Shown here: piece after piece, positions 1 to 36,682 of the stretch
How the letters are laid out: each line of letters starts with the position of its first letter
Position numbering within the stretch: position 1 is the first letter of the stretch
NCBI GenBank assembly: GCA_016742055.1
Contig: JACVCK010000005.1
Coordinates: forward strand, 1-36,682
Direction: 5' to 3'
Source: Phycisphaerales bacterium
Lineage (GTDB): Bacteria; Planctomycetota; Phycisphaerae; Phycisphaerales; UBA1924
Length of the DNA stretch: 36,682 nt
Position numbers and translations under genes: made by a program
The notes under the pieces: model-generated
What the model was told of the DNA's origin: nothing
Databases searched by the model: none
Seen by the model: only the letters and a program-made list of their open reading frames with translations

Positions 1-72
1 ACTGTAGGCTCCGCCCACCCCGCCCGGCGCGGCCGGGCGGCCCTCAGCCCCGCCCCCCGTACACTGGCGCCG

Positions 73-864
73 ATGCCCCCGTCGCCCCACGGCGAACATC
101 CCGGCGCCGTCGCGCTCTCCGTCGTCGCGCCCGCGCACAACGAGCGCGACAACGTGGAGCCGCTCCTGCGCGAGATCGAGGGCGTCGTCGCGCCCTGGGC
201 CGCCGCCCGCGCGCGCGCCTGGGAGTGCGTCATCGTGGACGACGGCTCCACCGACGGCACGGGCGAAGCCCTCCGCCGCCTCCAACGCGAACGGCCCTGG
301 CTCCGCGTGGTCCGCATGACCCGCACGCCCCCCGGCAAGGGCGCCGGCCAGTCCGCGGCGTTCCACGCCGGCTTCCGCGCCGCACGGGGCGAACTCATCG
401 CCACCCTCGACGCCGACCTCCAGAACGACCCCGCCGAGATCCCGCGACTCATCGACGCGCTGGAGCGCGAACACGCCGACCTCGTGCAGGGCGACCGCTC
501 CCGAGCCCGACGCGACCACTTCGTCCGCCGCGCCGGCTCCGTCGTCGGACGCGTCTTCCGCCGACTGCTCCTGGGCGACTCCATCCGCGACACCGGCTGC
601 TCGCTCCGCGTGATGCGCCGGGAAGTGGCGCTGCTGCTGCCGCTGGAGTTCCGCGGCGTGCACCGCTTCATCCCCGTGTCCGCGCGGCGCATGGGCTTCA
701 CGGTCGTCGAGCGCCCGGTGCTCCATCGCCCGCGCCTGGCGGGGCAGACCAAGTACGGCATGGGCGTCGCGCAGCGCGCGATCCCCGGGCTGATCGACTG
801 CTTCGCGATGCGCTGGATGTTCAACCGCCGGCGCTGGACCGACTGGTCCGAGGCCCCGCCATGA
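73..864 (+). CDS. Glycosyltransferase family 2 (dolichyl-phosphate mannose synthase-like)
   Basis: Translation has SVVAPAHNERDNVEPLLREIE, CVIVDDGSTDGT and TLDADLQNDPAEIP, typical GT2 motifs; stop overlaps the next ATG (ATGA at 861-864). Confidence 0.93.
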   Translation: MPPSPHGEHPGAVALSVVAPAHNERDNVEPLLREIEGVVAPWAAARARAWECVIVDDGSTDGTGEALRRLQRERPWLRVVRMTRTPPGKGAGQSAAFHAGFRAARGELIATLDADLQNDPAEIPRLIDALEREHADLVQGDRSRARRDHFVRRAGSVVGRVFRRLLLGDSIRDTGCSLRVMRREVALLLPLEFRGVHRFIPVSARRMGFTVVERPVLHRPRLAGQTKYGMGVAQRAIPGLIDCFAMRWMFNRRRWTDWSEAPP

Positions 865-1514
865 AGCCCGGCCCGATCGTCGCGATGGTGGCGCTGCTGG
901 CGCTGGGCTTCTGGCTGGCGGCGGGCCCGTCGCTCATGACCGCGCGCCTGGGCTCCACGCCCGGCGCCGTGGTCTCCACGCTGGACCTGGGCGCGCGGAA
1001 GATCGTGTACGAGCGACTCGAAACGCCCGGCGCCGGCGCGTCGTACCGATTCCTGACCGAAGCGCCGGACCTGCCGAGCGCGCCCCTCGCCGCGGACGCC
1101 TTCTGGAGCGTGGTGGACGCCGTGGAGCGCGAGACCGTGCGCCGCCACTGGCTGCTCCGCGCGTTCAACATCACTTCATGGGGCAACCTCGCCTGGATCG
1201 CGCTGGGCCTGGGCGGGCAGATGGCGTTCTTCGGACGCATGTTCGTGCAGTGGGTCGCCAGCGAGCGCGAACGGCGCAGCGTCGTGCCCGCGGCGTTCTG
1301 GTGGCTGAGTCTGATCGGAGGGCTCGCGCTCTTTTCCTACTTCATCTGGAGGCGCGACGTCGTCGGCGTCCTGGGCCAGAGCACGGGCGTGGTCATCTAC
1401 GCCCGCAACCTTCGCCTGATCGCCAAAGCGCGACGTCGCGCCCGGCGCGACGACACCGCGGCCTTCGAAGCCGGCCTCGCACGCGAAGACCCCTCCGGCG
1501 AACCGGTCGGCTGA
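861..1514 (+). CDS. Lipid A biosynthesis N-terminal (LAB_N)-like membrane protein
   Basis: ATG at 861 (MKPGPIVAMVALLALGFW), ATGA-coupled to the GT2 gene; C-terminal part GQMAFFGRMFVQWVASERERRSVVPAAFWWLSLIGGLALFSYFIWRRDVVGVLGQSTGVVIYARNL matches LAB_N-type sequences. Confidence 0.85.
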   Translation: MKPGPIVAMVALLALGFWLAAGPSLMTARLGSTPGAVVSTLDLGARKIVYERLETPGAGASYRFLTEAPDLPSAPLAADAFWSVVDAVERETVRRHWLLRAFNITSWGNLAWIALGLGGQMAFFGRMFVQWVASERERRSVVPAAFWWLSLIGGLALFSYFIWRRDVVGVLGQSTGVVIYARNLRLIAKARRRARRDDTAAFEAGLAREDPSGEPVG

Positions 1515-1668
1515 ACCGCCCCCGGGAGCCCTTCAACCCGAAATCCCGGCTTCCCCGCAGTCCCCGGCTCCGGGCGCCCCGCCCGCCCGATCGCCCCCAG
1601 CGGATCGGCCCGGGCGCCGTTTCTCGGACCGTTTGCAGGAGCGCCCCCCAACGGCCGATGATGGTCCC

Positions 1669-2271
1669 ATGCGCGTGTTCCTCGACGACCGGCCCCTCCA
1701 GGCGGACGACTCCACCCTGTCCGCGGCCCTCGACGCCGCGCGCGCCAGCGCCGAGCGGGGAGGACGCATCATCGTTGAAGCCCTCGTCGACGGCGCCCCC
1801 GCGCCGGACGCCGACCTGCAGAACCCCGAGTCGGTCACGCGCCGGCCCTACGCCTCCGAACTGCGCTTCGTCAGCGAGTCGCCCCGCGCGCTCGTGGGCG
1901 ACGCGCTCCTCAACGCCGCCGACGCGGTCGGCGCGATCCGCGGCAAGCAGGCCGAAGCGGCGCAGTGCATCGTCCGCGGCCAGCCCGAGCAGGCCGTCGC
2001 CCTCCTGGGCGAGGCCGTCGCGCTGTGGCAGATGGTGCGGCGGGCGCTGGAGGAGGGCGGACGGCTGCTGGGCGTCTCGATGCTCGCGGCGCCGGAGGTC
2101 GGCCCGCTCGCCGAAGAACTCGCCCGCCGGCTGGGCGCCGTGCGCGACGCCCTGACCTCGCAGGACTGGGCGGCGCTCGGCGACGAACTCGACGAGGACA
2201 TGGACCGGCACGCCGCGGCGTGGGCGGACGCGCTGGGCGCGCTCGCCGGGCGTGTGACGAGCGGGGCGTGA
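1669..2271 (+). CDS. Hypothetical protein
   Basis: Long in-frame ORF with ATG at 1669 (MRVFLDDRPLQADDST); consistent coding direction with neighbours. Confidence 0.7.
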   Translation: MRVFLDDRPLQADDSTLSAALDAARASAERGGRIIVEALVDGAPAPDADLQNPESVTRRPYASELRFVSESPRALVGDALLNAADAVGAIRGKQAEAAQCIVRGQPEQAVALLGEAVALWQMVRRALEEGGRLLGVSMLAAPEVGPLAEELARRLGAVRDALTSQDWAALGDELDEDMDRHAAAWADALGALAGRVTSGA

Positions 2272-2329
2272 GGGCCCTTCCAGAGAGACTTCCGGTTCCG
2301 GGCGGGGTGGAGAGACGAGGAAGGCGACC

Positions 2330-3055
2330 ATGAGCGCTCCCAAGACCAAGGCCGAGACCAAGCAGCAGAAGATCGACGAGAAGATGGAACGCGCCAGCGA
2401 GGCGCTGGAGGCCACGCGCTACTTTGAGTGCGAACGCCTGTGCATCGAGGCGCTCCGCTCCGCCCATTCGCTGCACGACTTCGACCGCATGGCCCGCATC
2501 CTGATGCCGCTGGAGGAGTCACGCCGCCAGAAGCGCCTGGCGGCGCTCGACGCGGACCGCGTGGAGGTCCTCAAGGCGCTCTCGCCCGAACTCAAACTCC
2601 GCCCCGGCTGCTACATGCTGGAGCCGCCCGACTGCGTGGGCGTGGACGGGCGCGCCCTGCGGGAGATGGCCAACGCGCAGGAAGTCCCCGTGCTGGTGGT
2701 CGTCCGAGAGCCGCTGACCCGCGCGGGGCTCTGGCCCCTCGTCGCTGTGGGGCCCGTGACCGTCCGCGTCCGCACGCGCCCTTCCAAGGGGCTCACGCCC
2801 GAGTGGTTCGCCGACGCGCTGGAGGCCCTCGGCGACGTCTCGCTCGAGGCCGTGGACTGGACGGCGCCCTCCGACATCACCGTCGGCGAACTGGTGGACC
2901 GGCTGGAGACCTGCCCCGAGCACGACCTGCTCCACCAGCGCCTGGCCGACGCCTGCCGCGCGGCGCTGAAGGAACTCCTCGAGGCCGGCTCCAAACGGCG
3001 CACCCGCAAAGCCAAGCCCCCGATCGACCCCGAAGACGCCGACGACGAGGACTGA
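2330..3055 (+). CDS. Hypothetical protein (N-terminal helical segment)
   Basis: ORF MSAPKTKAETKQQKIDEKMERASEALEATRYFECERLCIEALRSAH..., with an AGGAAGG-like RBS upstream (gacgaggaaggcgaccATG). Confidence 0.8.
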   Translation: MSAPKTKAETKQQKIDEKMERASEALEATRYFECERLCIEALRSAHSLHDFDRMARILMPLEESRRQKRLAALDADRVEVLKALSPELKLRPGCYMLEPPDCVGVDGRALREMANAQEVPVLVVVREPLTRAGLWPLVAVGPVTVRVRTRPSKGLTPEWFADALEALGDVSLEAVDWTAPSDITVGELVDRLETCPEHDLLHQRLADACRAALKELLEAGSKRRTRKAKPPIDPEDADDED

Positions 3056-3234
3056 ACGCGGCGCCATCGAACGGCGCGCGCCTCGCAAGTTGAACCGCTC
3101 CCGTGAGAGAGCGCGCCGTTTCACGATTCCTGTGAACCGCGCCCGTCAGGAAGCGGGTCTCCAAAGGATCAAACCTCAAATCAGGAGCGGCGCCATCGCA
3201 TCTTCCGAAGCCGCGGAGCGGCGGGAGAACGTAG

Positions 3235-3277
3235 CCACGGGTGAAGCGACCCGCCGCGGCGGGAGCGGAACCCGTGG
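3235..3277. repeat. Intergenic REP-like double hairpin
   Basis: Outer arms CCACGGGT (3235-3242) / ACCCGTGG (3270-3277) enclose the perfect palindrome CCCGCCGCGGCGGG (3250-3263). A further arm pair ACCCC-GGA-GGGGT lies at 3299-3311. Confidence 0.65.
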
Positions 3278-3317
3278 AAGGCGTGATCTTTGATCTGAAC
3301 CCCGGAGGGGTGAGGGG

Positions 3318-4352
3318 TCAGCGCCGGCGCCGAACCATCAGCATCGCCAGCGCCACAAGCGATGCCCCCGCCCCCGGAGCCGGAATGACGGACGCAAGTC
3401 GGATGCCGATCAGCCGGTCGGGCGTGCCGCCGTCCCAACTGCTGATGAGATCAAAGTCAGTGAAAAGCGTGGTGATGTCGTTGCTGGTGGACTCCCACCG
3501 CCGCCCCTGCAGAAGCGCCGTCATCGTCTCCAGCCACTCATAGGCGCTTCCGGAGGCGTCGAACAGGCCCCAGGGCGTCTGCTGGTCGGGGTAGGAGAGG
3601 ATGGGGTAGTTGGCCGCGGAGCCCATGCCCGCGTTGGTCTGCGCGCCGGACGTTCCGGGCGCGCCGGAGACCGGGCGCGTGTCGCTGGAGTCGGGATAGC
3701 GCCAGTAGCCCTCCTGGCCCTCGCCGTGGCGGTCGGGGTCGAAGTGGACGGCCTTGACCCATTCGTCCTGCGTGGGAAGGAAGTAGCGCGCGCCCTCGGA
3801 GCGTTCGCGCTGGTCGGTGAGCGCGAGGTTGCCCTGGGTCCCGCCGCCGAACGTTGAGGTGTCGTAGACGCCGGACTCGAAGGCCCACGCCTGGTTGACC
3901 TTGCCGTTGTGCAGCCAGTTGACGTAGCGGGCGGCGAAGCGCCAGCCCACGTTGGCGGCGTGGTCGGCGGTCGATGCAGGCAGCGAGTAACCGCCGCCGC
4001 CTGACAGGCCTACGCCCGTGCCCGTGAACTGCGACGATCCTGAGAACTGCGCCGAGACATACGGCGCATAGGCGAGCACGAACTCGTACCACTGCCGGTT
4101 CGTGACCTCGGTCCTGGCGATGCGGTAGCGGTAGTCCACGCCGCCGTGACGCACGACGCCCCCGCCCTGATGGAGCCCCACCCAGTCGGCGTTGCGCGCA
4201 TGGCCGACCGTCGCCCATTCGTAGCCATAGTCCTGGATGGTCGAATCCCGGAAGGACCGCCAGCCGTCCTGGAACTGCGAGCCGGCTAGCGCGCCGGAAC
4301 TGAGCAGCGCCGCGGCGGAGACGGCGGCGAGGGGACGAATCACGTTGGTCAT
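3318..4352 (-). CDS. Secreted SUMF1/formylglycine-generating-enzyme-like domain protein with PEP-CTERM-like C-terminal anchor
   Basis: Signal peptide MTNVIRPLAAVSAAALLSSGALAG; RIARTEVTNRQWYEFV, WRFAARYVNWLHNGK, YFLPTQDEWVKAVHFDPDR, GLFDASGSAYEWLE; C-terminus IPAPGAGASLVALAMLMVRRRR. Confidence 0.85.
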   Translation of the reverse strand: MTNVIRPLAAVSAAALLSSGALAGSQFQDGWRSFRDSTIQDYGYEWATVGHARNADWVGLHQGGGVVRHGGVDYRYRIARTEVTNRQWYEFVLAYAPYVSAQFSGSSQFTGTGVGLSGGGGYSLPASTADHAANVGWRFAARYVNWLHNGKVNQAWAFESGVYDTSTFGGGTQGNLALTDQRERSEGARYFLPTQDEWVKAVHFDPDRHGEGQEGYWRYPDSSDTRPVSGAPGTSGAQTNAGMGSAANYPILSYPDQQTPWGLFDASGSAYEWLETMTALLQGRRWESTSNDITTLFTDFDLISSWDGGTPDRLIGIRLASVIPAPGAGASLVALAMLMVRRRR

Positions 4353-4564
4353 GGCGCGGGTTCCCGGACGTTGGGGTTTGGAGGCCTGTGCGATCTCCAT
4401 TGTGTCGCGCCGGGGCCGGGATGCAAGGGCCAGCCGCCGTATTGGCGGCGGATTCGGCGCTGTTTCGACCCTCTCCCGCACGGTCGAGGTTCACTGGGGA
4501 GGGGTTTGGACGCGCCACCGGCGTCGGGCCGCCGCGGCGGCCCGATCCCCCACGCGCGAACGGC

Positions 4565-4933
4565 TCAGTACCGATCCCAGTTCCGGCCCCGATGGCGGTG
4601 CGAGGTGGCGCAGCCGCACGAACTGCTGCACGTGTGGCGCGGGCGCTCGTAGTAGTAGTGGCGCGTCTCGTACGTGTGCGTCTGCGTCCGCGCGTACGAG
4701 GCGTTGCGCTGGTTCTGATCGCCGAGGACGCCGCCGAAGAGCGCGCCGGACACCGCGCCGATCGCCGCGCCCGCGCCCGCCTCGCCGAACATCGAGCCGA
4801 TGATCGCCCCGCCGCCGGCGCCCAGGCCGGCGCCGAACAGGGCGCCCTCGCCCGCGTTGTTGCAGCCGCCCAGGGCCGCGGCCATTGCGGCGCAGCCCCC
4901 GGCGCACACGCTCCGCTTCATCCGACGACCCAT
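4565..4933 (-). CDS. Glycine-zipper lipoprotein/outer-membrane-like small protein
   Basis: MGRRMKRSVCAGGCAAMAAALGGCNN with a lipobox-like LGGC, then a Gly/Ala zipper (GALFGAGLGAGGGAIIGSMFGEAGAGAAIGAVSGALFGGVLGDQ) and a Tyr/His/Cys-rich tail. Confidence 0.75.
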   Translation of the reverse strand: MGRRMKRSVCAGGCAAMAAALGGCNNAGEGALFGAGLGAGGGAIIGSMFGEAGAGAAIGAVSGALFGGVLGDQNQRNASYARTQTHTYETRHYYYERPRHTCSSSCGCATSHRHRGRNWDRY

Positions 4934-5069
4934 GACTCGGAACTCCTTTCGGCGCATCGGACCCTCCGTTCCGGCGCAGGGTCCGCCCGGACCCGTGGCG
5001 CCGAGGGGTTCGACGGCCGGCGCTTCGCCCGGTTCCGATCTTCGCGCGGGCGCGTCTACCATCTCCGCC

Positions 5070-5318
5070 ATGGACCGACGCCACCCATCCGGCCGCCCGG
5101 ACGAGACCAGCGCCGAGGCCGCGTGCCGGCTGATGGAGCGCTGGCTGACCTGGGCGCTGCATCAGCCGGAGGACGCATTCCCGCGGATCTCGCTCCGCCC
5201 GGTTTCCGAGGGGGGCTTCGAGGGGCTGCTGGCCCGGCCGGACGGGCGCCGACGGGCCGCGGGCTGGTGGGCGGGCGCGATGGAGCGGGTGCAGGCGTTC
5301 CCGCCCCACTGGGGCTGA
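5070..5318 (+). CDS. Small hypothetical protein (82 aa)
   Basis: ATG at 5070, MDRRHPSGRPDETSAEAACRLMERWLTWALHQPEDAFPRISL...; plausible but short. Confidence 0.55.
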   Translation: MDRRHPSGRPDETSAEAACRLMERWLTWALHQPEDAFPRISLRPVSEGGFEGLLARPDGRRRAAGWWAGAMERVQAFPPHWG

Positions 5319-5460
5319 ACGGGTCCCGAAACCCCGGCGCGGCCCGGGCGTGGCTCTTCCGGAGGGGATACAACAACGGCCCAGCCCCCGGCGACGCAGG
5401 GGATGGGCCGATCTGGCCGATGCACTCGTTCCCGCGTCCGCGAACCGTGGAGCCAGCCGA

Positions 5461-6312
5461 ATGACCGACACCCCCGCCCAACCCGTGCCGGCCCCCGCCC
5501 TCAGCGGCCCGCAGACCACCCGTCTCAACCGCACCTGGGTCATCAAGACCTGCATCTACCTCGTGGTGCTCCTGGGGCTTGGCATCTGGGGGCTGGTGGA
5601 CGGGCTGATCGTCTACCCCGAGCGCGGGCGCAACGCGGCGTCGTTCCTCGAGAAGGAGTACCTCGTTCAGGCCGAGAAGGCCGGCGAACTGTTCCGCGCC
5701 TCGATCGCGGACCCGCGCGCCGAGTTCGAGCGCCTGCGGGCGGTCGAGGACGACCTCCGCATGCGCGGCGCCCAGGCCAAGGCCGAGCAGCGCTCCGCCG
5801 ACCAGGTCGAGATGGAGTTGGCACGCCTCGAATGGCTGACCGCGCTCTCGCGCATCGGCGAACTGGACCCGGCCAACACCGCGCTGCCCGACCCCTCCGC
5901 GCGCCTCACGACCCTCCAGAACGAGTGGACGACCCGCAAGCCGCCCAAGCCGCTCTCCGCGTTCGACATCCCCTCGCAGTGGCTCATCGCCGTCGCCGGC
6001 CTGGGCCTGGGCGGGTGGATCGTCTTCCTGTTCGCGGCGGTGGCGCGGAAGAAGTACCGCTACGACCCCGCCGAGATGCGCCTGACGCTGCCCTGCGGGC
6101 GCACGCTCGTGCCCGCGGACATCGCCGAACTGGACAAGCGCCAGTGGCACAAGTTCTTCGTCACCGTCCGGGCCAAGGACGGCGGGTCCTACAAACTCGA
6201 CCTGCTCCGCTACGCCCCGCTCGAGCAGTGGATCCTCGAGATGGAAAAGCACACCGACGGCTACGAGCCGCCGGTCGAAACCCCCGCGGAAGAGCCCGCC
6301 GCCGCCACCTGA
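5461..6312 (+). CDS. Hypothetical membrane protein (two predicted TM segments)
   Basis: ATG at 5461; hydrophobic TCIYLVVLLGLGIWGLVDGLIV and WLIAVAGLGLGGWIVFLFAAV. Confidence 0.8.
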   Translation: MTDTPAQPVPAPALSGPQTTRLNRTWVIKTCIYLVVLLGLGIWGLVDGLIVYPERGRNAASFLEKEYLVQAEKAGELFRASIADPRAEFERLRAVEDDLRMRGAQAKAEQRSADQVEMELARLEWLTALSRIGELDPANTALPDPSARLTTLQNEWTTRKPPKPLSAFDIPSQWLIAVAGLGLGGWIVFLFAAVARKKYRYDPAEMRLTLPCGRTLVPADIAELDKRQWHKFFVTVRAKDGGSYKLDLLRYAPLEQWILEMEKHTDGYEPPVETPAEEPAAAT

Positions 6313-6357
6313 CGCGCCGGCGCGACAGCCCGCGCGCCGCGTTCCCAATCAGCGACG

Positions 6358-6870
6358 ATGGACACCTTCGCCGGCATCCTGGTCGCGCTGTTCGGGCTCT
6401 TCGGCGTCGCGCTCACCCTCCTGGGCTTCTCCGGCGTCTGGCTCACCATCCTCGTGGCCCTGCTCATGGACTGGTGGCGGCCCGACCCGCAGTACGGGCT
6501 CTGGACGATCATCGCGGCCGTCGGGCTGGGCGTGCTGGGCGAGGTCGTCGAGTTCGCGGCCGGGGCGGTGGGCGCGGGCAGCGCGGGCGGGTCCAAAAGG
6601 GCTGCGGCCGGCGCGATGGCGGGCGGCCTTCTGGGCGCGATCCTCGGCACGCCGCTGATCCCCATCCCGATCGTCGGCACCATCGTCGGCGCCGTGGTGG
6701 GCGCGGGCCTTGGCGCGGCGCTGCTGGAGCGCACGAAGGAGACGCGCACGTGGGGCGATTCCCTGCGCGTGGGCCAGGGCGCCGCGATCGGTCGTCTGAT
6801 CGCCACGGTCGTGAAGACAACTCTCGCCGCGATCGTCGCGGTGCAACTGGCCGTCGCGTTCTGGCTGTGA
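6358..6870 (+). CDS. DUF456-family membrane protein
   Basis: LVALFGLFGVALTLLGFSGVWLTILVAL, GLGVLGEVVEFAAGAVGAGSAGGSKRAAAGAMAGGLLGAILGTPLIPIPIVGTIVGAVVGAGLGAALLE is typical of DUF456. Confidence 0.85.
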   Translation: MDTFAGILVALFGLFGVALTLLGFSGVWLTILVALLMDWWRPDPQYGLWTIIAAVGLGVLGEVVEFAAGAVGAGSAGGSKRAAAGAMAGGLLGAILGTPLIPIPIVGTIVGAVVGAGLGAALLERTKETRTWGDSLRVGQGAAIGRLIATVVKTTLAAIVAVQLAVAFWL

Positions 6871-6879
6871 CGGCCCCGA

Positions 6880-7581
6880 TCAGGGCTGATCAGCCGGCGC
6901 GATGGGCAACTGCACCTCGTGCCACCGGCGCGCCGCGCGGACGTCGGGCCCGTTGTACGAGAGTTTGCGCGGGTCCCCCGCCGCCTCCCAGTCCGGCGAC
7001 GCCTCCACCCAACTCCGCAGCCGGGTGATGTTTTCGTCCAGTTGCGCGGCGCTGAGGTCGCCGCGAACGCCAATAGAGACGACCGTCATCGCCGGAGCGT
7101 CGTACACCCGCACGTTCTCGCTGACGCCTTCGGGGCCCTGATCGGCCTGCCGGTACAGGAACGCCATCGACCAGCCCTCCTCGCGGTAGTCCATCTCCAC
7201 CGGGGAGGTCATCGCGATGTCGCGCTGCTGAATATGGCGAAAAAGAGGCCAGAAAGCGCGGGTCGAGCCACGCCCCCGCATCCCGTCGTCCCTCGAGCCG
7301 CGCCCCGCCACTTCGGCGCGCCGGACCACCGGGTACCGCTTGATCTCCACGACGCCCGGCGCCGTCGGCCTCGGATAGCCGTCCGGCAGAGGGGTGTCCA
7401 CCACGCAGTCGCCACTCGTGTACGCGAACGACCCGCGCCGGGGCGTGAACAGCACCGGCTCGCCCTCCCCCTCAACCGGCGTGATGATCGCCGGCGCCTG
7501 TTCAGGGACGTGGCGCGACGGGTCTGTCGCGGCCGCGAGCCCGCCAACCATCAGAACGAGCGTGATGCCGCCTGCCAACAT
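6880..7581 (-). CDS. SOUL-family heme-binding protein, secreted
   Basis: Signal MLAGGITLVLMVGGLAAA; YPRPTAPGVVEIKRYPVVRRAEV, LFRHIQQRDIAMTSPVEMDY, MAFLYRQ match SOUL proteins. Confidence 0.85.
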   Translation of the reverse strand: MLAGGITLVLMVGGLAAATDPSRHVPEQAPAIITPVEGEGEPVLFTPRRGSFAYTSGDCVVDTPLPDGYPRPTAPGVVEIKRYPVVRRAEVAGRGSRDDGMRGRGSTRAFWPLFRHIQQRDIAMTSPVEMDYREEGWSMAFLYRQADQGPEGVSENVRVYDAPAMTVVSIGVRGDLSAAQLDENITRLRSWVEASPDWEAAGDPRKLSYNGPDVRAARRWHEVQLPIAPADQP

Positions 7582-7751
7582 CGAGGCCTCCCTTGGGATG
7601 TGTGCGGTGACATTCGATGCGGGGGCCGGGCTGGATGCCCGATCCGGGCCCTCTTCGGGCGCCAGAATCCTTGCGGTTCTACAGTACGAATCCTCCCAGA
7701 TGCCCCCCGCCCCCGGGCGCGGGGCTTTCCCCCGACGACAAGGAGACGCCG

Positions 7752-10169
7752 TTGTCGCCAGGCCAGGATCACAGCACGGAACCGGCGAAGCGCCGTGGCC
7801 CACCGCGCGGCCCGATCGCGCGCCTGCTGAACCTTTTCAGCAGCGTCTGGCTGGGCATCGGCCTGATGACGTTCCTGTTCGTGTACATGTCGATCGGCAG
7901 CGCCGGATACGTCATCCGCCAGATGCGCGCCTTCGAGATGACCGAGTACGAGTGGTTCCACTGGTGGCCGTTCAACGCCGCCATCGCCCTCCTTGTGATC
8001 AACCTCGTGGTCGCCACGCTGCGCCGGATCCCCTTCCGCGTGGTGAACCTCGGGGTGTGGATGATCCACACCGGGATCGTGATCCTGTGCGTGTCGAGCG
8101 TCGCCTACTTCGGGTTCAAGGTCGAGGGCGACTCTCCCGTCTTCCGGCGCAAGATCGTCATCGAGTCGCCTCGCCACGCGCCGGTCGAACTGGTCGCGCT
8201 GCCCGGCGCCAGCGTGGTCGCAGGCGTGGGTCCGGACGCCGTGCGGTACCGGGTGACGGAGACGCGCCCGGACTGGCCGATCCTCAGCGGGGACGACGCC
8301 GGCAAGCGCGTGTACAGCGTCTCGGTCAGCGTGGAGCCCGCCGGCGCCGATCCGTTTGTGCGCCAACTGCTCGACGGCCACCCGCAGTACACCGAGGACA
8401 TCATCCCCGGACAGGGCCGCGCCGTCCGCGTGACCGGCAAGCCGATCCTCGACGACCAACTCCGCATGTCCCTCGCGGAGCACACGCAGGAGTGGTTCTA
8501 CCACGTCAACTCCTGGGCCCTGTACGCGCGCCCCAGCGGCCAGCGCGAGTGGTCGCAGCGGCCCATCCGCCGCCTGCCCCGCTACAACGACTACATCGCC
8601 ACGCGCGACTGGGTCTGGCCCGCCGAGGGCGAGGCGCCGCTGCCCATCGACCCCATCGACATCCCCGTGCCCGAGGGCGACGGCGCCGACCCGCTCGCCG
8701 GCGCCGACGTGCGCGTCACCGGGTTCCTCCGCTACGCCTTCGGCGAGCAGCGCTGGGTCGCCGGCGGCGGGGAACTCAACCCCATCGCCTCGGTCCGGCT
8801 CACCAACGTGCAGACCGGCGCATCCCGAACCTACGACCTCGCCGCCTTCGACATGGAGAAACGCTCCGCCGAGAACGGTGAACTCGTCCTCCAGTGGATC
8901 GACGACGAGCGCGAACTGGCCGACATCGGTCGCTCGGGCGACGCCTCCCTCACCCTGCGGTTCCCCGGCGCGGGCCCCGACGGCGCCGACGCGTTCGCGG
9001 CCGCGCCGCCCGAAACCCTCGCGGCGCGCGACCCCGCGCAGGAGCCCGCCTGGATCGACGTGGAAGGGACCGGCTTCGCCTACCGCGTTCGCGAGGTCGT
9101 CGAAGACCTGCCCATGAGCGACGGGCGGCTGATCTCGATCGCCGTCTTGGACGTGCGGGGCCCGGAGGGCCAGATCACCCGCTGGGCCTCGAACGTGCCG
9201 GAACTGACGCGCGACTTCGACGACGGCGGCGACGCCGACCACACCCTCCGCGAGCCGGCGCCGTGGGTCGAGGCCACGTTCCTGCCCTCCCGCCTGGCGC
9301 CGCGCGCCACCATCGTCGCCGGGCCCGGCGAGGGCCACGTGCGCATCGTCCTGGGCGACGACGAGGGCGGCGAGCCGCGGATCGTCGCGGCGCCGGTGGG
9401 CGAGACGGTCCGGGTGGACGACACCATCGGCCTGACGGTCGCGTCGTATTCGCCGACGGCGCGGCTGGAGATGCGCCCGCTCATCGTCCCCATGAACCAG
9501 CGCGACAAGGACGCCGGCTCGAACTACTCGCTCATCCGCGTGGAGATCACCCGCGCCGGGCGCGCCACCGCCGCGTGGCTGCCGTTCCACATGTACGCCT
9601 TCGAGGACGCGAACTACGCCTACGGCGGTCGGTTCCGCTACTCGCCGGTCCGTGTGCGTCTGCCGGACGGCGGCGACGTGGAACTGCTGTTTGGGCGTCG
9701 GCGCGACCCGCTCCCCGCGCCCGTCGCGCTGGAGGACTTCCGGCTCATCGCCCACGTCGGCGGGTTCACCGGGCAGGTCTCGAGCATCCGCGACTGGGAG
9801 AGCATCGTGCGGTTCCGCGCCGAGGGCGGCGATTCGGCGCCGCTGAGCGTGAAGACCAACAACCCCGCCGGCTACGACGGCTTCCGGTTCTTCCAGGCGA
9901 TGTGGGACCCGCCCGAGCCGGGCTTCACCGCCGGCCTGAACTTCACCGGCCTGGGCATCGGCAACCGCGTCGCGGTCGGCTGGCAACTCTTCGGCTGCAC
10001 GCTGTCGGTGGTCGGCATGCTCTACGCGTTCTACGTCAAGCCCGTGATCAAGCGGCGCCGCCAGGAGCGCGTCTGGGCCGAGGTCGATGCCAAGCGCGCC
10101 TCGCCCGGAGCGCTCGAACCCGCGGCAAGCCCCAGCCCCGCCCTCGCCGGCGCGGAGGTGTCCCGATGA
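7752..10169 (+). CDS. ResB-like cytochrome c biogenesis protein (system II)
   Basis: TTG start at 7752 preceded by AAGGAG; LLNLFSSVWLGIGLMTFLFVYMSIGSAGY, NLGVWMIHTGIVILCVSSVAYF, C-terminal TNNPAGYDGFRFFQAMWDPP and TM helix; ATGA-coupled to the CcsA-like gene. Confidence 0.88.
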   Translation: MSPGQDHSTEPAKRRGPPRGPIARLLNLFSSVWLGIGLMTFLFVYMSIGSAGYVIRQMRAFEMTEYEWFHWWPFNAAIALLVINLVVATLRRIPFRVVNLGVWMIHTGIVILCVSSVAYFGFKVEGDSPVFRRKIVIESPRHAPVELVALPGASVVAGVGPDAVRYRVTETRPDWPILSGDDAGKRVYSVSVSVEPAGADPFVRQLLDGHPQYTEDIIPGQGRAVRVTGKPILDDQLRMSLAEHTQEWFYHVNSWALYARPSGQREWSQRPIRRLPRYNDYIATRDWVWPAEGEAPLPIDPIDIPVPEGDGADPLAGADVRVTGFLRYAFGEQRWVAGGGELNPIASVRLTNVQTGASRTYDLAAFDMEKRSAENGELVLQWIDDERELADIGRSGDASLTLRFPGAGPDGADAFAAAPPETLAARDPAQEPAWIDVEGTGFAYRVREVVEDLPMSDGRLISIAVLDVRGPEGQITRWASNVPELTRDFDDGGDADHTLREPAPWVEATFLPSRLAPRATIVAGPGEGHVRIVLGDDEGGEPRIVAAPVGETVRVDDTIGLTVASYSPTARLEMRPLIVPMNQRDKDAGSNYSLIRVEITRAGRATAAWLPFHMYAFEDANYAYGGRFRYSPVRVRLPDGGDVELLFGRRRDPLPAPVALEDFRLIAHVGGFTGQVSSIRDWESIVRFRAEGGDSAPLSVKTNNPAGYDGFRFFQAMWDPPEPGFTAGLNFTGLGIGNRVAVGWQLFGCTLSVVGMLYAFYVKPVIKRRRQERVWAEVDAKRASPGALEPAASPSPALAGAEVSR

Positions 10170-12076
10170 ACGTGCAACTCTCACCCCGAAGCGATCGGTT
10201 CGAAGGCCCCGGCGACGCCGGCGGATTCGGCGGCCGGCGCACGATCCGAGTGTGGATCGTCGCCGCGGCGATCGTCGGCATGCTCTCCTGGACCGTGGCG
10301 CGGCGCCTGAGCGCGCGCCCCGACATGGGCCGGCCGTCGGCGTTCGCGCAGGCGGTGGACCTCTCGCCGCTGTCGCGCGTGGCGGTCCACTCGGAAGGGC
10401 GCCTGAAGAGTTTCGACTCGTTCGCGGACCAGATGACGCGCTACGTCAGCGGCCCGCACCGCGTGAACGGCCAGAGCGCCGCGTTCACCTACTTTGACCT
10501 GATGTTCCGCCCCGACCGCTACGAGCGGGCGGACGTGGTGTTCGTCAAGAGCAAGCCGCTGCGCATGCTGATCGCCCAGCGCCTGTCGGGCCGGCTTGAT
10601 GGGGCGCGCCTGGCGCGGTTCGAAAGGACCGGCCTGCTCTCGCCCGAGGTTCTTCTGGGCGACCACGAGGTCCACGGGCTGCTGGTGCGCCTCAGCCGCG
10701 ACGCGGTGCGCACCGCCAAGCACGTCGAGCAGATCGAAACGGCGCTGCACGTGCGGACGCCCGCGCTGCTCACCGAGAACCTGCGCGTGATTCCTCCCGC
10801 GGGCGCCGGCGCATCGGCGATGACGCCCTGGACGGGGATCGCGATGCTGGGTGTGCCGCCCCCCCGCGCGCCGGCCGACGCCGCGCACGGCGCCGATCCG
10901 CACGCGGGGCACGACCATCCGCCGGGCGTCGAGCACGACCACCCGGTCGGCGCGGCGACGCCGATCCCCGGCATGGACCCCGCACAGCAGGCGGCGCTCG
11001 CCGACGCCTGGCGCGACTTCTCCCAGGGCTGGGCCGCCGAGGACGCCGCCCGGGTCAACGCCGCCGCCGCCCGACTGGACGTGCTGCTGCACGAGGTCAA
11101 CCCAGCGCTCTATCCGGCGCGCGAGCGCCTGGCGTGGGAGAGCCGCTACTTCCAGATGAACAACTTCACCTGGGTGTGGCTCATCTACTTCGCCAGCGTG
11201 GCGCTGCTGCTGATGGGGATCGTGTACCGCTGGCGCCCCGCGCGCCTGGCGGGCGTGGGCTTCTTCATGCTGGCCTTCGGCCTGCACACCGCCTCCCTCG
11301 CGCTGCGCTGGTACGTGTCCGGGCGCTGGCCCAACTCCAACATGTTCGAGGCGGTGACGACCGCGGCGTGGTTCGGCGGCGCGTTCGCCCTGCTGTTCGA
11401 GCCGCTCGCGCGCCGCTCGCCGATGCGAGGGCTGTTCTACCTCACGAGCAGCGCCGCCTCGATGACCGCACTCATGGCCGCGGACTTCCTGCCCCTGCAA
11501 CTGAACCCCTCGATCGGCAACAAGATGCCGGTGCTGCACGACGTGTGGCTGTACATCCACACCAACGTGATCATCTTCTCCTACGTCCTGATCGCCATGG
11601 CGGCGGGCACGGCGACGCTGTACCTGCTCTGGCGCCTGGGCGGGGGCCGCCCGGACTACGCGAAGGCCGGCGGCGTGGCGATGCTGCTGGCGTCGTCCGG
11701 GGCGAAGGCCGCGCCCGGGGGCGGGATGAAGAAAGGCCGCGCGGCGGAGATCGCCGAGCGGCGCGCTTCGGCCGGCGAGGTCTTCGACGGCGCGACGATG
11801 ATCCTGATGGAGTTGAGTTTCGTGCTGCTCTGGGCCGGCACGGTGATGGGCGCGATCTGGGCCGACCATTCCTGGGGCCGTCCCTGGGGCTGGGACCCCA
11901 AGGAGGTCTTCGCGCTGGCGACGTTCGCCATCTACGCGATCCTCATCCACGTTCGAATCAAGGTGCGCGACAAGGGCCTGTGGACCGCGTGGCTCGCCAT
12001 CCTGGGCTGCGCGGTGATGATCTTCAACTGGACGGTCATCAACTTCGTCATCACCGGCCTGCACTCCTACGCCTGA
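10166..12076 (+). CDS. CcsA/ResC-like cytochrome c biogenesis protein (heme handling)
   Basis: Multi-TM C-terminal domain with a WWD-type motif WADHSWGRPWGWDPKEVFALATFAIYAILIHVRI; ATG at 10166 overlaps the upstream stop. Confidence 0.9.
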   Translation: MNVQLSPRSDRFEGPGDAGGFGGRRTIRVWIVAAAIVGMLSWTVARRLSARPDMGRPSAFAQAVDLSPLSRVAVHSEGRLKSFDSFADQMTRYVSGPHRVNGQSAAFTYFDLMFRPDRYERADVVFVKSKPLRMLIAQRLSGRLDGARLARFERTGLLSPEVLLGDHEVHGLLVRLSRDAVRTAKHVEQIETALHVRTPALLTENLRVIPPAGAGASAMTPWTGIAMLGVPPPRAPADAAHGADPHAGHDHPPGVEHDHPVGAATPIPGMDPAQQAALADAWRDFSQGWAAEDAARVNAAAARLDVLLHEVNPALYPARERLAWESRYFQMNNFTWVWLIYFASVALLLMGIVYRWRPARLAGVGFFMLAFGLHTASLALRWYVSGRWPNSNMFEAVTTAAWFGGAFALLFEPLARRSPMRGLFYLTSSAASMTALMAADFLPLQLNPSIGNKMPVLHDVWLYIHTNVIIFSYVLIAMAAGTATLYLLWRLGGGRPDYAKAGGVAMLLASSGAKAAPGGGMKKGRAAEIAERRASAGEVFDGATMILMELSFVLLWAGTVMGAIWADHSWGRPWGWDPKEVFALATFAIYAILIHVRIKVRDKGLWTAWLAILGCAVMIFNWTVINFVITGLHSYA

Positions 12077-12085
12077 TGGGCGCGC

Positions 12086-12904
12086 TCAGGGCGCGGGCGC
12101 GACGGCGATGGTGAGCACGAGCGACTGGCCCTCGCGCCCCGGCGCGTCCACGATCGCCGCCACCACCGGCGCGCCGTCCCGCGCCCGAAGCGAGGCGTTC
12201 AGCGTCCGATGCGCCACCTCCAGCAGGTCGATCTGGTCCGGGCCCGAGGCCACGCCGTCGAGCGACTCCACGCGCCGACGCTCGATGATGCTGGTCGAGG
12301 CCAACTCACCGCGCACGGTCACGGGCGATGCGCCGTCCGAGGCGTCGCCGACCGTCACGCTGAGCGTCAGGCCGTTCGGCGACGTCTCAACCGACCGCGC
12401 GAACGCCGCGACGTTGTTGCTCACGATTGGCGTCAGGTCCTTCACATACGAAACGGCCTCGAGGGACCGCAGCGCCAACTCCGTGCGCCGTGGGCCGACG
12501 TGGTGGACGCGCCGCTCGACGGGCGCCGCCAGCACGGCCGCCGGCGCCGGCGCCCCCACCACCACGCCGGACACGTCTGGCGCCAGGTGCAGCGTCGCGA
12601 CGACCGACACCCGCGCCGGCGTCAGAGCGCGCACCTGCGTCAGGATGACGCGCAGCCGCTCGTGGTCCTCCGAACTGGCGGACACCAGCGTAAGGGACGA
12701 AGTCAGCGGCTCCATCGACAGCGGCATGAACACCGACAGCGCGTTCAGGTCCGCGTCCGCCGGAAGGTCCGACGTGTCGTAGAGGCGCACCTCGTGCTCG
12801 GCGCTCGGCGCCTCCGCGGCGGGCGTCGAAGCCCACGCCGCGCCAGGCGCGTGCCACGCGAGCGAAGCCACGAGAACGATCGGCGCGACGATGCGATGGA
12901 ACAT
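12086..12904 (-). CDS. Secreted hypothetical protein (secretin/STN-like segment possible)
   Basis: Signal MFHRIVAPIVLVASLAWHAPGAAWAS; EVRLYDTSDLPADADLN..., LVSASSEDHERLRVILTQVRAL resembles secretin short-domain patterns. Confidence 0.7.
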   Translation of the reverse strand: MFHRIVAPIVLVASLAWHAPGAAWASTPAAEAPSAEHEVRLYDTSDLPADADLNALSVFMPLSMEPLTSSLTLVSASSEDHERLRVILTQVRALTPARVSVVATLHLAPDVSGVVVGAPAPAAVLAAPVERRVHHVGPRRTELALRSLEAVSYVKDLTPIVSNNVAAFARSVETSPNGLTLSVTVGDASDGASPVTVRGELASTSIIERRRVESLDGVASGPDQIDLLEVAHRTLNASLRARDGAPVVAAIVDAPGREGQSLVLTIAVAPAP

Positions 12905-12927
12905 GTGCGGTCTCCTTGATGAGGGGT

Positions 12928-13776
12928 TCAGTTCTGACGCGGCTCCGGGCCCGACGCCCCCGCGTACGACAGCAGCCACGGGCGAAGTTCCGGGCGCGCG
13001 TGCATCTCGAGTCGGAGCGCCGCGACTGCGCGGCGGACCGATTCATCCCCCGACGCGCCGAGGCGCGCCAGCCACTCGAACGTGGCGGGCCGGAGCGACG
13101 GGTGCGCCGCCCACGCCCGGCAGGCGTCGATCTGCCGCTCCGGCGGCAGCGCCAGCAGCGCCTCCTGCGCCGCGCGGCCCGACGTGAGCCGGCGGCCGAA
13201 CGCCGCCCACAACCCGTCGGACTCCGCGCCCGACGGCTGAGACTGCAGCATCGCCAGCGCGGCGCTGAGTTCGTCCCGCTCGAGGAGCGCCAGCAGCGCC
13301 TCCTCCGGCGTCGGCTCCCGCTCCGGGCGCGCCGGGCGAGGGCGCGCCGAGCCCTCGGGCGCCGAAGCGATCAGAATCCCCTCCGTCCGCGCCATCGCGA
13401 GCAGAGACGTGGAGGCGTCCGGCTCCGGCGCGGCTGCGATCGGCGCCGACACGTCCGGTTTGGAGCCGGCGCGGAGGCGCAGCGCGCCGATCGCCGCCAG
13501 CGCCACCGCCGCTGCCGCCGCGAGGCCCATCCCCCACCGCCGCAGCGACCCCGCGCGCCCGACGCCCGACGGGGGCGCCGTCCGGCCGGCCGTCGGCGCC
13601 TGCAGGAGCGCGGCGCGGATCGTCGCGTCCGCCTCGATGATCGCCGCAAGGCGCGCCCGCAAGGACGCGTCGGCGCGCAGCGCCTCGCCGAGCCGTTCGC
13701 GCGCGTCCGGCGCCAGATCGTCGTCGATGAACCGCTCCAGATCGTGATCGCTCCAGGCGTTGTGATTGCGATTCAT
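12928..13776 (-). CDS. Putative anti-sigma factor (single TM segment)
   Basis: ATG at 13776 overlaps the stop of the sigma gene; N-terminus WSDHDLERFIDDDLAPDARERLGEALRADASLRARLAAI; TM GMGLAAAAAVALAAIGAL. Confidence 0.78.
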   Translation of the reverse strand: MNRNHNAWSDHDLERFIDDDLAPDARERLGEALRADASLRARLAAIIEADATIRAALLQAPTAGRTAPPSGVGRAGSLRRWGMGLAAAAAVALAAIGALRLRAGSKPDVSAPIAAAPEPDASTSLLAMARTEGILIASAPEGSARPRPARPEREPTPEEALLALLERDELSAALAMLQSQPSGAESDGLWAAFGRRLTSGRAAQEALLALPPERQIDACRAWAAHPSLRPATFEWLARLGASGDESVRRAVAALRLEMHARPELRPWLLSYAGASGPEPRQN

Positions 13777-14270
13777 GGCTCGCCTCCCTCGCTGAGCATC
13801 GCCCGCATCTTCACCCGCGCCGTGTGGAGCGAGGCCCGCACCACGCGCTCCGAGGCGCCCAGCGCCTCCGCGACCGCCCCGGTCGGAAGGTCCTCCACGA
13901 GCCGCAGCGTGAGCGCGGCCCGCTGCAGCGGCGAGAGCCGATCCAGCGCCCGTTCCAGCGCCCCACCGTCCACATCCGCGCTCGTCTCGGGCGAACGGCG
14001 CTGGACCGACGCCGCCCAACGCAGCGCCCGGGCCGCGCGGCGCGCCGCTCCCCGGTGGTGGTCGAGATACAGGCGCACCAGCGCGGCCCGGGCGTAGGCG
14101 TAGGACGGCGGGTCGCCCCCGCGGCTGAGCAGGCGCGCCACCGTGTCCTGCACCAGATCGTCAGCCAGGTCCCCACGTCCGCGCCCCGCCAGCGCCGAAG
14201 CGCACCGGCGAAGACGCTCGGCGAGCGCCGACCAGTCGTGGGGCTGGTCGGGCTGGAGGCGGCTCGTCAT
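13773..14270 (-). CDS. ECF RNA polymerase sigma factor
   Basis: DLADDLVQDTVARLLSR (region 2) and LDRLSPLQRAALTLRLVEDLPTGAVAEALGASERVVRASLHTARVKMRAML (region 4). Confidence 0.88.
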   Translation of the reverse strand: MTSRLQPDQPHDWSALAERLRRCASALAGRGRGDLADDLVQDTVARLLSRGGDPPSYAYARAALVRLYLDHHRGAARRAARALRWAASVQRRSPETSADVDGGALERALDRLSPLQRAALTLRLVEDLPTGAVAEALGASERVVRASLHTARVKMRAMLSEGGEP

Positions 14271-14396
14271 GGCTCGGGCGTGGGGCATGGGCCTGGGTCG
14301 GCCGGGCGGCGCCGGCTCACAAGCCCATACGCCGCGGCCCGCGCCCGCGCCAACGGCCCGTCCGGCGATTTCGCGAGTTTCCCCGCGAGCCGCCGG

Positions 14397-15146
14397 TCAG
14401 ACTGCCAGGACCTCGCCCTCGCGCAGGGCGGTCAGGCCGAACGGCGCGGGGTCCTGGTCGTCGGCGAGGTGGACGAGGCGCATTTTGCGCCGAATGCGGT
14501 CCGGCAGCGCCGCGAGTTCGTCGAGGGTGGTGTGGGCTGGGGGAAAGTTGGCCTCGTGGACAAACAGGTCCGCTTGATCGAGCCAGTCGATGTGGGCCTG
14601 CTCGAAGCGGGAGTCGCCGGACCAGCCGAAGGTGGACTTGCCGTCGGACGCGAGCACGCCGACGGTGGGGATGTAGTGGGTGGTGGTGCGGACGCGCACA
14701 TCCAGGCCGGCGATGCGGTGGATGGTGCGCCCGTCCGGCTGGAGGAGGCGGATGTCGAAGTAGTCCTCCAGGCGCGCGGGCCGGGACAGGCCGATGAGGG
14801 TGTCCATGGCTGGCGCGAGGCGCGGCCAGAGCCGGTCCACCACGGCCCGGGTCGCGTGGAGCCGGGGCAGATGGGACTGTTTGCCCTGAGCCCGGAGGAC
14901 GTACCGCCAGAACCCGACGGACTCCACGCCGTTGCAGTGGTCGCCGTGCAGGTGGGTGATCAGGATGTCGTCGATGGTGTCCACAGACACGTTCCAGCCG
15001 CTGGGCTGGGCGGCTTCGTGGATGACCCGGTGGATCGGATCGGGGCAATCGATCTGGAGGTGGCCGGCCGGTCCTTGGATGAGCGCGCTCGATCCGAAGC
15101 GCTTCCGGGTGAACGCGTCGCCGACTCCGAGGATGAGCACGTGCAT
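14397..15146 (-). CDS. Metallo-beta-lactamase fold hydrolase (RNase Z-like)
   Basis: MHVLILGVGDAFTRKRFGSSALIQ, ITHLHGDHCNGVE metal motif, FGWSGDSRF, LFVHEANF. Confidence 0.88.
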   Translation of the reverse strand: MHVLILGVGDAFTRKRFGSSALIQGPAGHLQIDCPDPIHRVIHEAAQPSGWNVSVDTIDDILITHLHGDHCNGVESVGFWRYVLRAQGKQSHLPRLHATRAVVDRLWPRLAPAMDTLIGLSRPARLEDYFDIRLLQPDGRTIHRIAGLDVRVRTTTHYIPTVGVLASDGKSTFGWSGDSRFEQAHIDWLDQADLFVHEANFPPAHTTLDELAALPDRIRRKMRLVHLADDQDPAPFGLTALREGEVLAV

Positions 15147-15259
15147 GGGCGCGTTCTCGCCGGGATTGGGGCCGAACCGGACGGCGGACCGATCCCTTGG
15201 TTAGGTTGCACTGTACAGCGCCGTCTGGTCCAATGCGAAGCATACGGAGAACCGCGAGC

Positions 15260-16735
15260 ATGACGTCAAGACGAGACCGCGTGGGGTTGTTGGGCGCCGC
15301 CCTTTGGGCCGCCGCCGGGGCGCCCGCGGCCTTGGGCCAGGTGGGCGCCGCCAACCGGGTGCAGGTCCTGGACCGCCAACTGCAGCAACTCGACCGCCAG
15401 TTCCGGCTCAGCGTGCCCGAGGGCCAGCCCATCGCCGAACGCGCCCTGGTCGACGCCGGCGCCTCGCTGCGTGTCGCTTTCTTCAGCATCGACGACGAGA
15501 CCAGCGACGCCCACTACCTCCGGCAGTTCGACGGACGCGTCTACGCCCGGGTCGAGATCGACGGCGCCCACCGGTTCTACGGGCGGCTGAAGTTCCAGTA
15601 CGACGACTGGAACAGCGGCCAGTCCTTCGACGGCGACGGCGACGATTGGAACGACCCCTTCCTCGACCGACTGTGGTACGAGTTCGACCTGCGGGGCCTG
15701 CGCCGCGCCCAGACCGGCGAGCACACCGACTACAACTTCAATGTCAAACTGGGCAAGGAGTACTTCTACTGGGCGTCGGGCCTGGTGCTGAGCCAGAACC
15801 TCTACGGCGGCACGGCCGACGTGGAACTGGGCTCCTTCGGCTTCACCGCCCTGGTCGGTCAGACCAGCCCCCTCGAGACCGTGGACTTCGACGCCTCGCG
15901 TCCGGCGTTCGACGACGACACCGAGCGCCTGTTCGCCGGCGGCATGCTGGAACTCCGGAACAACCCGAACCACGCGCCGTACGTCTTCTTCATGGCCATG
16001 CTCGATGAAAACGACGAGGGCCAGGTCAACCTCGGGGGCGCGTTCCCCACGCGGTTCGATTACGACGCGTACTACGCCGGCGTCGGATCGCGGGGCAGTC
16101 TGGGGTCGTCCCTTCGGTACCGGGCGGAGTTCGTCTATCAATTCGGCGAGTCGACGACCAGTTCGTTCGACCCCGTGGGCTTCGGGCCGCTGCCCCAGAC
16201 CAAAGAGGACATCAGCGCCATGGCCGGCCTGCTCGGCCTGACCTATCTGGTGCAGGACCATTCCGACACGCGACTGGACTTCGAGTTGCTCGCGGGCTCC
16301 GGCGACGACGACCGGCTCAGTTCCTCCGACACGTTCGGCGGCAACCTGCCGGGCTCGCGGGACACGGCGTTCAACTCCCTGGGCTACGTCAACACCGGCA
16401 TCGCCCTGGCGCCGGAGATCTCCAACCTCCTCAGCATCCGCGCGGGCGTCAGCACGAGCCCGCTCCGATCGCGGGGCGACCTCTTTCGAAACCTCCGCGT
16501 CGGCGTGGACGGCTTCGTGTTCTTGAAGATCGACGAGGACGCGCCCATCAGCGCCCGCACCGACCGGGGCGAGAACTTCGTCGGAGGCGAGATCGACCTG
16601 TTCCTATCCTGGCGCATCCTGTCCGACCTGATGTTCGACGTCCGCTACGGCCTGTTCCTTCCCGGCGACGCCATGCCCTCCGGCGAGGACGACCCTCGCC
16701 AGTTCATCTACCTGGGGGTGACCTATGCGTTCTGA
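15260..16735 (+). CDS. Outer-membrane beta-barrel / porin-like protein
   Basis: Signal MTSRRDRVGLLGAALWAAAGAPAALGQ; alternating beta-strand pattern; C-terminus ends in aromatic residue (RQFIYLGVTYAF), typical of OMPs. Confidence 0.8.
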   Translation: MTSRRDRVGLLGAALWAAAGAPAALGQVGAANRVQVLDRQLQQLDRQFRLSVPEGQPIAERALVDAGASLRVAFFSIDDETSDAHYLRQFDGRVYARVEIDGAHRFYGRLKFQYDDWNSGQSFDGDGDDWNDPFLDRLWYEFDLRGLRRAQTGEHTDYNFNVKLGKEYFYWASGLVLSQNLYGGTADVELGSFGFTALVGQTSPLETVDFDASRPAFDDDTERLFAGGMLELRNNPNHAPYVFFMAMLDENDEGQVNLGGAFPTRFDYDAYYAGVGSRGSLGSSLRYRAEFVYQFGESTTSSFDPVGFGPLPQTKEDISAMAGLLGLTYLVQDHSDTRLDFELLAGSGDDDRLSSSDTFGGNLPGSRDTAFNSLGYVNTGIALAPEISNLLSIRAGVSTSPLRSRGDLFRNLRVGVDGFVFLKIDEDAPISARTDRGENFVGGEIDLFLSWRILSDLMFDVRYGLFLPGDAMPSGEDDPRQFIYLGVTYAF

Positions 16736-17393
16736 AGCACGATGCATCGTCGTCGCGCTCGCCGCGCTCGCGGCGGCCGGCTGCGGGAACCGCATGATCC
16801 ACGAGAAGTCCCTCGTGGACGACCCCGCGATCCGCGCCGATCAGGGCGAGTTCATCGACGCGCTGCGCACCACGTACACCGTCACCAACCACGACGCGCT
16901 CCACGGGCTGTTCCTGCTCGCGGACTCCGAGGACCTCTTCGACTCCTACGAGGACCGCGTCGCCACCGCCAAGGAGCGCGGCTGGCTCGACGCCCGCTGG
17001 AGCCATCCGGCCAACGAGAGCGCCCGCATCGGCGACATCGCCCGGGCCGTCTGCGTCATCACGAACATCCGCGGCGGGCTCACCATGGGGATGATCGGAC
17101 CTGCCCCCCGCTACGCCACCCGCGAACTGATCTACCTCGAGATGATCCCCGAGCGGGGCGACCAGCAGTCCATCCGGGGGCTGGAGTACCTGGAACTGAT
17201 GCTCCTGGCCAACGACCGGCTGGACGCCGGACGCCGGCCCGCCAGCGTCGAGGAACGCCTCCAGAAGTACTCCGAGCCGGGCGGGACGGTCCCCGTGGAC
17301 GAACTCGGGCCGGCCCCGGCCGTCGAGCCGCTTCCGGGAAACCCTGAGCCAGGCGGCCCGGAAGACCCGGCTCAGAATCCGCCCCGGGACTGA
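16725..17393 (+). CDS. Lipoprotein, hypothetical
   Basis: MRSEARCIVVALAALAAAGCGNRMIHEKSLVDD (lipobox AAGC); start overlaps the preceding gene by 11 nt. Confidence 0.82.
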   Translation: MRSEARCIVVALAALAAAGCGNRMIHEKSLVDDPAIRADQGEFIDALRTTYTVTNHDALHGLFLLADSEDLFDSYEDRVATAKERGWLDARWSHPANESARIGDIARAVCVITNIRGGLTMGMIGPAPRYATRELIYLEMIPERGDQQSIRGLEYLELMLLANDRLDAGRRPASVEERLQKYSEPGGTVPVDELGPAPAVEPLPGNPEPGGPEDPAQNPPRD

Positions 17394-17426
17394 CACCACC
17401 CCGGGGTTGGGTGCGTATGGTCATCG

Positions 17427-17457
17427 GGCGGGATGAACCCCTGAGGGGTGTCCCGCC
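17427..17457 (+). promoter_or_regulatory. Nested hairpin in the 5' leader of the FecR gene
   Basis: GGCGGGA (17427-17433) / TCCCGCC (17451-17457) enclosing ACCCC-TGA-GGGGT; ends 3 nt before the GAAGGAG RBS region and about 18 nt before ATG 17476. Confidence 0.55.
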
Positions 17458-17475
17458 TGAGAAGGAGTGGCTCAG

Positions 17476-18465
17476 ATGCCCATGCGTTGGATCGTTCGTG
17501 GCTCCGTGGCGTCGCTCTGCCTGCTGTTCGGCGCCCATGTCGTGGCGCAGGATCAGGCCCCGGTTGAGCAAGCCGAGGCCGTCGAAACGCCCGCCGCCGT
17601 CGAGGCCCAGGGCAAGGAACTCCAGGCGGTGTTCATGGACGTCGAGGGCCCGGTGTCGTGGCGTGCTGGCGAGGATCAGCCCTGGCAGCCCGCCAAGGTG
17701 GACGACCTCCTGAGCCCCGGCGCCGAGATCCGCACGATGTTCCGCGGTCGGGCGGCGATCCGTGTGGGCAAGAACGCCACGATCCTCATGGACCCCATCA
17801 CCACGATCGCGCTTCCCGATGTGATCGAGGAGGGCGAGACGCTGCGCACGCGCGTCGCGCTGAAGCAGGGACGCGCCGACTTCAAAGTGGACAAGGTCGG
17901 CCTCGACAACGACTTCCAGGTGCAGATGGGCTCGACCACCATGGCCGTGAAGGGCACGGGCGGGACCTTCTCCTTCCTGGGCTTCAGCGGCCCGCAGTTC
18001 GCAGGCGCGCGGTTCAACGAGGCCAACGCGATCGAGGTCGCCTACTTCTCCCGGCTGCAGCGCGTCGCCATCTCCGGCGCCGGACGCTCGAACGAGACCA
18101 ACGCGAACCCCGTGCTCGCGGCGCTGGCCTCCACGATCGGCCCGCCGCCCAGCGGCGCGACCGCCGAGACGGGCCTCGGCGGCGACTCCGCCGGCGACCT
18201 TGCCAACAAGCCCAACAACGCGATCACCCAGCAGATCGCCATCGTGACCGGCGTGCAGCAGTCGGGCGTGGCGGCGCTGAACTCGATGGGCGGCTTCAAC
18301 GGCACCTCGCCCTTCCCCAGCACGGGCGGCGCGGGCGGCGGCTCGGCGCCCGGCGGGTCCGCCGGCGGCGGGCAGATCGATCCGCCCTGCATCGGCTGCG
18401 ACAACGACCGCCCGCCCAACTCGATCGGCGGCGGCTCCATCGGCGCGCGATTCCGCCAGCGCTGA
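17476..18465 (+). CDS. Secreted FecR-domain protein
   Basis: Signal MPMRWIVRGSVASLCLLFGAHVVAQ; VEGPVSWRAGEDQPWQPAKVDDLLSPGAEIRTMFRGRAAIRVGKNATILMDPITTIAL, TTMAVKGTGGTFSF. Confidence 0.85.
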   Translation: MPMRWIVRGSVASLCLLFGAHVVAQDQAPVEQAEAVETPAAVEAQGKELQAVFMDVEGPVSWRAGEDQPWQPAKVDDLLSPGAEIRTMFRGRAAIRVGKNATILMDPITTIALPDVIEEGETLRTRVALKQGRADFKVDKVGLDNDFQVQMGSTTMAVKGTGGTFSFLGFSGPQFAGARFNEANAIEVAYFSRLQRVAISGAGRSNETNANPVLAALASTIGPPPSGATAETGLGGDSAGDLANKPNNAITQQIAIVTGVQQSGVAALNSMGGFNGTSPFPSTGGAGGGSAPGGSAGGGQIDPPCIGCDNDRPPNSIGGGSIGARFRQR

Positions 18466-18540
18466 GCGGCGTTCGACACTTCAACCAAACTCCTCCACCG
18501 GCGCAGCGACCCCGCGGCGCCGGTATCTTTTGGAGCGCCG

Positions 18541-21309
18541 GTGAGCCGTCGCATTTCCACGCATACGACGCAGGTCGCGGCCATGGGCGTCATGGTCACG
18601 CTCGCCTTTTCGCTCTTGGCGGCGTTCGGCGCGTTCCAGGGCCTCGAGCGCTGGTCGATCGACCAGCGCTACCGCTGGGCGCGGTTCCGCGACGTGCCCA
18701 TGAGCGACCTGATACGCCACGTGGACATCGACGACGGCGCTCTGGAGGCGGTCGGGCGCTGGCCCTGGCCCCGCACGAAGATCGCCATGGCCCTCGACGA
18801 ACTCGGGCGCGCCGGCGCCTCCGTGGTCGCGCTCGACCTTTTGCTTGACAACCCGCAGGCCTCCACCTTTGAGCGGGAGGAGGGCAACGTCTGGGAGTTC
18901 CGCGAGGTCGATCACGACGTGGCCATGGCCGAGTCGCTCGGGCGCCTGCGCGCCGTGCTCGCGCTGAACGTCCAACTCAACGACTCCGTCGGTCCGGACT
19001 GGGAGGGCGAACGGGGCGAGCGGGAGTATGCGCGGCTGATGGAACTGCTCCGCGCCGATGCGCAGTGGGACGACGAGGAAGTGATGGACCGCGCCGGGCT
19101 CACCGGGCCGCGGCGGGCTCGGTACAAGGAGCGCTCGAGTCTGTTCCGCGCCCTGGCCGCGTCGCAGGTCGCCGCGGAGATGCTGGCCTCTCCGGGGGCC
19201 GAGCCGACGGAGGCCCAGTTCCTTCGTCGGATGACCCCGCGCCTGGACGAGCACACGGGGCGCTTCCCGCAGGAGGCGATGCTCCAGCGGGTCTGGGATC
19301 AGCAGCGCGCGTGGTGGACGCTGCGCCCGATGCTGCGCGGGGTCACCAGCGACGAGCGCTGGCGGGGCGTGGACGACCGCGCGCCGATCCTCCGCTTCGT
19401 CCGGGCCGCGGCCCAGGTGGGCATCGTCAACGCCGAGCCGGAGATGGAGCACGACGGCGCCGTGCGGGACGTGAAGGCCACGCGGGCGACGCCGGGGGGC
19501 GAGGCGCTGCAGTTCGGCCTCGCGGCGGCGGCGGCGTTCAAGGGCCTGCACGCGCGCGACGTGGCGGTGGACGATCGGTCCGTGACGATCGGCGATCACA
19601 CGCTCCCGCTGCGCCACGGGCGGCTGCTGCTGGACTGGCCCCGGACGCGCGATGAGTACCTGGGCGCGTTCCGTCGCAGCGATGCGGACCCCGTGGGGCA
19701 CGGGCACATCACCATGAGCGCCCCGGTGGGCCTGGGCGAGCAGCGCGTGGTTCTGGCGGCGCTCGAGGCGCGCCTGGTGGTGGTGACGCGCGAGATCGCC
19801 GAGGGCGCGCTGGGCCGGCCCATGGGCGTGGAGATCGACGACGCGCTGGCCGCCGAGGTCGTTGAAGCGGCGGACGAGATCGTGCGCCAGGTGCGTGAGG
19901 CGGCCTCGCCGCTCTCGTCCGAAGAGCGCGACATCGTCGCGCCGTTCCTTGAGCACGCCCGGCTCCGAGAGGAGATCGTGAGCGGGCGCGCCACGCTGGA
20001 GGCGCTGAGCGCCCGCCTGCGCGAGGCCGTCGAAGGTCGGCTGGTGTTCGTGGGCTGGACCGCGACCGGCGCGGCGGCCGACTTCTTCAAGTCCGCGATG
20101 GGCGCGAAGACGCCGGGCGTCGTGATGCACGCTGTGGCGGCGGACATGGCGCTGACCGGGCGGGCCGCGCGCCTGGCGCCGGCCGGCGCCACCGTGGCCT
20201 TCTCGCTGCTCCTGGGGTGCATGGCCACCTTCGTCGCCGCCACGCTCTCGCCCGTGCGCTCGGCGATCGCCGCGACGCTGCTGGCGGCGGGGTTCATCGG
20301 CCTCTGCGGGGTGATCCTGTTCAACCCCACGCCATTGGGGACGGGCGTGCTGCTGCCGCTGGCGGCGCCGCTGATCGCGGCGCTGGCCGCTTGGGTGAGC
20401 GCCACGGCGCTCGAGGCGGCGCTCTACCAGCGCGACCGGGAGCGGATCCGCAAGCAGTTCCGGGCCCGTGTTTCGCCCCAGTTGGTCGAGCGGCTCGTGG
20501 ACAACCCCGGCTCGGTGAGCATGTCGGGCGAGCAGCGCGAGATGACGACGTTCTTCCTCGATCTGGCGGGTTTCACGTCGATCAGCGAGCGGCTGGACGG
20601 CCCGTCGACGGTCGCCACGCTCAACCGGGCGATGCGCGAGAACACGCGGGTGCTGACGGCGGAGGGCGCGTACGTCAACAAGTTCCTCGGCGACGGCATC
20701 ATGGCGTTCTGGTCGGCGTTCCAGGCCGACCCCGAGCAGGCCGCACGCGCCTGCCGCGCCGCCCTCGAGTGCCAGCGGACCGTCGCGGCGCTGAACGACG
20801 ACCCCGCGATGGCGGGCCTTCCGCGGTTGTCGGCCCGCGTGGGCGTGGCGACGGGGACGGTGGTCGTGGGGGACTGCGGCGCTCCGCCGGAACTGAACGA
20901 CTACACCGTCATCGGCAACGCGGTCAACCTCGCGGCGCGGCTCGAGAGCGCGAACAAGCAGTTCGGCACCGGGGTGCTCATCGACGGGCGCACCCGCGAA
21001 CTCGCCGGCGACTCGCTCGGCGGCTACAAACTCCGCAATCTGGGCAAGATCGTCGTCGTGGGGCAGACGGCGCTGGTGGACGTGTTCGAGGTCCTGCCCG
21101 CCACGGCCGACCCGAAGCGGATCGACCTGACGCACGAGGGTGTGGCGTTGTACCAGGCCGGCGACTTCATCGGCGCCCTCACGGCGTTCACGAGGTTGGA
21201 GCGCGAGTACGGCGACGAGAAACTCGCCGGCGTGTACCGCGACGGCGTGGCCGACGCCGCGGAGATGGGCGACGCGTTTGACGGCGCCATCCGCCTGCGC
21301 TCCAAGTGA
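18541..21309 (+). CDS. CHASE2-sensor class III adenylate/guanylate cyclase
   Basis: GTG start; RWSIDQRYRWARFRDVP...HVDIDDGALEAVGRWPWPRTKIA (CHASE2 pattern), three hydrophobic segments, then MTTFFLDLAGFTSISERLDGPS, YVNKFLGDGIMAFWSAF, VGVATGTVVVGDCGAPPELNDYTVIGNAVNLAARLE. Confidence 0.93.
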   Translation: MSRRISTHTTQVAAMGVMVTLAFSLLAAFGAFQGLERWSIDQRYRWARFRDVPMSDLIRHVDIDDGALEAVGRWPWPRTKIAMALDELGRAGASVVALDLLLDNPQASTFEREEGNVWEFREVDHDVAMAESLGRLRAVLALNVQLNDSVGPDWEGERGEREYARLMELLRADAQWDDEEVMDRAGLTGPRRARYKERSSLFRALAASQVAAEMLASPGAEPTEAQFLRRMTPRLDEHTGRFPQEAMLQRVWDQQRAWWTLRPMLRGVTSDERWRGVDDRAPILRFVRAAAQVGIVNAEPEMEHDGAVRDVKATRATPGGEALQFGLAAAAAFKGLHARDVAVDDRSVTIGDHTLPLRHGRLLLDWPRTRDEYLGAFRRSDADPVGHGHITMSAPVGLGEQRVVLAALEARLVVVTREIAEGALGRPMGVEIDDALAAEVVEAADEIVRQVREAASPLSSEERDIVAPFLEHARLREEIVSGRATLEALSARLREAVEGRLVFVGWTATGAAADFFKSAMGAKTPGVVMHAVAADMALTGRAARLAPAGATVAFSLLLGCMATFVAATLSPVRSAIAATLLAAGFIGLCGVILFNPTPLGTGVLLPLAAPLIAALAAWVSATALEAALYQRDRERIRKQFRARVSPQLVERLVDNPGSVSMSGEQREMTTFFLDLAGFTSISERLDGPSTVATLNRAMRENTRVLTAEGAYVNKFLGDGIMAFWSAFQADPEQAARACRAALECQRTVAALNDDPAMAGLPRLSARVGVATGTVVVGDCGAPPELNDYTVIGNAVNLAARLESANKQFGTGVLIDGRTRELAGDSLGGYKLRNLGKIVVVGQTALVDVFEVLPATADPKRIDLTHEGVALYQAGDFIGALTAFTRLEREYGDEKLAGVYRDGVADAAEMGDAFDGAIRLRSK

Positions 21310-21330
21310 CGCTCGGGGGCTGCGGGGGCG

Positions 21331-22662
21331 TCAGCGCCCCGGCCATTCCAGGCGCTTGACGATGATGGCGGTCTGATCGTCGGCGGCCTCGATGGGGCCG
21401 GTGAACTCGCGGCAGGCAGCGCGGATGTTCGCGAGCAACTCCGACGCGGAGAGCCCGCGCGACGCTCGCACCAAATCGTAGACGCGCTGCTCGCCGAACT
21501 GCTCGCCCGACGGGCGCGCCGCCTCGTAGAAGCCGTCGGACAGGACGATGAACGCGTCGCCGGGCTCGAGCGCCAGAGGAGGCGCCACGTCGGCGTCGAG
21601 GTCGGGCATGATGCCGAAGGGCATGGTCTGCGCGGGGACGGAGACGATCTCGTCGTCCCTGGCGCGGTGGTGCAGCAGCGGCGCCTGCCCGGCGGAGAAC
21701 GACAGCAGCGTGTGCGAGCCCTGATCCAGGAGGCCGATCCACGCGGTGATGAAGCGGCCGGCGGGCAGGTCGTCGCAGAGTTGGCGGTTCATGTGCTCGG
21801 CGATCGAGCGCACGCCCACGCCCACGCGCAGGCCCATCCGCAGCATCGACCGCGCCTGCGTGACGGACAGCGCAGGGCCCAGGCCGTGCCCGGTCGCGTC
21901 GGCGAGGAACATCATCGCGCCCGTCGCGGGCTCGTTCGGCTCGACGACGATCAGGTCCTGCCCGCGCCGGACGAACCCCACCAGGTCGAACGCGTCGCCG
22001 CCGGTCTGGTCCGCCGGCTCGCTGAACCCGGCGATGTCGTAGCCGGGGATGCGGGGCACGGAGGTGGGGAACGTCTGCTGCTGCATGCGTCGGGCCAGTT
22101 CGATGTCGCGTTCGAGTTTCTCGCGCATCAGGCGGTCTTCGAGGAGGCGCGCGCGCCGGATGGCCACCGCCGCCTGCGCCGCGAGGGCGCCGGCGATCTC
22201 CTCGTCGGCGCCGTCGAAGGGCCCGCCGTCCTTGTTGAGCACCTGCGCCACGCCGATCAGGTCGCCCCCCACCACCTCGAGCGGGATCGTCAGGATCGAG
22301 CGCGTGCGGTAGCCGGTGGAGCGGTCCACGGCCTGATTGAACCGCGCGTCGGCGTAGGCGTCGGGCACGTTGATGATGGCCCGGGACTGGGCGCACTGGC
22401 CCGCGATGCCCGCCGTCGCGGGGATGCGGATGCACGCGGAGGCGTCCCCGCCCGAGAGTCCGTGCGCGACGGTCGTGAAGAGTTGGTTCGCCGCCTTGTC
22501 GTACTCGAACACCGTCGCGCGGTCGGCGCGCAGCAGGTCGCGCATCGCGTCGATGATCACGCCGAGGATCTCGTCGAGATGGTCCGAGGCGCCCAGTTTC
22601 CGCGCCACGGCGAGCACGCGCCGGAGGGCGTCCTGCGGGAGCCGGTGGCTGGGTTCGGACAT
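21331..22662 (-). CDS. GAF-domain PP2C-type SpoIIE phosphatase (RsbU-like)
   Basis: GAF segment LLRADRATVFEYDKAANQLFTTVAHGL; ELARRMQQQTFPTSVPRIPGYDIAGFSEPADQTGGDAFDLV, LADATGHGLGPALSVTQARSMLR, VLSDGFYEAARPSGEQFG. Confidence 0.93.
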   Translation of the reverse strand: MSEPSHRLPQDALRRVLAVARKLGASDHLDEILGVIIDAMRDLLRADRATVFEYDKAANQLFTTVAHGLSGGDASACIRIPATAGIAGQCAQSRAIINVPDAYADARFNQAVDRSTGYRTRSILTIPLEVVGGDLIGVAQVLNKDGGPFDGADEEIAGALAAQAAVAIRRARLLEDRLMREKLERDIELARRMQQQTFPTSVPRIPGYDIAGFSEPADQTGGDAFDLVGFVRRGQDLIVVEPNEPATGAMMFLADATGHGLGPALSVTQARSMLRMGLRVGVGVRSIAEHMNRQLCDDLPAGRFITAWIGLLDQGSHTLLSFSAGQAPLLHHRARDDEIVSVPAQTMPFGIMPDLDADVAPPLALEPGDAFIVLSDGFYEAARPSGEQFGEQRVYDLVRASRGLSASELLANIRAACREFTGPIEAADDQTAIIVKRLEWPGR

Positions 22663-22753
22663 GGCGCGTCGTCGCGGGGTGGGCGGTCAAAGGGAGCCCG
22701 ACGAACGCCGTGAGGGCGGCGCACGCGGGAACGCTGGGGCGATGGGCGGGCCG

Positions 22754-22782
22754 ATTGTAGCGGCCGCCCGCGCGAGGGTCAG
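22754..22782 (-). promoter_or_regulatory. Candidate sigma70-type promoter for the SpoIIE phosphatase gene
   Basis: Minus strand CTGACC-17 bp-TACAAT (-35 at 22777-22782, -10 at 22754-22759); the -35 overlaps the glgP stop codon. Confidence 0.45.
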
Positions 22783-25481
22783 CCCTGGTGGCTCGCGTGC
22801 CCGTGGGGCGCGAAGTCGGTGATCTGACGCGTGCTGGGCAGGTTCGGGTCCGTCTCCGTGTCCCACACGATCAGGCCCGTGGCGAACGGCGTGGCCATGC
22901 GGTCGTCGCGGGGCAGCAGGCGGACCGAGAAGCCGTTGCGCCCCGAGTGGTTCACCGGGAACTCTCCAACGAACCGCGTGCGCCCGTCGCCGCCTTCCGC
23001 GGCGCCGTCGGGGCGCATCTCGACGCCGCGCCCGTGCACGAGGTCGCCGGCGCTGTTGACCTGGCCGTGGTAGACCTCGCAGCGGACCTCCGAGGGCTCG
23101 AGCCCGTTGAGGTGCGCCAGGGCCGAGACCGTCACGCGCGAGCGGATCGGCACCTGCGCGCCGATGCCCGTCTGCACGTCCTCGATGCGGACGCCGGGCC
23201 AGCGCTCGCGGTACCGGCGCAGGTGCGCCGTCAGCGCCCGCGCCTCCGAGAGCGAGTCCGCCGACAGGCGCGCCGCCGCCGCGTGGCAGTCGTAGTAGAG
23301 TCGCTCGGCGTACTCCATCACCATGCGGTTGGAGTTGAACTGCGGCGCCAGGGCGGAGATGCAGCGCTTGATGCGGCGCACCCAGTGGCGCGGCAGGCCG
23401 CTGGCGTCCCGGTCGTAGAACTCGGGCAGGATCTGGCGCTCGAAGATGTCGTACAGGGCGCGGCTCTCGACCTCGTCCTCGACCTCCGGATCCTCATAGA
23501 CCTCGCCCCGGCCCACCGCCCAGCCCACCGACGCGTCGTAGCCCTCGTCCCACCAGCCGTCGAGCACTGAAACGTGGATCACGCCGTTCATCGCGGCCTT
23601 CATGCCGGACGTTCCGGAGGCCTCCATCCCGCGCCGGGGCGTGTTGAGCCAGATGTCGCAGCCCTGCACGAGGCGGCGGGCCACGTCCATGTCGTAGTCC
23701 TCGAGGAACACGACGCGCCCGGCGTGCCGGTCGTTCTTCGCGAACCGCACCAGTTCGCGGATGAACTCCTTGCCCGGGCCGTCCGCCGGGTGCGACTTGC
23801 CCGCGATCAGGATCTGCAGCGGGCGGTCCTCGTTGCTCAGGAGCGCGCGCACGCGCTCAAGGTTGCGCAGCAGCAGCGTCGCCCGCTTGTACGTGGCGAA
23901 GCGGCGAGCGAAGCCGATGGTGAGGATGCCCGGATCGAGCGCCGCGGCCGCCGTGTCGATGTCGTCCTGGCCGGCGCCGCGCCGCTTGAGTTGCTCGCGG
24001 ATCTTGCGTCGGCACCAGACGATCATCCGCTCGCGGGCGCGCTGGCGGGCGTGCCAGATTTCCTCGTCGGGGATCTCGCGGACGGCGCGCCAGACGGAGT
24101 GGTCGGAGGGGTCCTGCTGCCAGGAGGAGGGCAGGTAGCGGTCGTAGAGGTCCACGAGGTCGGACTTGATCCAGGAACGCGCGTGCACGCCGTTCGTGAC
24201 GTGCGTGATGGGGATCTCGTTGTCGGGCACGCGGGGCCAGAGCGAGCGCCACATGGTGCGGCTGACGTGGCCGTGCAGCCTGCTCACGCCGTTGCACCGG
24301 CGCGCTGCGCGCAGCGCCAGCACGGCCATCGAGAAGAACTCCGCGTGGTCATTCGGATTCTCTCGCCCTACCGCCAACAGGCCGTTCAGGTCCACGCCCA
24401 GGTCGTGGAGGTAGGGCCGGAAGTAGCGCTCCATGATCTCGGGGGAGAACCGGTCGATGCCCGCGGGCACGGGGGTGTGCGTGGTGAAGATCTGCGCCGC
24501 GGCCGCGGCCGTGAGCGCCTCATCGAACGACACGCCGTGCTGCTGGCGGAGCGAGCGGACGCGTTCGAGCGCCAGGAAGGCTGAGTGGCCCTCGTTCATG
24601 TGGAACACCGTGGGTTTGACGCCCATCTTCGCCAGCGCCCGCACGCCGCCGATGCCCAGCACGATCTCCTGCTTGATCCGCGTCTCGACGTCGCCGCCGT
24701 AGAGGTTCCGCGTGATGTCGCGGTCCTCCTTCTGGTTCTCCGGGTAGTTGGTGTCCAGGAGGTAGAGCGCCGTGCGTCCGACATTCACGCGCCAGATGCC
24801 GACAACCAGGGAGCGCCCCGGCAGTTCCACCTTCACGCGGTACTGCTGGCCCGTCTCCGGGTCGATGACGCGGTGCACCGGCTGGTTCGGCAGGTCGAGG
24901 TCGGGGTACGTCTCCTGCTGCCAGCCGTCGGTGTTGAGGTACTGATGGAAGTAGCCGCAGCGGTACAGCAGGCCCACGCCCACCAGCGGCAGCGCGAGTT
25001 CGCTCGCGGACTTGAGGTGGTCGCCCGCCAGCACGCCCAGGCCGCCGGAATAGATCTGGAAACACTCGGTGAGCCCGAACTCGGCGGAGAAGTACGCCGC
25101 GAGGAATGGCTGATCGACGCCGTGCGCCGCGCCGGGGTCGGCCTTGTGGTCGCGCTGGAACTCGGCGAAGCGTTCGGCGTGCCATCCGCGCGCGCCCAAG
25201 TGCGCCTGCAGCGACGCGTGAACGAGCGAGAGGTTGTGGAGGAACGCCTGATCGTTGGCGGCGCGTTCGAGCGCCTCCTGGCTCATCTGGCCCAGCATGC
25301 GCACGGGGTTGTGGCCCGAGTCCTCCCACAACTCCCGGTCGAGACGGACGAACAGGTCGATCGCGCGGTGGTTCCACGTCCACCAGAGGTTGTGCGCGAT
25401 CTCCATGAGGGGCCGGATCGGCTCGGGCAGCGCGGGCACCACGCGGAACGAACGGACTCGGGCCTGACCGAATGGGAGCAT
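22779..25481 (-). CDS. glgP: Alpha-glucan (glycogen) phosphorylase
   Basis: DUF3417-like N-terminus PEPIRPLMEIAHNLWWTWNHRAIDLFVRLD; YFSAEFGLTECFQIYSGGLGVLAGDHLKSASEL, LNEGHSAF-like HMNEGHSAF, GKSHPADGPGKEFI, PRRGMEASGTSGMKAAMNGVIHVSVLDGWW. Confidence 0.95.
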   Translation of the reverse strand: MLPFGQARVRSFRVVPALPEPIRPLMEIAHNLWWTWNHRAIDLFVRLDRELWEDSGHNPVRMLGQMSQEALERAANDQAFLHNLSLVHASLQAHLGARGWHAERFAEFQRDHKADPGAAHGVDQPFLAAYFSAEFGLTECFQIYSGGLGVLAGDHLKSASELALPLVGVGLLYRCGYFHQYLNTDGWQQETYPDLDLPNQPVHRVIDPETGQQYRVKVELPGRSLVVGIWRVNVGRTALYLLDTNYPENQKEDRDITRNLYGGDVETRIKQEIVLGIGGVRALAKMGVKPTVFHMNEGHSAFLALERVRSLRQQHGVSFDEALTAAAAAQIFTTHTPVPAGIDRFSPEIMERYFRPYLHDLGVDLNGLLAVGRENPNDHAEFFSMAVLALRAARRCNGVSRLHGHVSRTMWRSLWPRVPDNEIPITHVTNGVHARSWIKSDLVDLYDRYLPSSWQQDPSDHSVWRAVREIPDEEIWHARQRARERMIVWCRRKIREQLKRRGAGQDDIDTAAAALDPGILTIGFARRFATYKRATLLLRNLERVRALLSNEDRPLQILIAGKSHPADGPGKEFIRELVRFAKNDRHAGRVVFLEDYDMDVARRLVQGCDIWLNTPRRGMEASGTSGMKAAMNGVIHVSVLDGWWDEGYDASVGWAVGRGEVYEDPEVEDEVESRALYDIFERQILPEFYDRDASGLPRHWVRRIKRCISALAPQFNSNRMVMEYAERLYYDCHAAAARLSADSLSEARALTAHLRRYRERWPGVRIEDVQTGIGAQVPIRSRVTVSALAHLNGLEPSEVRCEVYHGQVNSAGDLVHGRGVEMRPDGAAEGGDGRTRFVGEFPVNHSGRNGFSVRLLPRDDRMATPFATGLIVWDTETDPNLPSTRQITDFAPHGHASHQG

Positions 25482-25623
25482 GCAGGGGCCTTTCACGCAG
25501 CCGGGCGACGCGCGGCGCCGGCGATCGACGAACGCCGAGCGCGGCCCGCCGTCGCCTATCGGCGCACGGACCGCCTGAGTTTATCGGCGCCGCGGGCGCC
25601 GGTCCGAGAACGCCCGGCCGGGC

Positions 25624-26904
25624 CTATTCCTCCACGCGCCACGCCGCGCCGTCCCGCGACACGCGCCGGTACAGCGTGTCGCGCTCCACGGGGTCGAAGC
25701 CCGCCTCGCGGATCGCGCGCTGCAACTCCCAGGTGGTCACTTCCTGGTGCGTGTCGGCGCCGCCGACCTTGGTGATGTCGTACCACACCACCGTGCCGTC
25801 GATGTCGTCCGCCCCGGCCTGGAGCATGAGCGTCGCCATCGCGAGCGTCTGCATGATCCAGAACGCCTTGACGTGGGGGAAGTTGTCGAGCATGAGGCGA
25901 GCCACGGCCAGCGTCCGCAGGTTCTCGAGGCCGCTGGGCCCGGGCAGGCGCTCGAGTTCCGAACCGTCGGGGAAGAACGGCAGCGGGATGATCGTCTGGA
26001 AGTACCCTCCCCGATCGTTCATCGCCGGGGTCGGCAGGGCCGCGCCGGGTTTGGAGAGCGTGACGGCGCCGGCGGCGTCGGGCGTGTAGCCCAGCCGGAT
26101 GAGCGCCTCGTCCTGGGCTTTCCGCAGCATGTCCATGTGGACCAGACGCTCGTCGCGCTGTTCGATATGCCCGTAGAGGATGGTGGCGTTGGTGTTCAGG
26201 CCCAGTTCGTGCGCCACGCGGTGCACGTCGAGCCACACATCCGAGCGGATTTTGCCCTTGAACGCCTCGTCGTGCACGCGGTCGTCGAACACCTCCGCCC
26301 CGCCGCCGGGCAGCGAGCCCAGCCCGGCCTCCTTTAGCCGCTCAAGGACCCAGCGGATTCCCGCACGCCGATCGTCCGCCTTGTAGACCTTCGCGATCCG
26401 CGCCAGGTGCACGATCTCCACCGCGGTGAACGCCTTGAGGTGCAGCGCCGGCGCCGCCTCGCGCAGCGCGCGGAGCATTGCCGGGTAATGCTCGAACGGC
26501 AGGTGCGGGTGCAGGCCGCCGACGATGTGCATCTCGGTCGCGCCGCTGGCGGCGGCCGATCGCGCCTGCTCGCGCGCATACTCCAGGTCCCGCGTGTACG
26601 CGCCCTCCTCGCCCTGCTTGCGATAGAACTCGCAGAACTTGCAGGACAGCGCGCAGACGTTCGAGTAGTTGAAGTGGCGGTTGACGTTGTAGTAGCCGGC
26701 GCCGGGGTGCAGGCGCCGGCGCAGTCCGTCGGCCAGTTCGATCAGCCCGTGGATGTCGGGGGTCTCGAAGAGCAGGCGGCCGTCCTGAAGGGTCAGGCGT
26801 TCGCCGGCTCTGAGTTTGGCGCGGAGGGGCTCCAGCCGGGGGTCGCGCCGGGACGGGGCCGCGGGGGCGCGAACAGGGTTGGGCGCCGAGGTGGCAGGGG
26901 TCAT
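25624..26904 (-). CDS. mqnE: Aminofutalosine synthase MqnE (radical SAM, menaquinone biosynthesis)
   Basis: NVCALSCKFCEFYRK radical SAM cysteines, GLHPHLPFEHYPAMLRALREAAPALHLKAFTAVEI, GLGSLPGGGAEVFDDRVH, GHIEQRDERLVHMDMLRKAQDE. Confidence 0.92.
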   Translation of the reverse strand: MTPATSAPNPVRAPAAPSRRDPRLEPLRAKLRAGERLTLQDGRLLFETPDIHGLIELADGLRRRLHPGAGYYNVNRHFNYSNVCALSCKFCEFYRKQGEEGAYTRDLEYAREQARSAAASGATEMHIVGGLHPHLPFEHYPAMLRALREAAPALHLKAFTAVEIVHLARIAKVYKADDRRAGIRWVLERLKEAGLGSLPGGGAEVFDDRVHDEAFKGKIRSDVWLDVHRVAHELGLNTNATILYGHIEQRDERLVHMDMLRKAQDEALIRLGYTPDAAGAVTLSKPGAALPTPAMNDRGGYFQTIIPLPFFPDGSELERLPGPSGLENLRTLAVARLMLDNFPHVKAFWIMQTLAMATLMLQAGADDIDGTVVWYDITKVGGADTHQEVTTWELQRAIREAGFDPVERDTLYRRVSRDGAAWRVEE

Positions 26905-26990
26905 GGGCAGAGTCTCGCGGGGGTCGATCTTCGACGCTTTCAATACGAACTGAAAGATGATAGGCCGGACTGGGCCGGGCCGGGTGGCCC

Positions 26991-27027
26991 CAAAAAGGGA
27001 GCGGCCCCGGGGGGAACGCCCGGGGCC
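26991..27027 (-). terminator. Rho-independent terminator of the second ECF sigma/anti-sigma operon
   Basis: Stem GGCCCCGGG / CCCGGGGCC (27003-27027), followed on the minus strand by GCTCCC then TTTTT (26992-26996). Confidence 0.65.
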
Positions 27028-27065
27028 TGAAACCATCGAGGGGATGGGGATGCTTGGGGGTGTGT

Positions 27066-27878
27066 TCAGACGGCGCCGGCGATCAGGGTCGCCGCGGCGA
27101 GGTTGGAGCCGGCCACTTCGGGCAGGATCGCCAGCGCCGCGCCGGCCTGGATGGCGACGTCGATGATGGTGAGGTCGCGGCCCGGCCGGGCGTCGAAGCG
27201 GTGGAGGGCCTTCTGCACGACTCCGTCCTGCACGACGACGAGGCGGTAGCCGCCTTCGATCGGGGGCAGGTTGGCGTACATGAGGTAGGCCTTGCCGTTG
27301 GCCTCATCGACGAAGATGGCGGCGGTGGGGTCGGACCCGGCGACGGCGCCGGGGCCGCGGCTGAAGGTGCGCCGCTGGACCTTGTCGCTGGTGAGCATGT
27401 CGACGGCGCGGGCGCCGAAGGCGTCGTTGATGGCGGCGATGGTGGTGCCGGAGTTGAGGCTTGTGGAGATATCGTCGTAGTTCTGCTTCACGCGGAGGGT
27501 GGAATAGCCCAGGATGACGGTGGCGACGGCGAGCCCGATGGACGCGGCGCGCCAGAGCGGGGAGACGTTGCGCTGCAGTTGAACGGCGAAGGGCCCGATC
27601 TTGCGCTTGACGTGCTCGCCGGCCTCGCCGGCGCGGACGGCGACGATCGCCTCGCGCACGGCGTCCATGACGCGCAGTTTGAACCCGGGCGGCGCTTCGA
27701 CCGTCGGCAGGTACGCGTCGGACGACGCGATGCGGAGTTGCTCGCGCCGGATCTGCGCCTGGATCGCGGGGGGCGCGGCCCGGAGGGCCTGCTCAAAGTC
27801 CCGCCTTTCGTCCTCGTCCAGAAGGCCGAGAACGTCCAGGGACGCCATTTCAAAGAGGTCTCGTGTCGTGAGGTTCAT
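27066..27878 (-). CDS. Anti-sigma factor, RskA-like
   Basis: MNLTTRDLFEMASLDVLGLLDEDERRDFEQALRAAPPAIQ; one TM (AASIGLAVATVILGY); overlaps the sigma stop (ATGA). Confidence 0.85.
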   Translation of the reverse strand: MNLTTRDLFEMASLDVLGLLDEDERRDFEQALRAAPPAIQAQIRREQLRIASSDAYLPTVEAPPGFKLRVMDAVREAIVAVRAGEAGEHVKRKIGPFAVQLQRNVSPLWRAASIGLAVATVILGYSTLRVKQNYDDISTSLNSGTTIAAINDAFGARAVDMLTSDKVQRRTFSRGPGAVAGSDPTAAIFVDEANGKAYLMYANLPPIEGGYRLVVVQDGVVQKALHRFDARPGRDLTIIDVAIQAGAALAILPEVAGSNLAAATLIAGAV

Positions 27879-28453
27879 GCCGCCAGCTCCTCGCCTGGGC
27901 TGCGCTCCCTCAGCCGGACCAGCGCCCGGCTCAGGGCTGACTTAATTGTTCCGATGGGTTTGTTCAGGTCTTTACCGATCTGACGCAGCGTCTGGCCTCC
28001 GAGGTAGGACCGGACCACGACGATGCGCTGGAGTTCGGGAAGTTCTTCGATCCGTTTCATGAGAGAGGCGAAACGCTCGTCCGTCTCGATTCTTGTACCG
28101 GCCTCCACCACATCCGCTTCGGCGGAAATGGAGTCGGTCATCACCGACGTCTTCACACGGGCCTGGGCCCGCCGGAGCCGATCGACCAGGATCCGCCGAG
28201 AGAGCAGCATGACCCATGTGACCAGCGCGGCTCTTTTCGGGTCGTACCGCCCCGCGGTTCGCCATAGACGAACAAAGATTTCCTGAACCGCGTCCTCGGC
28301 GTCCGCCCGGGTGGGCATCGCCTGGTGAGCCAGGCGGAAAACGAGCGGCCCGAAGCGGTCGTACAACTCCGAGATCGCCGCCTGATCGTCGACGCTGACG
28401 CGCTGCATCAGTTCGAGGTCCGCGTCGTTCTGGGAAGGATCGCCCGGCTTCAC
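27875..28453 (-). CDS. ECF RNA polymerase sigma factor
   Basis: AVQEIFVRLWRTAGRYDPKRAALVTWVMLLSRRILVDRLRR and LPELQRIVVVRSYLGGQTLRQIGKDLNKPIGTIKSALSRALVRLRE. GTG at 28453 (VKPGDPSQNDADLELMQRV) has AAAGG upstream; start not certain. Confidence 0.87.
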   Translation of the reverse strand: MKPGDPSQNDADLELMQRVSVDDQAAISELYDRFGPLVFRLAHQAMPTRADAEDAVQEIFVRLWRTAGRYDPKRAALVTWVMLLSRRILVDRLRRAQARVKTSVMTDSISAEADVVEAGTRIETDERFASLMKRIEELPELQRIVVVRSYLGGQTLRQIGKDLNKPIGTIKSALSRALVRLRERSPGEELAA

Positions 28454-28574
28454 GGTGAAGACCTTTCTGCCTGGGACGTCAGAACCCCCGACGCCCGAAC
28501 AGTATACGGTGGTTGCGGCGTAAGTGATGCATGGAACCGGCAAACCCCACCGCTCGATTTCGATGACGAACATC

Positions 28575-28603
28575 ATCCTAACAAGTTTTCGGCCCCCTGT
28601 CAA
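28575..28603 (-). promoter_or_regulatory. Candidate sigma70-type promoter for the ECF sigma/anti-sigma operon
   Basis: Minus strand TTGACA (28598-28603) - 17 bp - TAGGAT (28575-28580). Confidence 0.65.
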
Positions 28604-28680
28604 GGTGGTTGTTGTTGTGCCGGGCCAAGATTTACGATAGACTGCACATTGGATCCATCGGTCACCAGGAGGTGAGCGAC

Positions 28681-29508
28681 GTGAAACGACAGAGGGGACT
28701 TTCGACAGGGCGTGCGTCCGCCGCGTCGGCTATGAGGAGCTGTGGCTGCCGCCGCGCTTTCTCGCTCCTCGACCTGCTCGTCTCGATCGCCGTCATCGCC
28801 ACCCTGATGGCGATCATGGCCCCGGTCCTCTCAAAGGTCACCGAAGCGACGCACCGGGTGATGTGCCAGTCGAACGTCCGGCAGTTGGGCCTGTGCCTCG
28901 CGCTCTACGCCGAGGACCACAACGACGAACTGCCCGGCAGCGTGTTCTCGAACACCATGCTTCGTGGAGAGTTCCAGCCGCAGGAAATGATGACGCTCCG
29001 CGTGGGCGGCGAGCAGGGCGATTGGGACGGCCTGGGTTGGCTCTTCCAGGCGGAGTACGTCAAGACTCCCGAGGTCTTCTACTGCCCCAGCCACAAGGGG
29101 ATGCACGGGTTCAACCAGTACGAGGACGACTGGTTCACCTGGGGCCGCGAAGTGCTGGGCAACTACCACTATCGCGCCTTCACGTCCGACCGCACCTACC
29201 TGCAGACGCTCGATCCCAAGACCGCGCTGATTTCCGACGGTCTGCGGACGCACCTGGACTTCAACCACCGCGTCGGGACGAACGTCCTCCGCGCGGACAT
29301 GTCCGTGGAATGGGTCCCTGACCGCGACGGAACGCTCTCGGGCCTCCTGCCCCCCGCCGTGGGCGCGCTGGAAGCCGACGAGGATGTTTACGCCGCATGG
29401 TGGCTGCTCGAACGCGGCACGCTCGACGAGTTCCCCGGCCTGCCGTGGGACACCTCCACGCCCGGCGGCACGCCCGGCTTCGAGGCCTTCGTCGGCTTCC
29501 CCGGCTGA
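28681..29508 (+). CDS. Pseudopilin-like (type II secretion, prepilin-type N-terminus) protein
   Basis: GTG at 28681 with AGGAGGTGAGCGAC upstream; CRRAFSLLDLLVSIAVIATLMAIMAPVLSKVTEATHRVMCQSNVRQLGLCLALYAEDHNDELPG. Confidence 0.85.
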   Translation: MKRQRGLSTGRASAASAMRSCGCRRAFSLLDLLVSIAVIATLMAIMAPVLSKVTEATHRVMCQSNVRQLGLCLALYAEDHNDELPGSVFSNTMLRGEFQPQEMMTLRVGGEQGDWDGLGWLFQAEYVKTPEVFYCPSHKGMHGFNQYEDDWFTWGREVLGNYHYRAFTSDRTYLQTLDPKTALISDGLRTHLDFNHRVGTNVLRADMSVEWVPDRDGTLSGLLPPAVGALEADEDVYAAWWLLERGTLDEFPGLPWDTSTPGGTPGFEAFVGFPG

Positions 29509-29533
29509 GGCGCCCCCGATCCCCAAAGCCAAG

Positions 29534-29572
29534 CGGTAGAGATTTGATCCGCTCGCGGGTATCAATCTGCCG
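29534..29572 (+). repeat. Intergenic imperfect hairpin upstream of the cyclophilin gene
   Basis: CGGTAGA...TCTGCCG (one G-T pair) plus inner TTGAT...ATCAA with a 3-nt bulge. Confidence 0.4.
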
Positions 29573-29638
29573 TCCACGGGACCATCGCTCGCCCGGCCGC
29601 CACGTGGGCGGACCGGTCCGACGCGCAGGAGCACATCG

Positions 29639-30631
29639 TTGAACCAGTTCTCGTCAGGCCGTGCGGCGTCGATCGGCGCCGCGATCCTCTCCGCTTCCAT
29701 CATGGGAGACGCCATGGCGCAACTCGTTCCCGATCGCCTCTATTACGGCGCTGGTCGTTCGATCCCCATGACGATCGAGGCGCCCTCGGGCGCCGGCGCG
29801 GTGGAGATCGCGCTGTTCGCGCCGGGCGCCACGGAGCCCAGCGAGCGCGCCAGCGCCGAGGCGGGGCGCGTGGACCTCGCCGGGCTGTTCCCGGTGCTGT
29901 GGACGACGCAGAAGCCGGCGCTGCTGTACGCGCAACTCATCGTGGACGGCGAGAAGGTCGGCTCCCCGGTCGTCCTGCAGCCGCTCCTGCCCCCCGCGCA
30001 GGCCATGACCTCCCAGACGCGGCGCATCGAGTGGGTCGAGCGGCGCGACGGGCCCTACTCCGGCCTCCGCGCCTACGTCGACCAGCACGTGCTGCTCGAA
30101 ACCTCGCTCGGCGAGATCGAGATCCGCATGCGCCCGGACCAGGCGCCGAACACTGTCTACAACTTCATGGACCTCGTGGACGGCGGCTTCTACACCGACG
30201 TCATCTTCCACCGCATCGTCCCCTCGCTGCCCAACGGCCACTCGTTCGTCATCCAGGTGGGCGATCCCGGCGGCCGCGGCGACGGCGGCCCGGGCTACCT
30301 CATCGACCTCGAGCGCAGCACGCTCCCGCACGACTTCGGCGTGGTGTCGATGGCCCGCACCGCAGACCCCAACACCAACGGATCGCAGATCTTCATCTGC
30401 CTCAGCCGGCAAGGCACCGCTCCGTTGGATGGCGACTACTGCGCCTTCGGCCAGACGGTCCGCGGCGCCGAGGCCATCCAGGCCATCTCGGCCGTGCCCC
30501 TGGCCGATCCCGGCTCCGGCCGGCCGGTGGAGCCGCCCGTGATCAAGTCCGCGCGGCTGATCCCGGCGCCCCCCTTCGGCGAGGGCCCCGGCCCTGTCCA
30601 GGCGAACGCCGCCGCCCCGGCGCCGCGCTGA
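29639..30631 (+). CDS. Secreted cyclophilin-type peptidyl-prolyl cis-trans isomerase with N-terminal extension
   Basis: TTG start with AGGAG upstream; LLETSLGEIEIRMRPDQAPNTVYNFMDLVDGGFYTDVIFHRIVP, SFVIQVGDPGGRGDGGPGY, GVVSMARTADPNTNGSQIFICLS. Confidence 0.88.
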   Translation: MNQFSSGRAASIGAAILSASIMGDAMAQLVPDRLYYGAGRSIPMTIEAPSGAGAVEIALFAPGATEPSERASAEAGRVDLAGLFPVLWTTQKPALLYAQLIVDGEKVGSPVVLQPLLPPAQAMTSQTRRIEWVERRDGPYSGLRAYVDQHVLLETSLGEIEIRMRPDQAPNTVYNFMDLVDGGFYTDVIFHRIVPSLPNGHSFVIQVGDPGGRGDGGPGYLIDLERSTLPHDFGVVSMARTADPNTNGSQIFICLSRQGTAPLDGDYCAFGQTVRGAEAIQAISAVPLADPGSGRPVEPPVIKSARLIPAPPFGEGPGPVQANAAAPAPR

Positions 30632-30674
30632 TCCCACCCACCGCAACCTTTTGCCCTCCGCGGGCGAAGAACTC

Positions 30675-30703
30675 TTGAACCCCAACCGGGGGTGTGCTCT
30701 ACT
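30675..30703 (+). promoter_or_regulatory. Candidate promoter with inverted repeat inside the spacer
   Basis: TTGAAC (30675-30680) - 17 bp - TCTACT (30698-30703); ACCCC-AACCG-GGGGT inverted repeat at 30679-30693. Confidence 0.4.
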
Positions 30704-30731
30704 GAATGAGGACGACCGCACAGGCCCGACC

Positions 30732-31130
30732 GTGACCCGCTTGCCCCGCACAACTCGTCGCCGCTCCGCCCGTGCCCGGGCGCTCCCCGGGTGGCTGGTC
30801 TTGGTCGCGCTGGTTCTGCAGTGGGCGGCTCCGGCGGTCCACGGCCTTGAGTTGGTCCACGCCCACCACGCGTGCGACGGTTCGGGCGCGGAGGTCCATC
30901 ACGAGCCCTCGCCGGTTGACCCCGTCGTTCCGACGAACGATCACGACGAGGGAACCTGCTCGGTCTGCCTCATCCTCGCCCATGCACGCGACGGCGCCCC
31001 GCCGACGCTCGTGCTCTGTGTGATCGACGCCCGCCCCATCGCGAGGGCCGACCGATCGACGCCGCTCGCGCCCAGGGGTGAACCCCGCCGGACCGACGCG
31101 AGCCCGCGCGCCCCGCCGGCCCTCGCCTGA
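30732..31130 (+). CDS. Small His/Cys-rich membrane-associated protein (DUF2946-like)
   Basis: GTG at 30732; hydrophobic LPGWLVLVALVLQWAAPAVHGLEL followed by VHAHHACDGSGAEVHHEPSP...NDHDEGTCSVCLILAHARDG. Confidence 0.6.
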   Translation: MTRLPRTTRRRSARARALPGWLVLVALVLQWAAPAVHGLELVHAHHACDGSGAEVHHEPSPVDPVVPTNDHDEGTCSVCLILAHARDGAPPTLVLCVIDARPIARADRSTPLAPRGEPRRTDASPRAPPALA

Positions 31131-31285
31131 CGGGCCCGCGCGCCCTTGAGCGCGCCACGCCCGCCGGAACGGCGAGCCCCACCACCAATCTGAGTCGAAT
31201 CCACCGTCCGCCCGGGCGCGCGCTATGCGCAGCGTCGCGGCCCCGCGGTTCGGGCCCCTCCCCCTGTTGGAAGGACCGGCGCTCC

Positions 31286-32047
31286 ATGCGACGAAGAGCT
31301 TTCACGCTCCTCGAGTTGCTCGTGGTCGTGGCGATCATCGCGCTGCTCGTGGGCATCCTGCTGCCCACGCTCGGCGGGGCGCGCGAGGCCTCGCGCACCG
31401 CTTTCTGCCTGAACAACGTGCGCTCGATGCAGTTGGCGCACTGGATGTATCTTGAGGCCCACGACGGCGCGTTCGTGGATGTGGGGCTCGCGCACGGCGG
31501 GGTGGAGACGAACGAGGCCGGCTCCTGGATCGTCACGCTCTCGGAGTTCTACGAGACGGACCTGGCGCGGCAGTGCCCGTCCGACCGCAGCCCGCACTGG
31601 CCCATCGACCAGGGCGGGGCCGGGGAGCACGTGCCCGAGAGCGAGAGCGCGCTGCGCCGAACCAGTTACGGCGTGAACAACTACCTCACGAGTTTCGCTC
31701 CGGCCGTCGCCAACCCCAACCGGCCCTCCACCATCCTGCGTTTCCGCAACATCAACCAGATCGTGAGCCCGTCGGACACGGTCCAGTTTCTCGAGATGAC
31801 CGAGAGCGGGCCGTTCGCCGGGTCTGACCACCCGCACGTGGAGAACTGGCACATCCCCGGCTTCCCCGACGCCGCGCCCGCGCTCGCCACGCAGCACCTG
31901 GAGACCAACCAGCACGGCGGCGAGGCGCGGACGTGGGCGGCGAAGGCCAACTACGGCTTCCTCGACGGGCACGCCGCGACCTTGTCGTTCGAGCAGGTCT
32001 ACACCGACCTCGACCGCAATCGATTCGATCCGAACCTCCAGCGCTGA
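31286..32047 (+). CDS. Pseudopilin-like protein with H-X9-DG-type C-terminal segment
   Basis: GGAAGGA RBS; MRRRAFTLLELLVVVAIIALLVGILLPTLGGAREASRTAFCLNNVRSMQLA; KANYGFLDGHAATLSFEQVY. Confidence 0.9.
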   Translation: MRRRAFTLLELLVVVAIIALLVGILLPTLGGAREASRTAFCLNNVRSMQLAHWMYLEAHDGAFVDVGLAHGGVETNEAGSWIVTLSEFYETDLARQCPSDRSPHWPIDQGGAGEHVPESESALRRTSYGVNNYLTSFAPAVANPNRPSTILRFRNINQIVSPSDTVQFLEMTESGPFAGSDHPHVENWHIPGFPDAAPALATQHLETNQHGGEARTWAAKANYGFLDGHAATLSFEQVYTDLDRNRFDPNLQR

Positions 32048-32075
32048 CCATCAGCGCCCCCAAGGACCAACCATC

Positions 32076-32855
32076 ATGCGACTCCGCACCATCGCCATCG
32101 CCGTCCCGCTCCTGCTCGGCGCCGCCGCCCGCGCTCAACTCCACTCGGGCGACGTCGTGCTGACCGTCTCGGAAGGGCGCGTCGTGACCGGGACAGGCAA
32201 TCCATCCAGCGGCACGTACGCCGAGGCGCGCATCTTCGGCGCCACGCTCGGCAACCCCTTCCCGAACTACACCAACAACCCCGGCTTCGACTGCCTCGCC
32301 GGCACGTTCCCCGTGGGCAGCGCCGTGGGCTTCAACATCCTCGACCGCCTGCTGGTGTGGAACGGCTCGTCCTTCGAGCCCACCGGAGGGGAAGTCATGC
32401 AGGTTTCGTTCCTCAGCGCCTCCGCGACCTCGGGCGAGGGGCCCGTGCAGGGGTTCACGGTCGGCGTCTCCGGCACGGGGTCGTGGCATAACCACCTGGG
32501 CTACCTGCTCCAGCAGGGCGCCTCCCCCACGTTCGACAACGGCGTCTACATGCTCCAACTCGAACTCTTCGGCACCGCCCCAAACCACGCGCCGAGCAAG
32601 CCGCTGTTCAAACTCTTCCGGCGCAACGCGCCCCAGGCCGACCTCGACGCGGCCGCGGCCTACGTGGCCGCCAACCTCCTCAACACCTCCATCCCCGGCG
32701 ACGCGAACGGCGACGGCGTCGTCAACTTCGCCGACCTCAACATCGTCATCTCCAACTTCAACACCTCCGGCCCCGGCATCCCCGGCGACCTCGACGGCGA
32801 CGGCGATGTGGACTTCGCCGACCTCAACGAGGTCCTGAGCAACTTCAACACCTGA
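32076..32855 (+). CDS. Secreted protein with dockerin-like C-terminus; paralog of 32977-33660 (all3515-like ectodomain, tentative)
   Basis: Signal MRLRTIAIAVPLLLGAAARAQ; FPNYTNNPGFDCLAGTFPVGSAVGFNILDRLLVWNG; C-terminal GDANGDGVVNFADLNIVISNFNT...GDLDGDGDVDFADLNEVLSNFNT. Confidence 0.88.
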   Translation: MRLRTIAIAVPLLLGAAARAQLHSGDVVLTVSEGRVVTGTGNPSSGTYAEARIFGATLGNPFPNYTNNPGFDCLAGTFPVGSAVGFNILDRLLVWNGSSFEPTGGEVMQVSFLSASATSGEGPVQGFTVGVSGTGSWHNHLGYLLQQGASPTFDNGVYMLQLELFGTAPNHAPSKPLFKLFRRNAPQADLDAAAAYVAANLLNTSIPGDANGDGVVNFADLNIVISNFNTSGPGIPGDLDGDGDVDFADLNEVLSNFNT

Positions 32856-32976
32856 ACCGCTTGTTCGCGCCCCCGTGACGCGGCGCCCGTTGTTCCCGCC
32901 CCCTTGTCACGCGCTCCGGACCGAGAGCCCCGTTGCGCAACCCCAAGAGTCCGACCGACTCAGAAGGAGAGAATCC

Positions 32977-33660
32977 ATGAAGATCGCAGCCCTGATCGCG
33001 CTCGGCGCCGCCGGCGCGCTGGCGCCCTCTGCCCTGGCAGGCGAAGACCATGCGCACGAAGGCGACGTCGTCCTCACCGTCCGGCACGGACGCATCATCA
33101 CCGGCTCGGGCGAGGGCGCCCGGTTCCGGCGCGCCCAGGTTTTCGGCTCCGAACTCGGCGCCGAGGGCTTCCCCAACACCACCGACGAGCCCGGCTTCGA
33201 CAACCTGCCGGGCACGTTCGCGCCGGGCTCGAACATCGGCTTCAACATCCTCGGCGAACTGCTGATGTGGGACGGCGCGGGACTGTCCTCCACGGCGAAC
33301 GGCGAGGTGATGGAGATCGGCCTCGGCCCCGTCAGCGTCGTCAGCGCCACGGGCTTTGTGCCGGGGTTCATGCTGCCCGTCGAAGATTCCGGCGAGTGGC
33401 ACGAGCACTACGAGTTCACGCTGCTGGGCGCTGCAGCCGGGAGCCCGTCCGACGGCGTGTACGTCCTCAAGATGAGTCTTTTCAGCGACGACCCATCCGT
33501 CGGACGCTCCATTCCCTTCTGGCTGGTCTTCAACCAGAACATGGATGAGTCGATCCATGACGGCGTGATCGATTGGGTGGGCGCCAACGTGGTCCCCGCG
33601 CCGGCGGGCGCCGGCGCGCTGGCCCTGGGAGCGCTCGCGGCGCTCCGCCGTCGGCGCTGA
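32977..33660 (+). CDS. Secreted protein with PEP-CTERM-like C-terminus; paralog of 32076-32855 (all3515-like ectodomain, tentative)
   Basis: AGAAGGAGAG RBS; MKIAALIALGAAGALAPSALAGEDHAHEGDVVLTVRHGRIITG; FPNTTDEPGFDNLPGTFAPGSNIGFNILGELLMWDG; C-terminus VPAPAGAGALALGALAALRRRR. Confidence 0.88.
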   Translation: MKIAALIALGAAGALAPSALAGEDHAHEGDVVLTVRHGRIITGSGEGARFRRAQVFGSELGAEGFPNTTDEPGFDNLPGTFAPGSNIGFNILGELLMWDGAGLSSTANGEVMEIGLGPVSVVSATGFVPGFMLPVEDSGEWHEHYEFTLLGAAAGSPSDGVYVLKMSLFSDDPSVGRSIPFWLVFNQNMDESIHDGVIDWVGANVVPAPAGAGALALGALAALRRRR

Positions 33661-33685
33661 CCCACGCCCCCGACTGGAGGAGAGC

Positions 33686-33723
33686 GCCCCGCGTCCGCCC
33701 CTGACGGCGACGCGGGGCTTTTT
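33686..33723 (+). terminator. Rho-independent terminator
   Basis: GCCCCGCGTC (33686-33695) / GACGCGGGGC (33709-33718) followed by TTTTT. Confidence 0.88.
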
Positions 33724-33840
33724 CGTGCCACGCCCGGCGCCCCTGAGCCGCGATTCACCCGCGCGCCACGCACGGCTCACGCGCCCGCGCCATCATGCCC
33801 CATGCGCCGACGGAACCCGGCGCCCAACAAGGAGAACACC

Positions 33841-34131
33841 ATGCCCCCCAAAGCCTGGAGCGCCAAAGACGAGCGCCAGTACAAGCATGTGCGAAAGAGC
33901 GAAAAGGAGCAGGGCCGCTCCGACGACCGCGCCGAGGAGATCGCTGCAGCCACTGTGAACAAGCAGCGCGCCAAGGAAGGACGCACCAAGACGGCCTCGA
34001 AGAAGGCCGCAAAGAAATCCACGAAGAAAGCGTCCAAGGCCTCATCGAGGAAGCGGACCACAAAGAAGGCCGGGGCGTCGCGGCCGGCGAAGAAGAAGGC
34101 CGCCGGACGGCGCAAGGCCTCGTCGCGCTGA
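33841..34131 (+). CDS. Small basic protein with Lys/Ala/Ser-rich histone H1-like tail
   Basis: MPPKAWSAKDERQYKHVRKSEKEQGRSDDRAEEIAAATVNKQRAKEGRTK then KTASKKAAKKSTKKASKASSRKRTTKKAGASRPAKKKAAGRRKASSR; ORF preceded by aaGGAGaacacc. Confidence 0.82.
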   Translation: MPPKAWSAKDERQYKHVRKSEKEQGRSDDRAEEIAAATVNKQRAKEGRTKTASKKAAKKSTKKASKASSRKRTTKKAGASRPAKKKAAGRRKASSR

Positions 34132-34194
34132 GGCCGCCGGCTTCGCTCCTGCTCCTCCCGCCGCGCCCTGAGAAACGGGCGGCGTGGTCGCCAA

Positions 34195-34268
34195 AGGCCG
34201 CGGTGGGATTCGAACCCACGAATAACGGATTTGCAATCCGTCCCCTTGGACCACTTGGGTACGCGGCC
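34195..34268 (-). tRNA. tRNA-Cys (GCA)
   Basis: Minus strand GGCCGCGTACCCAAGTGGTCCAAGGGGACGGATTGCAAATCCGTTATTCGTGGGTTCGAATCCCACCGCGGCCT: acceptor GGCCGCG/CGCGGCC, anticodon loop TTGCAAA, T-arm GTGGGTTCGAATCCCAC, discriminator U; CCA not encoded. Confidence 0.95.
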
Positions 34269-34393
34269 GATTCGGCCCCCCGGGGCGTCGCCGCCGCCGG
34301 TGGGGTCGGCCATGATAGCCGTCCGGTCTATCGGGGTCGGACTCGGCGTTCCCGGTCGCACCGCGCTGGACACGCCCCCCAGGGCGCCCGAAT

Positions 34394-35332
34394 ATGCATC
34401 CCATGCCCTCCGCCGCCCGATTGGATCCGCGCCGACTGATCCTCGCCACGCTCGCCCTGGCCGGCCCGGCGCTCGGCGCCTCGGAGCCGCCGGCCCGGCA
34501 CCCCGCGCTCAGCGGCCCGTCGATCGAGGAGCGCATCCTGCAGATGGATGCGCCGCCCCCCAACCGCGAGCCCGTCCGGCCCGACGGCAGCGCCAGCGGG
34601 GCGGGCGCCGCGTTCCGTGAGGGCTCGTTCCTGGTGTCGCGCCGGGGCCGTCTGCAGCAGCGCGCCGACGGCTGGTGGTTCCACTTCGACGCCGACGCCG
34701 CGGGCAAGGCCGACGCGCCCGTGGCGGTGCATCCCAGCGCGACGCTCGCGGGAATGCTGCGCCTGATGGAGTCACGGCGCGAGCCGACGACGTTTTTCCT
34801 CAGCGCCGAGGTCTTTGCCTTCGACGGGCGCAACTACATCCTCCCCACGCACTTCACCGTGGCCGCGACGACCACGCACCAGCCGCTGCCCGAGCCCGTC
34901 GAGCCCGCGCAGCCGGAGGCCGACGGCGGCGCGGATCCGAGCGCGGCGTCTCTGATCCGGGGGGTGGACCGGGCCACGGCGCGCCGGCGGGAGGCGCCCG
35001 TCGCGACGTCCGCCGCGGCGCCGGCGGGTCCGGTGGTCGCGGAGGGCGAGTTCTTCAATCTTCGGCGCGCGCGCGGGATGCCGGATCAGAACGGCGGCTG
35101 GCGCGTGGCGTTCGACAACGGCACGGGCGACGCCGGCGCCGACGCGCCGATGGCGCTGCTGCCCTGCCGCACGCTGGGGCGGATGATCGCCCTGGCCCGC
35201 TCCACGCGCGAGGGCCTGACGGTGACGGTCAGCGGGCGCGTGTTCCTCTTCGAGGGGCGAAACTATCTGCTGCCGACGCTGTTCTTCGTGGACTACGCCT
35301 CGGCCGTGGGCGAGATTCGTTCGGCGCAGTGA
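34394..35332 (+). CDS. Secreted protein with two copies of an internal repeat domain
   Basis: MHPMPSAARLDPRRLILATLALAGPALGASE signal; internal repeats ...LSAEVFAFDGRNYILPTHFTV and ...VSGRVFLFEGRNYLLPTLFFV. Confidence 0.8.
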   Translation: MHPMPSAARLDPRRLILATLALAGPALGASEPPARHPALSGPSIEERILQMDAPPPNREPVRPDGSASGAGAAFREGSFLVSRRGRLQQRADGWWFHFDADAAGKADAPVAVHPSATLAGMLRLMESRREPTTFFLSAEVFAFDGRNYILPTHFTVAATTTHQPLPEPVEPAQPEADGGADPSAASLIRGVDRATARRREAPVATSAAAPAGPVVAEGEFFNLRRARGMPDQNGGWRVAFDNGTGDAGADAPMALLPCRTLGRMIALARSTREGLTVTVSGRVFLFEGRNYLLPTLFFVDYASAVGEIRSAQ

Positions 35333-35358
35333 CCGATCCCGCCTGGTCCGGGGACGTT

Positions 35359-35400
35359 CGATAACGCCGCTCGGATCGCGCGTCAGCGCGCGGTTTATCG
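35359..35400. repeat. Intergenic inverted repeat
   Basis: CGATAA...TTATCG outer arms, with inner CGCGCG-TCAG-CGCGCG. Confidence 0.5.
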
Positions 35401-35428
35401 GCCCGCCGGAGGGGGATTCCCGCGCAGG

Positions 35429-35456
35429 TCAAGTTGGGCAATGCCGGGGCCGATGC
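35429..35456 (+). promoter_or_regulatory. Candidate sigma28 (FliA)-like promoter
   Basis: TCAAGTT...GCCGATGC; resembles TAAAGTTT-N11-GCCGATAA but with the spacer one base longer; lies about 75 nt upstream of the HTH-receiver gene. Confidence 0.3.
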
Positions 35457-35531
35457 TGACCCGGCTGCGCAATCCGCGCGCTCCCGCCGCGGCGTCGACC
35501 CGGCGCGGGCCCTTGAAGACCCCGACTGCCG

Positions 35532-36215
35532 ATGCGTGACATCGCGAACAACGAGCATGGCGGCGGCCCCGTTCAGGACGACTGGAGCGGGAAGGAGGTC
35601 TTCACGACCGGCGAGGCGGCGCGGGTCTGCAACGTCAGCCAGCAGACCATCATCCGCTGCTTCGACAGCGGCCGGCTCACGGGGTTCCGCGTGCCCGGCT
35701 CGCGCTTCCGTCGCATCCCCCGCGCCGAACTGCTGCGCTTCATGCACGACAACGGCATCCCTCCGGACCGGCTCGAGTCGGGGCGCAAGCGCATCCTCGT
35801 GATCGACGACGACGCGCCGACCCTCGCGCTGCTCCGCGAGGCGCTGGGGCGCGACCGGCGCTACGAGATCCAGACCGCCGAATCCGGGTACGACGCCGGC
35901 ATCCTCACCGCCACCTTCCGCCCGCATCTGGTGATCGTCGACTATCGACTCCCCGACGTGCGGGGAGACCTGATCGTCCGCCGGCTGCGCGAGCGCGAGG
36001 ACACCGCCGACACGCGCGTTATCTGCATCTCCGGGGTCGTCAGCCAGGAGGATGTGGACCGCCTGACCCGCGCCGGCGCCGAGGCCATCGTCCGCAAGCC
36101 CTTCAACATCGAGCGCCTCGGGGCGAAGGTCGCCGAACTGCTCGGCGTGCCCGGCGCCGCCAACTCCAACGGGACGGCGCACGCCTCGGACTCCGGTTCA
36201 GGGGGACGACCATGA
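35532..36215 (+). CDS. HTH (excisionase/MerR-like)-receiver domain response regulator
   Basis: VFTTGEAARVCNVSQQTIIRCFDSGRLTGFRVPGSRFRRIPRAELLRFM followed by RILVIDDDAPTLALLREAL, LVIVDYRLPDVRGDLIVRRLR, ICISGV, VRKPFNIERL. Confidence 0.92.
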   Translation: MRDIANNEHGGGPVQDDWSGKEVFTTGEAARVCNVSQQTIIRCFDSGRLTGFRVPGSRFRRIPRAELLRFMHDNGIPPDRLESGRKRILVIDDDAPTLALLREALGRDRRYEIQTAESGYDAGILTATFRPHLVIVDYRLPDVRGDLIVRRLREREDTADTRVICISGVVSQEDVDRLTRAGAEAIVRKPFNIERLGAKVAELLGVPGAANSNGTAHASDSGSGGRP

Positions 36216-36682
36216 GCCACGAACAGGACAGCGCGCGCAAGAGCCGCGTCGAACTCATCCTCGAGCAACTCGACGCCCTGCCCACGCTCCCGAGCGTCGC
36301 CAGCCGGCTCCTGCGCCTCTCCAGCGCCGCCGACGCCGACTTCCGCCAGATCGTCACCATGATCGAGTCGGACCCGGCGCTCACCTCCAAACTCCTGGGC
36401 CTGTGCCGACGCGCCGACAAACGAACCGCAGAGGACGTCGCCACCGTCGATCGCGCCGTGGTCCTGCTGGGCTTCGAGGCGGTCCGCGCCGCGGCGCTGA
36501 GCGTGAACGTCTACGAACTGCTCGCCGACCCGCCCGGCCACGACGTGGACGATCCGGAATCCTCCGGGCGCGCCCTGGACCGCAACGCCTTCTGGCGCTT
36601 CAGCATCGCCACCGCCTGCGCCGCCGAACTGCTCGCGCAGGAGCACCGGGGCCAGAAGAACACGCCCACGCCGCCCGAGGCG
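36212..36682 (+). CDS. HDOD-domain protein, truncated by window end
   Basis: ATG at 36212 overlaps the upstream stop (ATGA); open to the window edge; ILEQLDALPTLPSVASRLLRLSSAADADFRQIVTMIESDPALTSKLLGLC...VDRAVVLLGFEAVRAAALSV. Absent from the supplied ORF list because no stop is reached. Confidence 0.85.
   Translation, partial: MSHEQDSARKSRVELILEQLDALPTLPSVASRLLRLSSAADADFRQIVTMIESDPALTSKLLGLCRRADKRTAEDVATVDRAVVLLGFEAVRAAALSVNVYELLADPPGHDVDDPESSGRALDRNAFWRFSIATACAAELLAQEHRGQKNTPTPPEA

Follow-up and report, generated by a model that had tools for sequence, protein, structure and literature searches.

A candidate copper-controlled exoprotein unit in Phycisphaerales: a CruR-type leader, a prepilin-like gene and two sister ectodomains on different anchors

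In the 'choice-of-anchor' families of NCBIfam, one ectodomain family is found with alternative C-terminal sorting modules. In the copper protein CopC, His1 is combined with an Asp-x-His motif. CopC and the LPMOs are histidine-brace copper proteins, which are exported and bear one His at the start of the mature protein, or close to it, and another inside the chain (PMC10952591).

Two leader peptides are known to control the genes behind them in response to copper, with opposite signs. In Bordetella pertussis, experiments on the DUF2946 leader CruR (bp2923), encoded ahead of bfrG and bp2921, established that copper sensing needs a CXXC motif and that downstream expression needs a RAPP motif; 45 residues separate the two motifs, RAPP lies three residues from the end, a 162-nt gap follows, and the operon is turned off by copper (PMC9426467). 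In Rhodobacter capsulatus (CutF-CutO-CutG), copper makes the DUF2946 protein CutF raise the expression of CutO, encoded behind it; CutF-like leaders often stand ahead of efflux or oxidase genes, and copper is not considered the signal of every DUF2946-like leader, some being assigned to other metals (PMC9973294). In addition, arrest peptides of the RAPP/RGPP kind serve in many phyla as monitors of the Sec pathway (PMC10987492).

The locus described here lies in a stretch of 36,682 nucleotides of a Phycisphaerales bacterium (contig JACVCK010000005.1), called the window below; the draft genome from which it comes measures 2.59 Mb and is about 70% complete. It contains the following pair of genes.

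32076-32855, plus strand: gene A, 259 aa, with a signal peptide, an ectodomain and a dockerin-like tail
32136-32684, plus strand: ectodomain of A, predicted mature start QLHSGD
32487-32489 and 32493-32495, plus strand: the WHNH histidines of ectodomain A
32694-32852, plus strand: dockerin-like double repeat of A (PF00404), with about 95 copies in the genome
32977-33660, plus strand: gene B, 227 aa, with a signal peptide, an ectodomain and a variant PEP-CTERM tail
33040-33591, plus strand: ectodomain of B, predicted mature start GEDHAHEGD
33400-33402 and 33406-33408, plus strand: the WHEH histidines of ectodomain B
33592-33657, plus strand: tail of B, VPAPAGAGALALGALAALRRRR, with about 50 such tails and an exosortase in the genome

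A first-pass annotation had claimed two open reading frames sharing one ectodomain and spanning 32076-33660. Both were confirmed at these coordinates, gene B starting at ATG 32977, preceded by AGAAGGAGAG, and following A on the same plus strand after 121 nt. The shared ectodomain is borne out as well: a BLASTP comparison of A and B gave a significant alignment (40% identity over about 184-188 aa, E=2e-43), which spans all the common motifs that had been listed. Just 3' of gene B, at 33686-33724, a terminator-like element can be seen by eye (CCCCGCGTC...GACGCGGGG followed by TTTTT); the terminator scan did not list it, its loop being longer than the limit of the scan. Further on, between gene B and a tRNA-Cys, a small ORF (33802-34131) ends in a long Lys/Ala-rich, histone-H1-like tail.

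We found no match of the ectodomain proteins to NCBIfam models of the choice-of-anchor type. The likeness to such families lies in one ectodomain family being carried on alternative C-terminal sorting modules; the difference is that here a single genome keeps both anchors next to each other, in a tandem that is conserved. No ectodomain homologs were found in plasmid records, the sole match in a PDB profile search was an LPMO at a non-significant E=0.55, and AlphaFold2 on B, with A as the only partner sequence, reached a mean pLDDT of 39.

The first-pass annotation had read the two tails as dockerin-like repeats and a PEP-CTERM-like tail, which holds in kind. Tail A consists of two GDxx(N/D)GDGxx(N/D)FADLN repeats and scores 22.7 bits against Pfam Dockerin_1 (PF00404; gathering cut-off 22.9) and 21.1 bits against NCBIfam dockerin_GC (cut-off 29); it is dockerin-like, with scores just below the curated cut-offs. 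A search of the source genome with A retrieved the partner B and about 95 further places that share only the dockerin-like tail, and no match to cohesin (PF00963) was found in this genome, about 70% complete as sequenced. Tail B consists of VPAP, a hydrophobic stretch and RRRR; it matches neither of the PEP-CTERM models (TIGR02595 and PF07589, for Pro-Glu-Pro), having VPAP instead. Relatives of other families do match TIGR02595. The tails thus fail to score as models in a formal sense, one falling just short of its cut-off and the other being a variant that no model covers. A profile of the VPAP tail found about 50 copies in the source genome (about 30 at E<=0.001), most of the plus-strand matches that were checked sit exactly at a stop codon, and the genome encodes one exosortase (Exosortase_EpsH, 140.8 bits). 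For these reasons tail B is regarded as a variant PEP-CTERM tail that lacks the Glu. Given their copy numbers, both tails are ordinary genome-wide modules, and the oddity is that one ectodomain is kept on both.

Another VPAP-type tail in the window, one of those retrieved by the tail profile, ends a protein that looks formylglycine-generating-enzyme-like (3318-4481, minus strand; IPAPGAGASLVALAMLMVRRRR). Proteins in which a dockerin-like pair is followed by a VPAP or VPEP tail were also seen, at G000:C87:5705-5950 and G000:C77:2727-2963 and at loci L137, L147 and L149. The two kinds of module are therefore not mutually exclusive, and one tail may have replaced the other by way of such a combined form.

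When 394 genomes of the phylum were searched with a single sequence, ectodomain homologs were detected in 16, all of the same order; with a profile, 157 of the 251 genomes of that order gave matches, and other genomes rarely did. In the survey of relatives that the first-pass annotation had proposed, we read 64 loci, and the usual form is a pair of neighbouring genes, each with its own tail. A dockerin-type tail together with a PEP-type tail occurs in 36 of the 43 loci with at least two copies (window included), a proportion that is not unbiased, as many of these loci were picked for having two matches. The dockerin gene comes first in 32 of the 36 and the PEP gene in three (L103, L113 and L119); the remaining one (L117) has two dockerin genes and one PEP gene. 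The other multi-copy loci carry two dockerins (4/43) or, in remoter families, a PEP tail and a dockerin+VPEP tail (3/43). Single-gene loci with canonical VPEP or IPEP tails also exist, and a search from the His-rich relative L142 gave matches confined to its own genus.

Two further architectures were encountered. Single-copy ectodomains at L039, L053, L134, L135 and L136 (genus g17, family f5) have neither tail but a C-terminal module of a third kind, ~100 residues long and marked by PGCPG; the L039 protein had no match in Pfam or NCBIfam. At L125 (G480:C28, 3985-6057), a protein of 691 aa has three tandem ectodomains and a single dockerin.

The question is then how the two tails came to be distributed on the two ectodomains. 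It had been suggested from the window that gene duplication was followed by swapping of the targeting module. The ectodomain tree (99 rows) groups by tail type and not by genome, with 7 label changes versus 36 on shuffling, and a smaller tree does so too. In a quick tree, window B fell outside the main PEP clade with weak support; constraining all PEP-type ectodomains together, window B included, raised the likelihood by 9.97 over that of the unconstrained quick tree (p-AU 0.71). Because of the grouping by tail type and of this better likelihood, one old duplication suffices, and the trees support an ancient A/B duplication, the two tail types being largely fixed on two ectodomain clades. Independent tail swaps in most genomes were rejected on the same trees. 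The duplication part of the suggestion thus stands, and the swapping part applies to later events: most tails are fixed by clade rather than swapped genome by genome, and true swaps were found in four genomes in which a dockerin sits on a PEP-clade ectodomain (L122, L126, L127 and L128), and at L117. This last locus (G425:C1:2023500-2034000) has three genes, at 4041-5099, 5103-5954 and 5958-6740, of which the middle one has an ectodomain like that of gene 3 (mostly 0.9 or more) followed by a dockerin like that of gene 1 (0.95-1.0). To judge from these matches, it is a natural tail chimera and a recent recombinant.

Histidine motifs are conserved on both sides of the duplication. HxH is present in 51/52 dockerin-type ectodomains; among the PEP-type ones, 23/43 have DxH and 20/43 HxH, so that either form is found in 43/43, and the second His is present in all PEP-type rows. 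A His occurs at predicted mature position 1-3 in 56/98 ectodomain proteins, the mature N-termini being those given by a simple rule and not by SignalP. Such motifs, which the prepilin-like protein described below has as well, together with the frequent His at predicted mature positions 1-3, would suit a Cu(II) site. The resemblance to the histidine-brace proteins is that many members have a predicted N-terminal His and an internal His, and that the Asp-x-His of CopC recalls the DxH forms. The difference is that no sequence relation is detectable, the LPMO match above being the only one, and the comparison is one of sequence motifs.

A link to zinc regulation had been suspected in the first-pass annotation, which likened the ectodomain to the Zur-repressed, PEP-CTERM-bearing all3515-type family. 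ZepA/All3515, the zinc exoprotein of Anabaena, is likewise secreted, of similar size, and has a PEP-CTERM-type tail (as copy B does) and a His near the mature N-terminus (PMC10957091). If A and B were zinc scavengers of this type under Zur control, the same general plan would be expected, and it is there: secretion, histidines, a PEP-CTERM-type tail on one copy, and a His- and acid-rich mature N-terminus in B; ZepA homologs are, moreover, reported from the PVC superphylum. However, compared by motif and description, the locus differs from ZepA. The motif H-X2-9-H-F/Y-H is absent from both A and B, the VPEP tail is replaced by a dockerin-like tail in A and VPAP in B, Zur/Fur-type boxes upstream of the preceding gene were no better than shuffles in 61 loci, neither zinc genes nor a zinc-gene cluster appeared in the scanned neighbourhoods, and no NCBIfam model for all3515 matched as a bridge. 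The pair also comes with a prepilin-like gene and, for B, a dockerin-tailed sister, and a copper-type leader, of the DUF2946/CruR kind, stands at the head of the locus. The Zur link is therefore not supported, and membership of A and B in the ZepA/Zur family was rejected on motif, tail, Zur boxes and neighbourhood; as an account of the unit, zinc scavenging is quite improbable.

Two conserved members of the unit, both upstream of gene A, had been missed in the first-pass annotation.

30651-31130, plus strand: leader ORF of the DUF2946/CruR type, likely start GTG 30732, matching PF11162
31131-31285, plus strand: leader-C1 intergenic region, 155 nt
31286-32047, plus strand: C1, a prepilin-like protein (N_methyl, DUF1559-related), with PF07963 and PF07596 above cut-off

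An all-against-all comparison of neighbourhoods yielded one conserved neighbour of the ectodomain gene, the gene directly upstream, C1, in which the motifs GLxHGG and DHxHxExW (DHPHVExW in the window) are conserved. The C1 profile matches directly upstream of the ectodomain gene in 62/65 loci, the remotest included; the other three are L041, where the copy is a second one and unlinked, L129, where the contig ends, and the remote locus L148. Genes further out vary among loci (fucosidase, pyrimidine biosynthesis, tRNA synthetases and others). The organisation leader, C1, dockerin-tailed ectodomain, PEP-CTERM-tailed ectodomain is well supported as a conserved four-gene unit; its gene order, conservation, motifs, spacing, tails and swaps are all read from the DNA. 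A literature search found no published operon joining these parts, and no known copper gene adjoins the unit in the neighbourhoods scanned.

The window also holds a second prepilin/DUF1559-like gene (28609-29508). It diverges from the genes of a sigma factor and of a probable anti-sigma factor (27066-28603), and behind it comes the gene of a cyclophilin-type isomerase (PPIase, 29639-30631), which shares the strand of the leader and stops 20 nt short of the leader ORF in its longest form. Both this prepilin-like gene and the isomerase are found in the nearest relative, G322.

As an independent check, the C1 profile was run on a sample of 296 genomes of the phylum: its strongest matches were in genomes carrying the ectodomain, and weaker ones pointed to loci with hardly any or no score for the ectodomain profile. 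Four such remote loci (L207, L209, L210 and L212) have the leader, with a CxxC-RxPP spacing of 44-45, and downstream they encode small secreted proteins with canonical PEP-CTERM or dockerin tails, one of each in L209 and L210; several of these proteins bear HxH- or DxH-like motifs. Because the remote loci keep the arrangement, the combination of leader, C1 and differently anchored secreted proteins is older than the recognisable ectodomain. In L210, two downstream genes are each preceded by a CruR-type leader of their own (1677-2120 and 3881-4321 in reverse-strand coordinates).

These loci bear on another view of A and B, in which they are an ordinary paralogous pair of surface proteins and the tail difference has no functional meaning. 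Both tails are indeed common in the source genome, and some genomes make do with two dockerins or a single gene. Such a view is nevertheless distinctly unlikely, as one tail of each kind is kept in 36/43 multi-copy loci over deep divergence, the copies differ in motif too (HxH in 51/52 against DxH in 23/43), and even the very remote L209 and L210 have one PEP-type and one dockerin product.

The leader of the window comprises a hydrophobic segment, a His-rich loop, a CSVC motif and, three residues before the stop, RAPP, with a CSVC-RAPP spacing of 46. It scores 25.4 bits against PF11162 (26.4 in the genome search; gathering cut-off 23.7) and is the only ORF of the source genome above that cut-off; leaders of relatives score from 25.3 bits down to no match, and have His-rich loops as well. 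Scanning upstream of the unit for an ORF with CxxC and then RxPP near the stop, we found the pattern in 38/60 loci, as compared with 4/823 background windows. Nearly all spacings are 43-48, 27 of them 45 or 46, and three of the four background matches have other spacings. The strict pattern was not found in the other 22/60 loci, which include one genus with the pair intact (L043, L045, L047 and L048). Two CruR-type leaders occur upstream of C1 in one locus (L132/L150).

The similarity to the CruR operon includes CXXC, RAPP three residues from the end, nearly the same spacing (45 versus 46 here), a long gap (162 versus 155 nt here) and downstream products that are exported. The operons differ in what these products are: in Bordetella, a TonB-dependent transporter together with a membrane protein of the PepSY type; here, a prepilin-like protein with two anchored ectodomain proteins; the copper response is known for Bordetella, whereas the window leader is known from its sequence. 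CutF, too, is a DUF2946 leader that is exported, combines a Cys motif with a Pro motif at the C-terminus and controls the genes that follow it (PMC9973294). However, the Cys motif of CutF is CxxxC, a stem-loop covers the ribosome site of the next gene, and copper induces the system, while the leader here has CxxC, and no stem of this kind stands out over the C1 ribosome site in the intergenic region, with a folding z of -0.23 relative to shuffles.

Three readings of this leader are considered: export monitoring, copper detoxification and copper acquisition.

The leader might monitor protein export, like SecM, ApdA and ApdP, and the unit would then be a surface-structure operon unrelated to metals. 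The wide distribution of RAPP/RGPP peptides that watch over Sec fits this, as does the fact that all downstream products are exported, one being prepilin-like. However, the near-constant CxxC-RxPP distance, the His-rich loops of the leaders and the conserved His motifs of both downstream families speak against it, and neither sec nor yidC is among the downstream genes read. We therefore regard export monitoring as very improbable.

Alternatively, the leader could act like CutF and not CruR, and the unit would be a copper-induced system for detoxification or storage. CutF itself boosts CutO with copper, and the efflux and oxidase genes behind many of its relatives would agree with such a role (PMC9973294). 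Against it, the RAPP type of motif, the spacing and the long gap resemble CruR, whose operon copper switches off; the unit has no oxidase or efflux gene; and no stem like that of cutF-cutO stands out between leader and C1. This possibility seems unlikely to us.

Copper is taken as the signal because the leader is of the CruR type, and since it resembles CruR rather than CutF, acquisition under copper shortage would be favoured over detoxification. On balance, and at slightly better than even chances, we consider that the unit is a copper-controlled exoprotein system in which proteins with His sites are displayed by two anchors, most likely for scavenging. Weighing against copper are the loci that lack the strict leader (22/60), the DUF2946-like leaders for other metals, the Sec-monitoring RAPP peptides and the lack of an adjoining copper gene. 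What we infer is that the metal is copper and that it is bound, as well as the sign of the regulation, the two locations and the relay. The leader would be a nascent-chain copper sensor of the CruR type: when copper is scarce, the ribosome would pause at RAPP and the downstream genes would be expressed; once copper is bound to CxxC, their expression would stop, a sign borrowed from CruR and opposite to that of CutF. The downstream proteins would make up an extracytoplasmic copper-handling apparatus, most likely for scavenging. In it, the sister ectodomains would bind metal through HxH or DxH, probably with the His near the mature N-terminus, and since one would take the exosortase route and its sister bears a dockerin-like module, the same domain could be shown at two places. 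C1, with its own DHxHxE motif, may be part of the inner membrane or of a pseudopilus, from where it would present or relay the metal. A more specific proposal, offered tentatively and at clearly less than even chances, is that this is an undescribed copper-acquisition or copper-relay apparatus, in which a CruR-type leader switches on C1 and two differently anchored copper-binding sisters, and copper is handed between two extracytoplasmic positions, no TonB receptor being part of the unit.

If this reading is true, it would provide a signal and a likely role for a DUF1559-related, prepilin-like subfamily, for the ectodomain family and for the leaders of this lineage, and it would extend copper-sensing nascent peptides to a lineage in which only few had been noted before. 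The maintenance of one domain on two surface-targeting modules amounts to a natural experiment, and the L117 chimera shows that neighbouring genes exchange targeting modules through recombination. The leader, finally, makes the function of the unit directly testable.
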